From: Erythrobacter sp.
GTDB taxonomy: Bacteria > Pseudomonadota > Alphaproteobacteria > Sphingomonadales > Sphingomonadaceae
Direction: 5' to 3'
Assembly: GCA_009993635.1 (NCBI GenBank)
Contig: JAACTC010000009.1
Coordinates: forward strand, 248,001-312,000
DNA length: 64,000 nucleotides
In this document: positions 1-64,000 of the stretch, piece after piece
Position numbering within the stretch: the first letter of the stretch is position 1
How the letters are laid out: each line of letters opens with the position of its first letter
Made by a program: the position numbers and the translations under genes
The notes under the pieces: model-generated
Seen by the model: only the letters and a program-made list of their open reading frames with translations
Databases searched by the model: none
What the model was told of the DNA's origin: nothing

Positions 1-170
1 TCTGCCAAAGGCTGATGGATCGCGGTGTCACGATCAATCGCCCTCCGCGTGACGGGCGCATGGCCTTTATCCGCTCGCCCGACGGGATCTCGATCGAACT
101 GCTGCAGAAGGGCGAATCGCTGCCCCCGCAGGAGCCTTGGTCGTCGATGGAAAATACCGGCAACTGGTAG
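1..170 (+). CDS. VOC/glyoxalase-family protein, C-terminal fragment
   Basis: This is the last 56 codons of a gene that begins before the window; the reading frame starts at base 3 and stops with TAG at 168-170. The visible end contains [20 protein letters not shown], the typical last beta strand of vicinal-oxygen-chelate (glyoxalase/dioxygenase fold) proteins. In that family the Glu of SIELLQ is usually a metal ligand. The enzyme's substrate cannot be told from the fragment. No terminator follows directly; the next gene begins about 200 bases downstream. Confidence 0.75.
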
Positions 171-367
171 CCGGTTTGCGGGCGCTGCGTCCGATTGGTC
201 ACAATTCTGCAATTTTTGCGCATCGCGGGAACCCGGCGGATTGGCTGGGCTTGCGCGGTGTTTGCAATGCCTCCCTTTTGTTCCCACAGGAAACTCGGGA
301 ACGTCGCATACGAGGCGTGCATTTTTTACGGCATAACGAACTCGGTTTTCACGTCAGGAGATGACCA

Positions 368-517
368 ATGTCGAGCATGCCATTCCGCAGCAGCCGGTCG
401 GATAGCTGGACCAGCCCGCGTTCGCACACCGACGCGACGCTTCGCATGATGAAGTACGGCAAGATTCAGCCGATGCATCAACCCAGTTTCTGGGAGCGTC
501 TGTTCGGCGCCGTCTGA
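368..517 (+). CDS. small basic protein, 49 aa, unknown function
   Basis: A 49-codon ORF starts at ATG 368 with a CAGGAG ribosome-binding site at 355-360 and ends just before a strong terminator. The product is rich in Ser, Arg and Met (MSSMPFRSSRSDSW at the N-terminus) and ends with an aromatic/hydrophobic WERLFGAV segment. It has no signal peptide, Cys or recognisable domain. The good ribosome site, the AT-richer upstream region (roughly 200-350) that could hold its promoter, and the terminator immediately after it argue that it is a real single-gene unit. I recognise no characterised homologue. Confidence 0.6.
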   Translation: MSSMPFRSSRSDSWTSPRSHTDATLRMMKYGKIQPMHQPSFWERLFGAV

Positions 518-562
518 GCTAGTAAAGCCTCAAGGCGGGCGAACGATCTAAGCCAACGAACA

Positions 563-598
563 AAAGGGCCGGAGCGCGAGGTTGCGCTCCGGCCCTTT
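563..598. terminator. bidirectional rho-independent terminator
   Basis: A perfect 15-bp stem, AAAGGGCCGGAGCGC (563-577) with its complement at 584-598, and a 6-nt loop. A on one side and T on the other let it work in both directions. It lies between the 49-aa gene on the plus strand and the symporter gene on the minus strand, so it probably ends both. Confidence 0.9.
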
Positions 599-633
599 GC
601 TTTGTGGCCCGGTGGCTAGCGACCAGCGCCGGG

Positions 634-2160
634 CTAGTATTCCTCCGGCTCTTCCGGGGTATCCGCGTGGAAATCCTTGCCCGCGGTCTTGTCGCCCCGC
701 GACAGGGCGAAGACCACGCCCGACAGCAGCAGCAGCGCCAGCAGGTTGGGCAGCACCATCACGGCGTTGGCGATATCGCCCATCCGCCAGATCAGGTCGC
801 TCTCGCGCCCGGCCCCGATGAAGATGCCGACGCACCACAGCACGCGCCAGATCATGTGGAGCACCTTTTCGCCGCCCAGCGTCGATCCGGGAATGCGATC
901 GTACAGGAAGGTGATCGCCCGTTCGCCGTAATAGCTCCAGGTGAGCAGCGTGGTGAACACGAACAGCAGCAGCGCAAAGCTGGCGACCATCGTACCCAGC
1001 GGGATGCTGCCGATCTCGAACGGGAAGGCAGCGGCAAAGGCACCGCTCGTCACCGCAAAGCCATCGAGGTCGGCCTGCCAGGCGTGCAGCACCGGCTGGC
1101 CCGCATGGGTGAAGTTGCCTTCCACCGTCAGGATGACCAGCGCGGTCATGGTGCAGATCACGATCGTGTCGATGAAGGTGCCCAGCATCGCCATGCGGCC
1201 CTGGAACTCCGGATCGTCGGTCTGCGCCACCGCGTGCGCGATCGGGGTCGAGCCCTGACCGGCCTCGTTCGAAAACAGGCCGCGCGCCACGCCCGCCCGG
1301 ATCGCGAGGATCACTGCCGCCCCCACGAACCCGCCGCTGGCCGACTGCACGTTGAACGCGCCGCCGAAGATGCGTCCGAAGGTTTCGGGGATATCCTGAA
1401 TGTTCAGGATGATCGCGATGATCGCCATGACGATGTAGGCCAGCGCCATGATCGGCACGACGCTTTCCGCAACGCGACCGATCGACTTGATCCCGCCGAT
1501 GATGACGACGAACACCAGAATGGCGACGATCAGCCCCCCGAGCCATTCCTCGATTCCGAACAGCTCGTTCAGGCCGTCGGCAACCGCGTTGGCCTGGATC
1601 GCATTGCCGGTGACGAGCCCGCTGATAAGCGTGCCGACGCAGAAGAATATCGCCAGCCACGTCCATTTCGGGCCGAGGCCCATCATGATGTAGCTCATCG
1701 GGCCGCCGCGATAGGTGCCTTCGCTGGTGGTTTCGCGATAGCGGATCGCCAGCGCGCCCTCGGCAAAGGCCAGCGCCATGCCGAACAGCGCGGTGACCCA
1801 CATCCAGAAGATCGCGCCCGGTCCGCCCAGCGCGATCGCGGTCGCGACGCCTGCAAGGTTGCCCGTGCCGACCTGGCCGGAAAGCGCGGTGGAAAGCGCG
1901 GCGAACGGCGAAATCTCGCCCGCGCCGCCCTTCTTGCGGCCTGCGAACAGGTTCTTCACCGCCGACCCCAGATTGGTGATCGGGTAGAACCTGAGGCCGA
2001 TCATGAACCACAGGCCCGCGCCCAGCAGGATGATGGCAAGCGGCGGGAAGGGGAGTACTTCAACCCCGTTCCACGTACCGCCCCAGATAAAGTCCGCGAC
2101 ATTCGTCACCGGCCCCAGCAATTGCTGGTCCAGACTTTGCGTCGGCGCTGCGCTGCTCAT
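634..2160 (-). CDS. alanine/glycine:cation symporter, AGCS family
   Basis: A 508-aa polytopic inner-membrane protein of the AGCS (sodium/alanine symporter) family, which imports alanine or glycine with Na+. Family motifs are plain: SGQVGTGNLAGVATAI around residue 95, and SNEAGQGSTPIAHA in the middle. About ten hydrophobic segments are visible and the C-terminus is acidic (EEPEEY). I chose ATG 2160 because an AAAGGGG ribosome site lies upstream and the longer reading frame adds a non-membrane leader without family similarity. It is transcribed alone and ends at the terminator at 563-598. Substrate within alanine/glycine is family inference. Confidence 0.92.
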   Translation of the reverse strand: MSSAAPTQSLDQQLLGPVTNVADFIWGGTWNGVEVLPFPPLAIILLGAGLWFMIGLRFYPITNLGSAVKNLFAGRKKGGAGEISPFAALSTALSGQVGTGNLAGVATAIALGGPGAIFWMWVTALFGMALAFAEGALAIRYRETTSEGTYRGGPMSYIMMGLGPKWTWLAIFFCVGTLISGLVTGNAIQANAVADGLNELFGIEEWLGGLIVAILVFVVIIGGIKSIGRVAESVVPIMALAYIVMAIIAIILNIQDIPETFGRIFGGAFNVQSASGGFVGAAVILAIRAGVARGLFSNEAGQGSTPIAHAVAQTDDPEFQGRMAMLGTFIDTIVICTMTALVILTVEGNFTHAGQPVLHAWQADLDGFAVTSGAFAAAFPFEIGSIPLGTMVASFALLLFVFTTLLTWSYYGERAITFLYDRIPGSTLGGEKVLHMIWRVLWCVGIFIGAGRESDLIWRMGDIANAVMVLPNLLALLLLSGVVFALSRGDKTAGKDFHADTPEEPEEY

Positions 2161-2300
2161 GTGGTGTCCCACCCCTTTTGAAATTCGTCCCTTGGCGGGT
2201 GCTAGGGGAGTGAAGGACACATTTCCAGCCCTCTCGAACCCGCTTGTGAGCCGCGACGCCGTGTAATAGGCAAGTCCTTCCGATATGGGAGGAATTCGGA

Positions 2301-2789
2301 ATGGCACGTGGGAGTTTCGGACGCATAGGCGCCGCATTGGCGGCTGCGGGACTGGTCGCGGCAACGGCATCGCCCGTCGCGGCGCAGCAGCTCGATAAGT
2401 GGTGGAAGATCAAATTCTACGAGAGTCAGGAGACTTTCGATTACTACCCGATCACCCTGCGTGTCGATTACGGTCGGGCGAAGCACAAGTACGGAAGCTC
2501 TCTGACGCCGGCCGCCGTCGCCAGCCTGGAAAACCGGTCAGACGAGCCCATGTGCGCGGCTCTCTACTTCAAGACCGAGCAGGATGGTTACAACGAACTG
2601 TTCGAGAGCGGCAATGGAGCCGCGTACCTTATCAAGGCCGGCAAGACGCAGAAGGTCGCTGCGACGGTCTACAGCCGCAGCGGCCGTGCGCAGCAATTCG
2701 GATTCGGCACGATGGTGGTCCATAGCTGGCACCCGTCGGGCAAGAAGAGTTGCGGTGGTGATCCCAATGGTCGGCCGGATTTTCCGTAA
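2301..2789 (+). CDS. secreted protein of unknown function, 162 aa
   Basis: The start at 2301 has a GGGAGGAATTCGG ribosome site. Residues 1-28 form a signal peptide ending in SPVAA, so the protein is probably periplasmic or exported. The mature part holds two cysteines (EPMC and KKSC) that could form one disulfide, and several aromatic residues near the start (DKWWKIKFY). I do not recognise the domain. It stands alone between the divergent symporter gene and secE. About 170 bases without a clear gene separate it from secE. Confidence 0.7.
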   Translation: MARGSFGRIGAALAAAGLVAATASPVAAQQLDKWWKIKFYESQETFDYYPITLRVDYGRAKHKYGSSLTPAAVASLENRSDEPMCAALYFKTEQDGYNELFESGNGAAYLIKAGKTQKVAATVYSRSGRAQQFGFGTMVVHSWHPSGKKSCGGDPNGRPDFP

Positions 2790-2959
2790 GGGCACGCCGA
2801 CGCGCTTGCTTTTGACCAACTGCCCGCCTAGATGCGGTCGGGTCTCAAGACATCGAAGCTGACGACCCGCCCTCCGATCATCCGATCGCGAAGGCGATCC
2901 CGGCTTCCCGAAAGAGACGCGAAATTTGGTCCAACAGTTATCAGATGGAAACGGCAGCG

Positions 2960-3181
2960 ATGGCCGAAGGCAAAGTCGAGACGAAGAAGCGCAAGACATC
3001 GCCGGGTGAATTCGCCCGGCAGGTGCGCGCCGAAACGAGCAAGGTCGTCTGGCCGACCCGGCAGGAGACGATCCAGACCGCGATCTTCGTCAGCATCCTG
3101 GTGCTGATCCTTTCGCTGTTCTTCCTCGGCATCGACACGCTGTTCGGCGCGGTCGTCCGTTTCCTCCTCACGCTCGCCTGA
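2960..3181 (+). CDS. secE: preprotein translocase subunit SecE
   Basis: A 73-aa single-membrane-span protein of the SecYEG channel. The conserved SecE stretch KVVWPTRQET precedes one long hydrophobic helix (IFVSILVLILSLFFLGI). An upstream ATG at 2945 in the same frame would add five residues. I prefer 2960 because GGAA lies at a suitable distance before it, while 2945 has no ribosome site. nusG follows 23 bases later, the classic secE-nusG pair. Confidence 0.93.
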   Translation: MAEGKVETKKRKTSPGEFARQVRAETSKVVWPTRQETIQTAIFVSILVLILSLFFLGIDTLFGAVVRFLLTLA

Positions 3182-3204
3182 GCCGCACTTCCGCAGGATA
3201 TTTC

Positions 3205-3741
3205 ATGGCACGCTGGTACATTATTCACGCCTATTCCGGGTTCGAGAACAAGGTTCGCGACGCGATCATCTCCGAGGCGGAGCGCCTTGGCCTGTCCGAA
3301 GGGGTCGAAGAGGTCGAAGTGCCGACCGAAACCGTGACCGAAGTGAAGCGCGGCAAGAAGGTGCAGGTCGAACGCAAGTTCATGCCCGGCTACGTGCTCG
3401 CCAAGCTGAACATGACCGACGATATCTATCACCTGGTCAAGAACACGCCCAAGGTCACCGGCTTCCTTGGCGCCGGCGCGAAGCCGCAGGCGATCAGCGA
3501 GAAAGAGGCCGCGCGCTATTTCGGCGGTGTCGAAGAAGCCAAGGCCGCGCCGAAGAAGGACATCAGCGTCGATTACGAGATCGGCGATCAGGTCAAGGTG
3601 CTCGACGGACCCTTCGCCAGCTTCAACGGCGTGGTGGAAGAGCTCGATTTCGACAAGGCGAAGGTCAAGGTCTCGGTCTCGATCTTCGGCCGTGCGACCC
3701 CGGTCGAACTCGATTTCGAACAGGTCGAACTGGTCAAGTAA
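3205..3741 (+). CDS. nusG: transcription termination/antitermination protein NusG
   Basis: A 178-aa protein with the NGN domain (starting MARWYIIHAYSGFENKV, with the MPGYVLAKL signature) and a C-terminal KOW domain (DQVKVLDGPFASFNGVVEEL). NusG binds RNA polymerase and links it to Rho or to the ribosome. The ribosome site AGGATATTTC precedes the ATG. It is in an operon with secE. The usual alphaproteobacterial continuation rplK-rplA comes only after two intervening genes. Confidence 0.96.
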   Translation: MARWYIIHAYSGFENKVRDAIISEAERLGLSEGVEEVEVPTETVTEVKRGKKVQVERKFMPGYVLAKLNMTDDIYHLVKNTPKVTGFLGAGAKPQAISEKEAARYFGGVEEAKAAPKKDISVDYEIGDQVKVLDGPFASFNGVVEELDFDKAKVKVSVSIFGRATPVELDFEQVELVK

Positions 3742-3765
3742 TCCGCCGCGCGGGGTGCGCACACC

Positions 3766-3954
3766 ATGCGTACCCGCCCTGGCATCTGCAATCGCAAGAA
3801 ACGCTTCGCCACGCGTGACGAGGCAGAGCAGGCAGCCGCCTGCGCACCGTTCACCCTGCGCGCCTACCGCTGCGAGCTGTGCCGCAATTTCCACCTGACC
3901 AGCCGGACCAAGGGGATGAAGATCCCGCGCCGCGAACTCGGCGGGAACGCATGA
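3766..3954 (+). CDS. small cysteine-containing protein, 62 aa
   Basis: A 62-aa basic protein starting 24 bases after nusG. It has a lone Cys near the N-terminus (GICNRKKRF) and a CxxC knuckle followed by FHLTS (YRCELCRNFHLTS). This looks like a minimal zinc-binding fold: three Cys plus a His. Similar short proteins with a YRCxxCxxWHLTS motif are known as unannotated ORFs. Its ribosome site is poor and translation may be coupled to nusG. It ends 3 bases before the convergent CPBP gene. Confidence 0.65.
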   Translation: MRTRPGICNRKKRFATRDEAEQAAACAPFTLRAYRCELCRNFHLTSRTKGMKIPRRELGGNA

Positions 3955-3957
3955 GGG

Positions 3958-4689
3958 TCAGGTCAGCCAGCCCAGGCTCTGGCTATAGGCCAGGCTCAGC
4001 ATGATCGTATCGACCGCCGCGTGGGCCAGGACGCAGGCCCACAGGTTGCCGCGATTGGCGAAGCGCAACCAGCCAAGGAACAGCCCGATGCTCGCCGTCA
4101 CCAACACGCCGCCCCATCCCTGATAGAGGTGCGGCAGGCCGAACAGCGCGGCCTGAATGATCGCGGCAGGCCACTTTCTCCCGCGCATTCCGCGCAGCCG
4201 CATCAGCCGGTCCATCAGGAAGCCGCGATACAGCAATTCCTCACCAAGCCCGGCGGTGAACCATGCCACCAGCACGATCCACAGGGCGAAGCTCAGCGGG
4301 CTTTCGACCACCAGATCGATGATCAGGCTCACATCGATCGGCGCGATGCCCAGCGCGTCGAGCACGACGTGGCCGATGGCGAATAGCGCGATGATCGCCC
4401 CCGTGCCCAGCGCAGCAAAGGCCAGCGTGCGGCCCATGTTGACCGGCGGGCGAAGGTTCCATGCGTGGCGCAGGCAGCCATCGGACGCGAGCCATAATCG
4501 CGCGACCAGCAGGGCCGCCACCATGCTTGCTACGGTGGAGCCGAGCATGCCTGCATTGGTCTGGCCCAGCAGCAGGACCGCGGGGATACCGGCAAGGACG
4601 TAAGCGCCCGCAACGCTGACCAGCTGGAGGAGAAACCGCAGCCAGCTCAAGCGGCGTAACCGGTTTCGGGCGAGGGAGCGTTGCTTCAT
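3958..4689 (-). CDS. CPBP-family intramembrane metalloprotease
   Basis: A 243-aa membrane protein with about seven hydrophobic segments. It carries the CPBP/Abi (CAAX protease-like) motifs in order: GLGEELLYRGFLMDRL with the EExxxR core, FGLPHLYQG, and VLAHAAVDT. The two Glu and the two His of these motifs form the active site in the family. Bacterial members cleave within or near the membrane; the substrate here is unknown. It is inserted on the opposite strand between nusG and rplK, breaking the usual ribosomal-protein cluster. Confidence 0.87.
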   Translation of the reverse strand: MKQRSLARNRLRRLSWLRFLLQLVSVAGAYVLAGIPAVLLLGQTNAGMLGSTVASMVAALLVARLWLASDGCLRHAWNLRPPVNMGRTLAFAALGTGAIIALFAIGHVVLDALGIAPIDVSLIIDLVVESPLSFALWIVLVAWFTAGLGEELLYRGFLMDRLMRLRGMRGRKWPAAIIQAALFGLPHLYQGWGGVLVTASIGLFLGWLRFANRGNLWACVLAHAAVDTIMLSLAYSQSLGWLT

Positions 4690-4957
4690 TCCGGCGCACT
4701 AAGTGCCCGGGATCGGGCGATTTCGCAAGGGCGGCTGCGCATGCGGGACCCGGAACGGGACGGATCGGGCGGCAAACATTACGAGCCGTTGGAACGCGCG
4801 GCAAAGCTTGCATTCCTGCGTCAATTCGCTAGATGGCGCGCTTCCCAACACCAGTTCGGGATTCCACGCGGAAGGGGCGCTCCGGCTCCCCGTCATACCG
4901 CTTACCATGAGCGCGGCATAAAATGTGCCGCGCGACAGTGAGAAAAGGAGGCCACCA

Positions 4958-5389
4958 ATGGCCAAGAAGATCGAAGGTTACATCAACCTTCAGGTGCCCG
5001 CGGGCGCTGCCAACCCCTCGCCGCCGATCGGCCCTGCGCTGGGTCAGCGCGGCGTGAACATCATGGAATTCTGCAAGGCGTTCAATGCCGCCACGCAGGA
5101 GCTCGAAAAGGGCGCCCCGATCCCGACGAAGATCACGGTCTATGCGGATCGCAGCTTCACCTTCGTCACCAAGAGCCCGCCCGCCAGCTTCCTCATCAAG
5201 AAGGCGATGAAGATCAAGTCGGGTTCGAAAGAGCCGGGCAAGAACATCATCGGTTCGATCAAGACCAGCCAGCTGGCCGAAATCGCCGAAACCAAGATGA
5301 AGGATCTGAACGCGAACGACATCGATCAGGCGGTCAAGATCATCGCCGGTTCCGCCCGTTCGATGGGCATCGAAGTGGTGGAGGGCTAA
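4958..5389 (+). CDS. rplK: 50S ribosomal protein L11
   Basis: A 143-aa L11 with the normal start [16 protein letters not shown] and the [19 protein letters not shown] signature. A strong AAAGGAGG ribosome site sits just upstream. L11 forms the GTPase-associated centre of the 50S subunit with 23S rRNA. rplA follows 3 bases later. About 270 bases upstream hold no gene and probably contain the promoter (a weak candidate is TTGCAT at about 4807). Confidence 0.97.
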
Positions 5390-5392
5390 CCA

Positions 5393-6088
5393 ATGGCTAC
5401 TTTGAGCAAGAAGCAGAAGACGCTGAGCGAAAAGCTGGACGCGGAAAAGCTGTACACCTTCGACGAGGCGCTTTCGACGCTGCGCGAGCACAAAGCGAAG
5501 TTCGACGAGACCGTCGAAGTCGCGATGAACCTGGGCGTCGATCCGCGCCATGCGGACCAGATGGTGCGCGGCATGGTTTCGCTGCCTTCGGGCACGGGCA
5601 AGACCGTGCGCGTCGCGGTGTTCGCCAAGGGCGACAATGCCGACAAGGCGCTGGCCGCCGGTGCGGACAAGGTCGGCGCGGAAGACCTGATGGAAGACAT
5701 GCAGGCTGGCAACCTCGATTACGACCGCGTGATCGCAACGCCCGACATGATGGGTGTCGTCGGTCGTCTCGGTAAGGTGCTGGGTCCCAAGGGCCTGATG
5801 CCGAACCCCAAGCTGGGCACCGTGACCCCGAACGTGGAACAGGCCGTGAAGGACGCCAAGGGCGGCCAGGTCGAATTCCGCGTGGAAAAGCAGGGCATCA
5901 TCCACTCCGGCCTCGGCAAGCTGTCGTTCAAGGACGAAGAGCTGAAGACCAACTTCAAGGCCTTTACCGACGCGATCGTCAAGGCGAAGCCGTCGGGCGC
6001 GAAGGGCAAGTACGTCAAGAAGGTCACGCTGACCTCCTCGATGGGCCCTGGCCTGAAGATCGACCTGACGGAAGTCGAAGGCGCGTAA
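5393..6088 (+). CDS. rplA: 50S ribosomal protein L1
   Basis: A 231-aa L1 protein, part of the L1 stalk involved in release of the E-site tRNA. The signature [21 protein letters not shown] is present in the centre. It is co-transcribed with rplK. Unlike in many bacteria, rplJ and rplL do not follow; the operon ends in a series of hairpins and a terminator. In other bacteria L1 also represses its own operon by binding the mRNA; I see no obvious copy of its rRNA-like site here. Confidence 0.97.
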
Positions 6089-6099
6089 TTTTCGCTCGC

Positions 6100-6250
6100 G
6101 GCGGATCGCTTCGCGATCGCCTGCGCGGGCGCGGCCTAATGGCCGACGCGCGGTCGCGCTTGCCGAGTTCGATCCGAACTCGGAGGGCTAGCGCCAGACC
6201 CGAACCGAAGGTTCGGCAAGGCCGACCGTCAGCGTTTGAGGCGTAAAATA
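6100..6250. repeat. cluster of short palindromes after rplA
   Basis: Between the rplA stop and its terminator are several short inverted repeats: GATCGC-TTC-GCGATC, GGCC-TAAT-GGCC, CCGAGTTCG-ATC-CGAACTCGG (perfect 9-bp arms) and CCGAACC-GAA-GGTTCGG. They would fold into consecutive hairpins in the rplKA transcript. They may be REP-like or protect the 3' end of the mRNA; the function is inference. Confidence 0.6.
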
Positions 6251-6251
6251 G

Positions 6252-6285
6252 AAAAGGGCCGGGGGATCACCCTCCGGCCCTTTTT
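6252..6285. terminator. rho-independent terminator of rplKA
   Basis: The stem AAAAGGGCCGGGGG pairs across a short loop with CCTCCGGCCCTTTT (one G-T pair) and is followed by more T. It lies between rplA and the convergent DUF2339 gene and could serve both strands. Confidence 0.88.
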
Positions 6286-6295
6286 TGCGTCTGAG

Positions 6296-8845
6296 CTAGG
6301 CCGACCTGAGCAGGCGGCTGTAGATCCAGCCGATCCCGATCAGGCTGAAGCCCAGCGCGAGGAAGCTTGCGACGCGCAGCAGACCGTCCAGCCCGGCAGC
6401 ATCGACGAGGAACACCTTCGCCACCGCCAGCAGCATCAGCACCAGCGATCCGACGCGCCAGCGCCGCTGCTTGCGCCACCATCCCCAGCCGAGGAAGGCG
6501 AGCGCGACCAGAATGCCGAGCAGCGAGCGGAGCAGATCCTCCGTCTCGCCCATCGGAACCGCGACCAGCACCGATCCGGCAAAGGCCTGCCGCAGTGCGC
6601 TGAGCGCGAACGCCAGTGCCAGAGCCATCAGCACGCCATCGCCCGCCATCCGGCCCCATGCGAAACCTGCACGCGCAATCTCGCGCCCGACAAGCCACGC
6701 CGCCATCGCGCCGATGGCGTAGGAGGGCAGCAGGAGGTTGGCGAGCGGCACGCTCCCCACCGCCTGCGCATCCCACAGCGGGTTATGCAGCACGAAGCCG
6801 AGCCATGCGAAGTGGGCCAGTGAGAGCGCGATCAGGGCGCAGCCGGTCCAGCGCGCCCACGCCTGAGCCCGCGCGCCGCCCAGGGCAAGCAGGCCGTATC
6901 CCGTACCCAGCAGCAGTCCCTGCCACAGCGTCCGCTCTAGCAGTCCGCGCGCCACGAAATCCTCCGTTTGCCCGAGCGGGAAAAGCTGGCGGAACAGGAC
7001 ATGCGCAATCACCACTGACAGTGCGTTAGCGATAACTCCCGAGGCGATGCGAAGCGCACTCCTCTGCGCATCCAAGCGCCACGCCGCCAGGCTTGCGAGC
7101 AGCGCAAGCGGTACGATCCGGTTGGCGACCTGGGCGACGCTCGGCAGGTCCGCCAACGGTGTGGGCACACCCGCCAGCGAAGGGATAAGCGCGATGAGCC
7201 ACTGGCCGATGGTCGGCATCGCCCAGCCGGCGGCGATTCCCAGCAGGGCCAGCGCGGTATGGTGCCACTTCGGCAGGCCGAGCAGGATCGCCGCGGATAG
7301 TGCCGCCAGCAGCCAGCCTATCGCGGCGTTGGGCGCGAGTGCGATCAGGATAAGGTAGATGATCACGGCAATCGCCGCGCCGTGCCCCCAGGCAAACCGC
7401 TCGTGCGAGGCGAGCCTCCCGAACAGCATCGCTGCACCCACGGCCACGCCGCCCAGCGCGGCGAGGCCCAGTGCGAGCATTGGCTGCATGCCTTCGCCTC
7501 CATGGAACTGCCCCATCGCAATCGCGGCGAGCGCGGGCGGTACTGCTATGGCCTGCCAGCGGTCCTCTTCCCGCGGCTGCCCGAAGCGGGCCAGCGCAAC
7601 CGGCACCACGGCTGCCAGCACCGCGATCCCCGCTGCAACCAGCGTGAAGCCCTGCGCCGATGCGTCCGCTACGGCAATCAGCAGCAGGCCCACCGCCGCC
7701 GCGAAGGCTCCGCCCCGACGGATCGCTGGCTCTCGCCAGCCGAGCATGGCCAGCGCCAGCAACAGCAGCAGATAAAGGCCCCAGGTCAGCAGGCTGAAGT
7801 CGTCGACCACCACCAGCACGGCAAGCTGGATGCTCGCCAGTGCTGCCGCTGCGGTATAGCTCCACGGGAGCGACTGCGATCCGCGCAGAGCGATGGCGGG
7901 CACCGCCGATCCCAGCACCACCAGATAGACTCCCGATGCGATGACATCCTGCGAACCTACGGACACCGCAGACAGCACCACCGAGCCCCAGCCGAACCCG
8001 CCCAGCAGAGCGACAAGCCCCAGCCACGCGGCCCCCATCCTCTGGCCGGTATAGGCGATGCCCGCGGCCAGCAGCGCAAGGTAGAAGGTCAGTAGCGGCA
8101 GGTTGGGGTTCTCGCTGGAAACCATCGCGGGGGTGGCGAAACCGCCGACAAGGCCCAGCAGCGCGGTGGGCAGGCCGAACCGGAAGGCAAGCCCAAGCGC
8201 GATGGCGGTCACCAGCGCCAGCCCGCCGAACGCTATCCCGGGCCCGATCAGGGAATACACCGATCCGGCGAGGTAGAACGCGGCATACAGGGTCGCGAGG
8301 CCCGCCCCCGCCAGTGCCTGCCTCACGCGCGGATCGGCCAGCCGCGCTTCGAACCGGTGCGCCAGCTCCGCCGCGATCAGCAGCAGGATGCCAAACAGGA
8401 AACTCGCCGCGACGCGCACGGGCGGCGTCATCAACCCGCTTTCGATCGCCAGCCGGACGAGAAAGATTCCGCCGATGGCGAGCGTGATCCCGCCCGCCCA
8501 GATCGGCAGACGCCGCCCGAACAGCTCCTCGAAATCGAGGGAGGAGCCGGCGCGTTCCGGGCCTTCCGCCTCGCTCTCGACGACGGGCGGCGAGGGTTCG
8601 CGGACTTCGTGGGCTATCGGCGGAGAAGGGGCGGCTTCTGGTGGTGCATCGAGGCTATCCTCCACCCGATCGGCAGGCGGCGGCGCGATGGACGCCTCGT
8701 GTGCTGTGGCGGCGCGTTCGCCGACACGCCATTCCAGCTCCGCCAGCCGTTCCTCAAGCCGGGTATGCGACTTGCGCAGCTCCCTGAACTGGCTCCACAG
8801 CGCGGCGACGATCGCGCCAAAAATCAGGATCAGCAGAACTTCCAA
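6296..8845 (-). CDS. DUF2339 multi-spanning membrane protein
   Basis: A very large (849 aa) inner-membrane protein. One N-terminal membrane segment is followed by a short coiled coil (residues about 18-45, SQFRELRKSHTRLEERL) and an acidic, proline-rich linker. Then come more than twenty hydrophobic segments with the GRRLPIWAGGITLAIGG motif that opens DUF2339 domains. The role of the family is unknown. The start is TTG at 8845, supported by GGAGG about ten bases upstream; no ATG lies near. It is the last gene of a minus-strand series with the GNAT and deacetylase genes. Confidence 0.85.
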   Translation of the reverse strand: MEVLLILIFGAIVAALWSQFRELRKSHTRLEERLAELEWRVGERAATAHEASIAPPPADRVEDSLDAPPEAAPSPPIAHEVREPSPPVVESEAEGPERAGSSLDFEELFGRRLPIWAGGITLAIGGIFLVRLAIESGLMTPPVRVAASFLFGILLLIAAELAHRFEARLADPRVRQALAGAGLATLYAAFYLAGSVYSLIGPGIAFGGLALVTAIALGLAFRFGLPTALLGLVGGFATPAMVSSENPNLPLLTFYLALLAAGIAYTGQRMGAAWLGLVALLGGFGWGSVVLSAVSVGSQDVIASGVYLVVLGSAVPAIALRGSQSLPWSYTAAAALASIQLAVLVVVDDFSLLTWGLYLLLLLALAMLGWREPAIRRGGAFAAAVGLLLIAVADASAQGFTLVAAGIAVLAAVVPVALARFGQPREEDRWQAIAVPPALAAIAMGQFHGGEGMQPMLALGLAALGGVAVGAAMLFGRLASHERFAWGHGAAIAVIIYLILIALAPNAAIGWLLAALSAAILLGLPKWHHTALALLGIAAGWAMPTIGQWLIALIPSLAGVPTPLADLPSVAQVANRIVPLALLASLAAWRLDAQRSALRIASGVIANALSVVIAHVLFRQLFPLGQTEDFVARGLLERTLWQGLLLGTGYGLLALGGARAQAWARWTGCALIALSLAHFAWLGFVLHNPLWDAQAVGSVPLANLLLPSYAIGAMAAWLVGREIARAGFAWGRMAGDGVLMALALAFALSALRQAFAGSVLVAVPMGETEDLLRSLLGILVALAFLGWGWWRKQRRWRVGSLVLMLLAVAKVFLVDAAGLDGLLRVASFLALGFSLIGIGWIYSRLLRSA

Positions 8846-8902
8846 CCGTGCGCGACCTCCAGCCCTTGCGGTGCTAGCCGGTTGGGCGATGGGTGCAAGC
8901 TG

Positions 8903-9817
8903 TTAGGAGCGCAGCAGTTTTCTTGCCGAGGCCAGCGGGCTATCGTTCTGCAGCCGGGCCTTAACCCACGCCACCCCGGCATCGAACCCGTCGCGCGTAC
9001 CCAGCAACAGCCGATTGGCCAGCGTAGGGCGCAGCAGAAGGAAGGAACAGCACGCCGCACTATGCGTGCCGAACAGCGCCTTGTGCGCGCCTTCCCCCTC
9101 GGTGAAATCGAAATACCGGAAGCGGCCTTCGGCGAACAGCAGCCGCAGCGCCTCCATCTGCAACACCGTGCCGGGCGACAGCGCGGCATGTTCGGGATCG
9201 TAGCCGAGGTGCTCGTAAACCAGCGTTGCCCCTCGTATCGGCAGCGACAGATAGGCCACCGGCTCGCCTGCAAGGAACAGCAGGAAGCAGCGCATCCGCC
9301 CGGCCTCCGCCTCGGCGAGCATGGCATCGCGCGCAGCCTCGCTATCGGGCAGTCCGGCATCGAGCAGGCGCGCCTGGTAGGTTTTTGCAGACAGCGGCGT
9401 CGCCAGATCGAGAAAACGCGCAACCTCTGCTCGGGTGGAGTAGGCGCGTACATCCAGTTTGCCGCCATCTGCCTTGGCGAACTTCTTCGTCTTGCGCCGC
9501 AGGGTGCTGCGGGTCTTGCCCGAAAAGCGCGCGAGGTAATCGTCGAAACTGCCGTCCATCGCGATATAATGACGACGGAATGTTTCGCGCGCGCCAGCGA
9601 CGTAGCCGGGGTGGGCGGCGATGATCCTTTCACCCATGGTCTGCGGCGCGGAGAGCACGCGGATGCCGTCTGCCGAGGCTTCGGGGCGTACCTCCGGCGC
9701 ATCGTACGCCAGCACCTGCTCCAGCGAGAATGCCATCGGCACCAGGTGCCGGTCGACCGCGAACAACCGCCGGGCTCCGACCGTAAAGGCGACCGGGGTG
9801 GGCCGGGCCACGCTCAC
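8903..9817 (-). CDS. GNAT/FemAB-like acyltransferase (CelD/BcsL type)
   Basis: A 304-aa protein resembling the Acetyltransf_6 (CelD/BcsL, FemAB-like) group. An Arg/Lys-rich stretch KTRSTLRRKTKKF is followed by the acyltransferase core, including VAYLSLPIRGATLVYEHLGYDPEHA and FRYFDFTEGEGAHKALFG. Such proteins often act with polysaccharide or lipid-linked glycan modification. I place the start at GTG 9817 because it overlaps the stop of the deacetylase gene (GTGA), a common sign of coupling. The tandem with a polysaccharide deacetylase suggests that both modify one cell-surface glycan; the substrate is inferred only. Confidence 0.78.
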   Translation of the reverse strand: MSVARPTPVAFTVGARRLFAVDRHLVPMAFSLEQVLAYDAPEVRPEASADGIRVLSAPQTMGERIIAAHPGYVAGARETFRRHYIAMDGSFDDYLARFSGKTRSTLRRKTKKFAKADGGKLDVRAYSTRAEVARFLDLATPLSAKTYQARLLDAGLPDSEAARDAMLAEAEAGRMRCFLLFLAGEPVAYLSLPIRGATLVYEHLGYDPEHAALSPGTVLQMEALRLLFAEGRFRYFDFTEGEGAHKALFGTHSAACCSFLLLRPTLANRLLLGTRDGFDAGVAWVKARLQNDSPLASARKLLRS

Positions 9818-10791
9818 AGCGCGCCGTAGAGCGTGTTCGAGATCGCCTGTTCGGCGTAGCGCATTCCCACGCTCATTGTGTTGGCAGGCACGGGCCGGGG
9901 CATTTCGGATCGGCGAAACACCCTGATCGGCGGGCACTCGACAAAGTCTCCGGTCCAGATCCCGCTGGTCGCCTCGATGAACTTGCAAAGCCCTTCGAAC
10001 CGCGCGCGGACCAGCCGGTTGACCGCGAGGCTACGCCGATTGACCAGTTCGAAACTGTGCGAAACGATCGTGAAGGACGACATTCGCCCATCGCGCGCAT
10101 GGAGCAGCGCGGCGCGCATTTCCTTCAGGGAAAGTGCGGTCACCTGCGCATGGCGCAGTCGCCCTCCGATGTCGCCGACGCAGGATACGGGCAGTTCCAC
10201 GATGCCTTCATGCAGCAATGGCTGAGTGTCCGTCGCGCGCAGGTCGAGATCGCTCTCCCCACCGGCGATGCCGGGGGTATGGCTGCTGTCGAAGTCCAGG
10301 CCGATTTCGCGCAGCGCGCGCAGCGTGTCGCGGTTGGCGCCGTAATTGCCCGCACGGAAGGCCACCGGACCGGGTGCCCCTGCCAAGACCAGCGTCGAGC
10401 GCGCCCAGTCGAGGATGCGGCACTGATCCTCGAACCCGAAATCCTTGATGTTGCGTCCCGACAGGCCCGCGAGCGGGCCACCGGCGGGCGCGAGGTCGAG
10501 CCACTCGGTATGGCAATGCAGCTGAACGTCCTGCCCCGCCTCGATGATCGGCGCGACGACATCCTCTATCGCGGCCACGCCCCACACCAGCGCGGGCATC
10601 GGATCGACGAAGAACACCGCGCGCTGATTGTGTCTGCGCAGCAGGTCGAGCTTGTGCGTAATCCCGGCCGGGCCCTCCGGCGTGATGCACGCGATGGACC
10701 GGGCGAAGTTTTCCGCCCGATCGACACGGCACGGGCCATGGGCCAGCGCAGCCGAATATTCGGTGTCGATGGTGAGATACACACTCGTCAT
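9814..10791 (-). CDS. polysaccharide deacetylase-family protein
   Basis: A 325-aa protein with the start of a NodB-like deacetylase fold: YLTIDTEYS (metal-binding Asp region), FFVDPMPAL, then QLHCHTEWLDL, a His-x-His-x-x-W/D motif that fits the metal site of this family. A later FRAGNYGAN segment matches the substrate/catalytic Arg region. It has no signal peptide, so it would work in the cytoplasm or need another export route. It is 4 nt overlapped with the acyltransferase downstream and 58 bases after the cinA-like gene. Confidence 0.75.
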   Translation of the reverse strand: MTSVYLTIDTEYSAALAHGPCRVDRAENFARSIACITPEGPAGITHKLDLLRRHNQRAVFFVDPMPALVWGVAAIEDVVAPIIEAGQDVQLHCHTEWLDLAPAGGPLAGLSGRNIKDFGFEDQCRILDWARSTLVLAGAPGPVAFRAGNYGANRDTLRALREIGLDFDSSHTPGIAGGESDLDLRATDTQPLLHEGIVELPVSCVGDIGGRLRHAQVTALSLKEMRAALLHARDGRMSSFTIVSHSFELVNRRSLAVNRLVRARFEGLCKFIEATSGIWTGDFVECPPIRVFRRSEMPRPVPANTMSVGMRYAEQAISNTLYGAL

Positions 10792-10849
10792 AGCAATGCT
10801 GCGCTAGCAGGCGGCGGTTAAGACGAGGTTTGCCTTGTTGCCCTGACCG

Positions 10850-11608
10850 TCAGATACCGCCCGCGATGGCGGAGTGACCCGCCTCCTCCAGGGCATCGCG
10901 CAGGTCTTTCGCGCAATCCGCCAGCGCGGCGGCATCGGTCGACCGGATCACGAAGTTGGCGCCCACCTTGCCTTCGCGAAAGAACGGGTAGCTGCCTATC
11001 TGGCACGCCTCGTGGGCCTTCGCGACCGCGCGGAGGATTCCGGCGACTTCGCTCTCGGCGGTCCAGCAGCCCATCGTTTCCGCCTTCAGCGGTGCGCCGC
11101 CTTCCAGCGTGCCGGTCAGTGCGTCGAGCATTCCGGCGGTGATATGCGGTACGCCTGCCATCAGGTGGATATTGCCGATCTTGATACCCGGCGCGCCAGA
11201 CATGCGGTTCGGGATCAGCTGCGCCCCGGCAGGCACGCGGGCCATGCGCAGGCGATCTTCGGTTAGCCCGCCCGGCTTGTCGGCGTAGTATTTCTCCAGC
11301 AATGCGCGCGCTTCGGGATGGACGACCACCTCCAGCCCAAGCGCCGCGGCCACCGCATCCACCGTGATATCGTCGTGCGTCGGGCCGATCCCGCCGGTGG
11401 TGAACAGGTAGTCGTTGCGTTCGCGCAGGATATTGACCGCCTCGACGATCCGGTCCTGCTCGTCCGCGACCACGCGCACTTCGGCCAGCCGAATGCCCTG
11501 CACCTGCAGCCATTCGGCGACCTGCGCGATGTTCCTGTCGTGCGTGCGGCCCGAGAGGATCTCGTCACCGATCACGACGAGGGCGGCGGTCCAGATACGT
11601 TCGCTCAT
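10850..11608 (-). CDS. CinA-like molybdopterin-binding protein
   Basis: A 252-aa protein with the MoaB/MogA-like MoCF-biosynthesis domain: VIGDEILSGRTHDRN at the start and the TTGGIGPTHDDIT motif. This is the N-terminal domain of CinA (competence/damage-inducible protein A). The C-terminal nicotinamide-nucleotide amidase domain of full CinA is absent, as in a known short subfamily. In that subfamily the activity may be ADP-ribose or NAD-metabolite hydrolysis, but this is not established for every member. It lies 6 bases downstream of the monooxygenase gene stop and may be co-transcribed with it. Confidence 0.82.
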   Translation of the reverse strand: MSERIWTAALVVIGDEILSGRTHDRNIAQVAEWLQVQGIRLAEVRVVADEQDRIVEAVNILRERNDYLFTTGGIGPTHDDITVDAVAAALGLEVVVHPEARALLEKYYADKPGGLTEDRLRMARVPAGAQLIPNRMSGAPGIKIGNIHLMAGVPHITAGMLDALTGTLEGGAPLKAETMGCWTAESEVAGILRAVAKAHEACQIGSYPFFREGKVGANFVIRSTDAAALADCAKDLRDALEEAGHSAIAGGI

Positions 11609-11614
11609 AAATCC

Positions 11615-13138
11615 TTACGTCGTGCTGCGCGCGGCGCTGGGCCGTGCGGGTGCTACATCGTCTGCCGGGGCGTGCGGCAGCGCCTTGAAGTGGAGGATGC
11701 CGTCGTCGATCGGGTCGCTTTTCATCTGCCTGCGATCGACCCGGTAATCCTGGTTGAGCCGCCACGGGAAGCCCACCGCGTTCTTCGGCATGATGGCTTT
11801 CGAACGCTGGATATAGCCGGAGGAGAAATCGAAGATATCGTCTTCCTCCAGCGCGGCGGCCTCTTCCGGCGACAGCGCGGGTACCGCGATGTCCGCGCCC
11901 TTGGCATCCATCTGGTTCAGTACGTCGCATACATACGCCGCGTTCAGGTCTGCCCGCAGCGTCCAGCTGGCGTTGAGGTAGCCGAACACCACCGCAAGGT
12001 TGGGCAGGTTCGAGAACATGCAGCCCTTGTAGTAGAACCGCTGCGCGAAATCGACCGGCTCTCCATCGACGCAGACTGCGATCTTGCCGGCGATTGCCAG
12101 CTTCAGCCCGGTTGCGGTTACCAGGATGTCTGCCGGGATTTCCCGGCCGTCCTCCAGTACCACCGCGTCTTTCGCAAAGCGTTCGATGCGGCCGGTCACC
12201 ACCTCGGCCTTGCCCGCCTTGATCGCTTCGAACAGGTCGGCATCGGGAACCAGGCAAAGCCGCTGGTCCCACGGGTCGTAGGGCGGGGTGAAAGTGACTG
12301 CGTCGTACTTGTCGCCCAGATGCTCCTGCATCTTGGCGGTCAGGAACTCCTTGACCTTCTCCGGCTTCGATTGGGCGCGTTTGAAGCCGATGTCCTGCAT
12401 CACCACGTTTTTCCAGCGAGTGATTCTGTAGGCGGTTTCTTCGGGCAGAACCTTGCGCAGGAAATTGGCCATCCCGTCGCGTGCCGGGCGGCTGAACATC
12501 CATGTCGGCGTGCGCTGGAGCATGGTGACCTTCGCCGCCCTGTCCGCCATCGACGGCACGATGGTGACCGCCGTCGCGCCCGATCCGATGACCACCACGT
12601 TCTTGCCTTCGTAGTCGAGATTGTCCGGCCAGAATTGCGGATGCACCGCCTGCCCCGCGAACTCGCCCAGCTCGAAACCGGGATCGTACGGCTCGTCGTA
12701 ATCGTAATAGCCCGATCCCAGGTACAGCCAGTTGGCGGTCAGCCGTTTGCGTTCGCCCTGATCGGTGGCGACGGTCACCACCCAGCGTGCGCTTGCGCTG
12801 TCGAAGTCCGCGGTTTCCACGCGCATTCCGAACCGGATATTCTCGCGGATGCCGCGTTCGTCCACGATCCGGTTGAGGTATTCGAGGATCGCCGCACCGT
12901 CGGCGATGCTCTTCTCGTGCTTCCACGGTTCGAAAATGAAGCCGAGCGTGTGCATGTCGCTGTCCGACCGCACGCCCGGATAGCGGAACAGATCCCATGT
13001 CCCGCCCAGGTTTTCACGCATTTCGAGGATGGCGTAGCGTTTGTCCGGACACTGCGCCTCGAGGTGGGCGGCCATGCCGATGCCCGAAATCCCCGCGCCG
13101 ACGATCAGCACGTCGAAATCGCTATCCTTGCTGTCCAT
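11615..13138 (-). CDS. flavin-containing Baeyer-Villiger-type monooxygenase
   Basis: A 507-aa FAD/NADPH enzyme. The first Rossmann fold reads DVLIVGAGISGIG. The Baeyer-Villiger fingerprint FxGxxxHxxxWP is present near residue 160 (FAGQAVHPQFWP), directly followed by the NADPH-binding VVVIGSGATA. Enzymes of this type insert oxygen next to ketones or oxidise soft heteroatoms; the substrate cannot be read. The start at 13138 is chosen because MDSKDSDFDVLIVG is a normal family start (GTG at 13141 is a near alternative). It is divergent from a TonB receptor with 86 bases between. Confidence 0.88.
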   Translation of the reverse strand: MDSKDSDFDVLIVGAGISGIGMAAHLEAQCPDKRYAILEMRENLGGTWDLFRYPGVRSDSDMHTLGFIFEPWKHEKSIADGAAILEYLNRIVDERGIRENIRFGMRVETADFDSASARWVVTVATDQGERKRLTANWLYLGSGYYDYDEPYDPGFELGEFAGQAVHPQFWPDNLDYEGKNVVVIGSGATAVTIVPSMADRAAKVTMLQRTPTWMFSRPARDGMANFLRKVLPEETAYRITRWKNVVMQDIGFKRAQSKPEKVKEFLTAKMQEHLGDKYDAVTFTPPYDPWDQRLCLVPDADLFEAIKAGKAEVVTGRIERFAKDAVVLEDGREIPADILVTATGLKLAIAGKIAVCVDGEPVDFAQRFYYKGCMFSNLPNLAVVFGYLNASWTLRADLNAAYVCDVLNQMDAKGADIAVPALSPEEAAALEEDDIFDFSSGYIQRSKAIMPKNAVGFPWRLNQDYRVDRRQMKSDPIDDGILHFKALPHAPADDVAPARPSAARSTT

Positions 13139-13224
13139 CACCGACCGTCCATTCCCAGTTCGTACGTGTTGCGTATCGCATCGCAACCTATCGCAAGCCC
13201 GCGGCGCGCGCTAGGGCGCGGCGC

Positions 13225-15246
13225 ATGGCCACCATCCTTCGCCCGCTCGTCTGCCTGCCTGCCCTCTTCACCGCCATGCCCGCGGTGGCGCAGCAGGCGG
13301 GTGAGCAGGATGAGGCCGTGATCGTGGTAACCGGGCGCGGGCTGGCCGATACGCCTGCCAGCCCTGCCTATGGCACGGTCGAGATAGACCGCGAGGCGGT
13401 TCTTTTCGTTCCCTCCGGCAGGATCGAGGAGGCCTTGGCCGGTGTCGCCGGGTTTCAGGAGTTCCGCCGGTCGGACAGCCGATCCTCCAACCCGTCGGCG
13501 CAGGGCGTGACGCTGCGCGCGCTGGGCGGCAACGCCACGAGCCGCGCGCTGGTTACCCTCGACGGGGTACCGCTGGCGGACCCGTTCTTCGGTTACATTC
13601 CCTTCGCCGCGATCTTGCCCGAACAGGTCGGCCGGATCGCGGTGACGCGCGGTGGCGGCTCCGGCCCGTTCGGTGCAGGGGCCCTCGCCGGGACCATCCA
13701 GATGGAGAGCCTTGCGCCCGAACGGCAAGCTCCGCTGGCGGGCAGCGCGCTGGTGAACGATCGCGGCGGGACCGAGACCTCCGGCAGTTTCGCGGTGCCG
13801 CTGGGCGGTGGCTACGCGACCGGCGCGATCCGCTGGGATCGCGGTCCGGGCTTCTACACCACTCCCGAAAGCCAGCGTGTCGCGGCGAGCGTGCCTGCGC
13901 GGTTCGACAGTGTTTCCGGCAACCTGCGCGCGGTCGCGCCGCTGGGCGACGATCTGGAACTGCAGGCACGCGTACTCGCCTTCGACGATGCGCGAACGCT
14001 GCGCTTCGAAGGGGCGGACAGCTCGGCGAGCGGACAGGATGCGAGCCTCCGCATCGTCGGGCGCGGGCGCTGGCAGGTGGACGCGCTGGCCTATGTGCAG
14101 GCGCGCAACTTCTCCAACCTCGTCATCAGTTCCAGCCGGTTCGTCCCCGTGCTCGACCAGCGCAACACGCCATCGACTGGGCTGGGCGGCAAGATCGAGG
14201 TGCGCCCGCCGGTAGGCGCGGCACACACGCTGCGACTGGGGCTCGACTATCGCCGCGCCCAAGGCGAGTTGCAGGAGACGCCGATCAGCGCCTTCAGCGG
14301 GCAGGTGACCGCGCGGCGGCGCGCTGGCGGCGTGACCAGCGATCTCGGGCTGTTCGTGGAAGACGACTGGCAGGTCGCCCCGCGACTGCTGCTGACCGGG
14401 GGGCTGCGCGCCGACCGTACCGTGATCGCCGACGGCTTCTTTATGGAGCGCGACGCGCTGGGCGCTATCGTGGTCGATGATCGCTTCGCGGACCGCGACG
14501 ACTGGACGATCGGCTATCGCGCCGGTGCCTTGCTGCGCGCATCGCGCACGCTGGACTTGCGCGCTGCGGCCTACACCGGCTTGCGGCTGCCGACGCTGAA
14601 CGAGCTGTACCGCCCCTTCGTGGTCTTTCCTGTGGTGACGCAGGCCAACGCGGCGCTGGCGAACGAGGAACTGCGCGGGCTCGAAGCGGGGGCGGACTGG
14701 CGCCCGGTGGGCGGGGTGGAGATCTCGCTCACTGCGTTCGACAACCGGCTGAAAAACGCCATCGCCAACGTCACGCTTGGCCCCAACCTGCGTCAGCGGC
14801 AGAACCTGCCGGCGATCCGGACGCGGGGGATCGAGGGGGAGATGCGCGTCACGCACGGGCGTTTCCGGTTCGATGGCAGCCTGTCCTTCTCCGATCCGCG
14901 TATCGAGGGGCGGGGCACCTCGCTGGCGCTGGACGGCAATCGCCCGCCGCAGAGCCCGCGCTGGATGGCGGCGGCGAGCCTGTCCTACGCGCTGGCCGAG
15001 GATGCCCGCCTCGCGCTGTCGCTGCGCCATGTCGGCGACCAGTTCGAGGATGACCGCGAAACCGACGTGCTGCCCGCGTTCACCACGCTGGGTGCCTACG
15101 CGCAGGTGCCGCTTGCAGGACAGCTTCATCTCGTGCTGCGCGGCGAGAACCTGTTCGATGTGGAGGTCGTCACCCGCAACGACGGCGGCGATTTGGATCT
15201 CGGCGCGCCGCGGACCGTGTGGGCAGGCGTGCGTTACGGCTTCTGA
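13225..15246 (+). CDS. TonB-dependent outer-membrane receptor
   Basis: A 673-aa protein with a signal peptide (residues 1-22, ending AVAQQ), then a plug domain with IVVTGRGLADTPAS, GVTLRALGGNATSRALVTLDGVPLADPFFG and VTRGGGSGPFGAGALAG, and a beta barrel ending with the terminal aromatic residue in VRYGF. It would import a siderophore, cofactor or sugar using TonB energy. An AGACG-rich plug close to BtuB/CirA type is visible, but the ligand is unknown. Its 3' end overlaps the convergent YetF gene by 13 bases. No Fur box was found by eye. Confidence 0.9.
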   Translation: MATILRPLVCLPALFTAMPAVAQQAGEQDEAVIVVTGRGLADTPASPAYGTVEIDREAVLFVPSGRIEEALAGVAGFQEFRRSDSRSSNPSAQGVTLRALGGNATSRALVTLDGVPLADPFFGYIPFAAILPEQVGRIAVTRGGGSGPFGAGALAGTIQMESLAPERQAPLAGSALVNDRGGTETSGSFAVPLGGGYATGAIRWDRGPGFYTTPESQRVAASVPARFDSVSGNLRAVAPLGDDLELQARVLAFDDARTLRFEGADSSASGQDASLRIVGRGRWQVDALAYVQARNFSNLVISSSRFVPVLDQRNTPSTGLGGKIEVRPPVGAAHTLRLGLDYRRAQGELQETPISAFSGQVTARRRAGGVTSDLGLFVEDDWQVAPRLLLTGGLRADRTVIADGFFMERDALGAIVVDDRFADRDDWTIGYRAGALLRASRTLDLRAAAYTGLRLPTLNELYRPFVVFPVVTQANAALANEELRGLEAGADWRPVGGVEISLTAFDNRLKNAIANVTLGPNLRQRQNLPAIRTRGIEGEMRVTHGRFRFDGSLSFSDPRIEGRGTSLALDGNRPPQSPRWMAAASLSYALAEDARLALSLRHVGDQFEDDRETDVLPAFTTLGAYAQVPLAGQLHLVLRGENLFDVEVVTRNDGGDLDLGAPRTVWAGVRYGF

Positions 15247-15779
15247 AACGCAGGGGCCGGGTCACGCACGTCGTCCACCCCTTCGAGGATCGCGGGGTCG
15301 AGGTTCGGCCCGTGCATTACCGAGATGTCGCCGGTGGTTTCCAGCACCACCGCGCGGACCTCATCGAAGCTCATGGTGTTCGATTCGCGCAGCTTGGCGA
15401 TGATGTCGGATCGCGAGACGCGGGTCTTGGTCATCGCTTCGCTACAGAACCGGCCATCGACCATCAGCAGCACCGGATCGTTCTGGATCGTCTCCTCGAA
15501 CGTATCGGACTTCTGGCGAACCTTTGCGAGGATGAACTGCACCGCAAAAAGCGCGAACATCACGACCGCCGCCTGCACGAAGCCCTGCCAGTCGGTCGCG
15601 CGCCCCATCCCGGCAAGCACGGTGCCGCTGGCGACGGTGATGACGAAGTCGAAATTCGTCATCTTGGAGAAACTGCGCAGGCCCACGATGCGGGTCAGCA
15701 GGATCACATAGAGGATGCCGACCGCGGTGAGGATCGAACCGCGCGCGATCAGATCGTAGGTTGTATCGTCGAAGAACAT
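15234..15779 (-). CDS. YetF-domain (DUF421) membrane protein
   Basis: A 181-aa protein with three N-terminal membrane segments and a C-terminal cytoplasmic YetF domain (PVLLMVDGRFCSEAMTKTRVSRSDIIAKLRE, read as two adjacent blocks). The family occurs in spore-forming and other bacteria; its biochemical role is unknown. The start at 15779 is supported by an AGGGGG ribosome site; the longer frame to 15836 lacks one. Its 3' end overlaps the TonB receptor gene on the other strand. Confidence 0.82.
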   Translation of the reverse strand: MFFDDTTYDLIARGSILTAVGILYVILLTRIVGLRSFSKMTNFDFVITVASGTVLAGMGRATDWQGFVQAAVVMFALFAVQFILAKVRQKSDTFEETIQNDPVLLMVDGRFCSEAMTKTRVSRSDIIAKLRESNTMSFDEVRAVVLETTGDISVMHGPNLDPAILEGVDDVRDPAPAFQKP

Positions 15780-15860
15780 GGGTGTGCCCCCTGTGGTCTG
15801 CTGAGAGAGGACGTCCCCGGCGCGCCACAAGCTCACCGGGAACGGGAGGCGGATGTAGTC

Positions 15861-16871
15861 CTAGGCTTCGACGACCTTCTGCTCGATCGCGCCGAAGATC
15901 GAATGGCCCTGTTCGTCTTCCATCCAGATCTTCACCGTGTCGCCCGGCTGCATGAAGCGCGTCTTGGCTTCGCCGCTGGCGATGGTTTCGATCATGCGGA
16001 TCTCGGCGATGCAGGAATAGCCCTTGCCGCCTTCGCTGACCGGCTTGCCGGGGTCGCCTTCGGGCCCCTGGTTCGAGATCGTGCCCGAACCGATGATCGC
16101 GCCCGCGCCCAGATTGCGCGTCCTGGCGGCATGGGCGACCAGATCGGCGAGGCTGAAGGTTGCGTCCTGGCCGACATCGGCGCGGCCGAAGGGATCGCCA
16201 TTATAGTCGACCATCAGCGGGCGCTGGATCACGGAGCCCTTCCACGCATCGCCCAGCTCGTCGGGCGTGATGGCGACGGGGCTGAAGGCGGTCGCGGGCT
16301 TGGACTGGAAGAAGCCGAAGCCCTTGGCCAACTCGCCCGGGATCAGGCCACGCAGGCTCACGTCGTTGACGAGCATCAGCAGCTTGATGTGATCGGCGGC
16401 TTCATCCGAGGACACACCCATCGGCACATCGTCGGTGATGCAGGCGATCTCGCCTTCCATGTCGCAGCCCCAGGTGGTGTCCTTGAGCGGAATGTCCGCG
16501 CGCGGGGGCAGGAAGTCGTCGCTGCCACCCTGGTACATCAGCGGATCGTGGTAGAAGCTTTCTGGCACCTCGGCGCCGCGCGCTTTGCGCACCAGTTCGA
16601 CATGGTTGATGTAGGCGCTGCCATCGGCCCATTGGTACGCGCGCGGCAGCGGCGAATGCGCCTCACGCTCGTGGAAGCGTTCGCACGGCACGGCTTCGTT
16701 GTTCACGTCGCGGTAGAGCGCGTCGAGCTTGGGCGCGATATTGGCCCAGTCGTCCAGCGCGTCCTGCATCGTTGCGGCGATGTTGTCCGCCGCGCAGTAG
16801 CGGGTGATGTCTTTCGAGACGACCACCAGCTTGCCGTCGCGCGTTCCGTCATTGAGCGTGGCGAGTTTCAT
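15861..16871 (-). CDS. fumarylacetoacetate hydrolase-family protein
   Basis: A 336-aa FAH-fold enzyme. Metal-binding and core motifs are visible: DMEGEIACITDD, then MLVNDVSLRGLIPGELAKGFGFFQSKP and the GAGAIIGSGTISNQGPEGDPGKP segment. Given its ATGA overlap with maiA, it probably hydrolyses fumarylacetoacetate to fumarate and acetoacetate, the last step of tyrosine/homogentisate breakdown. It is shorter than the roughly 420-aa eukaryotic-type FAH and belongs to the short bacterial form. hmgA, which would start the pathway, is not in the window. Confidence 0.87.
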   Translation of the reverse strand: MKLATLNDGTRDGKLVVVSKDITRYCAADNIAATMQDALDDWANIAPKLDALYRDVNNEAVPCERFHEREAHSPLPRAYQWADGSAYINHVELVRKARGAEVPESFYHDPLMYQGGSDDFLPPRADIPLKDTTWGCDMEGEIACITDDVPMGVSSDEAADHIKLLMLVNDVSLRGLIPGELAKGFGFFQSKPATAFSPVAITPDELGDAWKGSVIQRPLMVDYNGDPFGRADVGQDATFSLADLVAHAARTRNLGAGAIIGSGTISNQGPEGDPGKPVSEGGKGYSCIAEIRMIETIASGEAKTRFMQPGDTVKIWMEDEQGHSIFGAIEQKVVEA

Positions 16872-17518
16872 TGGACTGTCTCTCCTTTGGGGGTGTCGTT
16901 CTGGTTGTCGGGGTGCGCCCTTTGCACTTCATCCAATGCGAGGCAGGCGGCTTCGATCCGGGTTGTGTGCGGCGCATCGGCGAAATCGTAGCCGAAGCGG
17001 CGCGCGTTGTAGATCTGCGGCATCAGCACGACTTCGAAGAAGCCGGGCGCATCGAACAGGAAGTCGCCCGTGTTCAGCTGCGCCAGCCGCTGCTCCACCG
17101 GCTTCAACGTACGGCCGAGCCAGTGGCGATACCACCTGTTCACGCTCTCCTGATCCTGCCCGTATTCGCTCTTCAGATACTTGAGGACGGGCAGGTTCAG
17201 CGGTGCGTGCAGCTCGGTCGCGATGGCATAGGCGAGTTCGCGCGCGAGATAGCGTTGTTCGATATCGGCGGGCAGCAGCGGGTTTTCCGGATATGCCTCG
17301 TCCAGCCATTCTATGATCGCCATCGACTGCACGCGGTCGGTGCCGCCCGCATCCAGCATGGGCACCGTGGCGAAGGGGTTGCGGCTGGCAAAGGCTTCGC
17401 CCTTCTGCTGGCTTTCCAGCAGGTTGACCGGGCAATTCTCGTATTTGAGGCCCTTCAATTGCAGGGCGAGCCGCAGGCGATAGCTGGTCGAGCTGCGGAA
17501 GTAGCCGTAGAGTTTCAT
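16868..17518 (-). CDS. maiA: maleylacetoacetate isomerase
   Basis: A 216-aa zeta-class glutathione S-transferase fold protein. The N-terminal thioredoxin-like part has the SSTSYRLRLALQLKG signature with the SSxxS active-site serine motif of maleylacetoacetate isomerases, and the C-terminal helical domain is complete. It converts maleylacetoacetate to fumarylacetoacetate using glutathione. The start at 17518 follows a GGGAACTC ribosome site. Its stop overlaps the FAH-family gene (ATGA), so the two consecutive pathway steps are translated together. A 25-bp dispersed repeat lies about 40 bases upstream. Confidence 0.92.
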   Translation of the reverse strand: MKLYGYFRSSTSYRLRLALQLKGLKYENCPVNLLESQQKGEAFASRNPFATVPMLDAGGTDRVQSMAIIEWLDEAYPENPLLPADIEQRYLARELAYAIATELHAPLNLPVLKYLKSEYGQDQESVNRWYRHWLGRTLKPVEQRLAQLNTGDFLFDAPGFFEVVLMPQIYNARRFGYDFADAPHTTRIEAACLALDEVQRAHPDNQNDTPKGETVQ

Positions 17519-17555
17519 GCGAGTTCCCTGTGATTGGCCCTGTGACTGCCGGCGC

Positions 17556-17580
17556 GGCCTGACACACCTGACACAGTGTC
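17556..17580. repeat. 25-bp dispersed repeat, copy 1
   Basis: The 25 bases here are identical to those at 48837-48861, in the same orientation. The core GACACAGTGTC is a perfect palindrome preceded by TGACACACCT. This copy lies just upstream of maiA. It could be a protein-binding site or a small dispersed repeat. Confidence 0.85.
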
Positions 17581-17702
17581 TAAAGGCGAAAAACCGGGCC
17601 CCCGTTCCGCGCCATGAAAAGCGGCGGTGAGGGTGGTCGGGGAAGGGTGCATGCCCCGCTCTTTGCACGGGGCGTCGGAGTAGGACAGAGCGTCGTGTCT
17701 TT

Positions 17703-17798
17703 CGTCATTGCGAGGGGGCGCTAGGCCCCGCGACAATCCAGAGCCCCACGCGAGACCGCTCTGGATCGCCACGCACCCTCCGGGTGCTCGCGATGACG
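17703..17798. repeat. palindromic intergenic repeat element, about 96 bp
   Basis: The element starts CGTCATTGCGAG and ends CTCGCGATGACG, so its outer ends form an inverted repeat. Inside are further complementary blocks (CAATCCAGAG near the left, CTCTGGATCG near the right). Its form matches the many short palindromic elements scattered in Sphingomonadales and Rickettsiales genomes. It lies 10 bases from the stop of the acyl-CoA dehydrogenase gene and may act as its transcript end. Confidence 0.75.
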
Positions 17799-17807
17799 TT
17801 GTTGGCT

Positions 17808-18983
17808 TCAAAAGGCCGGAATACCCGTGATCGCGCGGCCGAGGATCAGCGCGTGGACGTCATGCGTGCCCTCGTATGTGTTGACCGTTTCCAGGTTCAC
17901 CATGTGGCGGATCACCTGATATTCCTCGCTGATGCCGTTGCCGCCGTGCATGTCGCGCGCGACGCGGGCGATGTTCAGCGCCTTGCCGACATTGTTGCGC
18001 TTCACGATCGAGATCATGTCGGGCGACCAGTTGCCCTCGTCCATCAACCGACCGACCCGCAGCGACGCCTGCAGCCCCAGCGCGATCTCGGTCAGCATGT
18101 CGGCCAGCTTGAGCTGATAAAGCTGCTTGGAGGCGAGCGGCACGCCGAACTGCTGCCGGTCCAGCCCGTACTGTTTTGCAGCATCCATGCAGAACTCGGC
18201 CGCGCCCATGCTGCCCCACGAAATGCCGTATCGCGCGCGGTTGAGGCAGGAGAACGGACCCTTGAGGCCCTGCACTTCGGGGAACATGGCGGTGGCGGGA
18301 ACGCGCACCTCGTCCATCACGATCATGCCCGTGGTGCTCGCGCGCAGCGAGATCTTGCCCTCGATCTTGGGCGCGGAGACGCCTTCCATGCCTTTCTCAA
18401 GCACGAAGCCGCGGATCGCGCCGCCGTGGTCCTCGCTCTTGGCCCAGACGACGAAGACATCCGCGAAGGGCGAGTTGGAAATCCAGGTCTTGCTGCCCGA
18501 GATGACGTAGTCGTCGCCGTCTTTCTTGGCGTGGGTCTTCATGCCCGCCGGGTCGGAGCCCGCATCGGGTTCGGTCAGGCCGAAGCAGCCGATCAGCTCG
18601 CCGGAGGCGAGGCCGGGGAGGTACTTCTTCTTCTGCTCTTCGGTGCCGAAGGCGTGGATCGGGTACATGACCAGGCTGGACTGGACGCTGGCCATCGAAC
18701 GGTAGCCGCTATCGACCCGCTCGATCTCGCGCGCGATCAGGCCATAGGCGACATAGCCCGCGCCCGCACCGCCGTATTCCTCGGGGATTGTGGCGCCGAG
18801 CAGACCGGCCTGGCCCATCAGCGGAAACAGTTCGGGCGCGCTGGCTTCCTCGCGGAACGCCTCGATTACGCGCGGTTGCAGCTCCGATTGCGCGAATGCG
18901 TGCGCGGTTTCGCGGATCATCCGCTCGTCTTCGGTCAGCTGGTCGTCGAGGCGGAAGGGGTCGGTCGGGTCGAAGGGGATCAT
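17808..18983 (-). CDS. gcdH: acyl-CoA dehydrogenase, glutaryl-CoA dehydrogenase type
   Basis: A 391-aa FAD flavoprotein of the acyl-CoA dehydrogenase family. Motifs: [12 protein letters not shown] (FAD binding), [20 protein letters not shown], and the C-terminal [18 protein letters not shown] with the catalytic Glu. Overall sequence pattern (long [26 protein letters not shown] start) is like glutaryl-CoA dehydrogenases, which oxidise and decarboxylate glutaryl-CoA in lysine/tryptophan breakdown. Exact substrate is family inference. The start at 18983 gives the usual family length; the upstream in-frame ATG at 19025 adds 14 unlikely residues. Confidence 0.88.
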
Positions 18984-19128
18984 GGTGCTCGGGCTCGCTA
19001 TTTGAGATACCGCAGCCCATGGCAAATGCGGGCCGGTGCGGGCAAGCCCCGCCGCAGCTGCAATCGGCTGCCTGGTCGAGAGGAGTCGAAAGGAAATGCC
19101 CGCGCGCGCCGGGGGCGCAGGCGCTGGC

Positions 19129-19521
19129 TCAGACCGCTTCGATGTCCTGCTCTGCAGTCGCGCCTTCGGGCTGCAAGGTCAGCTGGACCTGCGTGATGAT
19201 GTCGCCGGGCGGGCACGGCTTGGCCAGCGCCAGCGTATCGGGGAAACGGCTGGCGACTTCTTCCAGCGGCAGATGCCCCGAATGGAAGATGACCGGTACG
19301 TCCTCCGCGATCAGCTTTTCCGCGAAAGGAAACACGACCGTATCGTGCAGACGGATGTCGAGGATCGCGAGATCGGGCTTGCGCTTCTGGAAGGCGAGCA
19401 TGGCCGAGTTGAGGTCGCCATGCGGACCCTCGACCTCGTAGCCGGCTTCGGCGATCGTGTCGGACAGGTCCATGCCCACGATCGGCTCGTCTTCAGCGAT
19501 GAGGATGACCGGTTGTTCCAT
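19129..19521 (-). CDS. stand-alone response-regulator receiver protein
   Basis: A 130-aa CheY-like receiver domain without an output domain. Acidic pocket residues E10 and D11 (LIAEDEP), the phospho-acceptor D55 ([10 protein letters not shown]) and the later Lys in LAKPCPPG are all present. Such single-domain regulators pass phosphate within relays. The start at 19521 has a GGGAGAG ribosome site. No sensor kinase is adjacent, so the partner is elsewhere. Transcribed alone. Confidence 0.9.
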
Positions 19522-19621
19522 GTGCTCTCCCACTGCGACCGCGATTTTTTATAACGGGCTTGGGAGAGGATCGTTCCACAATGGTCATTCTGGCAAGCGT
19601 TTTCTTGCTTGCGGCGCCAAG

Positions 19622-20266
19622 TCAGAGCTTTCCGAAGCGGGCCTCGAATGCGCCGGTATCGTCGCTGGCCAGCAGTTTGGCCTGCTCCACCCAGTCATCC
19701 CGGCGGATACGGCCCTTGAACCGTCCCAGCTGGTCGTCGATCCGGTCGATGTCGGATTCGGACCATGCGGCGATCTGCGCAAAGGATGTGACGCCGAGCG
19801 ACTCGAGCTGCGCGGCGAGTTTGGGTCCGACTCCCTTGAGGCGGGTCAGGTCGTCTGCGCCACCTGCCGGAGCCTTGGGCGATTCGGCCTGCTGAGTCGC
19901 CGCGGCGTCTACCGCCGCACCTGCGCCGCCGATCCCTGCGGCGGCTGTCGCGGGGGCCACCGGTTCAGCCGGTTCGGCTTTCGGCGCGGGAGCGGGCGCA
20001 GGTTCGGGTTTGGGTTTGGGTGCAGGTGCCGCTTCCGGAGCGGTTGTGCGCGGTGCCGGAGGCGGGGGTGCGGGGTCTTTCGCAGCCGCCGGTGGCGCGT
20101 CTATCAGTGCCTGGTTGCGCTTCGCGCCCGACGTTTCCTCTTCATCCACCTGCTCGCGCGTGACCTTGGTCTTGCGCGATCCTGACAGGAGGAACCAGGC
20201 GATCACGAAGCCGACCAGAACGGCCAGCAGGATCAGCAGCCAGTTGGCCTCGATCAGTTCAATCAT
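19622..20266 (-). CDS. membrane-anchored helix-hairpin-helix protein
   Basis: A 214-aa protein. Residues 6-30 form an N-terminal membrane segment, followed by a low-complexity Pro/Ala/Glu-rich linker (about residues 55-135) and a C-terminal helix-hairpin-helix pair (LTRLKGVGPKLAAQLESLGVTSFAQIAAW, read as GVGPKLA with the second hairpin). Similar C-terminal domains appear in proteins annotated as flap-endonuclease-like or with NADH dehydrogenase subunit E tails; no nuclease residues are visible here. DNA or protein binding near the membrane is possible. Function unknown. Confidence 0.75.
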   Translation of the reverse strand: MIELIEANWLLILLAVLVGFVIAWFLLSGSRKTKVTREQVDEEETSGAKRNQALIDAPPAAAKDPAPPPPAPRTTAPEAAPAPKPKPEPAPAPAPKAEPAEPVAPATAAAGIGGAGAAVDAAATQQAESPKAPAGGADDLTRLKGVGPKLAAQLESLGVTSFAQIAAWSESDIDRIDDQLGRFKGRIRRDDWVEQAKLLASDDTGAFEARFGKL

Positions 20267-20282
20267 GTGGGGCTAAGCCTCT

Positions 20283-20432
20283 CTACCGGTTGTCTTGGTG
20301 TTTTCTTTCCCGCGCATTAACGCGAAAGGCGTCCGCGCGCAAAGACCAAAGGTTCGCGGCCACCGCGCCCATCCCGAGCCCGGCGGCATACGCGGCCAGC
20401 GCCAGCAGGATCAGTTCCATCCAGATCGCCAT
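20283..20432 (-). CDS. small single-span membrane protein, 49 aa
   Basis: A 49-aa ORF with one hydrophobic segment (ELILLALAAYAAGLGMGAVA) and a basic C-terminal tail (NARERKHQDNR). It starts 17 bases after the OmpA-type gene stop in the same direction and may be co-transcribed. A weak AGGAACGG site lies upstream. The function is unknown; its short length makes it uncertain. Confidence 0.55.
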   Translation of the reverse strand: MAIWMELILLALAAYAAGLGMGAVAANLWSLRADAFRVNARERKHQDNR

Positions 20433-20448
20433 GTTCGTGCTGCCGTTC

Positions 20449-21201
20449 CTATCGTGCTGCCGGGGTGTCGATCGGGGTCGGCCTGGTCGTCTCGGTCGAG
20501 ACGACGCGGAACTCGATCCGCCGGTTGGCCGGGTCTGCCGGGTCCAGCCCCTGTGCGGGCCGGGTCGAGCCATAGCCTGTCGCGCGCAAGCTCTGCGCGG
20601 GGATGCCCCGCGCTACCAGTTCGCGCGCCACCGTCTGCGCGCGGTCCTGCGACAGCGCCAGATTGAGCTGGGGCGAACCCGATGTGTCGGTATGGCCCGA
20701 AATCGCAACGATCGCGCCCACGCACGGGCGCAGCGTGGCGGCCAGTTCGTCCAGCACCTCTTCGCTGCCGGGGATGAATTCGGCGGATGATTCCTCGAAC
20801 CGGATGGTGCGTTCGGCCAGCACGCCGAGAAGTTCGTTCTCGCAGCGCAGCGATTCGATATCGCTATCGCCCGAGGCCAGCATCGTCCCGTCGGTCCAGT
20901 GCACGCCGCCCACGCCGGGCAGGTCGGCAATCGCCTGCGCGATGCGCGCGCGTTCCAGTTCGGACAGGTCGCGATTGGGGGTCAGCCTGGGGTGACGCGA
21001 GGGCCAGCCGCGCGCGGTGGAGAACCGCACATCGACCGCCGGATCGCCGCCCCGCTGCGCAGGAAGCGCCGCCGCCTGCGTCGCGATCCGCGCGACGAGA
21101 TCGTCCGCGCTGCGGCTGGCGGCGAACAGCGCCATCGCGCACACCAGCAATGCGCCGGCGAGAATGACGAAGATCGGTTTGGGGGCGGGGCGATTGCTCA
21201 C
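20449..21201 (-). CDS. OmpA-family protein with N-terminal membrane anchor
   Basis: A 250-aa protein starting with GTG at 21201. An N-terminal hydrophobic segment (ILAGALLVCAMALFAA) anchors it in the inner membrane or acts as signal. The C-terminal OmpA domain carries ISGHTDTSGSPQLNLALSQDRAQTV and ATGYGSTRP, which bind peptidoglycan in the family. The region between (residues 35-125) resembles part of a BON-like domain (VRFSTARGWPSRHPRL). It lies downstream of a vWA-domain lipoprotein gene on the same strand. Confidence 0.83.
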   Translation of the reverse strand: MSNRPAPKPIFVILAGALLVCAMALFAASRSADDLVARIATQAAALPAQRGGDPAVDVRFSTARGWPSRHPRLTPNRDLSELERARIAQAIADLPGVGGVHWTDGTMLASGDSDIESLRCENELLGVLAERTIRFEESSAEFIPGSEEVLDELAATLRPCVGAIVAISGHTDTSGSPQLNLALSQDRAQTVARELVARGIPAQSLRATGYGSTRPAQGLDPADPANRRIEFRVVSTETTRPTPIDTPAAR

Positions 21202-21249
21202 CCCACCCCGATAACCGCAGCTTGCCCGTCAGGACAAGGTTTCAGCGCG

Positions 21250-22983
21250 TCACCTTTCCTCCAGACCGTCGGCCACGCTCACCAGCTTGATGAATTCCTG
21301 CCGGTAGAAATCGCGCTGTGGGCCTGCCAGCGTGCGAATTGCATCTAGGGAATAGCCATCCAGCAGCGTGTCGCCGCGCAGTTTCTGCGCAAAGGCCGCC
21401 ACCGCCGTGGCAAAGGCGAAATCGCCCGAAAGCGGCCCCGCATCGGCCAGCGATGCCGCTGGCAGCACCTGCGTGATCAGGGTGGAGGTATCGCCGTCGG
21501 GCTGCTTGTAGCGCAGCTTCACGAAGGCGGCCTCGCTCGCCTGCCCGCTGGCTGCCTGCGGCAGACGGTCCTGATAGCGGCGACCGGGGATCCAGCCCTC
21601 GCTGCTTGCGGGCACGACTTCGTAGATCGCGGTGACCTGATGGCCCGAGCCGATATCGCCCGCATCGACAGCGTCGTTGTTGAAGTCCTCTTCGCGCAGG
21701 ATGCGGTTCTCATACCCGATCAGCCGGTACTGGCTGATGACGGCGGGGTTGAACTCGACCTGGATCTTCACATCCTTGGCGATGGTGAACAAAGTCGCGC
21801 CCAGCTGTTCGCCCAGCACCTTTCGCGCCTCGATCGCCGAATCGATGTAGCCGTAATTGCCGTTACCCCGGTCGGCGATCTGCTCCATCAGGGCTTCGTT
21901 GATGTTGCCGCGGCCAAAGCCCAGCACGCTCATCGCGATGCCGTTGGCGCGCTTGTCCTCAACATATTCGAGCAGCGCGTCGTTATCGGAGAGGCCGACG
22001 TTGAAATCGCCATCGGTGGCGAGGATCACGCGGTTGATCCCGTCGACCTTGCTCGCCTCGGCAACGCGATAGGCCAGTTCCAGCCCTGCGCCGCCTGCGG
22101 TCGATCCACCGGCGTTGAGCGAATCCAGCGCAGCGAGAATTTCGCGCGAGTCGCTGGTCGGCTCCAGCACCAGCCCGGCCGCTCCGGCATAGACCACGAT
22201 CGAAACGCGGTCCTGCGGGGTCAGCTGGTTCACCAGCGTCTTCATCGCGGTCTTGACCAGCGGCAGCTTGTCGGGCGAGCTCATCGAACCCGATACGTCG
22301 AGCAGGAAGACGAGATTGGCCGCCGGGCGATCCGCCTTGGGTGCCTCGTACCCCGCAAGCCCGATCCGCACGAGGCGCGTTTCCGCATCCCACGGGGTGC
22401 GCGCGACATCCATGTTGACCGTGAACGGCGCGGCCTCTGCGCTTGTCGGGCGCGGATAGTCGTAGCGGAAATAGTTCACGAACTCCTCGGTCCGTACTGC
22501 GGCCTTCGGCGGAAGCTCCCCATCAGTCAGCATCCGGCGCGCGTTGGAATAGGAGCCCGTGTCGACATCGACCGAGAAGGTGGAGACCGGCTGTTCCAAC
22601 GTCACCGCGACGTCAGAAACGTCCTTGCCATCATACCGCTCCCGGTCGGGCTGGGTGGGCACGACGATGGAGGGCACGTAGCGCAGGTCGGGCGAGGTGG
22701 ATTGCTGAGACTCCGGCGTGGCCCCCTGCTCGGCGGCTGGGGCTCCGGTGACCATGATCGCGGTCTGCGCCCGGCTCACTGGAACCGCGCTCGCGTAGGC
22801 GCCCGGCGCGGGTGGAGGCGGCGGCGGGGGCGGAGGAGGTGGTGGTGGCGGCGGAGAGGGGATATTGCGATCCTGGCCAACCTTGCCGCCCGTCAGAACG
22901 ATTTCGTCGCTCTGATCGGCGGTGGCGCATCCTGCCAGCCCCAGGCTGACGATTGCGGCAACTGCGAGCTTCTTCATCCCCAT
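21250..22983 (-). CDS. von Willebrand factor A domain lipoprotein (YfbK type)
   Basis: A 577-aa protein. The signal peptide ends in a lipobox (LAGC, Cys19). Residues 44-58 are 15 consecutive prolines, then a linker, an N-terminal vWA_N segment (VSTFSVDVDTGSYSNARRML), the vWA domain with the MIDAS motif DVSGSMS (D229) and a C-terminal DUF3520 region. Proteins of this type are exported and bind divalent metal through the MIDAS; the role is not known. A GGGGAG ribosome site precedes the ATG at 22983. The proline run should need EF-P during translation. Confidence 0.87.
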   Translation of the reverse strand: MGMKKLAVAAIVSLGLAGCATADQSDEIVLTGGKVGQDRNIPSPPPPPPPPPPPPPPPAPGAYASAVPVSRAQTAIMVTGAPAAEQGATPESQQSTSPDLRYVPSIVVPTQPDRERYDGKDVSDVAVTLEQPVSTFSVDVDTGSYSNARRMLTDGELPPKAAVRTEEFVNYFRYDYPRPTSAEAAPFTVNMDVARTPWDAETRLVRIGLAGYEAPKADRPAANLVFLLDVSGSMSSPDKLPLVKTAMKTLVNQLTPQDRVSIVVYAGAAGLVLEPTSDSREILAALDSLNAGGSTAGGAGLELAYRVAEASKVDGINRVILATDGDFNVGLSDNDALLEYVEDKRANGIAMSVLGFGRGNINEALMEQIADRGNGNYGYIDSAIEARKVLGEQLGATLFTIAKDVKIQVEFNPAVISQYRLIGYENRILREEDFNNDAVDAGDIGSGHQVTAIYEVVPASSEGWIPGRRYQDRLPQAASGQASEAAFVKLRYKQPDGDTSTLITQVLPAASLADAGPLSGDFAFATAVAAFAQKLRGDTLLDGYSLDAIRTLAGPQRDFYRQEFIKLVSVADGLEER

Positions 22984-23064
22984 CGTACCAGTCTCCCCTT
23001 GGTATCGGTTCCTAGGCGGGCAAGGTCATCTTGCGCCAGTGAACGCTCTGTGAATTGCGGCCGA

Positions 23065-24624
23065 TCATCGCTCCGCGCTATCCGTCGCAAGGTCTTCTTT
23101 GGCCGCATCGTCGGCAGAGATGTTGCGCCGGAACAACACGCGGTCTTCCTCGCGAAAACCGATGAACCAGATGATCGCGCCGTAGGTCAGCAGGATTGCC
23201 GGGATCCCCACCAGCAGCTCCAGCCATTCGGGCAGCAGCGTCGCCACCCAGCCCACCGCAGCGGCGGGAATCGCGGCGATCACCAGGCCCCAGCGCAGAT
23301 TGTTGACCGGTTCGCCCAGGATGCGGCTGAGCATCACGCTCTTGGCGATGCTCGCCCCCGCGAGCGAAATGGCCAGCGCCAGCGCAGCGGCGGGCATGCG
23401 CAGGTATTCGGGCAGGTCGTAGGCATCGATGGCCAGCATGAACCCCACGGTCAGCACCGCCTGGAATGCGATGGTGGCCAGCGAAACGATCAGGTTGCGC
23501 TTGCGCGCGATGTAGACCAGCGCCGCTTCGGAGACGACCGCCAGCGCGGCGACCACTTCGGCAACCAGCAGGATCGAAAGCGCGCCGGTGCCGCTTACGA
23601 AGTCCGGCCCCAGCAGGCCCATCACCGCTTCGCCCGGTATCGCAAGCGCCAGCGCGACCCCGGCCTGCATCGCGACGATCCAGAAGCCCACCTGGCTCAC
23701 CTGCCTGGCGATGGCCGAACGGTCGCCCAGCTTCAGTGCGGAGGTGATGACCGGGCCGAGGATGGGATCGAAACTGGTCTTCAGCTTCTGTGCCAGTGTG
23801 GCGACCTGCTGCACGGCGAAATAGACGCCGACCTGCGCGGGCGTGGCGAACTGCGCCAGGATCGCGAGGTCGAGCTTGCGGGTGCCCCATTCCACCGCGT
23901 CGGCCCCCGCCAGCGGCAGGTTGCGCATGGCAAGGTGGAACACGCGCACCGGGTGCGGGCTCCATCCGCGTGGCAGCCCGTAATGGCGGATCGCGGGCAG
24001 GAACGCCGCGATCGACGCGGCGAGGATGGAGATCATGTAGGCCACTTCCAGCCCGCTGTCCGGAACCACGAAAAACAGCGCGCCCGCACCGATCGAAATC
24101 GCCCATGGCTCCACCAGCGCGCGGCTGCGCACCGTCGCGCCGATATCGTAGCGATAGGCGCAGGCGGCCAGCGCCACCTCGGTCAGCGCGAAGGGCAGGA
24201 TGGAAAGCGGCATCAGCCATGCAAGATCGCCATTGCGCCCGTTGGGGAACATCGGTTCGGGAAACAGCAGCAGCAACACCGTAAACAGCAGCGAGGTGAT
24301 GATGCTGAGCGCCATGGCATCGGCCACGATGTACGCGGGCGGGCGATGGTCGTCCTCGCTCAGCTGCTGGGCAAGGCCCCGCTTCTGCCCCAGCACCGCG
24401 ACCTGGCTCGCCAGTTCCACCACCACCAGCGCCGCCGCGAATCGGCCCAGCATGTCGTCGCCATACATGCGCCCTGCGATGAACAGGAACGGGATACGCG
24501 CCGCCAGCCGGAGCACGAAGCCGTAGAAATTGGTTCGCCCGCCGCGGGCCAGCGCGGCCATGTCTGCACTTGGTCCGTCGCTTGGCGGCGGGGCGCCCGG
24601 CGGGGTAGTGGTGCGCTCGCTCAA
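23065..24624 (-). CDS. polysaccharide flippase-like membrane protein (Wzx/MATE fold)
   Basis: A 519-aa membrane protein with about 12-14 hydrophobic segments, of the oligosaccharide/lipid flippase type. The pattern FYGFVLRLAARIPFLFIAGRMYGDDMLGRF at the start and the SILLVAEVVAALAVVSEAALVY segment fit this group. I place the start at TTG 24624, which overlaps the gpsA stop as TTGA and has GAGAG upstream; ATG 24561, 21 codons later, is a serious alternative. It is the third gene of a tsaD-gpsA-flippase operon. Which glycan it moves is unknown. Confidence 0.78.
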   Translation of the reverse strand: MSERTTTPPGAPPPSDGPSADMAALARGGRTNFYGFVLRLAARIPFLFIAGRMYGDDMLGRFAAALVVVELASQVAVLGQKRGLAQQLSEDDHRPPAYIVADAMALSIITSLLFTVLLLLFPEPMFPNGRNGDLAWLMPLSILPFALTEVALAACAYRYDIGATVRSRALVEPWAISIGAGALFFVVPDSGLEVAYMISILAASIAAFLPAIRHYGLPRGWSPHPVRVFHLAMRNLPLAGADAVEWGTRKLDLAILAQFATPAQVGVYFAVQQVATLAQKLKTSFDPILGPVITSALKLGDRSAIARQVSQVGFWIVAMQAGVALALAIPGEAVMGLLGPDFVSGTGALSILLVAEVVAALAVVSEAALVYIARKRNLIVSLATIAFQAVLTVGFMLAIDAYDLPEYLRMPAAALALAISLAGASIAKSVMLSRILGEPVNNLRWGLVIAAIPAAAVGWVATLLPEWLELLVGIPAILLTYGAIIWFIGFREEDRVLFRRNISADDAAKEDLATDSAER

Positions 24625-25622
24625 GCGGGGCGACTCTCGGTTGTCAGCGGGCGGGACAGCAGGCCTTCGGCAATGTCGGCGGCGCGTGCGCCATCCAGCA
24701 GTGCGACCACCGCGTCGACGATGGGCATGTCGATCCCTTCGGCCCGCGCCAGCCGCTGCAGGACCGGTGCGGTATGCGCGCCCTCGGCCACGGTGTGGCG
24801 GTTCGCCATCAGGTCGGCCGCGCTCTGGCCTTCGCCGATCGCCTTGCCGAGCGAGAAATTGCGGCTGGAGGTGGACGAGCAGGTGAGCACCAGATCGCCC
24901 AGCCCGCACAGGCCGGCCATCGTATCGAAGCTGGCCCCGCGCAATGCGCCGAAGCGTGCCATTTCGGCAAAGCCGCGCGTGATCAGCGCGTTGCGTGCAT
25001 TCTGGCCGAGCGCCAGCCCGTCGACCACGCCGCATGCGATCGCGAGCACGTTCTTCACCGCGCCGCCGATCTCCGCGCCGATCAGGTCGTCGCTGTAATA
25101 GGGCCGGAAGGTCGGCCGCGCGATCACCGGGGACAGCCTCTCCCACTGTTCCTGCCCGCCTTCGCACGCCAGCGTGACGGCGGCGGGCAGCCCGGCGGCA
25201 ACCTCGTGCGCGAAGGTCGGCCCGGACAGCGCGGCCAGCGCGGCGTTGGGGCAGGTCTTGTGCGCGACATCGCTCATCAGGTCGCCGCTCGCCTGTTCGA
25301 TGCCCTTGGCGCAAATTACCAGATCGCCCGCAAAATCGGGCAGCCTGGCCAGCACCTTGCCCAGATGCTGCGCGGGCACCACCGCAAGGATCGTTCCGCA
25401 ATCCGCCACCTCGGCAAGATCGCCCGTCGCGCGGATGCCGGGCGAAAGCTGTGCGCTGGGCAGGAAGCTTTCATTGCGATGATGCTGGTTGATATCGGCA
25501 ACCACCTCGGGCTCCAGCGCCCACAGCAGCACATTCCGCCCGTCGCTGGCGAGCATCTGCGCAAGCGCGGTGCCCCATGCGCCGCCACCGAGGACGGCGA
25601 CCTGGGTATCGGTATCGCTCAT
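24621..25622 (-). CDS. gpsA: glycerol-3-phosphate dehydrogenase [NAD(P)+]
   Basis: A 333-aa enzyme making sn-glycerol 3-phosphate from dihydroxyacetone phosphate for phospholipid synthesis. The NAD-binding motif VLGGGAWGTALAQ is at residues 9-21, with LSGPTFAHEVAAGLPAAVTLA and the catalytic-Lys region AVKNVLAIACGVVDGL later. Start ATG 25622 overlaps the tsaD stop as ATGA. Length and motifs are normal for the family. Confidence 0.96.
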   Translation of the reverse strand: MSDTDTQVAVLGGGAWGTALAQMLASDGRNVLLWALEPEVVADINQHHRNESFLPSAQLSPGIRATGDLAEVADCGTILAVVPAQHLGKVLARLPDFAGDLVICAKGIEQASGDLMSDVAHKTCPNAALAALSGPTFAHEVAAGLPAAVTLACEGGQEQWERLSPVIARPTFRPYYSDDLIGAEIGGAVKNVLAIACGVVDGLALGQNARNALITRGFAEMARFGALRGASFDTMAGLCGLGDLVLTCSSTSSRNFSLGKAIGEGQSAADLMANRHTVAEGAHTAPVLQRLARAEGIDMPIVDAVVALLDGARAADIAEGLLSRPLTTESRPA

Positions 25623-26647
25623 GCTTTTACTCCTGCGCCGCGGGCCGGCTCTGCTTCGAGATCGAGCGGCCAGCGCGGCCGCGCCTTGAAATCGAGTGGA
25701 TCGTTCTGGCCCAGCCGTTCGCACCCGGCCCACGCGATCATCGCCGCGTTGTCGGTGCACAATCGGGGCGGCGGAGCGACGAAGCGCATGGCGTGCCTGG
25801 CGGCGAGCGCCTCCAGCGCGGCGCGCACGCTCGCATTGGCTGCGACCCCGCCTGCCACCACCAGCGCCGGGGCATGGCCGCCATTCGCAATGGCGCGATC
25901 CAGCCGGTCCGTCAGGCAGTCGATTGCCGCCTGCTGGAAGCTGGCGGCGATATCCGCCGTGGAATATTGGCCGCTCTCGTGCGCGCGCATCACCGCGCTT
26001 TTCAGCCCGGCGAACGAGAAATGCGGTTCCTTGCCGCCGACCAGCGGGCGCGGCAGCGGGACGGCCTTCGCATCGCCTTCGTGCGCCAGCCTTTCCACCG
26101 CCGGGCCGCCGGGGAAGCCGATGCCCAGGATCTTGGCGGTCTTGTCGAACGCCTCGCCCACCGCGTCGTCGATGGTGGTCGCCAGCCGTCTGTATTGCCC
26201 CACGCCCTCGCACCGCAGGATCTGGCAGTGCCCGCCCGAGACGAGCAGCAGGAGGTAGGGAAAGTCCAGCTCCGGATCGACCAGCCGGGGGCTCAGCGCG
26301 TGGCCTTCCAGATGGTTGATCGCGATCAGCGGCAGGTTGCCCGCCATTGCCAGCGCCTTGGCGCTGACCAGCCCCACCATCACGCCGCCGATCAGCCCGG
26401 GTCCGGCAGTGGCAGCGATCGCGGCGAGATCGCGCAGCTCCAGCCCGGCTTCGTCCATCACCTCCGCGATCATCGGCGCGATCCGGTCCGCATGGGCGCG
26501 CGCGGCGATTTCGGGCACGACGCCGCCATAGGGGCGATGCGCCTCATCCTGCGAGGCGACGCGTTGCGCGACGATCCGCCGGTCGGACGCCACCAGCGCC
26601 ACCGCAGTTTCGTCGCAACTGGATTCGATCCCGAGTACCACCGGCAT
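25619..26647 (-). CDS. tsaD: tRNA N6-threonylcarbamoyladenosine transferase TsaD
   Basis: A 342-aa protein that transfers threonylcarbamoyl to A37 of ANN-decoding tRNAs with TsaB/E. The start MPVVLGIESSCDET, the metal-binding HxxxH (HLEGH near residue 111) and LLLVSGGHCQI and GVAANASVRAAL are all family motifs. It is divergent from hemC with 45 bases between, an arrangement seen in many alphaproteobacteria. It leads the tsaD-gpsA-flippase operon. Confidence 0.96.
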   Translation of the reverse strand: MPVVLGIESSCDETAVALVASDRRIVAQRVASQDEAHRPYGGVVPEIAARAHADRIAPMIAEVMDEAGLELRDLAAIAATAGPGLIGGVMVGLVSAKALAMAGNLPLIAINHLEGHALSPRLVDPELDFPYLLLLVSGGHCQILRCEGVGQYRRLATTIDDAVGEAFDKTAKILGIGFPGGPAVERLAHEGDAKAVPLPRPLVGGKEPHFSFAGLKSAVMRAHESGQYSTADIAASFQQAAIDCLTDRLDRAIANGGHAPALVVAGGVAANASVRAALEALAARHAMRFVAPPPRLCTDNAAMIAWAGCERLGQNDPLDFKARPRWPLDLEAEPARGAGVKA

Positions 26648-26692
26648 GGTCCTTTCCCTTAAAGCAGAGCGAGGGTAGGGCAAGCAAAGCCT

Positions 26693-27622
26693 ATGCAGAC
26701 ACAGCCCCTCATCCGCCTGGGAACCAGGCGTTCGCCGCTCGCGATGGCGCAAGCCCATGAAACCCGCGCACGCCTGTGCGCCGCGCATGACTGGGATGAA
26801 AGCGCGGTCGAGCTGGTCCCAGTGGTCGCCGGGGGGGACAAGATCCAGGACCGACCGCTCGCCGACATGGGCGGTAAGGCGCTGTGGACGCGCGAGCTGG
26901 ATGGCTGGCTGCACGAAGGGCGGATCGATGCCGCGGTGCATTCGCTGAAGGATGTCGAGACATTGCGGCCCGACTGGATCGCGCTGGCTGCGATCCTGCC
27001 GCGGGCCGACCGGCGCGATGTGCTGCTGGGCGCGCCGTCGATCGACGCGATTGCACAGGGCGCGCGGCTGGGCACCAGCGCGCCGCGCCGCGCCGCGCAG
27101 ATGAAGAACCTCCGCCCCGATATCGAAGTGGTGCTGTTTCGCGGCAATGTCGCGACGCGGATGGCCAAGCTGCAGGCTGGCGAGGCCGACGTAACGCTGC
27201 TCGCCGCCGCCGGGCTTGAGCGGCTGGGGGAGAGCGGCGTCGGCACCCCGCTGGAAGTGGCCGAGTGGCTGCCCGCCCCGTCGCAGGGCGCGATCGGGAT
27301 CGAATGCCGCAGCGACGACGAGCAGACGCTGGGCTACCTCGCCGCGATCGACCATGCGCCATCGCGCGCCGAAGTGCGGGCGGAGCGTGCGCTGCTCGAA
27401 GCCCTGGGCGGATCGTGCCACAGCCCGGTGGGCGTGTTGGCCGAAGCTGACGGCGAGGCGATCCGCATGGTCGCCGCGCTGTTCAGTGCCGACGGGGCGG
27501 AGCGGGTCGATGGCGAAGCCTCGCTCGCGCCGCACGACGACGATGCGGTGCGTGCGCTTGCGGCAGACCTGCTGGGCCTCGCGACGCCCGGTATCACGGC
27601 GCTGTTCACGGGCGAGGGCTGA
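26693..27622 (+). CDS. hemC: hydroxymethylbilane synthase
   Basis: A 309-aa enzyme joining four porphobilinogen molecules into hydroxymethylbilane in haem synthesis. Motifs: LIRLGTRRSPLAMAQA, the DGRIDAAVHSLKD-like segment, and Cys242 in LGGSCHSPVG, which carries the dipyrromethane cofactor. hemD follows 6 bases after the stop. The very short divergent spacing to tsaD implies overlapping promoters. Confidence 0.95.
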   Translation: MQTQPLIRLGTRRSPLAMAQAHETRARLCAAHDWDESAVELVPVVAGGDKIQDRPLADMGGKALWTRELDGWLHEGRIDAAVHSLKDVETLRPDWIALAAILPRADRRDVLLGAPSIDAIAQGARLGTSAPRRAAQMKNLRPDIEVVLFRGNVATRMAKLQAGEADVTLLAAAGLERLGESGVGTPLEVAEWLPAPSQGAIGIECRSDDEQTLGYLAAIDHAPSRAEVRAERALLEALGGSCHSPVGVLAEADGEAIRMVAALFSADGAERVDGEASLAPHDDDAVRALAADLLGLATPGITALFTGEG

Positions 27623-27628
27623 CCGCCG

Positions 27629-28309
27629 GTGGCGCCCGCGGTGTTCGTGCTGCGGCCCGAACCGGGGCTGGCGAAGACGATGGAACGCGGCCACGCGCTG
27701 GGGCTGGCCATGCAGGCGATGCCGCTTTCCAGTGCGCAGCCGCTCCCCTGGCGGGTGCCGCAAGGCGATTTCGACGGCATCCTGCTGGGCAGCGCCAACG
27801 CGCTGCGCCATGCGGGCGAGCAGGCGCGGGGGCTCATCCATCTGCCGGTCTACGCCGTGGGGGAGGCGACTGCCACCGATGCGCGCGCGCACGGTTTCAC
27901 CGTGGCGCAAACCGGTGAGGGGGGGCTGCAAGCTTTGCTCGACAGCCTGGGCAGCGAGCGGGCGCTTTCGCTGCTGCGGCTGGCGGGTGCCGAACACCTG
28001 CCGCTCCAGCCGCCGCCGGGCGTGCGCTTTGCAACCGCCGAAACCTATCGCATCATGCACCGCCAGCTGACCGGGGCTGAGGCGGAGCTGCTGGCGCAGG
28101 GCGGCGTCGTGCTGCTGCATTCCGGGGCGAGTGCGCGCCATTTTCGCGCCGAGTGCGAGCGGGCGGGGATAAATCGGGCGCGCCTTTCGCTGGCCGCGCT
28201 GGCACCGCGCATTGCGGCAAGTGTTTCAGATGGCTGGAAAAGCGTGCAAATTGCTGCACAGCCGAGGGACGAAGCCCTGCTTTTCCTGGCTGCGGATATG
28301 TGCCATTAA
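27629..28309 (+). CDS. hemD: uroporphyrinogen-III synthase
   Basis: A 226-aa protein starting with GTG at 27629. HemD cyclises hydroxymethylbilane into uroporphyrinogen III. The sequence is poorly conserved in this family; the fold hints are VFVLRPEPG at the start, LLGSANALRHA, VGEATATDARAHGF and VLLHSGASARHF. Position directly after hemC makes the assignment safe. A membrane-anchored protein follows, as often in alphaproteobacterial hemCD operons. Confidence 0.88.
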   Translation: MAPAVFVLRPEPGLAKTMERGHALGLAMQAMPLSSAQPLPWRVPQGDFDGILLGSANALRHAGEQARGLIHLPVYAVGEATATDARAHGFTVAQTGEGGLQALLDSLGSERALSLLRLAGAEHLPLQPPPGVRFATAETYRIMHRQLTGAEAELLAQGGVVLLHSGASARHFRAECERAGINRARLSLAALAPRIAASVSDGWKSVQIAAQPRDEALLFLAADMCH

Positions 28310-28366
28310 CCAATAACCGCTAAGCTCCGGTGCGGGATCTCGGAGCGAAACGGGAATGGAAATGTA

Positions 28367-29326
28367 ATGGAATTAGACCAAGCCCGGCAGGAGAGCACGC
28401 GGTCGTCGCGCGCATGGCTGGGCATAGTGCTGGTGATCGTATTGCTGGTCGCGGCGGGGGCGCTGTTCCTCGTCTGGCGGCCGCAGGTCTATAGCGATAC
28501 CGTTGCCGCGCTGACCGACAGATCGCAGCCGACGAGCGAGCCGATGGAGCGCGCTGGCGCCACGCCTGTCGCCACGCCCAGGCAGACCGGCGGCGCGGAA
28601 GCGATTGCCGTGCCCGCGCCGCGGCCCAGCGGTTCGCCCAGTTCGGCTGCAACCGACGCCAGCGTTGCACGGGTCGAAGAACAGCAGGGCGGCCTCGAAG
28701 CGCGGCTGGCGGCAGCCGAACAGCGGCTTGCCCGGCTCGACCTGCAGGCACAGGCGGCGGCAGGCAACGCCGCACGCGCGGAAGGCCTGCTGATCTCCTT
28801 TGCCACCCGCCGGTCGATCGAGCGGGGGGAGGAACTCGGCTATCTTGCGGACCAGCTGCGGCTGCGGTTCGGCGATGCGCTGCCCAATGCGGTGCGCACG
28901 CTGGTGGCCGTATCGCGCGATCCGGTTACCATCGACCAGCTGCTCGCCCGCCTCGAAGGGCTGGAGCCCGCGCTGCGCGCTTCACCCGAAGAGCCGAGCC
29001 TACAACGCCTGCGGCGCGAGCTTTCCAACCTGTTCGTGGTTCGCCGCCAGAGCGCACCGTCTCCCCAGCCGAAACGGCGGATGGAGCGCGCGCGGATGTT
29101 CCTTGAAACGGGGCGGTACGAATCCGCAATTCAGGAAGTGCAGAACATGCCCGGCGCCGAAGCGGCGGACGCGTGGGTTGCGGACGTCAGGCGCTATGCC
29201 GCCGCGCAGCGCGCGCTCGACCTGATCGAAACCGCCGCCGTGCTGGAACCCCGGCGTCTGCGCGATGGATCGGGCGAACGGATAGAGCAGCCCAGCCCGG
29301 TGGTGTCGCCCACGCCGGAAGGGTAA
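28367..29326 (+). CDS. membrane-anchored coiled-coil protein, HemX/mitofilin-like
   Basis: A 319-aa protein with one membrane segment (LGIVLVIVLLVAAGALFLVW, residues about 18-37), a Pro/Ser/Thr-rich linker, and a coiled coil (VEEQQGGLEARLAAAEQRLARLDLQ, given here as the heptad-rich part near residues 104-130). A helical C-terminal part follows. In alphaproteobacteria the gene after hemD is often a mitofilin-domain or HemX-like protein; this fits in place and form, but sequence similarity cannot be checked. Transcription with hemCD is likely. Confidence 0.7.
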   Translation: MELDQARQESTRSSRAWLGIVLVIVLLVAAGALFLVWRPQVYSDTVAALTDRSQPTSEPMERAGATPVATPRQTGGAEAIAVPAPRPSGSPSSAATDASVARVEEQQGGLEARLAAAEQRLARLDLQAQAAAGNAARAEGLLISFATRRSIERGEELGYLADQLRLRFGDALPNAVRTLVAVSRDPVTIDQLLARLEGLEPALRASPEEPSLQRLRRELSNLFVVRRQSAPSPQPKRRMERARMFLETGRYESAIQEVQNMPGAEAADAWVADVRRYAAAQRALDLIETAAVLEPRRLRDGSGERIEQPSPVVSPTPEG

Positions 29327-29366
29327 GGCGAGGCGATCGGCTGAGCGCCGTCCGCCCGCGAGGCTG

Positions 29367-30629
29367 CTATCCCTGCATCAGTTCGGGCACGTCGCCGCTC
29401 ACGCCGCGTGCTTCGTCCATGAACCAGCGTTTCAGCGGTTCCAGACGCTGCACACCCGCCATGCCGAATCGCCGCAGCGCGGAGGCGCCGGGGCCGGGTA
29501 CGCCGAACAGGCGGGTCAGCCCGTCGGTCGCCAGCGAGACCATGAAGGCGTCCAGCCCGCGCCAGCTTTCATACCGTTTGAGCAGCGCGCCATCGCCGGG
29601 ATCGAGCCCGATCCGCTTGCCTTCCGCGATAACCTCCACCAGCGCACCCGCATCGCGCAGTCCCAGATTGAGGCCCTGGCCCGCAATCGGGTGAATGCCG
29701 TGCGCCGCATCGCCGACCAGCGCGAGCCGCCGGTCCACGATCTTCGCGGTGTGGTGGAAGCCCAGCGGATAGGAACTGCGCGGCCCGTTGGAAGCGATGG
29801 CGCCGAAAATGCCGCCCATGCGCTTTTCGACTTCGGCGATGAACGCGCGGTCGCCCATCGCCAGCGTGCCTTCGGCGTCGGCTTCGTCCACCGTCCACAC
29901 CAGCGCGCTGCGGTGTCGGCCCTGTTCGTCGTCGAGCATCGGCAGCAGCGCGAAGGGGCCATCGGGGTAGAAAATTTCCCACGCAACGCCATCATGCGGT
30001 TTTGCATGGATCAGCCCGGTGATGATCGCGCGGTGGTCGTACTGCCAGTTGGCGATCTTCAGCCCGGCCTGCTCGCGGGTGGGAGAGCCGCGGCCCTCGG
30101 CGGCAACCATCAGGCGGCCCTTCAGTTCGGTCCCGTCGGCCAGCGTCGCCGAAACGCCGTGCTCGCCACGCTCGCGCCGGACCACCTCGACACCCGCGTG
30201 CCAGGCAATCAGCGGTTCGTTCTTCGCCGCCTCGAACAGCGAGAGGCGCAGCTGGCGGTTGGCGAACATTCGGCCAAGCGAGCCGTCGTCCGCATCGGGC
30301 TGAAAATCGATCTGCCCGGGTTTGAGCTGGTCGGTCACCGCGATGCTGGTGATCGGGCAGCCATGCGGTTCGAGCGCGCCGGCCAGCCCGATATTGGTGA
30401 ACAGGTTCCAGCTGGCGGTTGAGATCGCGGATGCGCGCCCGTCGAAACCTTCCGCCGTCAGGCTGGCAGGATCGGCGCGATCCACCACATGGCTGGTGAT
30501 GCCTTTCTTCGCCGCAGCCAGTGCCAGCGTCATGCCCACCAGCCCTCCGCCCAGGATCAGCAGGTCGCGTGAGTCGGAAGTTTTCGGCTTGCTGGGCATT
30601 CGGGGGCGCTCGCTCGCTTGTTTCGGCAT
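29367..30629 (-). CDS. UbiH/UbiF/Coq6-family FAD-dependent hydroxylase
   Basis: A 420-aa flavoprotein monooxygenase. The FAD-binding motif LLILGGGLVGMTLALAAAKKG opens the protein after a short N-terminus. The GDAAHGIHPIAGQGLNLGLRD motif closes the FAD site. The family hydroxylates the ring of ubiquinone precursors. Which position (C5, C6 or C1) cannot be told. The start may be 30629 or 30599; neither has a clear ribosome site. The gene start lies within 30 bases of the divergent DsbD gene. Confidence 0.87.
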   Translation of the reverse strand: MPKQASERPRMPSKPKTSDSRDLLILGGGLVGMTLALAAAKKGITSHVVDRADPASLTAEGFDGRASAISTASWNLFTNIGLAGALEPHGCPITSIAVTDQLKPGQIDFQPDADDGSLGRMFANRQLRLSLFEAAKNEPLIAWHAGVEVVRRERGEHGVSATLADGTELKGRLMVAAEGRGSPTREQAGLKIANWQYDHRAIITGLIHAKPHDGVAWEIFYPDGPFALLPMLDDEQGRHRSALVWTVDEADAEGTLAMGDRAFIAEVEKRMGGIFGAIASNGPRSSYPLGFHHTAKIVDRRLALVGDAAHGIHPIAGQGLNLGLRDAGALVEVIAEGKRIGLDPGDGALLKRYESWRGLDAFMVSLATDGLTRLFGVPGPGASALRRFGMAGVQRLEPLKRWFMDEARGVSGDVPELMQG

Positions 30630-30653
30630 GGCGACAGCACTAGGCCGCTGGCG

Positions 30654-32723
30654 ATGACCCGCGCAAGCCTTGCCATGATCTGCCGCGCGCTGGCGCTGCT
30701 GTTCGCCGCCTTGCTGGCGGCAGGCGGCGCACACGCACAGGCGGATTCCATGCCCGCGCACCTGGTGGTCGAAGGGCCGGTGAAGCCGGGCGGCGAAACG
30801 CGCATCGCCATCGAATTTTCGCCGGTTTCCGACGAATGGCACGGCTACTGGTCCAACCCCGGCGATGCGGGGCTGGGCATGCAGGTGGAATGGGACTTGC
30901 CGCCGGACGTTTCTGTCGGCCCGTTCCGCTATCCGCCGCCCACGACGCTGCTGATCGGCAAGCTGATGAACCACGTGTTCGAAGGCGATTACGCGGTGGT
31001 CGCCAATCTGCGCGTGTCCGAAGATGCTGCGGTCGACGGGCCTTTCGTCCTGCGCGGCACGGCGCAATATCTTGCCTGCACGGACAAGATCTGCGTGCCG
31101 CAGCGCGCCGAACTGCGCGCGGTGGTGCCGGTGGGCGAAGGCGCGGCAGAGCAGCGTTTCGCGCAGTACCAGAGCGCGCTGGCCGCCCCGCTGGACCGGG
31201 CGGCCAGCTTCGCGGTCGCGGGCGATCGCCTGCGCCTCGCGATCCCGCTGCCCTCTTCGCTGGACGTCGGCGCGCCGCACGTGTTCATCGAATCGCGCGA
31301 TCTGGTGGAATATGCGCAGCCGCAGAGCTTCTCGCGCGCAGGCGACCTGCTGGTGGCAGAGATTGCGCTGGCGGACACCGCTCTGGTGGATGGGGCGCAG
31401 CGGCCCCAGAAACTGTCTGGCATCGTGCGCCTGGGCGATGGCACCGGGCTATCGTTCACGGCAGAGCCCGGCGCTGTACCGCAGGGCGGAGAGCCGATCC
31501 GCACCGGGGGCGATCTGGCACCGTGGTGGCTGCTGATCGGCACCGCGCTGCTTGGCGGGCTGGTGCTCAACGTGATGCCCTGCGTCTTCCCGATCCTGTC
31601 CCTGAAGGCGCTTGCGCTGGCGAAGTCCGGCGGGTCGGAGCGCGCCGCGCGGATCGATGCGCTGGCCTATACCGCGGGCGTCATCTTCGCCTGCCTTGCG
31701 CTGGGCGGCCTGCTGCTGGCACTGCGCGCGGGCGGAGAGAACGTGGGCTGGGCCTTCCAGCTGCAACAGCCGGGCGTGGTCGTCGTGCTGTTCCTGCTGG
31801 CCGTGGCGCTGACCGCCAATTTCCTCGGCGCGTTCGAGATACCCGGCATGGTGATCTCCGGCGGCAGCGGCAGCGGGCGGGGCAGCTTTGCCACCGGGTT
31901 GCTGGCGGCCTTCGTCGCGACGCCGTGCACCGGCCCCTTCATGGCGGCGGCGCTGGGCGCTGCGCTGGTACTGCCCTGGCCCCTCGCGCTCGGCCTGTTC
32001 GCCGCATTGGGGCTGGGCCTTGCGCTGCCCTTCCTGCTGCTGGGCTTCGTGCCCGCGTTCCGGGAGCGGCTGCCCAGGCCGGGCAGGTGGATGGAGACCT
32101 TCCGCCGCTGGATGGCGCTGCCCATGGGGCTGACTGCGCTCGCGCTCGCGTGGCTGGCGTGGCGGCTCGGCGGGTGGGGCTGGCTGGCCATCGTGCTGGG
32201 CTTTGCGGTGATCGTGGTCGGCTTGCTGGTCCAGGCAGGGCGGGCACAGCGCGCCTCGCAGCCGGCGCTGCTCCATGGCCTGGCGCTGGCTGCGACCATT
32301 GCGGCGGCGGTGCTGATCATCCCCGCGCCCACCCCGCCGCAGGCTTCGCCCGACGAGCTCGGCAGCCAACCCTTCAGCCAGGATGCACTGGCGCAGGCGC
32401 GCGCGCGGGGCCGCCCCGTGTTCGTCTACTTCACCGCCGACTGGTGCGTGACCTGCAAGGTGAACGAAGGCGTTGCCATCGATACGCAGGCGACCAAGCG
32501 CGCGCTGGAAGATACCGATGCGGTGGTCCTGCGCGGCGACTGGACCACGCCCGACCCCGCGATCACCGCTTTCCTGACGCAGCAGGGCGTGGCGGGCGTA
32601 CCGCTCTACCTGTGGTACGCACCCGGCGCGGCGCGCCCGCAGCGGCTGCCGCAGGTGCTTACTCCGAACGCAGTGAGCGATCTGGCGCGCGCTTCCGCCC
32701 GGCAAGCCGGCACGCCTCGATAA
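30654..32723 (+). CDS. thiol:disulfide interchange protein DsbD-like
   Basis: A 689-aa protein with a signal peptide (ending GGAHAQA), an N-terminal periplasmic domain with a Cys pair (LACTDKICVPQ), an eight-span membrane domain with the redox Cys310 (NVMPCVFP) and Cys425 (TPCTGPF), and a C-terminal thioredoxin-like domain with Cys598-x-x-Cys601 (DWCVTCK). It passes electrons from cytosolic thioredoxin to periplasmic substrates such as DsbC or cytochrome maturation factors. This is the longer CcdA/ScsB-like architecture. Its end overlaps the convergent lipoprotein gene by 65 bases. Confidence 0.9.
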   Translation: MTRASLAMICRALALLFAALLAAGGAHAQADSMPAHLVVEGPVKPGGETRIAIEFSPVSDEWHGYWSNPGDAGLGMQVEWDLPPDVSVGPFRYPPPTTLLIGKLMNHVFEGDYAVVANLRVSEDAAVDGPFVLRGTAQYLACTDKICVPQRAELRAVVPVGEGAAEQRFAQYQSALAAPLDRAASFAVAGDRLRLAIPLPSSLDVGAPHVFIESRDLVEYAQPQSFSRAGDLLVAEIALADTALVDGAQRPQKLSGIVRLGDGTGLSFTAEPGAVPQGGEPIRTGGDLAPWWLLIGTALLGGLVLNVMPCVFPILSLKALALAKSGGSERAARIDALAYTAGVIFACLALGGLLLALRAGGENVGWAFQLQQPGVVVVLFLLAVALTANFLGAFEIPGMVISGGSGSGRGSFATGLLAAFVATPCTGPFMAAALGAALVLPWPLALGLFAALGLGLALPFLLLGFVPAFRERLPRPGRWMETFRRWMALPMGLTALALAWLAWRLGGWGWLAIVLGFAVIVVGLLVQAGRAQRASQPALLHGLALAATIAAAVLIIPAPTPPQASPDELGSQPFSQDALAQARARGRPVFVYFTADWCVTCKVNEGVAIDTQATKRALEDTDAVVLRGDWTTPDPAITAFLTQQGVAGVPLYLWYAPGAARPQRLPQVLTPNAVSDLARASARQAGTPR

Positions 32724-33219
32724 GATCGCGGGGTGCAGTGCTGGCGTTCAGAACCAGCGTTCCCGCACCCGGGATGGTCAGATCGGCGCTGCGGATGCCA
32801 GTGAGCACGTCGAGCCTGTCCGACCCGGCGGGCACGGTGCCCTCCCACAAGAAGGCGCGGCCATTATCGACCGATTCCACAGGGAAGCGTTCGCGGTGGC
32901 CGTTGCCGATGATCGCCATCAGCGCCTGCGCGCCCTCGTCTGCCCGCGCAAAGCGGGTGATGCGGATCGTCGGCCGCTCACCCTCTGGTTCGCAGGCGAG
33001 CGCAGCGAAAGGCTGCTGGCCGGGAATGCCATAAAGAAGGCGCAGCGGCTGGGTGCTGGGCGCCCACACCGCGTTCTCCGCATCGGGCGAGGGCTGCGGT
33101 TCGCTGGCATAGCGCGCAGTGTCGGGCGGCTCCGCGCGTTCTTCGTACCGATCGGCGGCGGGCGGTTGGCAGGCGGCCAGCGTCAGCGCCAGCGGCATAA
33201 TGGCAAAGGCAAAGCGCAT
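32659..33219 (-). CDS. lipoprotein of unknown function, 186 aa
   Basis: The signal peptide ends in a lipobox (LAAC, Cys17). The mature part begins with an acidic, proline-rich stretch and continues as a mostly beta-rich domain (RLLYGIPGQQPFAALACEP read in part, then SADLTIPGAGTLVLNAS). No known family is recognised. It lies 7 bases downstream of the S10 peptidase stop and is probably in its operon. The last 22 codons overlap the end of the DsbD gene on the other strand. Confidence 0.72.
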   Translation of the reverse strand: MRFAFAIMPLALTLAACQPPAADRYEERAEPPDTARYASEPQPSPDAENAVWAPSTQPLRLLYGIPGQQPFAALACEPEGERPTIRITRFARADEGAQALMAIIGNGHRERFPVESVDNGRAFLWEGTVPAGSDRLDVLTGIRSADLTIPGAGTLVLNASTAPRDLIEACRLAGRKRAPDRSLRSE

Positions 33220-33226
33220 CGGCAGC

Positions 33227-34738
33227 TCAGCGCGCGCGGATGAAGGCGCGGATGTCGCGCGACAGCTTCGCCCGATCCTCGTCGCGAATATACATCATAT
33301 GGCCCGCGTCGTAGTAATGGAACTCGACCCGGTCCTGCGGAATGCCGACGCGGTTGAGCGAATATTCCGCCCCGAAGAAGGGCGTGGCGAAATCGTACCA
33401 GCCCTGGCCCACGAAGGTGCGAAGCTGCGAATTCTGGCGCATCGCCTGGCCGATGAAAGGCGCCACGTTCAGATAGGCACCGCGCCCCCAGCCGGACAGC
33501 GACCAGTCCCAGCTACGCCCCGGATCGCTGCCGATCGCCTGGTATTCGCGATCCGTCTCGAAGCCCAGCGTGCCGCGCGACCACGCATTGATCGCGGCGG
33601 TGTAGCCTGCGTCGATGCCGTAGAAGCTGGGGTCATTGTCCGGATATTCGCCCGCATTGTCGTAATCGAGGCCCGTATAGCGGCTGTCGAGCCGCCCGAT
33701 GGTCAGCCCCCGGTCGCGCAGCAGTTCCTTGTAGAACCGCTGGTCGGTCACCCGCAGCTCCGCATTGTCGAGAAAGGTTTCGGACAGGCCGGTGAGGCGC
33801 GAGAGCTCGGCACGCACGCTCGCACGTTCGGCGGCGGGCAGATCCTGCCCCTTCATCAGCGCGGTGGCGTAAGGGCCGATGGCGAACTGCCGCGCTTCCT
33901 CGGCAATCGCCTCAACCGACGGAGCCTCAGCCTTGCCGTGGTAGTAAGCGGCGGTGGCCATGTTGGGCAGCGCCATCACATAGGCGAGCTCGTTGCCCGG
34001 CGTCGGCTCGCGCGCGGCGAAATCGAGGATGGTGGAGATCAGGATCAGCCCGTTGAGGCCGACGTCGTTATAGGTGCCGCCCTCCAGTTCGCGCACGACC
34101 ATCGCGGTGCGGGTGGTGCCATAGCTTTCGCCGCCGAGATATTTGGGGCTGTTCCAGCGGTCGTTATCGTTGATCCAGCGGCGGATCACCGTGGCGACGG
34201 CGCGCGCATCCTGCACCAGCCCGTAATATTTCTTCGGGTCGGTGCCTTCGGTGAGGTAGCTGAAGCCTGTGCCCGGCGGATCGATGAAGACGAGGTCCGC
34301 GACATCCAGTAGCGAGTCCGGATTGTCTAGGATCGGGTAGGGCGGCGCGCCGTCGTCCGTCGCGTCCGAAGGAATTGCGACCCGCTTCGGCCCGAAGGCC
34401 CCCATCTGCAACCAGACCGATCCCGAACCCGGCCCGCCGTTGTAGATGAAGAACACCGGGCGCGATGCGTCGCGCGGGGTCTTCACATAGCTGGTGGTGA
34501 CGATCACCGCCTCGGGCGTGCCATCGTCGGCTTCCAGCACCGTCTCCGCGATGGTTGCGGTGTAGGGCACGCGCTGCCCGCCGAACGTGCCGGCGAGGTC
34601 GCGGCTGCGGACCTGCGGGTCGATGTTCGGTGCATTGGACCCGGCGGCGTCCGCCTTGTCCTGCGCGATGGCGATGGTGGGAAGGGCGAGCGCCAGCGCC
34701 ATTGCGCCGGCGACGTTGGTCAACGTGCGAAGGATCAT
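33227..34738 (-). CDS. peptidase S10, serine carboxypeptidase
   Basis: A 503-aa exported serine carboxypeptidase. The signal peptide covers residues 1-25 (ending AIAQ). The NGGPGSGSV oxyanion motif, the GESYG nucleophile motif (Ser205) and the final catalytic His480 (DAGHMMY) are present, with the Asp before it probably in the NQFIGQ-like PFIG region. It removes C-terminal residues from peptides, likely in the periplasm. A lipoprotein gene follows on the same strand. Confidence 0.9.
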   Translation of the reverse strand: MILRTLTNVAGAMALALALPTIAIAQDKADAAGSNAPNIDPQVRSRDLAGTFGGQRVPYTATIAETVLEADDGTPEAVIVTTSYVKTPRDASRPVFFIYNGGPGSGSVWLQMGAFGPKRVAIPSDATDDGAPPYPILDNPDSLLDVADLVFIDPPGTGFSYLTEGTDPKKYYGLVQDARAVATVIRRWINDNDRWNSPKYLGGESYGTTRTAMVVRELEGGTYNDVGLNGLILISTILDFAAREPTPGNELAYVMALPNMATAAYYHGKAEAPSVEAIAEEARQFAIGPYATALMKGQDLPAAERASVRAELSRLTGLSETFLDNAELRVTDQRFYKELLRDRGLTIGRLDSRYTGLDYDNAGEYPDNDPSFYGIDAGYTAAINAWSRGTLGFETDREYQAIGSDPGRSWDWSLSGWGRGAYLNVAPFIGQAMRQNSQLRTFVGQGWYDFATPFFGAEYSLNRVGIPQDRVEFHYYDAGHMMYIRDEDRAKLSRDIRAFIRAR

Positions 34739-34798
34739 GGCGGCGCTATGCCAGCCCTTTACGGCGGGGTAAATCCACCTGCGTCGAGCGTGGGGACG

Positions 34799-35329
34799 CT
34801 ACGCGCAGGCTTCGATCCGCTTCAGCTGCATCGCGAAATCGCCGTCGATCCCGTCGGCGATGATCAGCCCGATGCTGTGCGCTTCGTGCGTGGCGAAAGC
34901 GGGGGCATCGACCTGCTGACCGAACAGCGATGTTTCCAGCCGGGAAAGATCGATCACCGCGACGGACCACTCGCAGTCGCTTTCGTCTGGCGTCAGCGGC
35001 GCACGATACGCAATGCGCCGCCCGCGCTCCCTCGCATCGGAGCGCAGCGTCACCTCATAACTGCGCGCATCGTGCGAATAGTGGATGCGCAGCGATTTCG
35101 CCCCGGCCATCGCGCTTTCGGGCAATTGACGCCGCAGCGAGGTAAACCCGCCGCCATTGGTGTTGATGGTACCGGTAAAGGAGAGCGCGCCCTCGACCTG
35201 CTCGATATGGCCCTTGGAAAGCCCGCCCATCACGCCGTCATCGACGACCTTCCACCGCGCGAATTCATCGGGGTCTGCGAAGTCGACCAGAGTGCGGCAG
35301 GTGCCGGGTTCGATATTGGTGAGGCTCAT
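34799..35329 (-). CDS. CIA30-family protein
   Basis: A 176-aa beta-sandwich protein of the CIA30 family (complex I intermediate-associated protein 30 in eukaryotes). Typical are FADPDEFARWKVVDDGVMGGLSKG (as DDGVMGG) and GGGFTSLRRQLP. Bacterial members have no proven role in complex I assembly. I chose ATG 35329 because MSLTNIEPG starts the domain; the frame extends to 35347. It stands alone, downstream of a palindromic element and the 35-aa peptide. Confidence 0.8.
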   Translation of the reverse strand: MSLTNIEPGTCRTLVDFADPDEFARWKVVDDGVMGGLSKGHIEQVEGALSFTGTINTNGGGFTSLRRQLPESAMAGAKSLRIHYSHDARSYEVTLRSDARERGRRIAYRAPLTPDESDCEWSVAVIDLSRLETSLFGQQVDAPAFATHEAHSIGLIIADGIDGDFAMQLKRIEACA

Positions 35330-35431
35330 GGCGAGGGCGTATAGCATGATGGGGGATTATACGCAGCGCCTGCGGTGGGCGCTGCGGGTTTTCGGCAGGC
35401 TTTGAACTTCAACGTCGACACATGGCGTAAC

Positions 35432-35523
35432 CGTCACCCCGAACTTGTTTCGGGGTCCAGTCTTCGGGCTGCTCCGCTCGGGCGACTTGGTACGCTGGAT
35501 GCTGAAACGAGTTCAGCATGACG
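35432..35523. repeat. palindromic intergenic repeat element, about 92 bp
   Basis: The element begins CGTCACCCCGAAC and ends GTTCAGCATGACG. It contains two hairpins, CCCGAA-CTTGT-TTCGGG and TGCTGAA-ACGAG-TTCAGCA, and its outer CGTCA/TGACG ends are inverted repeats. Its ends and length match the element at 17703-17798 though the arms differ. Such units are dispersed in the genomes of this group. Confidence 0.75.
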
Positions 35524-35537
35524 GAAAAGAGGTGCGC

Positions 35538-35645
35538 TCACTTCTTCTCGCCGAGCGATTTGCCGATCTGGATACCCGCAAAAGTGAAGCCGCCCGCGAG
35601 CATGATGATGGCGACGATCAGGGAAACGATTTCGAAGGGGGTCAT
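35538..35645 (-). CDS. 35-aa single-span membrane peptide
   Basis: A 35-codon ORF with one long hydrophobic helix (VSLIVAIIMLAGGFTFAGI) and a basic-tailed C-terminus (KSLGEKK). A GAGG ribosome site precedes the ATG (35645) by eight bases, and an AT-rich upstream region may hold a promoter (TTGAGA, 18 bases, TAATAG on the minus strand at 35701-35672). Its form is like the small inner-membrane peptides of proteobacteria. It lies between uvrB and the CIA30 gene, all on the minus strand. Confidence 0.65.
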   Translation of the reverse strand: MTPFEIVSLIVAIIMLAGGFTFAGIQIGKSLGEKK

Positions 35646-35671
35646 GGCTGCCTCGTTTTGAATGCAGCATT

Positions 35672-35701
35672 CTATTAGTCACACAAAGGTGATTGTCTCA
35701 A
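35672..35701 (-). promoter_or_regulatory. possible promoter of the 35-aa membrane peptide
   Basis: On the minus strand TTGAGA (35701-35696) and TAATAG (35677-35672) are 18 bases apart in an unusually AT-rich gap. Initiation would fall about 20 bases before the peptide start codon at 35645. This is a match by eye only. Confidence 0.35.
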
Positions 35702-35752
35702 TTTCGAACAAAGCACCATTTTGAAACAAATAATTTGACAGCGTGCGGCTGA

Positions 35753-37930
35753 TTAACTCTTCCCCCACTTCTTCTGCGTCCGCCCGTACCGCAACTTACG
35801 CGTCCCCGGCTTGCCCTCGTTACTTCGCCCAACCCTCGGCGCTTTCTGCTCACCCTCGGGCAAACCCAGCTCGTCGGCCTCCAGCGCGCGGATCTCGTCG
35901 CGGATTCGACCGGCCTCCTCGAACTCGAGGTTCGCGGCGGCTTCGCGCATCTTCTTTTCGAGGTCTTCGATGTAGGCGCGCAGGTTGTGGCCGACCATGG
36001 GCGGCGCATCCTCTGCCGCGCCGTCTTCTTCCCTGGTCGCGTGGGCGGTGATGTCGGCGATGGCGCGCTTGATCGTCTGCGGGGTGATCCCGTGTTCTTC
36101 GTTGTATTCGCGCTGTTTCTCGCGCCGCCGGTCGGTTTCGGCCATCGCGCGTTCCATCGATCCGGTGATCCGGTCCGCATACAAGATCACGCGGCCATCC
36201 ACGTTGCGCGCGGCGCGGCCGATGGTCTGGATCAGCGAGGTTTCGGAGCGCAGGAAGCCTTCCTTGTCCGCGTCGAGGATGCACACCAGCCCGCATTCGG
36301 GAATGTCGAGGCCCTCTCTCAGCAGGTTGATCCCCACCAGCACGTCGTACACGCCCAGCCGCAGGTCGCGGATCAGCTCGATACGCTCAAGCGTCTCGAC
36401 GTCGGAGTGCATGTAGCGGACCTTCACGCCCGCCTCATGCATGAACTCGGTCAGGTCTTCGGCCATCCGCTTGGTCAGCGTGGTGACGAGCGTGCGATAG
36501 CCGTTGGCGGCGGTTTTCTTGCACTCCTCGATGCAATCCTGAACCTGATCCTCGACCGGGCGGATTTCGACCGGCGGGTCGATCAGCCCGGTGGGGCGGA
36601 TCACCTGTTCGGCGAAGACGCCGCCGGTCTGTTCCAGCTCCCACCCGCCGGGCGTGGCGGAAACGCAGAAGGTCTGCGGGCGCATCGCGTCCCATTCGTT
36701 GAAGCGCAGGGGGCGGTTGTCGATGCAGCTGGGCAGGCGAAAACCATATTCGGCCAGCGTGATCTTGCGGCGATGGTCGCCCTTGGCCATCGCGCCGATC
36801 TGCGGCACGGTCTGGTGGCTTTCATCGACGAACAGCAGCGCGTTTTCGGGAAGGTATTCGAACAAGGTCGGCGGCGGCTCGCCGGGCAGACGACCGGTGA
36901 GGAAGCGCGAATAGTTCTCGATCCCGTTGCAGCTGCCGGTTGCGGCAATCATTTCGAGATCGAAATTGGTCCGCTGCTCCAGCCGCTGGTGTTCCAGCAG
37001 CTTGCCTTCCGCCTCCAGCTCTTTCAGCCGCTCGGCCAATTCGAACCGGATCGCCTCGCTCGCCTGTTTCATCGTCGGCCCGGGCGTCACGTAGTGCGAG
37101 TTGGCGTAGACGCGCACCTTGTCCAGCTGGGTGCCGGGCTTGCCGGTCAGCGGGTCGAATTCGACGATTTCCTCGATCTCGTCCCCGAAGAAGCTGATCC
37201 GCCAGGCGGTGTCTTCGAGATGGCTGGGGAACAGCTCCAGATTGTCGCCGCGCACGCGGAAATTGCCGCGCGCAAACGCGAGGTCGTTGCGCTTGTATTG
37301 CAGCGCGACGAGCTTGCGGATCAGCTCGCGCTGGTCGACCGTCTCGTCCTTCTTGATGTCGAAGATCATCGCCGAGTAGGTCTCGACCGATCCGATACCG
37401 TAGAGGCACGAAACCGAGGCGACGATAATCACGTCGTCGCGTTCGAGCAGAGCGCGGGTGGCCGAGTGGCGCATCCGGTCGATCGCCTCGTTCACGCTCG
37501 ATTCTTTCTCGATGTATGTGTCGGAGCGCGGCACATAGGCTTCGGGCTGGTAGTAGTCGTAATAGCTGACGAAATACTCGACGGCGTTGTTGGGGAAGAA
37601 GCTCTTGAATTCGCCATAGAGCTGCGCGGCGAGAATCTTGTTGGGCGCAAGGATCAGCGCAGGCCGCTGCAGTTCCTCGATCACCTTGGCCATCGTGAAG
37701 GTCTTGCCGCTGCCGGTCACGCCGAGGAGCACTTGCGTCTTCTCGCCACCCTCGGCTTCGCGCACCAGCTCCTCGATCGCGGTCGGCTGGTCGCCAGCGG
37801 GTTCGTAGTCGCTGACCAGTTCGAACCGCTTGCCCGGCATCGACTTTTCGGGGCGTGCGGGCTTGTGCGGCGTGAAGTCGCCGGTGGTATCGGGCTCATC
37901 GAGCCCACGTCTGATTACGAGTTCGGCCAT
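35753..37930 (-). CDS. uvrB: excinuclease ABC subunit UvrB
   Basis: A 725-aa DNA-repair helicase-like protein that verifies damage and forms the incision complex with UvrA and UvrC. Walker A (GVTGSGKT) is near residue 70, the beta-hairpin [15 protein letters not shown] follows, then [11 protein letters not shown] and the helicase C motifs [10 protein letters not shown] UvrB/UvrC-interaction tail is present near the C-terminus ([14 protein letters not shown]). The start at 37930 (MAELVIRRG) is normal; 37939 would add three residues. No LexA box is visible upstream. Confidence 0.96.
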
Positions 37931-38047
37931 GTCGCCCATATTGGCGTGTCGGCCGTTCGCCGCAATGGCAGTTGAGCGGTTGGGTGCACGCGCGTAGGCT
38001 TGCCCGCGACAATCGAAACGCAACCACATGCGCGGGAGAGATACGAG

Positions 38048-38602
38048 ATGAAGACGGCAATCGCGATGGGCCTGCTGGCCTCCGGAGCACTCCTGCTGGC
38101 GGGATGCGGCGACAGCGGCACCGCCGATGCGGACGGCGATGGTGCCGTCACCAGCCAGGATTCGTCCGCCGGGGCTGCGTCGGGCGAGGGCGTGACGCTG
38201 CGCGCCGGCGAATGGGAAAACACCATCGAGTTCACCGAGTTCGACATTCCCGGCGTTCCCGCCGGCATGAAGGACATGATCGCCCGAGAGATGGGCCAGT
38301 CCTTCACCACCACCTCGTGCATCACGCAGGACGAGGCGGATCGGCCGAATGCAGATTTCTTCGGCGGCGAGAAGAACGACAACTGCACCTATGACGAATA
38401 TGACCGCTCGGGCGGCAATCTGAAGCTGCGGATGACCTGCACCACCGGCGAAGGCGGCACCGCGAAGATCGCGATGGACGGCGAATTCGACGAAGACCGC
38501 TTTGCGTTGACCATGGACAATACGATTGCCGGCACGCAGGCGGGCGACGTTTCGATGAAAGGCACCGTCACCGGCAAGCGGGTTGGCGACTGCGCGGGCT
38601 AG
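38048..38602 (+). CDS. DUF3617-domain lipoprotein
   Basis: A 184-aa exported lipoprotein: lipobox LAGC with Cys20, then an acidic low-complexity linker, and a DUF3617 domain ([18 protein letters not shown], conserved paired cysteines in [23 protein letters not shown]). DUF3617 proteins are abundant in sphingomonads; the function is unknown. A GGGAGAG ribosome site precedes the start at 38048. A second DUF3617 gene follows 62 bases later. Confidence 0.85.
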
Positions 38603-38664
38603 GATATGCGGTTCGGGTCAGCGCGGTGCGCACCCGGCCCGGCGACAAAGGGATTTTTCGGACG

Positions 38665-39195
38665 ATGCGGATCGCGAAAGGGGGCGTGCGCGCCTCAGGC
38701 CTTGCTGTGCTGCTTGCCGTGAGCCTTGCCGGCTGCGGCGAGCCACCGGGCGGCGAAATGGGTAACGAGCCGCAAGGTGGTGCGGACGGCGATGTGCAGA
38801 TCGAACCCGGCCTCTACCGGATGCAGATCACGCTGGGCGGCACGGGGACGAACGGGCCCGGTTCCCAGTTTGCCGACGACACCGCCTGCCTGACCGAGGA
38901 GGATGTGCAGGGCGGGCATCGCGAAATGCTGCTCGCCATGCAGGGCCGCGACGCCTGCCGGTTCGAGCGGTACGATCTGCAGGGCTCAAGGCTCGACGCG
39001 GTGCTGGTGTGCGAGGCGGACAGCTTCACGCCAGAGACCCGCGCCGAAATCTCGGGCACGGTCACGCCCACCGCCAGCGATCTGACCATGTCCGTTGCCG
39101 GTTTCGGCGAAGGCGAGGCGGCTGGCCAGGGCGGGGTCGAAATGCAGGTTGCGAGCGAACGTATCGGCGAATGCCCCGAAGAGGGTGGCAAGTAG
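38665..39195 (+). CDS. DUF3617-domain lipoprotein, second copy
   Basis: A 176-aa lipoprotein with lipobox LAGC (Cys24). The mature domain has the same layout as its upstream neighbour: EPGLYRMQITLGG at the start and four cysteines (TACLT, DACRF, LVCEA, IGEC), fitting two disulfides. It is more distant from the first copy than a recent duplicate would be. A GTG at 38626 in frame would lengthen the start but would displace the signal peptide from the N-terminus. Confidence 0.8.
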   Translation: MRIAKGGVRASGLAVLLAVSLAGCGEPPGGEMGNEPQGGADGDVQIEPGLYRMQITLGGTGTNGPGSQFADDTACLTEEDVQGGHREMLLAMQGRDACRFERYDLQGSRLDAVLVCEADSFTPETRAEISGTVTPTASDLTMSVAGFGEGEAAGQGGVEMQVASERIGECPEEGGK

Positions 39196-39266
39196 CGCGC
39201 AGCCACGCCTTGCGTGCTGGCTGAACCCACGCGGAAACCCAAAGCCGGTTTTTGCATTATTGGTGT

Positions 39267-40085
39267 GTGCACGGACTTTTCACGCCATCCCAGGTCACGA
39301 CCCCGCAGGGCACCCCCCAGGGTGTAAGCGGTTTCACCGCGCTCGCCGACAGCGAGTGGGCGCGCCGTCTGGAACTTGCGCGCGAACCCGATCCCGATGG
39401 CGCGCGCAGACCGCGCCTGTGGCTGCTGCTGGGCGAGCTCGGCTACCTGTTCGAACCGCTCCGGCGACTGTACCGCCGCCTGTTCAACCCCTTCCGGCTC
39501 CCAAAGGCGAAGACGCCGCGCATGGTGATGATCCTGCCCGGCTTCGCCACCAATGCGCTGAAGATGAAATATTTCGCGCACCGGCTGGAAGATGCGGGCC
39601 ACACCGTGAAACGCTGGGGCTGCGGATATAACTGGGGTTATACGGAGGCCCTGTTCGACCAGCTTGAGCATCGCCTGCTCGATCTGCACGAGCGCGGCGG
39701 GCAGCCGGTGGTGCTGGTCGGCTGGAGCCTGGGCGGGCTGTACGCGCGCGAACTGGCGAAGCGGCAGCCCGATGCCGTGGCGAAGGTCATCACGATGGGT
39801 TCGCCGTTTTCTGGCAACCTGCGTTCCAACAATGTGTGGCGTATCTATCAGGCCGTCGCCGGGCACCGGGTGGACGAGCCGGAAATATCGGGCGCACTCT
39901 CGCGCAAGCCGCCGGTCGATACGGTGGCGCTGTGGAGCCCGGCCGACGGCGCGATCAGCCCGCGCTCTGCCGCGGGTTATCCCGGAGAGCGCGACAGGGC
40001 GATTGCCCTGCGCTGCAGCCACATGGGCTTTTCCTACTCGCCCGAGGCCATTCGCGCGGTCGCGAAAGAGATCGACGCAGGCTGA
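39267..40085 (+). CDS. alpha/beta-hydrolase, lipase-like
   Basis: A 272-aa protein with an alpha/beta-hydrolase core: MVMILPGFATNALKM, the nucleophile elbow GWSLGG, SPADGAIS with the acid residue, and SHMGFSY with the catalytic His. The elbow has the lipase GxSxG form. No signal peptide is evident, although an N-terminal extension of about 75 residues precedes the core. The start is uncertain: GTG 39267 is my choice, TTG 39252 is possible, and no ribosome site is clear for either. Confidence 0.75.
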   Translation: MHGLFTPSQVTTPQGTPQGVSGFTALADSEWARRLELAREPDPDGARRPRLWLLLGELGYLFEPLRRLYRRLFNPFRLPKAKTPRMVMILPGFATNALKMKYFAHRLEDAGHTVKRWGCGYNWGYTEALFDQLEHRLLDLHERGGQPVVLVGWSLGGLYARELAKRQPDAVAKVITMGSPFSGNLRSNNVWRIYQAVAGHRVDEPEISGALSRKPPVDTVALWSPADGAISPRSAAGYPGERDRAIALRCSHMGFSYSPEAIRAVAKEIDAG

Positions 40086-40092
40086 CGCCCGG

Positions 40093-40779
40093 CTAGCGGC
40101 AGAAGCTGCCGCCACCGATTTCCAGATGCAGGTGATCCGCGTGCGCCGTGTTGTAATCGGGGCTGAGCACGGTGCCGAAGCGTTTGCACGCGCTGTCGCG
40201 GACCACCCGCAGAAATTCGCGCTCTGCCGGGGTGCCTGAATTCCAGTCCGAAGCGATCGAGATGCGCCGCCCGTCGACCAGCACGAAGGCGGCAATGTCT
40301 ATCGCCTCGGCACGGGCATGGGCGGACTTGCGGTTGCTGCCCGCGATATTGCGGCAGGCGTAGCTGCCGAAGGTTTCGATCCGGTCGAGCGCACTGCCCA
40401 GATGGACGCGGGCGGCGCGGTCCACCCCGAAGCGCACCCAGCCCGCAAACGTGCCTGCGGTCTCGCAGGTGACCGGCCCGAGGTTGGCGATGGAGAACCG
40501 GCCGATGTCTCCCTGCAGGGCGGTCAGCGAGACCGTGTTGAACCGCGTGCAGCCGGGCGCGTCGGCCCTGTCGGGCAGGGGCGAAAAATCCGCGCCGTTT
40601 TCTCCAAGGCGGACGAGGCACTGCTGGCCCGCGAGGCTGGATGCAGCGGTGCCGCTGCGGTCGATGGTCGGCGGGGTGCGCGGTACATCCGGGCCGCGCC
40701 CGCCCCCGTCGCTGCCGGGCAGCAGCTGGCAACCGGCGAGGGCCAGCGCGAAAATAGCCGGGAGGATGGCTCGGAGCAT
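40093..40779 (-). CDS. extensin-like C-terminal domain lipoprotein
   Basis: A 228-aa lipoprotein with lipobox LAGC (Cys17). The C-terminal half is the bacterial extensin-like domain: SYACRNIAGSNRKSAHARAEAIDIAAF and HADHLHLEIGGG, a His/Asp pattern that resembles D-Ala-D-Ala metallopeptidases (SxHxxxxAxD and HxH). It may therefore bind zinc and act on peptidoglycan; this is inference. A GAAGGGG ribosome site supports the start at 40779. It is convergent with the hydrolase gene with 7 bases between. Confidence 0.82.
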   Translation of the reverse strand: MLRAILPAIFALALAGCQLLPGSDGGGRGPDVPRTPPTIDRSGTAASSLAGQQCLVRLGENGADFSPLPDRADAPGCTRFNTVSLTALQGDIGRFSIANLGPVTCETAGTFAGWVRFGVDRAARVHLGSALDRIETFGSYACRNIAGSNRKSAHARAEAIDIAAFVLVDGRRISIASDWNSGTPAEREFLRVVRDSACKRFGTVLSPDYNTAHADHLHLEIGGGSFCR

Positions 40780-40901
40780 GTCCCCTTCATGCCATGGCTT
40801 GGTGAACGCTTCGCGAATGGCTGCACCAAAGCAAGGGCTGGGCAGTGGATACATCGCCCGGCCCACCCGTTCTTCGGGCAAAGGCAAGGAAAGGATTTCA
40901 C

Positions 40902-41690
40902 ATGCAGCGTTTCAGCGGCAGCACCGTTATCGTCACCGGATCTTCCTCTGGCATCGGAGAGGCCATCGCGCGCCGCTTTGCGGGCGAGGGGGCGAATGTC
41001 GTCCTCAACAGCCGCAGCCGCGACGATCTCGAAAAGGTGGCCGCCGACCTCCATGACGGGCGCACGCTGATCGTCGAGGGCGACGTCTCCAGCGCCGATT
41101 TCGCGAAGCAGCTGGTGGCGAAGACGGTCGATCGCTTCGGCGGTCTCGATTGCCTCGTCAACAATGCGGGCACCGCCGCGGCAGGCCCGCTGGCCGATGC
41201 CGGCGACGACGATATCGACAAGGTGATCGACATCAATGTGAAGGGCGTGATGTACCTGTGCCGCGCCGCGATTCCGCACTTGGCGAAGAGCGGGGCGCCG
41301 GGCGGCGGTGCCATCGTCAACACCTCCAGCGTCTCGGGCACCGGCGGCGACTGGACCATGCCGATCTACAACGCGAGCAAGGGCGCGGTGACCAACCTCA
41401 CACGCGGTCTCGCGCTGCAGCTGGGCGAACAGGGCATCCGTGTGAACGCGGTGTGCCCGTCGATGACCAGGACCGAGATGAGCGCGGGCATCCGCGACGA
41501 CGAACAACTTTACGAGGCGTTCCTGCGCCGTATCCCGCTGGGTCGCGCAGGCGAGCCGGAGGATGTCGCGGCGGTGGTCGCCTTCCTCGCCAGCGAGGAC
41601 GCGCGCTTTGTAACCGGCGCCAACCTGCCAGTGGACGGCGGGGTGAGCGCATCCAACGGCCAGCCCAATTTCCAGGCCTATCAGTCGTAG
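40902..41690 (+). CDS. SDR-family oxidoreductase
   Basis: A 262-aa classical short-chain dehydrogenase. NAD(P)-binding TGSSSGIG is at residues 12-19, NNAG near 90, the catalytic Ser (NTSSVSG) and YNASK near 155, and a typical C-terminal LPVDGGVSAS. Substrate unknown. The AAGGAAAGG ribosome site supports 40902. Its end overlaps the convergent DUF4424 gene by 10 bases. Confidence 0.9.
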   Translation: MQRFSGSTVIVTGSSSGIGEAIARRFAGEGANVVLNSRSRDDLEKVAADLHDGRTLIVEGDVSSADFAKQLVAKTVDRFGGLDCLVNNAGTAAAGPLADAGDDDIDKVIDINVKGVMYLCRAAIPHLAKSGAPGGGAIVNTSSVSGTGGDWTMPIYNASKGAVTNLTRGLALQLGEQGIRVNAVCPSMTRTEMSAGIRDDEQLYEAFLRRIPLGRAGEPEDVAAVVAFLASEDARFVTGANLPVDGGVSASNGQPNFQAYQS

Positions 41691-42703
41691 CGGTAGAAGC
41701 TGATGATCAGCACCTCGAGGTCGCGCGACGGTTCGAAATCGGACTTCGTGACCTCGAACCTCGTCGGGCCGATCTTCTTCACCCCGTCCATGCAGAAGCT
41801 GACGAGGTTGTCGGGCGATCCCTTGTCGACCACCAGCCGGAAATCGCGGATCGGCCCGTGCCAGTTCGCACCCGAGGAGAGGACGTAGCTGAGCCAGGTT
41901 TCGCCCATATAGGTCTGCCCTGCCTCTTCCCCGCCCGGATTGGCGACCCGGCGGTCGATCCCGGCAACGATGCCGTCGTCCAGGCAGTATTTCTTGCGAT
42001 ACTCGGCCAGAATGCCGTCCGGCTCCTCGCTGCGATATTGCGGGTAGAGTGCGCTACCCGCGCTGCCCCCGATCATCGGGACATATTCGTGATGCACCGC
42101 CACCTTGCTGTGCGGGGCGAAACTTTGCTCGCGCACGAAATAGGTGACCAGATCCCATACGGGTACGGGCTGTTCGCCGAACAGCGGATCGCGCACCGCC
42201 AGCCCCTCTGCCAGCAATGGAGCAAGCTCTTCATTCGATAGCGCGGCAAAGGGATTGAGCTCTTCGGCGAAGGCCCACGCTGCGGGCCACCCGCGGCTGG
42301 CGATCAGGTCGGTCACGTCGCGATCGCCGATCATCGCCCGGTCGATCTGCTGCAGACGGACCGGTCGGCCGTCGATGTGGGTCGAAAAGTCGAAGCCCGA
42401 CCAGTTTTCCGTATTGTCGTAATAGAGGTCGCGCGCGACGAGCCCGCGCGGCTGCCTGGGCATCGGGAAGGCGATGGTTGCGTCCACGTAATCGTCGGTC
42501 GGGTTCTCGAACAAATAGTCGACCTTCACCAGCTCCGCCGAAAGATAGAGGTCTTCCTTCAGCAGACGGAGCGCGGTGGATGGCTTGAGGACGATTCCGC
42601 CAAGGCCGATTTCGGCTTCGGAATCGTTGGCGGCGATCGGGCTGGCGAGCAGCAGGCCTGCTGCCAGCAGCAGCGCGGCACGTGGTATCAGGTGCGCGAT
42701 CAT
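41681..42703 (-). CDS. DUF4424-domain exported protein
   Basis: A 340-aa protein with a cleavable signal peptide (MIAHLIPRAALLLAAGLLLASPIAANDSEAE, cleaved near ANDS). The mature part matches the DUF4424 pattern: GLGGIVLKPS, VDYLFENPT, and the DRAMIGDRDVT and SFCMDGVKKIGPTRF segments in part. The function is unknown; proteins of this kind are periplasmic. GGAGGGAG lies upstream of the start. Its 3' end overlaps the SDR gene. Confidence 0.78.
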   Translation of the reverse strand: MIAHLIPRAALLLAAGLLLASPIAANDSEAEIGLGGIVLKPSTALRLLKEDLYLSAELVKVDYLFENPTDDYVDATIAFPMPRQPRGLVARDLYYDNTENWSGFDFSTHIDGRPVRLQQIDRAMIGDRDVTDLIASRGWPAAWAFAEELNPFAALSNEELAPLLAEGLAVRDPLFGEQPVPVWDLVTYFVREQSFAPHSKVAVHHEYVPMIGGSAGSALYPQYRSEEPDGILAEYRKKYCLDDGIVAGIDRRVANPGGEEAGQTYMGETWLSYVLSSGANWHGPIRDFRLVVDKGSPDNLVSFCMDGVKKIGPTRFEVTKSDFEPSRDLEVLIISFYRYD

Positions 42704-42777
42704 GTCCGAAGTTACTCCCTCCGATCTGCGCGACCCGGCGGGGAATGTAGCACGCCGCAGCCCTGTCTGGCGAGCGG

Positions 42778-43152
42778 CTAGGAATCGGGTGCCTCGCCCT
42801 GTTCCCACAGCTCGATCTTCACCCCGTCAGGGTCCAGCAGCCACGCGAACTTGCCATAGCCTTCGTCGACATGGCCGAGGATTTCGACACCTTTCGACCG
42901 CAGCTGTTCGACCATCGCGTCGCAATCATCGACGCGCAGGTTGATCATGAAGCCGCCCTTGCCGGGCGCGATATACCGATCATCCGCAAAATGGCTGATG
43001 AGCGAATAGGGCTCTGCGTGCGGATCTTCCGACCATGCGAGCTGCGGCCCGTATTCGCCGGTAACGCCCAGCATGTCCGCATACCATTTGCGCGTCGCCG
43101 CAGGATCGCTCGCCACGTAGAACACGCCGCCCAGCCCGGTAACTTTCGCCAT
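42778..43152 (-). CDS. VOC-family protein (glyoxalase fold)
   Basis: A 124-aa protein of the vicinal-oxygen-chelate fold: GLGGVFYVASDPAATRKWYADMLG at the start and YGKFAWLLDPDGVKIELWEQ at the end. The final Glu before LWEQ is the usual metal ligand. Substrate unknown. A GGGAG ribosome site supports the start at 43152. It lies upstream of the DUF4424 gene on the same strand and is divergent from the sdpR operon. Confidence 0.85.
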   Translation of the reverse strand: MAKVTGLGGVFYVASDPAATRKWYADMLGVTGEYGPQLAWSEDPHAEPYSLISHFADDRYIAPGKGGFMINLRVDDCDAMVEQLRSKGVEILGHVDEGYGKFAWLLDPDGVKIELWEQGEAPDS

Positions 43153-43223
43153 TGCCCGTCTCCCGCCGCAAATTGCATGCCCGGCGTACCGCGTTGGCCG
43201 CCCGGTGTCATCTCGGCAGCAGC

Positions 43224-43252
43224 TTGACATCAGCGGTTTAGGGATTTAGCTA
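43224..43252 (+). promoter_or_regulatory. sdpR promoter
   Basis: A consensus -35 TTGACA (43224-43229) and TAGCTA (43247-43252) are 17 bases apart. Initiation would be at about 43259, at the ATG (43260) itself, so the mRNA may have no leader. An inverted repeat covers the -10 region and the start codon. Confidence 0.7.
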
Positions 43253-43260
43253 AATACCTA
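43239..43260. promoter_or_regulatory. likely SdpR/ArsR operator palindrome
   Basis: The 22 bases TAGG-G-ATTTAGCTAAAT-A-CCTA form an inverted repeat with a single mismatched position; the inner ATTTAGCTAAAT is a perfect 12-bp palindrome. It overlaps the -10 box and the start codon of the regulator gene. An autorepressor bound here would block initiation. Confidence 0.7.
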
Positions 43261-43574
43261 TGAGCAAGGTCTTCGACGCCCTGTCGCACCCGATCCGTCG
43301 CGAAGTGCTCGAGCTGCTGAAGGGCGGCGAGATGAGCGCAGGCGCGCTGGCGGAGCACTTCCCGGTGTCGAAGCCGACCATGTCGGGCCACTTCGCAAAA
43401 CTGAAGGAGGCCGGGCTGATCCATGGCGAAAACCGCGCGGGATCGGTCATCTATTCGATCAACATGTCGACCCTGGAAGATGCCTTGCACGGGTTCATGG
43501 AGCGGCTGGGCATGGGCACGCAGCCATCCCGGCAGGCCGACACATCACCATCGAAAGGAGGCGTCACGCCATGA
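43260..43574 (+). CDS. sdpR: ArsR-family autorepressor, SdpR-like
   Basis: A 104-aa winged-helix regulator. Helix-turn-helix: RREVLELLKGGEMSAGALAEHFPVSKPTMSGHFAKLKEAG (residues about 13-52), then the wing GSVIYSIN. No Cys metal site of the ArsR type is present, so it is not a metal sensor. It is paired by ATGA with an SdpI-type gene, as in Bacillus sdpRI, where SdpI senses toxin and holds SdpR at the membrane. Ribosome site absent because the start is at the predicted transcription start. The toxin operon sdpABC is not in the window. Confidence 0.87.
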   Translation: MSKVFDALSHPIRREVLELLKGGEMSAGALAEHFPVSKPTMSGHFAKLKEAGLIHGENRAGSVIYSINMSTLEDALHGFMERLGMGTQPSRQADTSPSKGGVTP

Positions 43575-44239
43575 AGACCAGGCCCCTGCTTTTTCTCACC
43601 CTTGTAGTCGCGGCGGCGATGGCGGGGTTCGCGTTCTGGACCGCGGCCCAGGTGCCCGCCGGGACCGAACTGCCGACTCACTGGAACATTTCGGGCGAGG
43701 TCGATGGGACCATGCCCGCGTTGCAGGCACTGCTGGTGCCGGTGGGGGTGACCCTGCTGATCGGCGTGCTGTTCGCGGCGATACCGATGATCGAACCGCT
43801 GCAGGACAGGCTATCCGGCTCTGCGCCGCTGCTGCGCACCGCATGGCTTTCCACCATCGCGCTGATGGTGGCATTGCAGGCGATCATCGCCGCGCCCGCG
43901 TTCGGCTACGAACCCGGCTACGGGGTGATCATCGCGCTGGTCGGCGCGCTGTTCCTGGTGCTGGGCAACATGCTCCCCAAATCGCGCCCCGGCTTCTTCG
44001 TCGGGATCCGCACGCCGTGGACGATCACCAGTGCCGATAACTGGGTGGCGACGCACCGGCTGGGCGGCAAGCTCTTCATGCTGGCGGGGGTGGCCATGAT
44101 CGCGGCCGGTCTGATCGACCTGTCGCCGGTCGTGCGGATGGTGGTGGTGCTCGGCAGCGTAATTGCCGCCTCGCTCGTCCCCACCGTCTACAGCTGGTGG
44201 CTGTGGCACCGAACCAGCCATTCGCAAAGCGGGGCGTAA
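43571..44239 (+). CDS. sdpI: SdpI-family membrane protein
   Basis: A 222-aa membrane protein with about six segments, with an N-terminal DUF1648 region (LPTHWNISGEVDG) and the SdpI signature NMLPKSRPGFFVGIRTPWTI and SADNWVATHRLGGKLF. It overlaps sdpR by ATGA, with AAAGGAGG upstream. In Bacillus SdpI is both immunity protein and signal receptor. In other bacteria the pair is common without the toxin genes and may serve as a generic envelope-stress device; that is inference. Confidence 0.88.
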   Translation: MKTRPLLFLTLVVAAAMAGFAFWTAAQVPAGTELPTHWNISGEVDGTMPALQALLVPVGVTLLIGVLFAAIPMIEPLQDRLSGSAPLLRTAWLSTIALMVALQAIIAAPAFGYEPGYGVIIALVGALFLVLGNMLPKSRPGFFVGIRTPWTITSADNWVATHRLGGKLFMLAGVAMIAAGLIDLSPVVRMVVVLGSVIAASLVPTVYSWWLWHRTSHSQSGA

Positions 44240-44311
44240 CCCGCCTCGGCAGCCGGCAGCCGGAACCTCTAAAGATACGGGGCAGCGAACATCGTCCGCC
44301 GCCCCGCCGGT

Positions 44312-44328
44312 GTGGCCTGTCAGGCCAC
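44312..44328. terminator. short hairpin between convergent genes
   Basis: A perfect 8-bp stem GTGGCCTG-T-CAGGCCAC lies between sdpI and the convergent collar-protein gene. There is no T tract, so it may be a Rho-type or weak terminator rather than an intrinsic one. Confidence 0.45.
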
Positions 44329-44336
44329 TGCTTCGA

Positions 44337-44948
44337 TCAGGGACGCGAGGGGAAAATGCCCGTGACCGCGACGCACGCGGTCAGCACCTGATAGGGCTGG
44401 ATATTGTTGACCGGCTGGCTGCCACCCATGGGGCTCACCACGATGGCGCTTGAACCCATGCTCGTATCCGCCGGACCGGGCGAGTAGATCGCGTTGCCGT
44501 CCGGAAAATCGGCCAGCAGGTTGCCTGTGGGATTGTCGCTCGTCCCAAGAGAATTGTTCGCGCGCAGGGTTGCCGTATGCGTGTGCTGGGGCATCTGCGC
44601 GACATTCAGGACGTTGGTTTCAGAACCACCCCTCTCGCCAAGGGTACGGGGAGTCAGGCCGGGGCCCCTGCCATCGCCCAGCGGCACGCGTCCGCGCAGA
44701 TCCGGCAGGGCGAAACTCTGGACGCCATTGCCGCCAAAGCGCGTGCCCAACAGGGCGAACAAGGCGTTGTACTGGCTGATCGCCAGCAATTGCCCGTCTG
44801 CACGTAGCCATCCCTTCGGACAAAACTCGAAACCGAAATAGGAAATCTGGCCGATAAACGGTTCGGGCTGCGCCGCTGCCGGGGTTGCAGTGCCGAACGA
44901 CGCGCCGGTGAGCGCGAGAAGTGCGAGTGCAGTGGCCTTGATCTTCAT
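44337..44948 (-). CDS. exported phage-collar-domain protein (microcystin-dependent-protein type)
   Basis: A 203-aa protein. Residues 1-26 are a signal peptide (ending TPAAAQ). The mature protein has the tail-collar domain: FCPKGWLRADGQLLAISQYNALFALLGTRFGG (in part), FALPDLRGRVPLGDG, and QMPQHTHTA with the HxH that binds metal in phage tail fibres. Such domains are also found in bacterial microcystin-dependent proteins. The start at 44948 has AGGGAGA at a proper distance; ATG 44954 sits too close to it. No other phage gene is near. Confidence 0.8.
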   Translation of the reverse strand: MKIKATALALLALTGASFGTATPAAAQPEPFIGQISYFGFEFCPKGWLRADGQLLAISQYNALFALLGTRFGGNGVQSFALPDLRGRVPLGDGRGPGLTPRTLGERGGSETNVLNVAQMPQHTHTATLRANNSLGTSDNPTGNLLADFPDGNAIYSPGPADTSMGSSAIVVSPMGGSQPVNNIQPYQVLTACVAVTGIFPSRP

Positions 44949-45134
44949 AGTCATTCTCCCTGTTGCGCCCCGAAAGGCCCGGCAGAAATAGCAGCGCGGC
45001 AAAATATTGGCCAGAAAAGGCACCGCACGCACAGAGAAACGGCTCCGATCCGGAGGCGAATTCTCTTCCTTTTCGGATCAAACTGCCGGATCGGCGTGGG
45101 CATCATGCCCGCCGAGCCGGGCTTTACGACCCGA

Positions 45135-46628
45135 TCAGGCGAGTTCCGCATCCTCGACAAGATATTTGCCGAGATCCTCCGCCTTGGTCGCCAGGCTGAC
45201 CAGCACGATGGCGATGGTCGCGGCGATGAAGCCGGGGATGATCTCGTACACGCCGGGGCCGCCCATGAATGCGGCGTTCCACCCCTGCGCAATCCAGAAG
45301 CCGACCGTGCCCGCACCCACGACCAGGCCCGCGAGCGCGCCCGTACCGGTCATCCGCGGCCAGGTGAGGGCGAGCAGGATCAGCGGGCCAAACGCGGCGC
45401 CGAAGCCCGCCCAGGCATTCGCGACCAGGCCCAGCACTTCGCTTTCGGGATCGCTGGCGACCCAGATTGCGGCCAGCGCGACCAGCAGCACGCTGACGCG
45501 TCCGACGTTCACCGCCTCACGTTCGCTCGCATCGCGGCGCAGGAAGAGGCGATAGAAATCCTCGGTCAGCGAGCTGGAGCTGACCAGCAGCTGCGAGGAA
45601 ATCGTGCTCATGATCGCGGCCAGCAGCGCGGCGAGCAGGAATCCGGTCACAAGCGGGTGGAACAGCAGGTCGGCCAGGACGATGAAGATCGTTTCCGGGT
45701 CGTCGACCACGATGCCGTTCCGCTGTGCATAGGCACGGCCCGCGAGCCCGACGCCGAGCGAACCGATCAGGCAGATGAACATCCAGGCAAGGCCGATATT
45801 GCGCGCGGTCGCGACCTCGGGAATGCTGCGGATCGCCATGAACCGCACGATGATGTGCGGCTGGCCGAAGTAGCCCAGGCCCCAGGTCACCGCGCTGAGC
45901 CAGCCGACTGCGGTCAACCCCTGCGTCAGGCTGAGGAAGCCGGGCTGGATATCGGTCAGGCTGTCGCCCGCGCTCCCGCCCGGGCCGAAGATCACCACCA
46001 GCGGCATGACGACCAGCGCCAGCAGCATGATAACGCCCTGCACGAAGTCGGTAAGGCTGACCGCCAGAAAGCCGCCGATCATCGTGTAGGCCAGCACCAC
46101 GCCCGCGGTGATCCAGATGCCCAGCATGTAGTCGGACAGCCCGACATCGGGCAGCAGCGCGGGAAAGGCGGTTTCGAACAGCTTGCCACCGCCCACCAGC
46201 CCGGCGGCGGAATAGACCATGAAGAACACCACGATCACGATCGCGGACATCACGCGCAGCGCAACCGCCTGGCTGGGGAAGCGGTTGGCGATATATTCCG
46301 GAATGGTCAGCGCATTGCCCAGCTGTTCGGTCTGCTGGCGCAGGCGCGGGGCGACGATCGTCCAGTTGGCGACCGCGCCCAGGAACAGCCCGATCCCGAT
46401 CCAGGCTTCCACCAGACCGGCGGCGTACAGCGCACCGGGCAGCCCGAGCAGCAGCCAGCCGGACATGTCCGACGCCCCCGCAGACAGCGCGGCCACGCCG
46501 GGCGACAGTCCACGTCCGGCGAGGAGATACCCCTCCGACGTGTCGGTCGATTTCTTCCAAGCAAAGAGCCCGATCGCCAGCATGAGGACGAAATAGGCCG
46601 CGAGTGAAATGAGTACGCCTGTCTGCAT
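45135..46628 (-). CDS. putP: sodium/proline symporter
   Basis: A 497-aa member of the sodium:solute symporter family with about 13 membrane segments. The sequence SAGASDMSGWLLLGLPGALYAAG is the PutP Na+/proline binding signature; LGYFGQPHIIVRFMA and ISSQLLVSSSSLTEDFYR are typical of the same group. It imports proline with Na+. It probably forms a single-gene unit; the preceding Cys-rich membrane protein gene on the same strand starts 88 bases upstream. Confidence 0.93.
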   Translation of the reverse strand: MQTGVLISLAAYFVLMLAIGLFAWKKSTDTSEGYLLAGRGLSPGVAALSAGASDMSGWLLLGLPGALYAAGLVEAWIGIGLFLGAVANWTIVAPRLRQQTEQLGNALTIPEYIANRFPSQAVALRVMSAIVIVVFFMVYSAAGLVGGGKLFETAFPALLPDVGLSDYMLGIWITAGVVLAYTMIGGFLAVSLTDFVQGVIMLLALVVMPLVVIFGPGGSAGDSLTDIQPGFLSLTQGLTAVGWLSAVTWGLGYFGQPHIIVRFMAIRSIPEVATARNIGLAWMFICLIGSLGVGLAGRAYAQRNGIVVDDPETIFIVLADLLFHPLVTGFLLAALLAAIMSTISSQLLVSSSSLTEDFYRLFLRRDASEREAVNVGRVSVLLVALAAIWVASDPESEVLGLVANAWAGFGAAFGPLILLALTWPRMTGTGALAGLVVGAGTVGFWIAQGWNAAFMGGPGVYEIIPGFIAATIAIVLVSLATKAEDLGKYLVEDAELA

Positions 46629-46716
46629 GGCCGCGCTGCCTAACGAATATCGACCGGTTTGACCACCGGGCGGGCGGACATGGCTCGAACCGCGCCCGAT
46701 TCCGGGCTGGAGACGG

Positions 46717-47508
46717 TCACTGCCACATCAGATCGAGCCGCGTGCGGTGCGCCTTTCCCGTCTCGCCCGGCTCTTCTTGCGCATCCTTCGAACACGCCGC
46801 GCTGTCGTCCTTTTGGCAGTCGCACTTCGCGGCAATCGCAACGCAGGTGCACGCAGTGCCGCACTTGCACGGACACGTGCATCTGCCCTTCGGGTCTTCG
46901 CACGCCTCCAGCTTCTCGACCAGTTCCTCGATCCGCGCGTGGTTGGTGCGGCGGGTGTCGATCTCCTTGCTGGCACTGTCGGAGAAGGGCGTCGCCAGGT
47001 TGACCGCGTGGCGCAGCCAGCGTTGCAGTTCCTCTTCCGCCTCCTGCGCCAGGCCCTTCGCCGCGGTGACCGCATCGCCTTCGCCCACCAGCTCGGCCGC
47101 CCGGATCGAGGTGGGATCGACCGCATCGGCGAGCGCGAGCGCGCTGTCCTTGAAGCCTTCCTTCTCGTCCGGCGTCAGGTCGCGCCGTCGATTGACCACG
47201 TCGATCAGCGTCTGCGCCTTCCTGCGGCGATCCCGTTTGGGGTCGGGCGGTTCGGGTGCGGTCATGGTGGCGACGGCCCAGACCAGCGCGACGATGCCCC
47301 CGCCGATCAGCGTGCAGCCCGCCAGCGCCGCGATCAGCGCCAGGCTGCCCACCGGCCAGCGGTTTGCCTGTGGGCCGTAGCCATAGCCGTATCCGAAGCC
47401 CGCATAGGCCCGGTCGGCGACCCAGTCCGCCAGCCACGGGCCAAGCGGAACCGCGATCAGCAACGCGATCGCCAGCAGGGCGAGCGACGCAGGCAGCGCA
47501 TATTTCAT
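46717..47508 (-). CDS. two-span membrane protein with cysteine-rich tail
   Basis: A 263-aa protein. Two N-terminal membrane segments (residues about 4-27 and 52-80) flank a short Gly/Tyr-rich loop (GFGYGYGYG). A charged helical domain follows. The C-terminal part (residues 203-239) has 10 cysteines, most in the CTCPCKCGTACTC and KCDCQ clusters, which look metallothionein-like. The function is not recognised. The start at 47508 has GGAGGGG upstream; a longer frame to 47547 is less likely. Confidence 0.68.
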   Translation of the reverse strand: MKYALPASLALLAIALLIAVPLGPWLADWVADRAYAGFGYGYGYGPQANRWPVGSLALIAALAGCTLIGGGIVALVWAVATMTAPEPPDPKRDRRRKAQTLIDVVNRRRDLTPDEKEGFKDSALALADAVDPTSIRAAELVGEGDAVTAAKGLAQEAEEELQRWLRHAVNLATPFSDSASKEIDTRRTNHARIEELVEKLEACEDPKGRCTCPCKCGTACTCVAIAAKCDCQKDDSAACSKDAQEEPGETGKAHRTRLDLMWQ

Positions 47509-47872
47509 CACAGCGAATCCCCTCCGCTTTGACGACCCGTTAACCATATTGTCAGCGCGGGGCGGACCTTGGCAAGCGTAAGCAGGCGCCGTTGTGCCAT
47601 TGGATGTGGGCAGGTGGCACATGGCCCCGGCGTATCACCCGTGCGACGCGCGGGGGATGGCGGCGGACCGCACCTCCAGCCGGCAGGGCCGCCGCCCGCA
47701 GGCATTTTACGATTTTCGGGAACCCTGCCGAAATCGCCCGAAAATGTGATGTTTGAGCCACATTTTCGAGCTTGGGAGCACGACATTGCGGGATGCGCGC
47801 CATGGGGCGGAACGGATGCCCGCCCGTTTCCATTGTCGCGGTACCCTTTAGAAACTTCAGGAATAAAACCCC
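47509..47872. other. 364-bp intergenic region with divergent promoters
   Basis: No gene is visible between the minus-strand Cys-rich membrane protein and the plus-strand outer-membrane protein. A 10-bp inverted repeat (CGAAAATGTG at 47739-47748, CACATTTTCG at 47759-47768) stands about 105 bases before the outer-membrane gene. AGGA lies upstream of its ATG. The rest is GC-rich with no clear signal. Confidence 0.6.
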
Positions 47873-48715
47873 ATGCGTAAAACCTCCCTCATTGCAGTTG
47901 CGGTCGCCATGACCGCGTCCGCACCCGCCTTCGCGCAGGACGGACAGAGCGAATACTTCGACGGCTTCTACATCGGCGGAACGATCTCTGCCGACCAGCC
48001 GGAAGACAGCAACACCGACGGCATCGTGTTCGACACCAATGGCGACGGCGTGTTCAACGACACCGTGCGTTCGACCACCGGCGCGGATGCCTTCTCCCCC
48101 GGCTTCTGCAACGGCGCGGCGGTTGGCGCCACCGCGGGCCAGGGCTGCGTCGATGACGAAGCCGACTTCGGCTATTCGGCGCGCATCGGTTACGACCAGC
48201 GCCTGAACGGCGGCCCGATCGTGGTCGGCCTGCTGGTCGAAGGTGCGCGGTCGGAAGCGACCGAGTTCTCCAACGGCTTCAGCACCACGCCTGCCAGCTA
48301 CACCGTCGTCCGCCAGATGGACTGGTCTGTGAACGCACGCGGCCGCGTGGGCTATTCGCCGGGCGATGGCCGCGGCCTGTTCTACGTGACCGGCGGCGTC
48401 GGCTACGCGAAGATCGACCACGGTTTCGTCACCACCAATGGCGCGAACGCCTTCACCCAGCAGAACGATGACGACTGGCAGTTCGGTGCGCAGGTCGGCG
48501 GCGGTGCCGAACTGATGCTGACGCGCAACATCGGGATCGGGCTGGAGTACCTGTATTCGGACTATAACGACGACGATTACAGCGTGCTGGTGACGCAGGG
48601 CACCGCGCCCGCGACCAACCCGTTCCTGCTCGATTCGGGCCAGACCAGCATTGCCCCGACCGACCGGAACCTGCGGATGCACTCGCTGCGCGCCACCGCG
48701 AGCTTCCACTTCTAG
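47873..48715 (+). CDS. outer-membrane beta-barrel protein
   Basis: A 280-aa protein. The signal peptide covers residues 1-21 (ending AFAQ). The mature barrel has alternating aromatic strands (FGYSARIGYDQRL, GLFYVTGGVGYAK, GIGLEYLYSDYND) and the terminal Phe in TASFHF needed for BAM-dependent insertion. It resembles the Ail/OmpW/opacity-like small porin-like barrels (OMP_b-brl). Specific role unknown. A terminator follows 38 bases after the stop. Confidence 0.85.
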   Translation: MRKTSLIAVAVAMTASAPAFAQDGQSEYFDGFYIGGTISADQPEDSNTDGIVFDTNGDGVFNDTVRSTTGADAFSPGFCNGAAVGATAGQGCVDDEADFGYSARIGYDQRLNGGPIVVGLLVEGARSEATEFSNGFSTTPASYTVVRQMDWSVNARGRVGYSPGDGRGLFYVTGGVGYAKIDHGFVTTNGANAFTQQNDDDWQFGAQVGGGAELMLTRNIGIGLEYLYSDYNDDDYSVLVTQGTAPATNPFLLDSGQTSIAPTDRNLRMHSLRATASFHF

Positions 48716-48752
48716 GCCGACCGGCGCAAGCCGACCACGAGCCAAAAGCAAG

Positions 48753-48783
48753 AAGGGCCGTTCCCGAGAAGGGAGCGGCCCTT
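48753..48783 (+). terminator. rho-independent terminator
   Basis: A 13-bp stem (AAGGGCCGTTCCC with GGGAGCGGCCCTT, one T-G pair) with a 5-base loop is followed by TTC. It ends the outer-membrane protein transcript and isolates the downstream HEPN region. Confidence 0.85.
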
Positions 48784-48951
48784 TCGCCATGCCCGCCCGC
48801 AATCCCCGCGGGTGGGCGGCAGCGGGCGGATGGAAGGGCCTGACACACCTGACACAGTGTCCAGGGACTGAAACCGGATTGACCAAGATCGCGCGATTGA
48901 TCGAGCGGATCGATCAACGAGCGGGACAGGCGAACCCGCCGGAGAGGGACG
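48784..48951. other. non-coding stretch before the HEPN region
   Basis: Between the terminator and the small ORF I find no gene. It holds the 25-bp repeat and, at about 48897-48920, clustered GATC palindromes (GATTGATCGAGCGGATCGATC). A promoter for the small ORF and HEPN gene probably lies here or close upstream; no strong box was found. Confidence 0.5.
48837..48861. repeat. 25-bp dispersed repeat, copy 2
   Basis: Identical to 17556-17580 over all 25 bases and in the same orientation, including the palindrome GACACAGTGTC. Here it stands upstream of the HEPN-like gene. Confidence 0.85.
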
Positions 48952-49071
48952 ATGACAAAGAGCGGGCCAGGAGCCGACCCGGCAATAGCGGCGCGCGGGG
49001 AAGTAGGAAAATCTCTGAATAAGAGCGTTTGCGTTGCCAGATCAGCGGCCCATCGTATGTTCGATCAATGA
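48952..49071 (+). CDS. possible small protein coupled to HEPN gene, 39 aa
   Basis: A 39-codon ORF starts at ATG 48952 with an excellent GGAGAGG ribosome site and stops with TGA overlapping the ATG of the next gene (ATGA at 49068). It carries no obvious domain. The coupling signal and ribosome site favour translation; the downstream gene has no ribosome site of its own. It could be a leader peptide or a small partner/antitoxin of the HEPN protein. Not supported by homology. Confidence 0.4.
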   Translation: MTKSGPGADPAIAARGEVGKSLNKSVCVARSAAHRMFDQ

Positions 49072-50438
49072 GATCAAAGGACGAGCTTCTCAGGCTGATC
49101 ATCCGTGAGACACGGCGGACACAGGTGGAGCCTTGGAAGCGTCCGGTATCTGGCGCGCATAAGACTTTAAACTTGCCGCCGATGCTGCCCGTTGGCGACG
49201 GTCGTCAGCTTCCGGCGACGGATGAACTGCTGCAGGCGGTCTATCAACTGGCAGAGTTGCAGTGGCGGAACGAAACTTCTCTCAAGCCACGTTTCAAAAT
49301 AGGGGAGCTCGCGAACCTTTATCGAGATTCATTCGGCGAGGTACTTTCGGCGCTGGATCCAGACAAGGACGACGAGGAGCTGGTTTCTGACCTCGGAAAG
49401 AATGTTTCCGACCTCCTGAGCTCCCGAATTCGACTTCGAGATCGTCCGGTAGATTTGACGCTTGGCTGCCATTTGTTCGAGGGCGAAGCAGCTTACCCAA
49501 TCCGAGTCGGTCCTGTCGTCTTTGAGACACGAGAACAATGGCGATTACGTCTAGTTAGCGAGGGCAGGATTTCATATATTACCGCGCGACGGTTGGCATC
49601 GCGCTGGGCTGGTAGTCCTATTAGAAAGCGAAAGCGTTCCTTCGATGAAGACGCTGAAACAGAAATCTTCAATTCTGTCGGTGATTGCTCGACCATATGC
49701 ACGGTCAGCACCAGAGAATTGTCGTCTGCGAATACCAAAGAAAAAGGAATTCTGGCGGCTCGGATGGCAATGGCTGCGATTGCATTGATTTGGCCGCGCC
49801 CTTCACAAACACTCGAATGGATGAATCTTCTATACGACCGGCGGCTTGATAACCGGTATACGGTTCAATTCTCTAGTGGCACTCATGTCGGGTTTTCCCA
49901 CGAGCGGGGACAGCTGCCCTGCGGAAAATTCGTCGATCAGGAAGAGATCGAAATTCTGAGGAACTATGGGCCGCTGCTCGAACAGATCGGCGAGGCACTC
50001 ACCAGCTATGCCCAGCCCAGCGACGAAACCAAGCGTCCCAACCTGATGAATGCGCTTTTTCTTAGCCTATGGTGGTTCCACGAGGCTTGCAGAGAACCAC
50101 TAGATCAGATCGCGGTTACCAAATTCGCGGCAAGTATGGATGCACTGGTAAAGGGGCAAGACGCTCACGCTATCTTGCGATTTATCGAGGCCCGAACCGG
50201 CATTGGGCCGAAGGACACGCTGATCACAACCGGCCTGACCACTGAGAAGGTAATGGATAAAATTTACGGGAAAGGTCGGAGCCAACTTATCCATGGGTCG
50301 AGCAAGGACTTTTCGCACGATTGGTCCGAACCACGAGCGATCGCAGAAGTCGTCGGCCGCATGTGTCTTGTGGAGGCTTGCGGTTGGATGGCTCAGAACG
50401 GATCGATCGATTGTGTCGAAGCGTTGTCTGAGCGTTGA
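49068..50438 (+). CDS. probable HEPN-domain protein, 456 aa
   Basis: The GC content and codon use are clearly lower than in the flanking genes (many AAA, TTT and AGA-type codons), suggesting horizontal origin. The N-terminal two-thirds are not recognised. Near the C-terminus IYGKGRSQLIHGSS resembles the active-site motif RX4-6H of ApeA-like HEPN domains: Arg404 and His409. Such HEPN proteins are RNases in defence and toxin systems. The start ATG at 49068 overlaps a small ORF stop; a TTG at 49029 would be longer. A strong hairpin lies beyond the stop. Function beyond HEPN is inference. Confidence 0.6.
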   Translation: MRSKDELLRLIIRETRRTQVEPWKRPVSGAHKTLNLPPMLPVGDGRQLPATDELLQAVYQLAELQWRNETSLKPRFKIGELANLYRDSFGEVLSALDPDKDDEELVSDLGKNVSDLLSSRIRLRDRPVDLTLGCHLFEGEAAYPIRVGPVVFETREQWRLRLVSEGRISYITARRLASRWAGSPIRKRKRSFDEDAETEIFNSVGDCSTICTVSTRELSSANTKEKGILAARMAMAAIALIWPRPSQTLEWMNLLYDRRLDNRYTVQFSSGTHVGFSHERGQLPCGKFVDQEEIEILRNYGPLLEQIGEALTSYAQPSDETKRPNLMNALFLSLWWFHEACREPLDQIAVTKFAASMDALVKGQDAHAILRFIEARTGIGPKDTLITTGLTTEKVMDKIYGKGRSQLIHGSSKDFSHDWSEPRAIAEVVGRMCLVEACGWMAQNGSIDCVEALSER

Positions 50439-50450
50439 CGGCTGCTGAAA

Positions 50451-50470
50451 GCGGAGGCCGAAGCCTCCGC
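50451..50470. terminator. hairpin after the HEPN gene
   Basis: A perfect 8-bp stem GCGGAGGC-CGAA-GCCTCCGC lies 12 bases after the stop of the HEPN-like gene and 10 bases before the convergent typA stop. It has no T tract; it could end transcripts from both sides weakly. Confidence 0.5.
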
Positions 50471-50480
50471 CTGAAACCGC

Positions 50481-52310
<1,830 letters not shown>

Positions 52311-52477
52311 TGGACGTGGTGCTTTCGGGGAGAATGAACAGGTGCCGCGCGCAGGCGGCGTTGCGCGCGCCTTAGCCGTGCGCCTGCTGCGCTGCAACAC
52401 GCGAAAAATGTTTCATTCCGCTACGGCAGGCGGCGGACCGTGAACAGGTATGTGCCGTTTTGGCAACAGATGGGCCC

Positions 52478-52499
52478 AAGTGCGGCATAATGCGCACTT
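52478..52499. promoter_or_regulatory. inverted repeat upstream of TonB receptor
   Basis: AAGTGCG (52478-52484) and CGCACTT (52493-52499) are 7-bp arms around 8 bases. It lies 91 bases before the TonB receptor start in the 279-base gap from typA. It may be an operator for the receptor gene; no regulator family is indicated. Confidence 0.4.
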
Positions 52500-52589
52500 T
52501 TCGGAGTTGAGCGCGCCCCGCCACGGGTTTAATGAACCTGCGTTAAGCGCAAATCATGCGCAGCGATATTGCTAGAGAGGAAAGACCCA

Positions 52590-55304
52590 ATGGCTCAATC
52601 GTTCCCCGGCGTTGCCGGTTTCTCGCGTTACGCTCTGTTTGCGGGCGTTGCCGCTCTCGCGCTTCCCGCCGTGGCGCACGCGCAGGACATGGATTCCGTC
52701 GAGGAAGGGCTGGCCACCGAGCTCGAGAACCAGAACACGATCGTCGTCACCGCGACCAAGCGCGAACAGACGCTGCAGGAAACGCCGGTCGCGGTCAGCG
52801 TGACCACGGGCGAGACGATCGAGCAGGCACAGATCCGCGATATCAACGATCTCCAGTCGGTCGTTCCCTCGCTGCGCGTTTCGACGCTGCAGAGCGCGTT
52901 CTCGACCACGTTCTCGGTTCGCGGCTTCGGTACGGACGGCAACAACCTGGGGCTTGAGCCGTCGGTCGCGGTGTTCGTCGACGGCGTCTACCGCAGCCGT
53001 GCGATCTCGCAGATTTCCGATCTTCCCAACATCCAGCGCGTCGAAGTGCTGCGCGGCCCGCAGTCGACCCTGTTCGGCAAGAACGCCAGCGCGGGCGTGA
53101 TCTCGATCGTCAGCACGCCGCCGTCGTTCGATCTCGAAGGCAGCGTCGAAGCGACCTACGGCAACTATAACGCGATGGTTGGCAAGGCGTACATTTCCGG
53201 CCCGATCAGCGACACCATCGCAGCAAGCATCGCGGGCGGCGTGAACAAGCGTGACGGGTACATCACCAACGCCTTCAACGGCGACGATGTGAACGACCGC
53301 AACCGCTGGTTTACCCGCGGGCAGCTGCTGTACGACAATGGCAGCAACCTGACCGTCCGCCTGATCGGCGATTACGACGAAATCGACGAGAAGTGCTGCG
53401 GGGTCGTCCAGGTCGCTCCTTCACGCGAAACCGACCTGATCCAGTCGCCGCTCATCGGCGGTCGCTTCAACGACCCGACGATGCCGCTCGCCGACATCAT
53501 CTATTCCGACGTCGTGCCGAACAACAAGGTGCAGAACTGGGGCGGTTCGGGCCAGATCGATTACGATTTCGGCGGCATGGCGCTGACCTCGATCACCGCC
53601 TATCGCGACACCAGCCTGAGCGCGGATCAGGACGTCGACTTCTCCAGCGCGCAGCTCGCCAGCGGTGCGCAGATCGGCGAGGCCGATATCAATACCTTCA
53701 CCCAGGAACTGCGGCTGGCCAGCGATTTCGACGGGATGTTCAACTTCCTCGTCGGCGGTTACTACTTCAAGGAAGACCTCGAGGTTTCGGACCAGATCGT
53801 ATACGGGCCGGACTTCCGCGCATACGCCGACGCGCAGATTCAGGCGGGTTCGGGCGGGCAGCTGAGCGTTGCCCTTCTCGAAGGGCTCACGGGGGGCACG
53901 TTCTTCACCGCCGGGCAGGGCTTCTTCAACAACTTCACCCAGGACAACGAAGCGTTTTCGCTGTTCGGCCAGGTCGATCTCGACCTGACCGATCGCCTGA
54001 CGCTGACGCTGGGCGCCAACTACACCGAAGACCGCAAGACGGTCGTCTCGAACAGCCTCAGCACCGACCAGTTCTCGCAGGTCGATCTGGCAGGGCTGGG
54101 GCAGACTGTGATCACGCAGCAGGCCATCGCCACGCAGGTGGGCGGTATCCTGGGCCTCCCCGGCCCGGCAACCGCCGCGCAGGTTCAGGCGTTTGCCACC
54201 GGTGCCAGCCCGGCAGGCGCGGCCGGTGCCGCAGCCTTCCCCGCCATCCAGGCAGGGGCGGCAGCCTTCGGCGCGGCCAATGCGAACCTCACGGTTGCGC
54301 AGGCAGCGGCAGACGGTAATCCGGCGACCGTCGGCAACCCGTTCCTCAACCTGCGTCCGCTGCAATTCCTGCCGCCGCTGCTCAACATTCCGAACGCGGT
54401 GGAAGACGGCAAGACGAACGACGACAACTGGTCCTACATCGCGCGTCTGGCCTACGAGTTCAGCGACTCGATCAACGGCTACCTGAGCTACGCGACCGGC
54501 TTCAAGGCAAGCTCGTTCAACCTCTCGCGTGACAGCCGTCCGCTGCCGGGCGACTTCGCGCAGATCGTGGGCACGCCGCTGGCAACTCCGAACCTGCGGC
54601 CCGGCACGCGCTTCGCGCTGCCCGAGGAATCGACGGTCTACGAAGCCGGCCTGAAGACGGACTGGGGCCTGGTAGGGGCAAATCTCACCGTGTTCCTGCA
54701 GCAGATCAAGAACTTCCAGGCGAACACCTTCATCGGTTCGTCCTTCGTTCTTGCCAACGCGGGCGAGCAGGAAACCTTCGGCATCGAGTTCGACGGCTTC
54801 GCCCGTCCGACCGACGAGCTGACGCTGACGCTTGCGATGACCTACCTCAATCCCAAGTACACCAGCTTCGTCGGATCGCCGGTCGGCGACCTCACCGGCG
54901 AGCCGGTGGCCGGTGTCGCCCCGCTCAGCTTCTCGTTCGGGGCGCAGTGGAACAAGGAACTGGCGGGTGGCAACCGCTTGATCCTGCGCGGCGACTACGC
55001 GTATGAATCGCAGGTGCCGGTGATCGCGGGCCTGACCAATTACGTGACGCCCAATCTGGACGGCACGTCCAACTACGATCTGGCCCGTACCGAAGCACGC
55101 AAGTACAAGCGTGAAGTCAGCAACCTGAACGCGTCGATCACCTACGCGCTGGACATGGGCCTCGAATTCTCGATCTGGGGCCGCAATATTCTGGACGATA
55201 GGTACATCACCACGATCTTCCCCTCGGTGGCGCAGGGCCGCGCGGTGTCGGGCTACCCGAACCAGCCGCGCACCTACGGCGGCACCGTGCGCTACAAGTT
55301 CTGA
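52590..55304 (+). CDS. TonB-dependent outer-membrane receptor, large
   Basis: A 904-aa receptor. Signal peptide residues 1-31 (ending AHAQ). The plug has NTIVVTATKREQTLQETPVAVSV and SVRGFGTDGNNLGLEPSVAVFVDGVYR, typical of the sphingomonad type. The barrel ends in VRYKF. Residues about 505-605 hold an Ala/Gly-rich extracellular stretch without close family form. Ligand unknown. The GAGAGGAAAG ribosome site supports 52590; a longer frame to 52569 adds seven residues. A terminator follows 28 bases after the stop. Confidence 0.9.
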   Translation: MAQSFPGVAGFSRYALFAGVAALALPAVAHAQDMDSVEEGLATELENQNTIVVTATKREQTLQETPVAVSVTTGETIEQAQIRDINDLQSVVPSLRVSTLQSAFSTTFSVRGFGTDGNNLGLEPSVAVFVDGVYRSRAISQISDLPNIQRVEVLRGPQSTLFGKNASAGVISIVSTPPSFDLEGSVEATYGNYNAMVGKAYISGPISDTIAASIAGGVNKRDGYITNAFNGDDVNDRNRWFTRGQLLYDNGSNLTVRLIGDYDEIDEKCCGVVQVAPSRETDLIQSPLIGGRFNDPTMPLADIIYSDVVPNNKVQNWGGSGQIDYDFGGMALTSITAYRDTSLSADQDVDFSSAQLASGAQIGEADINTFTQELRLASDFDGMFNFLVGGYYFKEDLEVSDQIVYGPDFRAYADAQIQAGSGGQLSVALLEGLTGGTFFTAGQGFFNNFTQDNEAFSLFGQVDLDLTDRLTLTLGANYTEDRKTVVSNSLSTDQFSQVDLAGLGQTVITQQAIATQVGGILGLPGPATAAQVQAFATGASPAGAAGAAAFPAIQAGAAAFGAANANLTVAQAAADGNPATVGNPFLNLRPLQFLPPLLNIPNAVEDGKTNDDNWSYIARLAYEFSDSINGYLSYATGFKASSFNLSRDSRPLPGDFAQIVGTPLATPNLRPGTRFALPEESTVYEAGLKTDWGLVGANLTVFLQQIKNFQANTFIGSSFVLANAGEQETFGIEFDGFARPTDELTLTLAMTYLNPKYTSFVGSPVGDLTGEPVAGVAPLSFSFGAQWNKELAGGNRLILRGDYAYESQVPVIAGLTNYVTPNLDGTSNYDLARTEARKYKREVSNLNASITYALDMGLEFSIWGRNILDDRYITTIFPSVAQGRAVSGYPNQPRTYGGTVRYKF

Positions 55305-55332
55305 TCCAAGCGCACGCAAGACGAATAATGGG

Positions 55333-55358
55333 AAAGGGGGCCTTCGCGGGCTCCCTTT
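55333..55358 (+). terminator. rho-independent terminator of the TonB receptor
   Basis: The stem AAAGGGGGCC with GGCTCCCTTT (one G-T pair) around TTCGCG is followed by a T tract. Confidence 0.85.
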
Positions 55359-55463
55359 TTCTTTGTCTGGCGCAGATGGCATCGGCGCCTTGCAGCCCGC
55401 GCCGGCTTGTGGCTCTATGCAGGCAGCGTCGGCGCAGATGGCGCCTTGTCAGGGGGGAAATTG

Positions 55464-55922
55464 ATGCATTGGATGATCTTGCCGTTCAAACGCTACTTCG
55501 AATTCCAGGGTCGCTCCCGACGTCTCGAATTCTGGATGTTTTCGCTGTTGAACGTCATCGTGTTCACCGTACTGGCTGCCATTACGCTCGGCACTGGTGC
55601 GACGATGGACCGGATGGCCAATGCCGATCCGGAGAATCCGCTGGCGATCTACCAGATCCTGTTCAGCGGCGTCGGCCTGCTGATGGTGGTCTGGTGGCTG
55701 GTCGCCCTGATCCCCAGCATCTCCGTCTCGGTTCGCCGTCTGCACGACAGGGAGATGACGGGCTGGTGGTATCTCGGCTTCGTGATCCTCAGCCTGATCC
55801 CGCTGATCGGCTTCGTCGCGAGCATTGCCTTCATCGTGGTGATGGCCCTGCCGGGCACGCCGGGGCCGAACAAATACGGGCCGAGCCCCAAGGAAGGCGT
55901 CACCGCCGATACCTTCGAGTGA
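55464..55922 (+). CDS. DUF805-domain membrane protein
   Basis: A 152-aa inner-membrane protein with three or four spans. The DUF805 form is clear: FKRYFEFQGRSRRLEFWMF at the start and SVRRLHDREMTGWWYL in the middle. The family function is unknown. AGGGGGGAAA precedes ATG 55464. It is convergent with recF with 37 bases between. Confidence 0.87.
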   Translation: MHWMILPFKRYFEFQGRSRRLEFWMFSLLNVIVFTVLAAITLGTGATMDRMANADPENPLAIYQILFSGVGLLMVVWWLVALIPSISVSVRRLHDREMTGWWYLGFVILSLIPLIGFVASIAFIVVMALPGTPGPNKYGPSPKEGVTADTFE

Positions 55923-55959
55923 TGATCGGCGCTGCCTGCGCCGTGGGTCGGCCGGTCCG

Positions 55960-57054
55960 CTAGGGCTTGCCGACCCGCCGCAGCGAACCGCCCGACACTT
56001 CCCACAACGCGGCCTGTGGCAGGATCGCTTCGAAGGGCGCGCGTTCGGTGCCCGTCATCCACACCTGCTCGCCATTATCGGCCAGCCGTTCGAACAGCGC
56101 CGCGCGCCGATCCGGGTCGAGATGCGCGGCGACCTCATCCAGCAGCAGGACGCCTGCGCGGTCCCTGGTGGCGAGCGCGCCATGCGCCAGCACGATGGCG
56201 ATCAGCATCGCCTTCTGCTCGCCGGTGGAAGAATGCGCGGCGGGCACGCCCTTGCTCGCCAGCGTTACCGCCAGTTCGACCCGGTGCGGGCCGATCAGCG
56301 TGCGGCCCGCGCGCCGGTCTGCCGGGCGATTGTTCCGCAGCGCCGCCGCCAGCGCATCGCGCTCCTCCGGCCCGACGGGCTCCAGCGCCAGTGCCGGCCG
56401 GGGAAAATGCGTGTCGTCCTGCTGACCCAGCGCGGTATCTAGCCGCTCGACCAGATCGCGCCGGTTCGCGGCGATGGCTGCGCCATGCTCCGCCAATTGC
56501 GCTTCGAGCGCGTCCAGCCAGCGCGGATCGGGCGTTGCCTCGTCGCTCAACAGGCGGTTGCGATTGCGCAGCGCGGTCTCGTACCGATTGGCGAGCGTCG
56601 CATGACCCGGCGCGGTCGCCAGCACCAGCCGGTCGACGAACCGCCGCCGCGCGCCCGCGCTGTCGGTAAACAGGCCATCCATCGCGGGGGTGAGCCACCG
56701 GACGGATAGCCATTCGGCCAACCCCAGCGCGCTTGCCTCCGCCCCGTTGATCCGCACCCGCCGCCGTGTGGGGTGTGCCGGGTCCACATGGGTGCCGAGC
56801 TGGACGGGTGCGGCGCCATCTGTGGGCTGGATTTGCGCGCCGATGGTGAAGCCGCCGCTGCCGCCCTTGCGCGCGATCTCGGGCAGCTTCGCACGGCGCA
56901 GGCCGCGCCCCGGTGCCAGCAGCGAGAGAGCTTCGAGAACGTTGGTCTTGCCCGCGCCGTTCGCCCCGACGAGCAGGTTGAACCGCGCGGTATCCTCCAG
57001 CGCGGTGGTGGCATGATTGCGAAAGTCGAGGATGGAAATGCGGGTCAGCGCCAT
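55960..57054 (-). CDS. recF: DNA replication and repair protein RecF
   Basis: A 364-aa SMC-like ATPase that loads RecA at gaps in single-stranded DNA with RecO and RecR. Walker A at residues 30-37 (GANGAGKTN), the ABC signature STGEQKAML and Walker B GVLLLDEVAAHLD are intact. It is not next to dnaA/dnaN here, as in many alphaproteobacteria. The 240-base gap upstream leads to the small-peptide operon. Confidence 0.93.
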   Translation of the reverse strand: MALTRISILDFRNHATTALEDTARFNLLVGANGAGKTNVLEALSLLAPGRGLRRAKLPEIARKGGSGGFTIGAQIQPTDGAAPVQLGTHVDPAHPTRRRVRINGAEASALGLAEWLSVRWLTPAMDGLFTDSAGARRRFVDRLVLATAPGHATLANRYETALRNRNRLLSDEATPDPRWLDALEAQLAEHGAAIAANRRDLVERLDTALGQQDDTHFPRPALALEPVGPEERDALAAALRNNRPADRRAGRTLIGPHRVELAVTLASKGVPAAHSSTGEQKAMLIAIVLAHGALATRDRAGVLLLDEVAAHLDPDRRAALFERLADNGEQVWMTGTERAPFEAILPQAALWEVSGGSLRRVGKP

Positions 57055-57297
57055 GCGGGGGAGGCCTTTGTCTGCGCCCTAGCGCGCGCCGTCGCCACAG
57101 GCCAGCCCGACGCGTGCGCCAAGGCGAATCCAAGATTTGGTGAAAATCCCCAAGCTTTCGGATCTGTGAACGGGTTGGTCATCCGCCGCACTGGGGGGAA
57201 CCGCGTAATTCCGCCATTTTCTCAATCTGGCACGGCTCCTGCAATGATTGTCGTGTCCGGTGGGATGGCCCGCCGGAGACAGACAAGGAGCTACATA

Positions 57298-57417
57298 ATG
57301 ACCACCAATGACATCCGTACCCGCCTGTTCGCCGCGGCATTCTCGATCGGCATTTCCGCCGTCTTCCTCGCCACCGCGATCGTTCCTGCCAGCCCCAACG
57401 GCTTGGTTCTCGCCTGA
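57298..57417 (+). CDS. 39-aa membrane peptide upstream of PspC
   Basis: An ORF with an AAGGAG ribosome site immediately before it. The peptide has one hydrophobic segment (RLFAAAFSIGISAVFLATAIVPA). It is similar in form and size to the next ORF; both end their hydrophobic stretch in AIVP. Role unknown; very likely in an operon with the next two genes. Confidence 0.65.
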   Translation: MTTNDIRTRLFAAAFSIGISAVFLATAIVPASPNGLVLA

Positions 57418-57456
57418 TCCGGCCCCGTCCACACCCGTTCAATGGAGACTATTCCA

Positions 57457-57573
57457 ATGCCGTCCTTCGTCCGCAACCTGCTCGCCGCCGCCGGTGCTCT
57501 CGCCTTCACCGGGCTTGCCTTCTCGTTCGCCATTGTTCCCGTGATGGTCGACAATGCCGGGATGATCGCATGA
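57457..57573 (+). CDS. 38-aa membrane peptide coupled to PspC
   Basis: An ORF with a TGGAGA ribosome site (57443-57448) whose TGA overlaps the PspC start (ATGA at 57570). It has one hydrophobic segment (LLAAAGALAFTGLAFSFAIVP), a likely relative of the peptide at 57298. The coupling indicates co-production with the PspC protein. Confidence 0.65.
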   Translation: MPSFVRNLLAAAGALAFTGLAFSFAIVPVMVDNAGMIA

Positions 57574-57785
57574 GCCAGCTCGACGAAAACCGCCACGCCG
57601 GCCAGCCCGCCCGCCGGTTCCATCTCGACAAGAGCCGCGCCGCGCTGGGCGGGGTGTGTTCCGGAATTGCCCAGTATGCCGGCTGGGATGTGACGCTGGT
57701 CCGCCTGGGCTTCGTGCTCGGCACGCTGCTCGGCTTCGGGTCGCTGTTCCTGGTCTACCTCATCATCTGGGTAATCGCCGACTAG
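57570..57785 (+). CDS. PspC-domain protein
   Basis: A 71-aa protein with a PspC domain (FHLDKSRAALGGVCSGIAQYAGWDVTLVRLGFV, in part) and one or two membrane segments at the C-terminus (FGSLFLVYLIIWVIA). In enterobacteria PspC senses envelope stress together with PspB. Here the two tiny membrane peptides take the place of pspA/pspB. No stop-terminator pair is obvious; the region to the next gene contains GC-rich repeats. Confidence 0.87.
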   Translation: MSQLDENRHAGQPARRFHLDKSRAALGGVCSGIAQYAGWDVTLVRLGFVLGTLLGFGSLFLVYLIIWVIAD

Positions 57786-57863
57786 GCCGACCACCCCCAC
57801 GGCCCGGGCATCGCAGACCCGGCCGGCCCGGGGGCGCCGCGGGGTCGCGATCCTGCCGGAGGA

Positions 57864-58646
57864 CTACATCGCGGAAATGCCGCCATCGAGCTTCAGTTCG
57901 GCGGCCGTCATGAAGCTGCTTTCATCGCTGGCCAGGAACAGCACGCCATTGGCGATTTCCTGCGGCTTGCCGACCCGGCCCAGCGGAATCTGCCGCGCAA
58001 GCTTGGTCATCACGACATCCTTGTCGATCCCCGCATTCTTGCCGATCCCGTCGAGGATCGGCGTGTCGACGAATGTCGGGTGGATCGAGTTGCAGCGGAT
58101 GTTCCAGCCCATCTTCGAACAATACAGCGCGACCGATTTGGTCAGCATCCACACCGCGGCCTTGCTGGCATTATAGCCGGGCATCGTATCGCTCGCGATC
58201 AGGCCCGCGATCGAACTGATGTTGATGATCGACCCGGGCTGCGCGTCCTTCATCAGCGGCAGCGCCTTCTGGCAGCCGAGGAACACGCTATCGACATTGA
58301 CCGCGAAGCCGCGCCGCCATTCGTCCAGCGTGCAGGTTTCGATATTGCCGCGCACGCCGATCCCTGCATTGTTGAGCAGCACGCTCAACCCGCCGAGCTT
58401 TTCGCCCGCCATCGCGATGGCTGCATCCCACTGATCGGGCTGGGTCACATCGTGCGCCATCGCAAAGGCGGTGCCCGCACCGCATTCCGCATTGATCGCG
58501 GCGGCGGTTTCTTCCGCGCCCGCGCCATTGATGTCGGTGCACAGCACCTTCGCGCCCTCGCGCGCCAGCGTCGCCGCCGCCTGCGCGCCAAGCCCCTGCG
58601 CCGCGCCCGTTACCAGCGCGCGCTTGCCCGCTACCCGTCCAGCCAT
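57864..58646 (-). CDS. SDR-family oxidoreductase
   Basis: A 260-aa classical short-chain dehydrogenase: TGAAQGLG for NAD(P), NNAG, NISS with the catalytic Ser, and YNASK (Tyr, Lys). The C-terminus [10 protein letters not shown] is typical. Similar enzymes act on cyclohexanol, steroids or 3-hydroxyacyl-CoA; the substrate here is unknown. Its start overlaps the end of the NUDIX gene by 16 bases, so they are likely one operon. Confidence 0.9.
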
Positions 58647-59203
58647 CCGTTCTCTCCGATTTTCTGTGTCATCAGCAGCATGGCAAGCCGGACGTCGACC
58701 GCAACCCCCTGTGCACGCTTTGTGTCCACAAAGGCGGCCAGATCGGACAGTTTTACGCGATGAACGGTGATATCCTCGCCATCGACACCGCCGCCATCGC
58801 CGACCTTCGTCAGCCCTTCCGCGCGTAGCAGGGAGAACCCTTCGGAGACCATGCCGGGGCTGGAGAAGAACTCGCCCAGATCGGTGATTTTCGCCGCGCG
58901 GTAGCCGGTTTCCTCCTCCAGCTCGCGGCGGGCGGCAGAGATTGCGCTTTCATCGGCGTTGTCGTCGCCATCGCCCACCAGCCCGGCGGGAATTTCGATG
59001 CAGCGGCGGCCCAGCGGCACGCGATACTGCTCGACCAGCAGGACGTGCGCACCATCTTCCGCAGCGTCGATCGCGATGATCGCGGCGGCGCGCATGCCGC
59101 GCGCACGGCCCGCATATTCCCAGCGGCCGCGCTGCTTCATCGTGATGAAGCGGCCCTGCCATTTGATCTCTTCGGGCGCGTCGTGGTCGGGGGGGAAGGT
59201 CAT
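58631..59203 (-). CDS. NUDIX hydrolase, ADP-ribose pyrophosphatase-like
   Basis: A 190-aa enzyme with the complete Nudix box Gx5Ex7REUxEExGU: G79, E85, R93, E94, E97, E98, G100. The sequence around it (EIPAGLVGD and [14 protein letters not shown]) is like ADP-ribose pyrophosphatases, which split ADP-ribose into AMP and ribose 5-phosphate. Substrate is inferred. It precedes an SDR gene in the same operon. Confidence 0.9.
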
Positions 59204-59244
59204 GGGCCTCTCACATCAAATGCCGGAGAGCTGGGTCACGGCCA

Positions 59245-59916
59245 TCACAGCTGGATCAGCCGGTCGGGCAGCTCGTTCTGGTCATCGTCCGCACGCGGAA
59301 AATGTTCGGACAGGATCTGGCCCACATCGCGCACGCCCGCCGCGATCCCGGCACCCAGCTGGCCCTGCTTTATCTCGCGCAGCATATCGACCATCGCATC
59401 GCCCCACACTTCGGGCGGGACTTTTTCGGCAATCGCGGAATCGGCGACGATCTGCGCGCGATGTTCGCGCAAGGAAACGAAGATCAGCACGCCGGTGCGC
59501 CCATGCGTGCGGCGTTCCGCGCCGACCTTGAAATGGCGGATCGCGGCGTCTTCCACGCGCAGCGTCTTCACCCGGCCCGGCAGGATGGCGAACCGCACCG
59601 CCGGGATCAGGGTGAGCGCGAAGACCAGCAGGAACAGCGCGATGCCGACGGCGCTGGCGAGCCCGAACAGCCCCGATGGCGTCCATTCGGTGTTCCACCC
59701 GCCGGAGAGCGCATCCGCCGCGCCCGTCACCGGATCGGGGAAAAACGCCATCAGCACCAGCCCGGTAAAGGCGACGAATGCGGAGAGTGCCAGCGCGACA
59801 TCGGTATAGCCGTCGCTCTCGCTGGCGACGACGGTCACGATCTCGCCCGAGGTGGTCAGCTCTGCCTCTGCCACCGCCCGGGTGACGGCTTCGTTATCGG
59901 CCTGGGTAACCTGCAT
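59245..59916 (-). CDS. TPM-domain membrane protein
   Basis: A 223-aa protein with two membrane segments (VALALSAFVAFTGLVLMAFF and LFGLASAVGIALFLLVFALTL) between an N-terminal fragment and a TPM domain (RTHGRTGVLIFVSLREHRAQIVADSAIAEKV in part). TPM domains are linked to repair or phosphatase-like functions in thylakoid and bacterial membranes, but the bacterial role is open. The start at 59916 is supported by GGAGG and the TGATG overlap with the upstream gene. Last gene of the lemA operon. Confidence 0.82.
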   Translation of the reverse strand: MQVTQADNEAVTRAVAEAELTTSGEIVTVVASESDGYTDVALALSAFVAFTGLVLMAFFPDPVTGAADALSGGWNTEWTPSGLFGLASAVGIALFLLVFALTLIPAVRFAILPGRVKTLRVEDAAIRHFKVGAERRTHGRTGVLIFVSLREHRAQIVADSAIAEKVPPEVWGDAMVDMLREIKQGQLGAGIAAGVRDVGQILSEHFPRADDDQNELPDRLIQL

Positions 59917-60743
59917 CACCATCCTCCGCTCGCGCCGCCGCCGCCGGACATGCCGCCGCCGAAACCGCCGAAGCCTCCGCCTCCGCCACCGCCGAAGCCG
60001 CCACCTCCGCCGCCCCAGCCATCGCCGTCGCCCGAATTCATTGCTGCGTTGATTGCGGACCACAGCAGCACGTCGCCCACTGCGCTGCCCGCGCCATAGC
60101 GCCGCCGTTTGCGGCCCTTCTTGCCGCGTCCGAAGATGAACATGAAGGCGAGGATCAGCAGGATCCACACAGCGGCCCCGCCAAACGTGGCCGCCGTGCG
60201 CTCTCCCTTGCGGTCCGCCTGCGCGGCGGCCTCCGCCTCGGCAATGGCCTTTGCGGTCGCCGGGTCCATGTCCAGCGCCTCGATCATCTGCGCGACGCCT
60301 GCCGCGATGCCGGCGGAAAACTCTTCCTGCTTGAAGGCGGGGGTGATCGTGTCGCGGATGATCCGGCCCGACGTCGCGTCGGTCAGCGTGGGGGTAGAGC
60401 CGTAGCCCACCTCGATGCGGATCTTGCGATCATCGCGTGCGACCAGCAGCAAGGCACCTTCGTCCGTTTCCTCGCCCCCGATACCCCAGGTTTCGAACAG
60501 ATCGACCGCGTAACCCTCGATCGTGTTGCCGCCCAGATCGGGCACGGTCGCCACGATCACCGCGCGGCCGGTCGCCTCGTTATAGGCGCGCAGTTCCTCG
60601 TTCAGCTGCGCCTCGGTTGCGGGGTCGATCATGTTCGCCCCGTCGTACACGGGGCCATCCGGGCGCGGCGGCAGATCCTGCGCCGCCACGGGGAGGGCAA
60701 GCAGGGCAAGGGCGAGGACGATCAGGGTTCTAAGCAGGGTCAC
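59916..60743 (-). CDS. TPM-domain protein with Gly-rich tail (YgcG type)
   Basis: A 275-aa protein with a signal peptide (LPVAAQDL), a TPM domain (GPVYDGANMIDPATEAQLNEEL and DDRKIRIEVGYG), a C-terminal membrane segment (FGGAAVWILLILAFMFIFG), basic residues and a long Gly-rich tail (many GGGG runs with F, W and S). Starts with GTG at 60743 and overlaps the TPM lipoprotein gene stop (GTGA). Confidence 0.87.
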   Translation of the reverse strand: MTLLRTLIVLALALLALPVAAQDLPPRPDGPVYDGANMIDPATEAQLNEELRAYNEATGRAVIVATVPDLGGNTIEGYAVDLFETWGIGGEETDEGALLLVARDDRKIRIEVGYGSTPTLTDATSGRIIRDTITPAFKQEEFSAGIAAGVAQMIEALDMDPATAKAIAEAEAAAQADRKGERTAATFGGAAVWILLILAFMFIFGRGKKGRKRRRYGAGSAVGDVLLWSAINAAMNSGDGDGWGGGGGGFGGGGGGGFGGFGGGMSGGGGASGGW

Positions 60744-61291
60744 GATGGGGCACCTTCACGGCACAGCGGTGATTGGGGGGCGTCGGTAATCGGCGGACCG
60801 GCGGCAACGCGTTTCAGCTCTTCCACCCCGGCAAGCGTGCCTGCCGCAATGTCGCCCGAGCGATAGAGCGGGGTCATGGCGTCCTCGATTATCAGGGCCG
60901 CGCGAAGATCGGTTACGCGGCTTTCCATCCCGCAGCCGACTTCGATCCGGACCTTGCGCTCTTCAGGTGCGAGCAGGACAAGCAGCCCCCGGCCGGTGTC
61001 CGGCGCGCCGATGCCCCACGCGTTGAAAGTCTCGAAGGCAACGTCCTCGATCGTCTTTCCGTCCAGTGAGGCGTCCGTCACCACGACCAGCGCGACGCCC
61101 GTATCCTGCCAGTAATCGGTCAGCTCCCGTTCGAGCGCCGCTTCCTGTTCGGGCGGGAAGATATCCGCCTCGTCCAGCACGGGGCCGTCGGGACGCTCCG
61201 CCACATCGCTCGCGCCGGTGGGCTGCGAACAGGCTGTCAGCAGCACGGCGAGCAATGTGGCGAGACAGGCAGGCACGGGCCTGCCGATCAA
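60740..61291 (-). CDS. TPM-domain lipoprotein
   Basis: A 183-aa protein with a lipobox LTAC (Cys21) and a TPM domain (GPVLDEADIFPPEQEAALERELTD and EERKVRIEVGCGMES). It looks like a paralogue of the YgcG-type protein without a C-terminal anchor. The start is TTG at 61291, overlapping the lemA stop (TTGA); GTG at residue 6 is an alternative. Confidence 0.83.
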   Translation of the reverse strand: MIGRPVPACLATLLAVLLTACSQPTGASDVAERPDGPVLDEADIFPPEQEAALERELTDYWQDTGVALVVVTDASLDGKTIEDVAFETFNAWGIGAPDTGRGLLVLLAPEERKVRIEVGCGMESRVTDLRAALIIEDAMTPLYRSGDIAAGTLAGVEELKRVAAGPPITDAPQSPLCREGAPS

Positions 61292-61974
61292 TTGCCGGTG
61301 CCGGTCGCGGCCCCATTCTGAGTGGCACCGGTGCCGGTGTTATCATTGGCAGGAGCCGCGGCACCGCTGCCGCCCGACAGGCCGCCGAAGTCGACGTCGG
61401 GCGCGTTCTCGCTACCCGGCTGGGCCTGGAAGCCTTCCATCGGTTCTGCGCCGTAGATCACATTGGCGGCGATCGTCGCGGGGAAGGTGCGGATCGTGGT
61501 GTTATAGTTCTGCACCGCTTCGTTGTAGCGATTGCGCGCCACTTCGATGCGGTTCTCCGATCCTTCGAGCTGCACCATCAGGTCCGCAAACCGCGCCTGG
61601 CTCTGCAGTTCGGGATACTTCTCCACCGTCACCAGCAGGCGGCTGAGCGCGCCGCCGAGCTGGCTCTGCGCCTGGTCGAACCGCTGGATTGCGGCAGGAT
61701 CGCTCAGGTCGTCGGTGGTCAGCTGGGTCTGCGTGGCGCTGGCGCGCGCCTCGATAACCTGCGTCAGGATATCCTGTTCGGACGATGCGGCACCGCGCAC
61801 CACTTCGACGAGGTTGGGGATCAGGTCCGCGCGGCGCTGATACGCGCTTTGCACGTCGGCCCAGCGGGCCTTGGCCTCTTCCTCTGCCGTGGGGACCGAG
61901 TTGATGCCGCAACCGCTCAGCGCGACAAGGCCGAGCGCGAGCAGGAACGAACGCAAAAGAGTGCCGAACGACAT
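61288..61974 (-). CDS. lemA: LemA-family lipoprotein
   Basis: A 228-aa LemA protein: lipobox LSGC (Cys22), then a long helical part RRADLIPNLVEVVRGAASSEQ, the RFADLMVQLEGSENRIEVARNRYNEAVQNYNTTIRTFP signature (given in part), and a Gly/Asn-rich tail. LemA is membrane-bound; its molecular role is unknown, although it stands with TPM-domain proteins across many bacteria, as here. GGAGG precedes ATG 61974. The operon is lemA followed by three TPM genes. Confidence 0.9.
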   Translation of the reverse strand: MSFGTLLRSFLLALGLVALSGCGINSVPTAEEEAKARWADVQSAYQRRADLIPNLVEVVRGAASSEQDILTQVIEARASATQTQLTTDDLSDPAAIQRFDQAQSQLGGALSRLLVTVEKYPELQSQARFADLMVQLEGSENRIEVARNRYNEAVQNYNTTIRTFPATIAANVIYGAEPMEGFQAQPGSENAPDVDFGGLSGGSGAAAPANDNTGTGATQNGAATGTGN

Positions 61975-62114
61975 CGAGTTTTTCCTCCGGGAAATTGGTG
62001 TATTGCCAATATACAACACGCGCTGCCCTGCGCAAGGATTCGTGGCACAGATTGTCTCGCCCAAAGTGCTATGCCAAGGCTGCGGCGAAATCGACAACAG
62101 GGGGCGCAAGGGCT

Positions 62115-62627
62115 GTGTTCAAGGAATTCAAAAAGTTCATCGCGCGCGGCAACGTGATCGATCTGGCGGTCGGCGTGGTGATCGGCGCGGCATTCAGCGG
62201 GATCGTCACCCAGCTGACCGACGCGGTGCTGATGCCGCTGATCGGCTGGGTGTTCGGCGATATCGATTTTTCCAACTGGTTCCTTCAGCTGGGCGAGGTG
62301 CCGGAAGGGTACGAGGGCGCGCTGGATAATTACGAGCAGCTGAAGGAAGCAGGCGTGGCGATGATCGGCTACGGCGCGCTGATCACCGCGATCATCAACT
62401 TCCTGATCGTCGCCTTCGCGCTGTTCCTGCTGGTGCGCGGCGTGAACCGCGTGACCGAGGAAATGCAGCGCAAGCAGGCCGAGGTGGAAGACAGCTCGCA
62501 GAGCGACGAAGTGCCCACCGATCCGCAGCTCGATGTGCTGAAGAAGATCTTGGCGGAGCTGAAGGCGGAGCGGGGTGGCACCGCTTCCAAGCCCGATTAC
62601 GCCCCTCAAAAAGGCCCGATGGGATAA
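62115..62627 (+). CDS. mscL: large-conductance mechanosensitive channel MscL
   Basis: A 170-aa channel. TM1 reads FIARGNVIDLAVGVVIGAAFSGIV and TM2 ALITAIINFLIVAFALFLLV, with a C-terminal charged helix. It opens under membrane tension and releases solutes in osmotic downshock. The protein starts at GTG 62115 because MFKEFKKFIARGN is the normal N-terminus; AAGGG lies upstream. The loop between TM1 and TM2 is slightly longer than in E. coli. Confidence 0.95.
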   Translation: MFKEFKKFIARGNVIDLAVGVVIGAAFSGIVTQLTDAVLMPLIGWVFGDIDFSNWFLQLGEVPEGYEGALDNYEQLKEAGVAMIGYGALITAIINFLIVAFALFLLVRGVNRVTEEMQRKQAEVEDSSQSDEVPTDPQLDVLKKILAELKAERGGTASKPDYAPQKGPMG

Positions 62628-62654
62628 AAGGCCGCAGTGCCCGCAGCCGAGCGG

Positions 62655-62705
62655 CCTTCAGGCCGCGCCAGCGGGGAGATCGCACCCCGGATGGGGTGCG
62701 GGACG
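62655..62705. repeat. two palindromes after mscL
   Basis: GCGGCC-TTCA-GGCCGC and GCACCCC-GGAT-GGGGTGC lie within 70 bases of the mscL stop. They may act as its transcript end but have no T tract. Confidence 0.5.
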
Positions 62706-62717
62706 AAAACGCATCCC

Positions 62718-62746
62718 CTTCACATTAAGCGGCAAACGCCTATATA
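62718..62746 (+). promoter_or_regulatory. ssrA promoter
   Basis: CTTCAC (62718-62723) and TATATA (62741-62746) are 17 bases apart, close to the alphaproteobacterial CTTGAC/TATAAT pattern. Initiation is expected near 62752, just before the acceptor piece of tmRNA. Confidence 0.6.
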
Positions 62747-62751
62747 GGTCG

Positions 62752-63105
62752 GTGCCGGTTTCGACCGGCTATGGTGATAAACTGCGGTGTATAATAGACG
62801 CAATGGACCCGGGGGCAGTACCCGGCGGCTCCACCAAAAGGCCCGACCTCGAAGCGAGAGGGGCGGGCTTCCTGATGGGGCCGAACCAGGATCGACATGC
62901 GTTGAAAGGCATCGTTTTTGCCCGGAATGAGCATTCCGTTAAAAGCTCTTTTCACAAGTGCCAACGATAACGAAGCACTCGCTCTCGCTGCGTAATTTGA
63001 TGGGCTAACGCCCTGAACTTACAAAGCTAAAGCGCGGTTGGACCGACCGGGCAACAGAACGGATACCGGGGGCCCGGGGGAGCCTAGCAACAGAATCCCC
63101 CACCT
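62752..63105 (+). ncRNA. ssrA: transfer-messenger RNA, two-piece (permuted) type
   Basis: The acceptor piece comes first and ends in CCA at 62834-62836. An intervening segment (62837-62876) follows, then the coding piece, starting GGGGCCG at 62877. GGGGCCG pairs with CGGCTCC just before the terminal ACCA to make the 7-bp acceptor stem. The tag frame starts at GCC 62960 and reads ANDNEALALAA with stop TAA at 62993-62995. This permuted arrangement is typical of alphaproteobacteria. The 3' boundary is approximate, set after the stem GGGGGA/TCCCCC at 63076-63101. Confidence 0.92.
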
Positions 63106-63195
63106 TCATTCAGCTTGAGAGAGGCTTGCTGCCCGCCAATCAGGCGGTCCTCGCCTGGAACATAAAGGTTCGGGAGCCTGGCAACAGGATCCGCC
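63041..63195 (+). repeat. three related stem-loops with a GCAACAG loop
   Basis: Three copies: GGGCAACAGAACGG (about 63049-63062), GCCTAGCAACAGAATCC (63082-63098) and GCCTGGCAACAGGATCC (63175-63192). Each is flanked by short complementary bases. The first two probably belong to the tmRNA coding piece; the third lies beyond its likely end. Confidence 0.6.
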
Positions 63196-63218
63196 TTATT
63201 TCTTTTGCTCAGTGTTCT

Positions 63219-63241
63219 CACGCAAAGACGCGAAGATGTCG
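63219..63241 (+). repeat. left 23-bp inverted repeat of GxxExxY cassette
   Basis: Begins CACGCAAAGACGCGAAG and is the exact reverse complement of 63643-63665. Bases 63231-63238 can also pair with 63255-63262 (CGAAGATG with CATCTTCG), so the end can form a hairpin that may terminate the gene. Confidence 0.9.
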
Positions 63242-63243
63242 TG

Positions 63244-63648
63244 CTAATGGCGTCCATCTTCGTAATTGTTGACGATCCGCTTCAGGCCATCCTTGAACAT
63301 CGGTTGGCCGAAATTTATCAGCAGCCCGAGTGGCAGGTTCATCAGGCGCAGGTAGGTCAGCACCTGCTTGCCATGGACTGGCATGAGTCGTTCGACAGAT
63401 TTCAGTTCAACGATAAGCCGGTCAGCGATCAGCAGATCGATTATGTAGGCGTTGTCGATGACAACGCCCTTATGCTGCAGCGGCATTGAGACCTGTCTAC
63501 GCAGCGGAATTCCGGCGCGCCGCAACTCCTCGAACATCAAGCGTTCGTATGCATTTTCGAGAAGCCCGGGCCCAAGATCACGATGCAAATGATAGCCGCA
63601 GTCGATAACGATGCCGACAAGGCGCTCGAGTTCGTAATCACGCGACAT
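63244..63648 (-). CDS. GxxExxY protein, PD-(D/E)xK-like
   Basis: A 134-aa protein with the family signature G28-x-x-E31-x-x-Y34 (GLLENAY) and a possible nuclease core with D71 and E81-x-K83 (IVELKS). The family is widespread, short and of unknown role, and has been linked to PD-(D/E)xK nucleases. The start is ATG 63648 in the right inverted repeat. It has no ribosome site of its own; expression may come from readthrough of the upstream gene. Confidence 0.85.
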   Translation of the reverse strand: MSRDYELERLVGIVIDCGYHLHRDLGPGLLENAYERLMFEELRRAGIPLRRQVSMPLQHKGVVIDNAYIIDLLIADRLIVELKSVERLMPVHGKQVLTYLRLMNLPLGLLINFGQPMFKDGLKRIVNNYEDGRH

Positions 63649-63901
63649 CTTCGCGTCTTTGCGTGCGACGAATCAGCGCCACCCGCGCCGCCTTCTCGTG
63701 CTTCAGGCAGTCGAGGATCTTCGCGCCCGCCATGAACACCGCGCCGGTGGTGGCGAGGAACAGCAGCTTGCCGCCCCAGCCGGGATATTGCTCAAGGTAG
63801 CTCGCGCCGCGCGCGGTCGCGCCAAGGGCGAGCGCGTAGATGATCAGGAATGCTTCGAACCGGGTCTTGATGACGAACAGGCGACCGATCTTGCGAAACA
63901 T
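63638..63901 (-). CDS. small membrane protein with insertion-derived C-terminus
   Basis: An 87-aa protein with two hydrophobic segments (FLIIYALALGATARG and LLFLATTGAVFMAGAKI) and basic ends. The last residues (RRTQRREDVA) are encoded in the inverted repeat of the GxxExxY cassette, and its stop overlaps the start of the GxxExxY gene by 11 bases. The original end of the gene was probably replaced. Start 63901 has AAGGA upstream. Function unknown. Confidence 0.68.
   Translation of the reverse strand: MFRKIGRLFVIKTRFEAFLIIYALALGATARGASYLEQYPGWGGKLLFLATTGAVFMAGAKILDCLKHEKAARVALIRRTQRREDVA
63643..63665 (-). repeat. right 23-bp inverted repeat of GxxExxY cassette
   Basis: Exact reverse complement of 63219-63241. 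It contains the GxxExxY start codon and encodes the C-terminal residues of the 87-aa membrane protein. Confidence 0.9.
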
Positions 63902-64000
63902 TCCGGAGACTTCCTTAACGCGTGTAAGCCCGGCGAAACGCAAACCTCATGCCAGTTGAGGGTTCCCGCGCGCCGCGATGGTTAACCGGAAACCGAGTGT
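63902..64000. other. upstream region of the 87-aa membrane protein
   Basis: No gene is visible. It probably holds the promoter for the minus-strand membrane protein; AAGGA lies just before its start. The rest shows nothing clear. Confidence 0.4.

Follow-up and report, generated by a model that had tools for sequence, protein, structure and literature searches.

A GxxExxY nuclease gene enclosed by tandem-octamer inverted arms: a probable minimal mobile element in Erythrobacter and in other bacterial phyla

What kind of genetic unit is formed when a single small gene is held so tightly between the two copies of an inverted repeat that its start codon lies inside one of them? The question is raised by a 447-bp segment near the end of the window, by which we mean the whole 64,000-nt stretch of Erythrobacter sp. 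DNA analysed here (contig JAACTC010000009.1). Here, we compare this segment with related genes and sites in its genus, in its host family and across phyla, and we conclude that it probably belongs to a class of minimal mobile elements so far undescribed, in which a single RecB/Cas4-type nuclease gene is enclosed by inverted arms of tandem octamers. The mobility of a recurrent single-gene element is well supported, and we infer the role of the enzyme from its conservation and predicted fold. The features of the locus are as follows.

62741..63086, forward strand: permuted tmRNA gene of alphaproteobacterial type; cassettes follow it downstream here and in two other genera
63207..63218, forward strand: imperfect outer extension of the left arm, part of a 35-nt pair at 86%
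63219..63241, forward strand: left inverted arm, CACGCAAAGACGCGAAGATGTCG, an octamer-type repeat (CACGCAAAG ACGCGAAG ATGTCG)
63244..63648, reverse strand: GxxExxY gene, 134 aa, PF13366 (2.2e-37) / TIGR04256 (8.1e-38), PD-(D/E)XK nuclease fold
63638..63943, reverse strand: adjacent open frame, listed with 101 aa from a TTG start; its DNA is matched in 10/10 genus genomes
63643..63665, reverse strand: right inverted arm; it repeats the left arm exactly in reverse complement and holds the ATG of the gene
63666..63677, reverse strand: imperfect outer extension of the right arm, part of a 35-nt pair at 86%

The initial annotation described a perfect 23-bp inverted repeat drawn tightly around the gene with no room for anything else, and the coordinates bear this out: the ends (63219-63241 / 63643-63665) are exact reverse complements, the start codon (63646-63648) lies inside the right arm, only 2 nt separate the left arm from the stop codon (63244-63246), and GxxExxY is the single gene between them. 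With the imperfect extensions, the arms form a pair of 35 nt at 86% identity (63207-63241 / 63643-63677) separated by 401 nt. An arm 22-mer occurs twice in the window and never in 100 dinucleotide shuffles, and in the whole genome an exact 17-mer of the arm core is found only at the two arms of the cassette, with two further matches carrying two mismatches; the cassette gene is likewise the sole family member found in this genome. The shuffles, together with the recurrence of arms in the family and multi-phylum sets described below, rule out chance or an assembly artefact. The neighbouring frame at 63638-63943 terminates within the cassette, where the arm region supplies its final codons (RRTQRREDVA) and stop.

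The protein matches its family profiles over the whole domain (129.4 bits for TIGR04256, cut-off 35; 128.4 bits for PF13366, cut-off 22). ExK and QxxxY are the names of motifs of PD-(D/E)XK nucleases of the RecB/Cas4-like kind, and the window protein carries E31, D71, E81, K83, Q95 and Y99. The E-x-K pattern noticed at the outset is E81-L-K83, invariant in an alignment of 21 sequences, and the full catalytic set (E31, D71, E/D81, K83, Q95, Y99) is present in 209 of 219 full-length GxxExxY sequences. Over 30 close pairs of genes the median dN/dS is 0.107. An AlphaFold model of the window protein (pLDDT 93.9) finds its best structural match in 4ic1, SSO0001 (Foldseek E 4e-4; VIA Z 9.0, rmsd 4.3, 105 aligned), which we take to be a Cas4. 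The next VIA matches, at about 5 to 8.1, are restriction-type, Wolbachia CinA/CidB-complex, Hjc and other Cas4 folds, which places the protein securely in the PD-(D/E)XK superfamily without singling out its exact relative; a search by sequence for a solved structure of the window protein gave none that was credible (best E 1.2). On sequence and model together, the protein is a PD-(D/E)XK nuclease with its catalytic set intact, and the gene is under purifying selection. Assignment to a defence system was considered and rejected: the window protein has no match among the PADLOC families, and among 21 members scanned, 12 match RTasPDDEXK and at most eight match any one Cas4-type model, all weakly. 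The literature searched, largely open-access journal papers, yielded no characterisation of GxxExxY, PDDEXK_3 or PF13366, no description of a link between the gene and such arms and, judged by titles, no related match for six arm strings; the remark in the initial annotation that the function of the family is not established thus agrees with the open literature covered.

Do other GxxExxY genes possess such arms? The gene occurs in 91 of 397 genomes of the host family, with one to eight matches each, and in one of the 10 genomes of the genus. Arms were scored by local alignment of the 5′ flank against the 3′ flank, with 750 shifted windows from the same loci serving as controls. The median score in the family set is 22 (128 genes) compared with 9 in the controls, and 106 of the 128 genes exceed the control maximum of 15 (counted from the list). 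A wider scan took one genome per species from 84,980 species and returned 577 relatives; among the best 80 of these 577 loci, which come from many phyla and five of which duplicate the family set, the median is 21 compared with 9 in controls, and a score of at least 16 is reached by 58 of 81 genes but by only 2 of 442 controls. Outside the Proteobacteria, scores of at least 16 are found in Planctomycetales ZRK34, Dolichospermum, Anabaena, a Bryobacteraceae MAG, Stieleria, Flavobacterium, a Chloroflexota MAG and Cerasicoccus. An inverted arm pair lies within 120 nt in 170 of 223 gathered cassettes (a set that leaves out seven duplicates and, at the two-gene loci L085, L171 and L218, the second gene), while the other 53 have no pair at the threshold, some of them being cut by contig ends. 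In one cluster (L100, L108, L127, L133 and L137) the arms are weak and the protein is still conserved, so the protein may be retained for another reason. Neither of the two findings named in the initial annotation as fatal to its reading was made; as regards the first, a lack of the repeat around other members of the family, what most of them share is the inverted octamer-arm architecture and not the exact 23-mer.

The arms are composed of tandem octamers, approximately CRCNRAGR, which differ between cassettes and match within one. Identity at a lag of 8 is 0.529 across 169 arms, compared with 0.22-0.35 at other lags and about 0.29 (0.288) after shuffling, and lag 8 gives the highest identity in 127 arms and lag 9 in 28. 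One genome, G115, holds eight cassettes whose arms are strongly unlike between cassettes and match inside each. Among 67 cassettes from a single recurrent site, discussed below, the two arms of a cassette match at 0.82, and arms crossed with those of the nearest relative match at 0.69 (44 wins, 8 ties, 15 losses; p 2.5e-6 by Wilcoxon test), a contrast that is favoured to some degree by the fact that only cassettes passing the inverted-repeat threshold were compared. Arm similarity in the same 67 cassettes also tracks protein similarity (Mantel r 0.45, permutation maximum 0.12).

Matching arms might in principle be kept for pairing in RNA. The segment would then resemble the intervening sequences (IVSs) of 23S rRNA, with the arms forming a stem from which RNase III excises the cassette, and such excision would explain why cassettes are tolerated in operons and beside tmRNA. 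Size and layout are indeed those of an IVS carrying an S23 gene; the Coxiella IVS is reported to have an S23 ORF in 428 nt with a 28-bp terminal inverted repeat and tandem heptamers (PMC4990558). Many cassettes, moreover, lie between the co-directional genes of the recurrent site. The arm mismatches speak against a stem, since 97 are of sense type and 118 of antisense type, with no preference for G-U on the sense strand; the match is thus better explained at the level of DNA, and an RNA stem was rejected as the selected feature. Arms standing alone are also found in both orientations. We regard excision from RNA as very improbable.

The position of the cassette in the window can be followed in relatives. 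Matches to its flanks are present in 10 of 10 genus genomes, and tblastn gave no match to GxxExxY at the site loci of the nine congeners. Two of these nine have arms at the site, two arms in G004 and one lone arm in G007; G001 and G002 have a two-mismatch core match more than 1 kb from the site, and the other five have none. Inspected by eye, the G004 remnant keeps the first and last codons of a GxxExxY gene between a pair of perfect 28-bp arms, in the opposite orientation, and both of its arms are altered alike relative to those in the window. Beyond the genus, a cassette lies 70-90 nt downstream of the tmRNA match in two other genera, with left arms that differ from that of the window (CTCACACAAAGACACAAAGATGTC in G123, CTCACACGAAGACACGAAGATGT in G111). 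The right arm of the G123 cassette (L080) is, by eye, apparently split by a further short insert, TCCCTTCGACAAGCTCAGGACATGC.

A second site offers larger numbers. Clustering of flanks placed 54 of 211 GxxExxY genes at one junction, which has an acyl-transferase gene (PF00698) on one side and a short-chain dehydrogenase gene (PF13561/PF00106) on the other; the two are read from these domains as putative fabD and fabG. The two genes run in one direction, and many cassettes lie between them. The same clustering also reveals cassettes that share a site but run in opposite orientations in different genomes (L142 compared with the weak-armed cluster L100 to L137 named above; L075 compared with L165). 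The junction was searched in 119 genomes of one genus and 122 loci were read: the gap is 2-16 nt in 28, 43-158 nt in 15 and at least 400 nt in 79. A plus-strand GxxExxY gene is present in 75 of the 79 long-gap loci, with gaps of 456-546 nt except in three (655, 1275 and 1306); these 75 count two genomes twice, and 73 are left after removal. The junction is therefore filled by a cassette in 75 of 122 loci and tightly empty in 28, and a few hold remnants. By eye, L292 keeps the arms and the last codons, L260, L268 and L291 retain nothing but remnants of arms, and two nearby genomes (L243, L254) have different arm types at this same site. In several of the cassettes here, for example L244, the codons for KQPVGLLLNF form, by eye, a GC hairpin followed by a T-rich run, terminator-like, CAGCCCGTTGGGCTGCTTTTGAATTTTT.

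A flank tree (FastTree) of 119 rows, 74 of them filled, requires 19 state changes, at least 15 of them on starred branches, and gains and losses are indistinguishable by this method; the 45 rows scored as empty include the remnants and the long-gap loci without a plus-strand GxxExxY (L272, L285, L286, L302). Although gene and flank distances are correlated (Mantel 0.42, permutation maximum 0.14), the gene tree and the flank tree give the same nearest neighbour in only 18 of 74 cases, and inheritance therefore seems to be mixed with re-invasion. The low dN/dS, taken with the gene-flank correlation, shows that a substantial part of the inheritance is vertical. Empty sites in relatives, anticipated when the segment was first described, do exist at the fabD–fabG junction, where they occur alongside remnants, and remnants are present at the window's own site. 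The alignment of filled with empty loci, which had been expected to give exact insertion boundaries, supplied the empty sites but not the boundaries: the best sister pair (L244/L289) differs beyond the cassette, no exact insertion junction was found at fabD–fabG, and no target-site duplication was seen by eye in the sister groups examined there, the junctions being too diverged.

For arms lacking the gene, a strict three-octamer pattern was run against the 397 family genomes, with overlapping matches counted and the reversed pattern as control. It gave 1203 matches in 108 genomes, some of them the arms of cassettes themselves, against about 24 for the reversed pattern (summed from the table). 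Gene and arms occur together in 69 genomes, the gene only in 22, the arms only in 39 and neither in 267 (odds ratio 21, p 7e-30); the window's own genome is among the 22 of 91 gene-carrying genomes without a strict match. In G115 (116 matches) many inverted pairs stand 45-46 nt apart, and in G074 (91 matches) many stand about 110-120 nt apart, some nested in one another. A 1301-bp G115 query with one hairpin has 75 matches in its own genome, most of them to the repeat and often on both strands of one palindrome, compared with one partial repeat match in the sister species G175 and none in G031, both of which are without a GxxExxY gene. The gene-less arms of G115 are a lineage-specific amplification that is not present in its two sister species.

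The repeat unit in G115 is about 155 bp and has outer GGCC hairpins, which were not seen in the 70 nt beside the eight cassettes of that genome. Insertion of the hairpin into the centre of a conventional REPIN was considered and rejected: a search of G115 for uninterrupted outer palindromes returned none, and with the unit of about 155 bp and cassettes that lack the outer hairpins this leads us to claim no palindrome-centre target. Among the matches listed, orphan arms show a modest resemblance to the resident cassette arms of their genome (0.778 compared with 0.710, 15 genomes, one-sided p 0.036), and among the same matches 6 of the 15 genomes have a resident arm set that ranks no better than 18th out of 36; these figures lend only modest support to the suggestion that orphan arms are cognate to resident cassettes.

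Two further readings must be weighed against these observations. In the first, the arms and hairpins owe their spread to some other enzyme, such as a RAYT/HUH transposase, or to template switching by the host, and the nuclease is a passenger, enclosed by happenstance. The 39 genomes with arms and no gene, the outer hairpins of the G115 unit that are missing beside its cassettes, and the persistence of some cassettes despite weak arms are all in keeping with this. Happenstance accounts poorly, however, for the close flanking of GxxExxY, across many phyla, by arm pairs whose period of 8 is specific to the family, for arms that covary with the protein and for the strength of the gene-arm co-occurrence, and we consider it unlikely. 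In the second, the nuclease is a resident host or defence enzyme, the arms are operators for autoregulation, and the sporadic spread reflects gain and loss by homologous recombination. Purifying selection on the gene and the placing of the 5′ arm at or just upstream of the start would suit an operator, and a candidate parallel is offered by Geobacter metallireducens, where paired tandem octanucleotide elements on opposite strands have been described as presumed regulator sites (PMC2700814). An operator has no need of a matching copy after the stop codon, though, and gene-less pairs, their nesting and amplification in one lineage are not operator behaviour, any more than the internally deleted cassettes that keep both arms. 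This second reading seems to us more improbable still. A mobile cassette is the reading we prefer, and the original suggestion of a very small mobile or mobilised unit is upheld by the recurrent arms, the empty sites, the remnants, the dispersed gene-less copies and the amplification in one genome.

How might such a cassette move? Catalytic conservation, the Cas4/RecB-like predicted fold and the covariation of arms with protein suggest that the enzyme may act on the arms of its own cassette, as proposed in the initial annotation. It would recognise its cognate octamers, probably as paired or cruciform DNA, and may cut at the arms, at the target or at both, after which the segment that the breaks delimit could be copied or inserted by host repair. 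The enzyme would then work on the arms as its DNA ends, in cis for the cassette and in trans for gene-less hairpins. Repeated occupation of the tmRNA-downstream and fabD–fabG sites could reflect homing-like re-invasion by way of shared flanking genes, combined with a preference for intergenic junctions. As to carriage between cells, there is no clear DNA vehicle for the cassettes: GxxExxY is matched in 0 of 50,697 phage records and in 8 of 72,556 plasmid records, a viral-contig collection returned one GxxExxY contig, and the window protein belongs to no PHROG family, so a phage-borne cassette was rejected. On that one viral contig (L388, 1930-2455), arm-like repeats flank the GxxExxY gene on both sides, as judged by eye.

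A comparable arrangement surrounds a different protein. Genes for the PF05635 four-helix bundle are present in 17 of 18 genomes of the organisms, from other phyla, that supplied other loci, and 19 of the 30 listed PF05635 loci (L308-L337) have inverted arms scoring at least 16, against 0 of 120 controls. These arms are tandem heptamers, with a lag-7 identity of 0.782 in 23 arms and a best lag of 7 in 21, a pattern that the Coxiella IVS fits. It is conceivable, although we hold the idea only tentatively and would sooner doubt it than rely on it, that GxxExxY with octamers and S23/four-helix-bundle proteins with heptamers are two branches of one unrecognised, multi-phylum class of minimal mobile elements. 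In such a class a small protein that is not a transposase would read short tandem repeats in inverted arms, the protein family would set the length of the unit (8 or 7), and unexplained octamer or heptamer repeats in Geobacter, cyanobacteria and others would be gene-less derivatives.

GxxExxY is a named, uncharacterised nuclease family of many phyla, and its arms and hairpin derivatives give it a testable biology, REP/RAYT-like in form and with a Cas4-like nuclease. The family may also supply the protein partner of tandem-octamer intergenic repeats that have had no explanation. Heptamer arms at four-helix-bundle genes suggest a more general rule, by which short-tandem-repeat arms would correspond to a resident small protein, and this parallel may help with the long-standing problem of the spread of intervening sequences in 23S rRNA.

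Among known systems, a classical insertion sequence differs in that no DDE-type transposase lies between the arms of the cassette. Cas4 and RecB PD-(D/E)XK nucleases share the predicted fold and the ExK...QxxxY set, and some GxxExxY members have weak PADLOC matches of Cas4 type, but the GxxExxY protein has 134 aa and is encoded alone between its own inverted arms. Free-standing homing endonuclease genes resemble the cassette in that the same intergenic site is filled in some relatives and empty in others; unlike them, the cassette has inverted arms and gene-less derivatives. The 23S rRNA IVSs with S23/PF05635 also consist of one short ORF in a segment of 430-450 nt with terminal inverted repeats. 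They differ in their protein, a four-helix bundle to which GxxExxY is unrelated, in their heptamer rather than octamer arms and in their location, since the GxxExxY cassettes read are intergenic rather than in 23S rRNA, that of the window being downstream of tmRNA. A REP is one palindrome with a conserved tetranucleotide, and RAYT is a Y1/HUH transposase. The REP/REPIN-RAYT system likewise has a small gene in inverted repeats and gene-less hairpin pairs that are dispersed and can be amplified in one lineage, a dispersal that is met in relatives of the window's genome, which itself holds only the two perfect arms of the cassette; in the cassette, however, the arms are tandem octamers and the enzyme between them is a PD-(D/E)XK nuclease in place of a Y1/HUH transposase. 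On the best reading by analogy, the cassette would work like REP/RAYT or a 23S rRNA IVS while belonging to neither, its protein being different from both.
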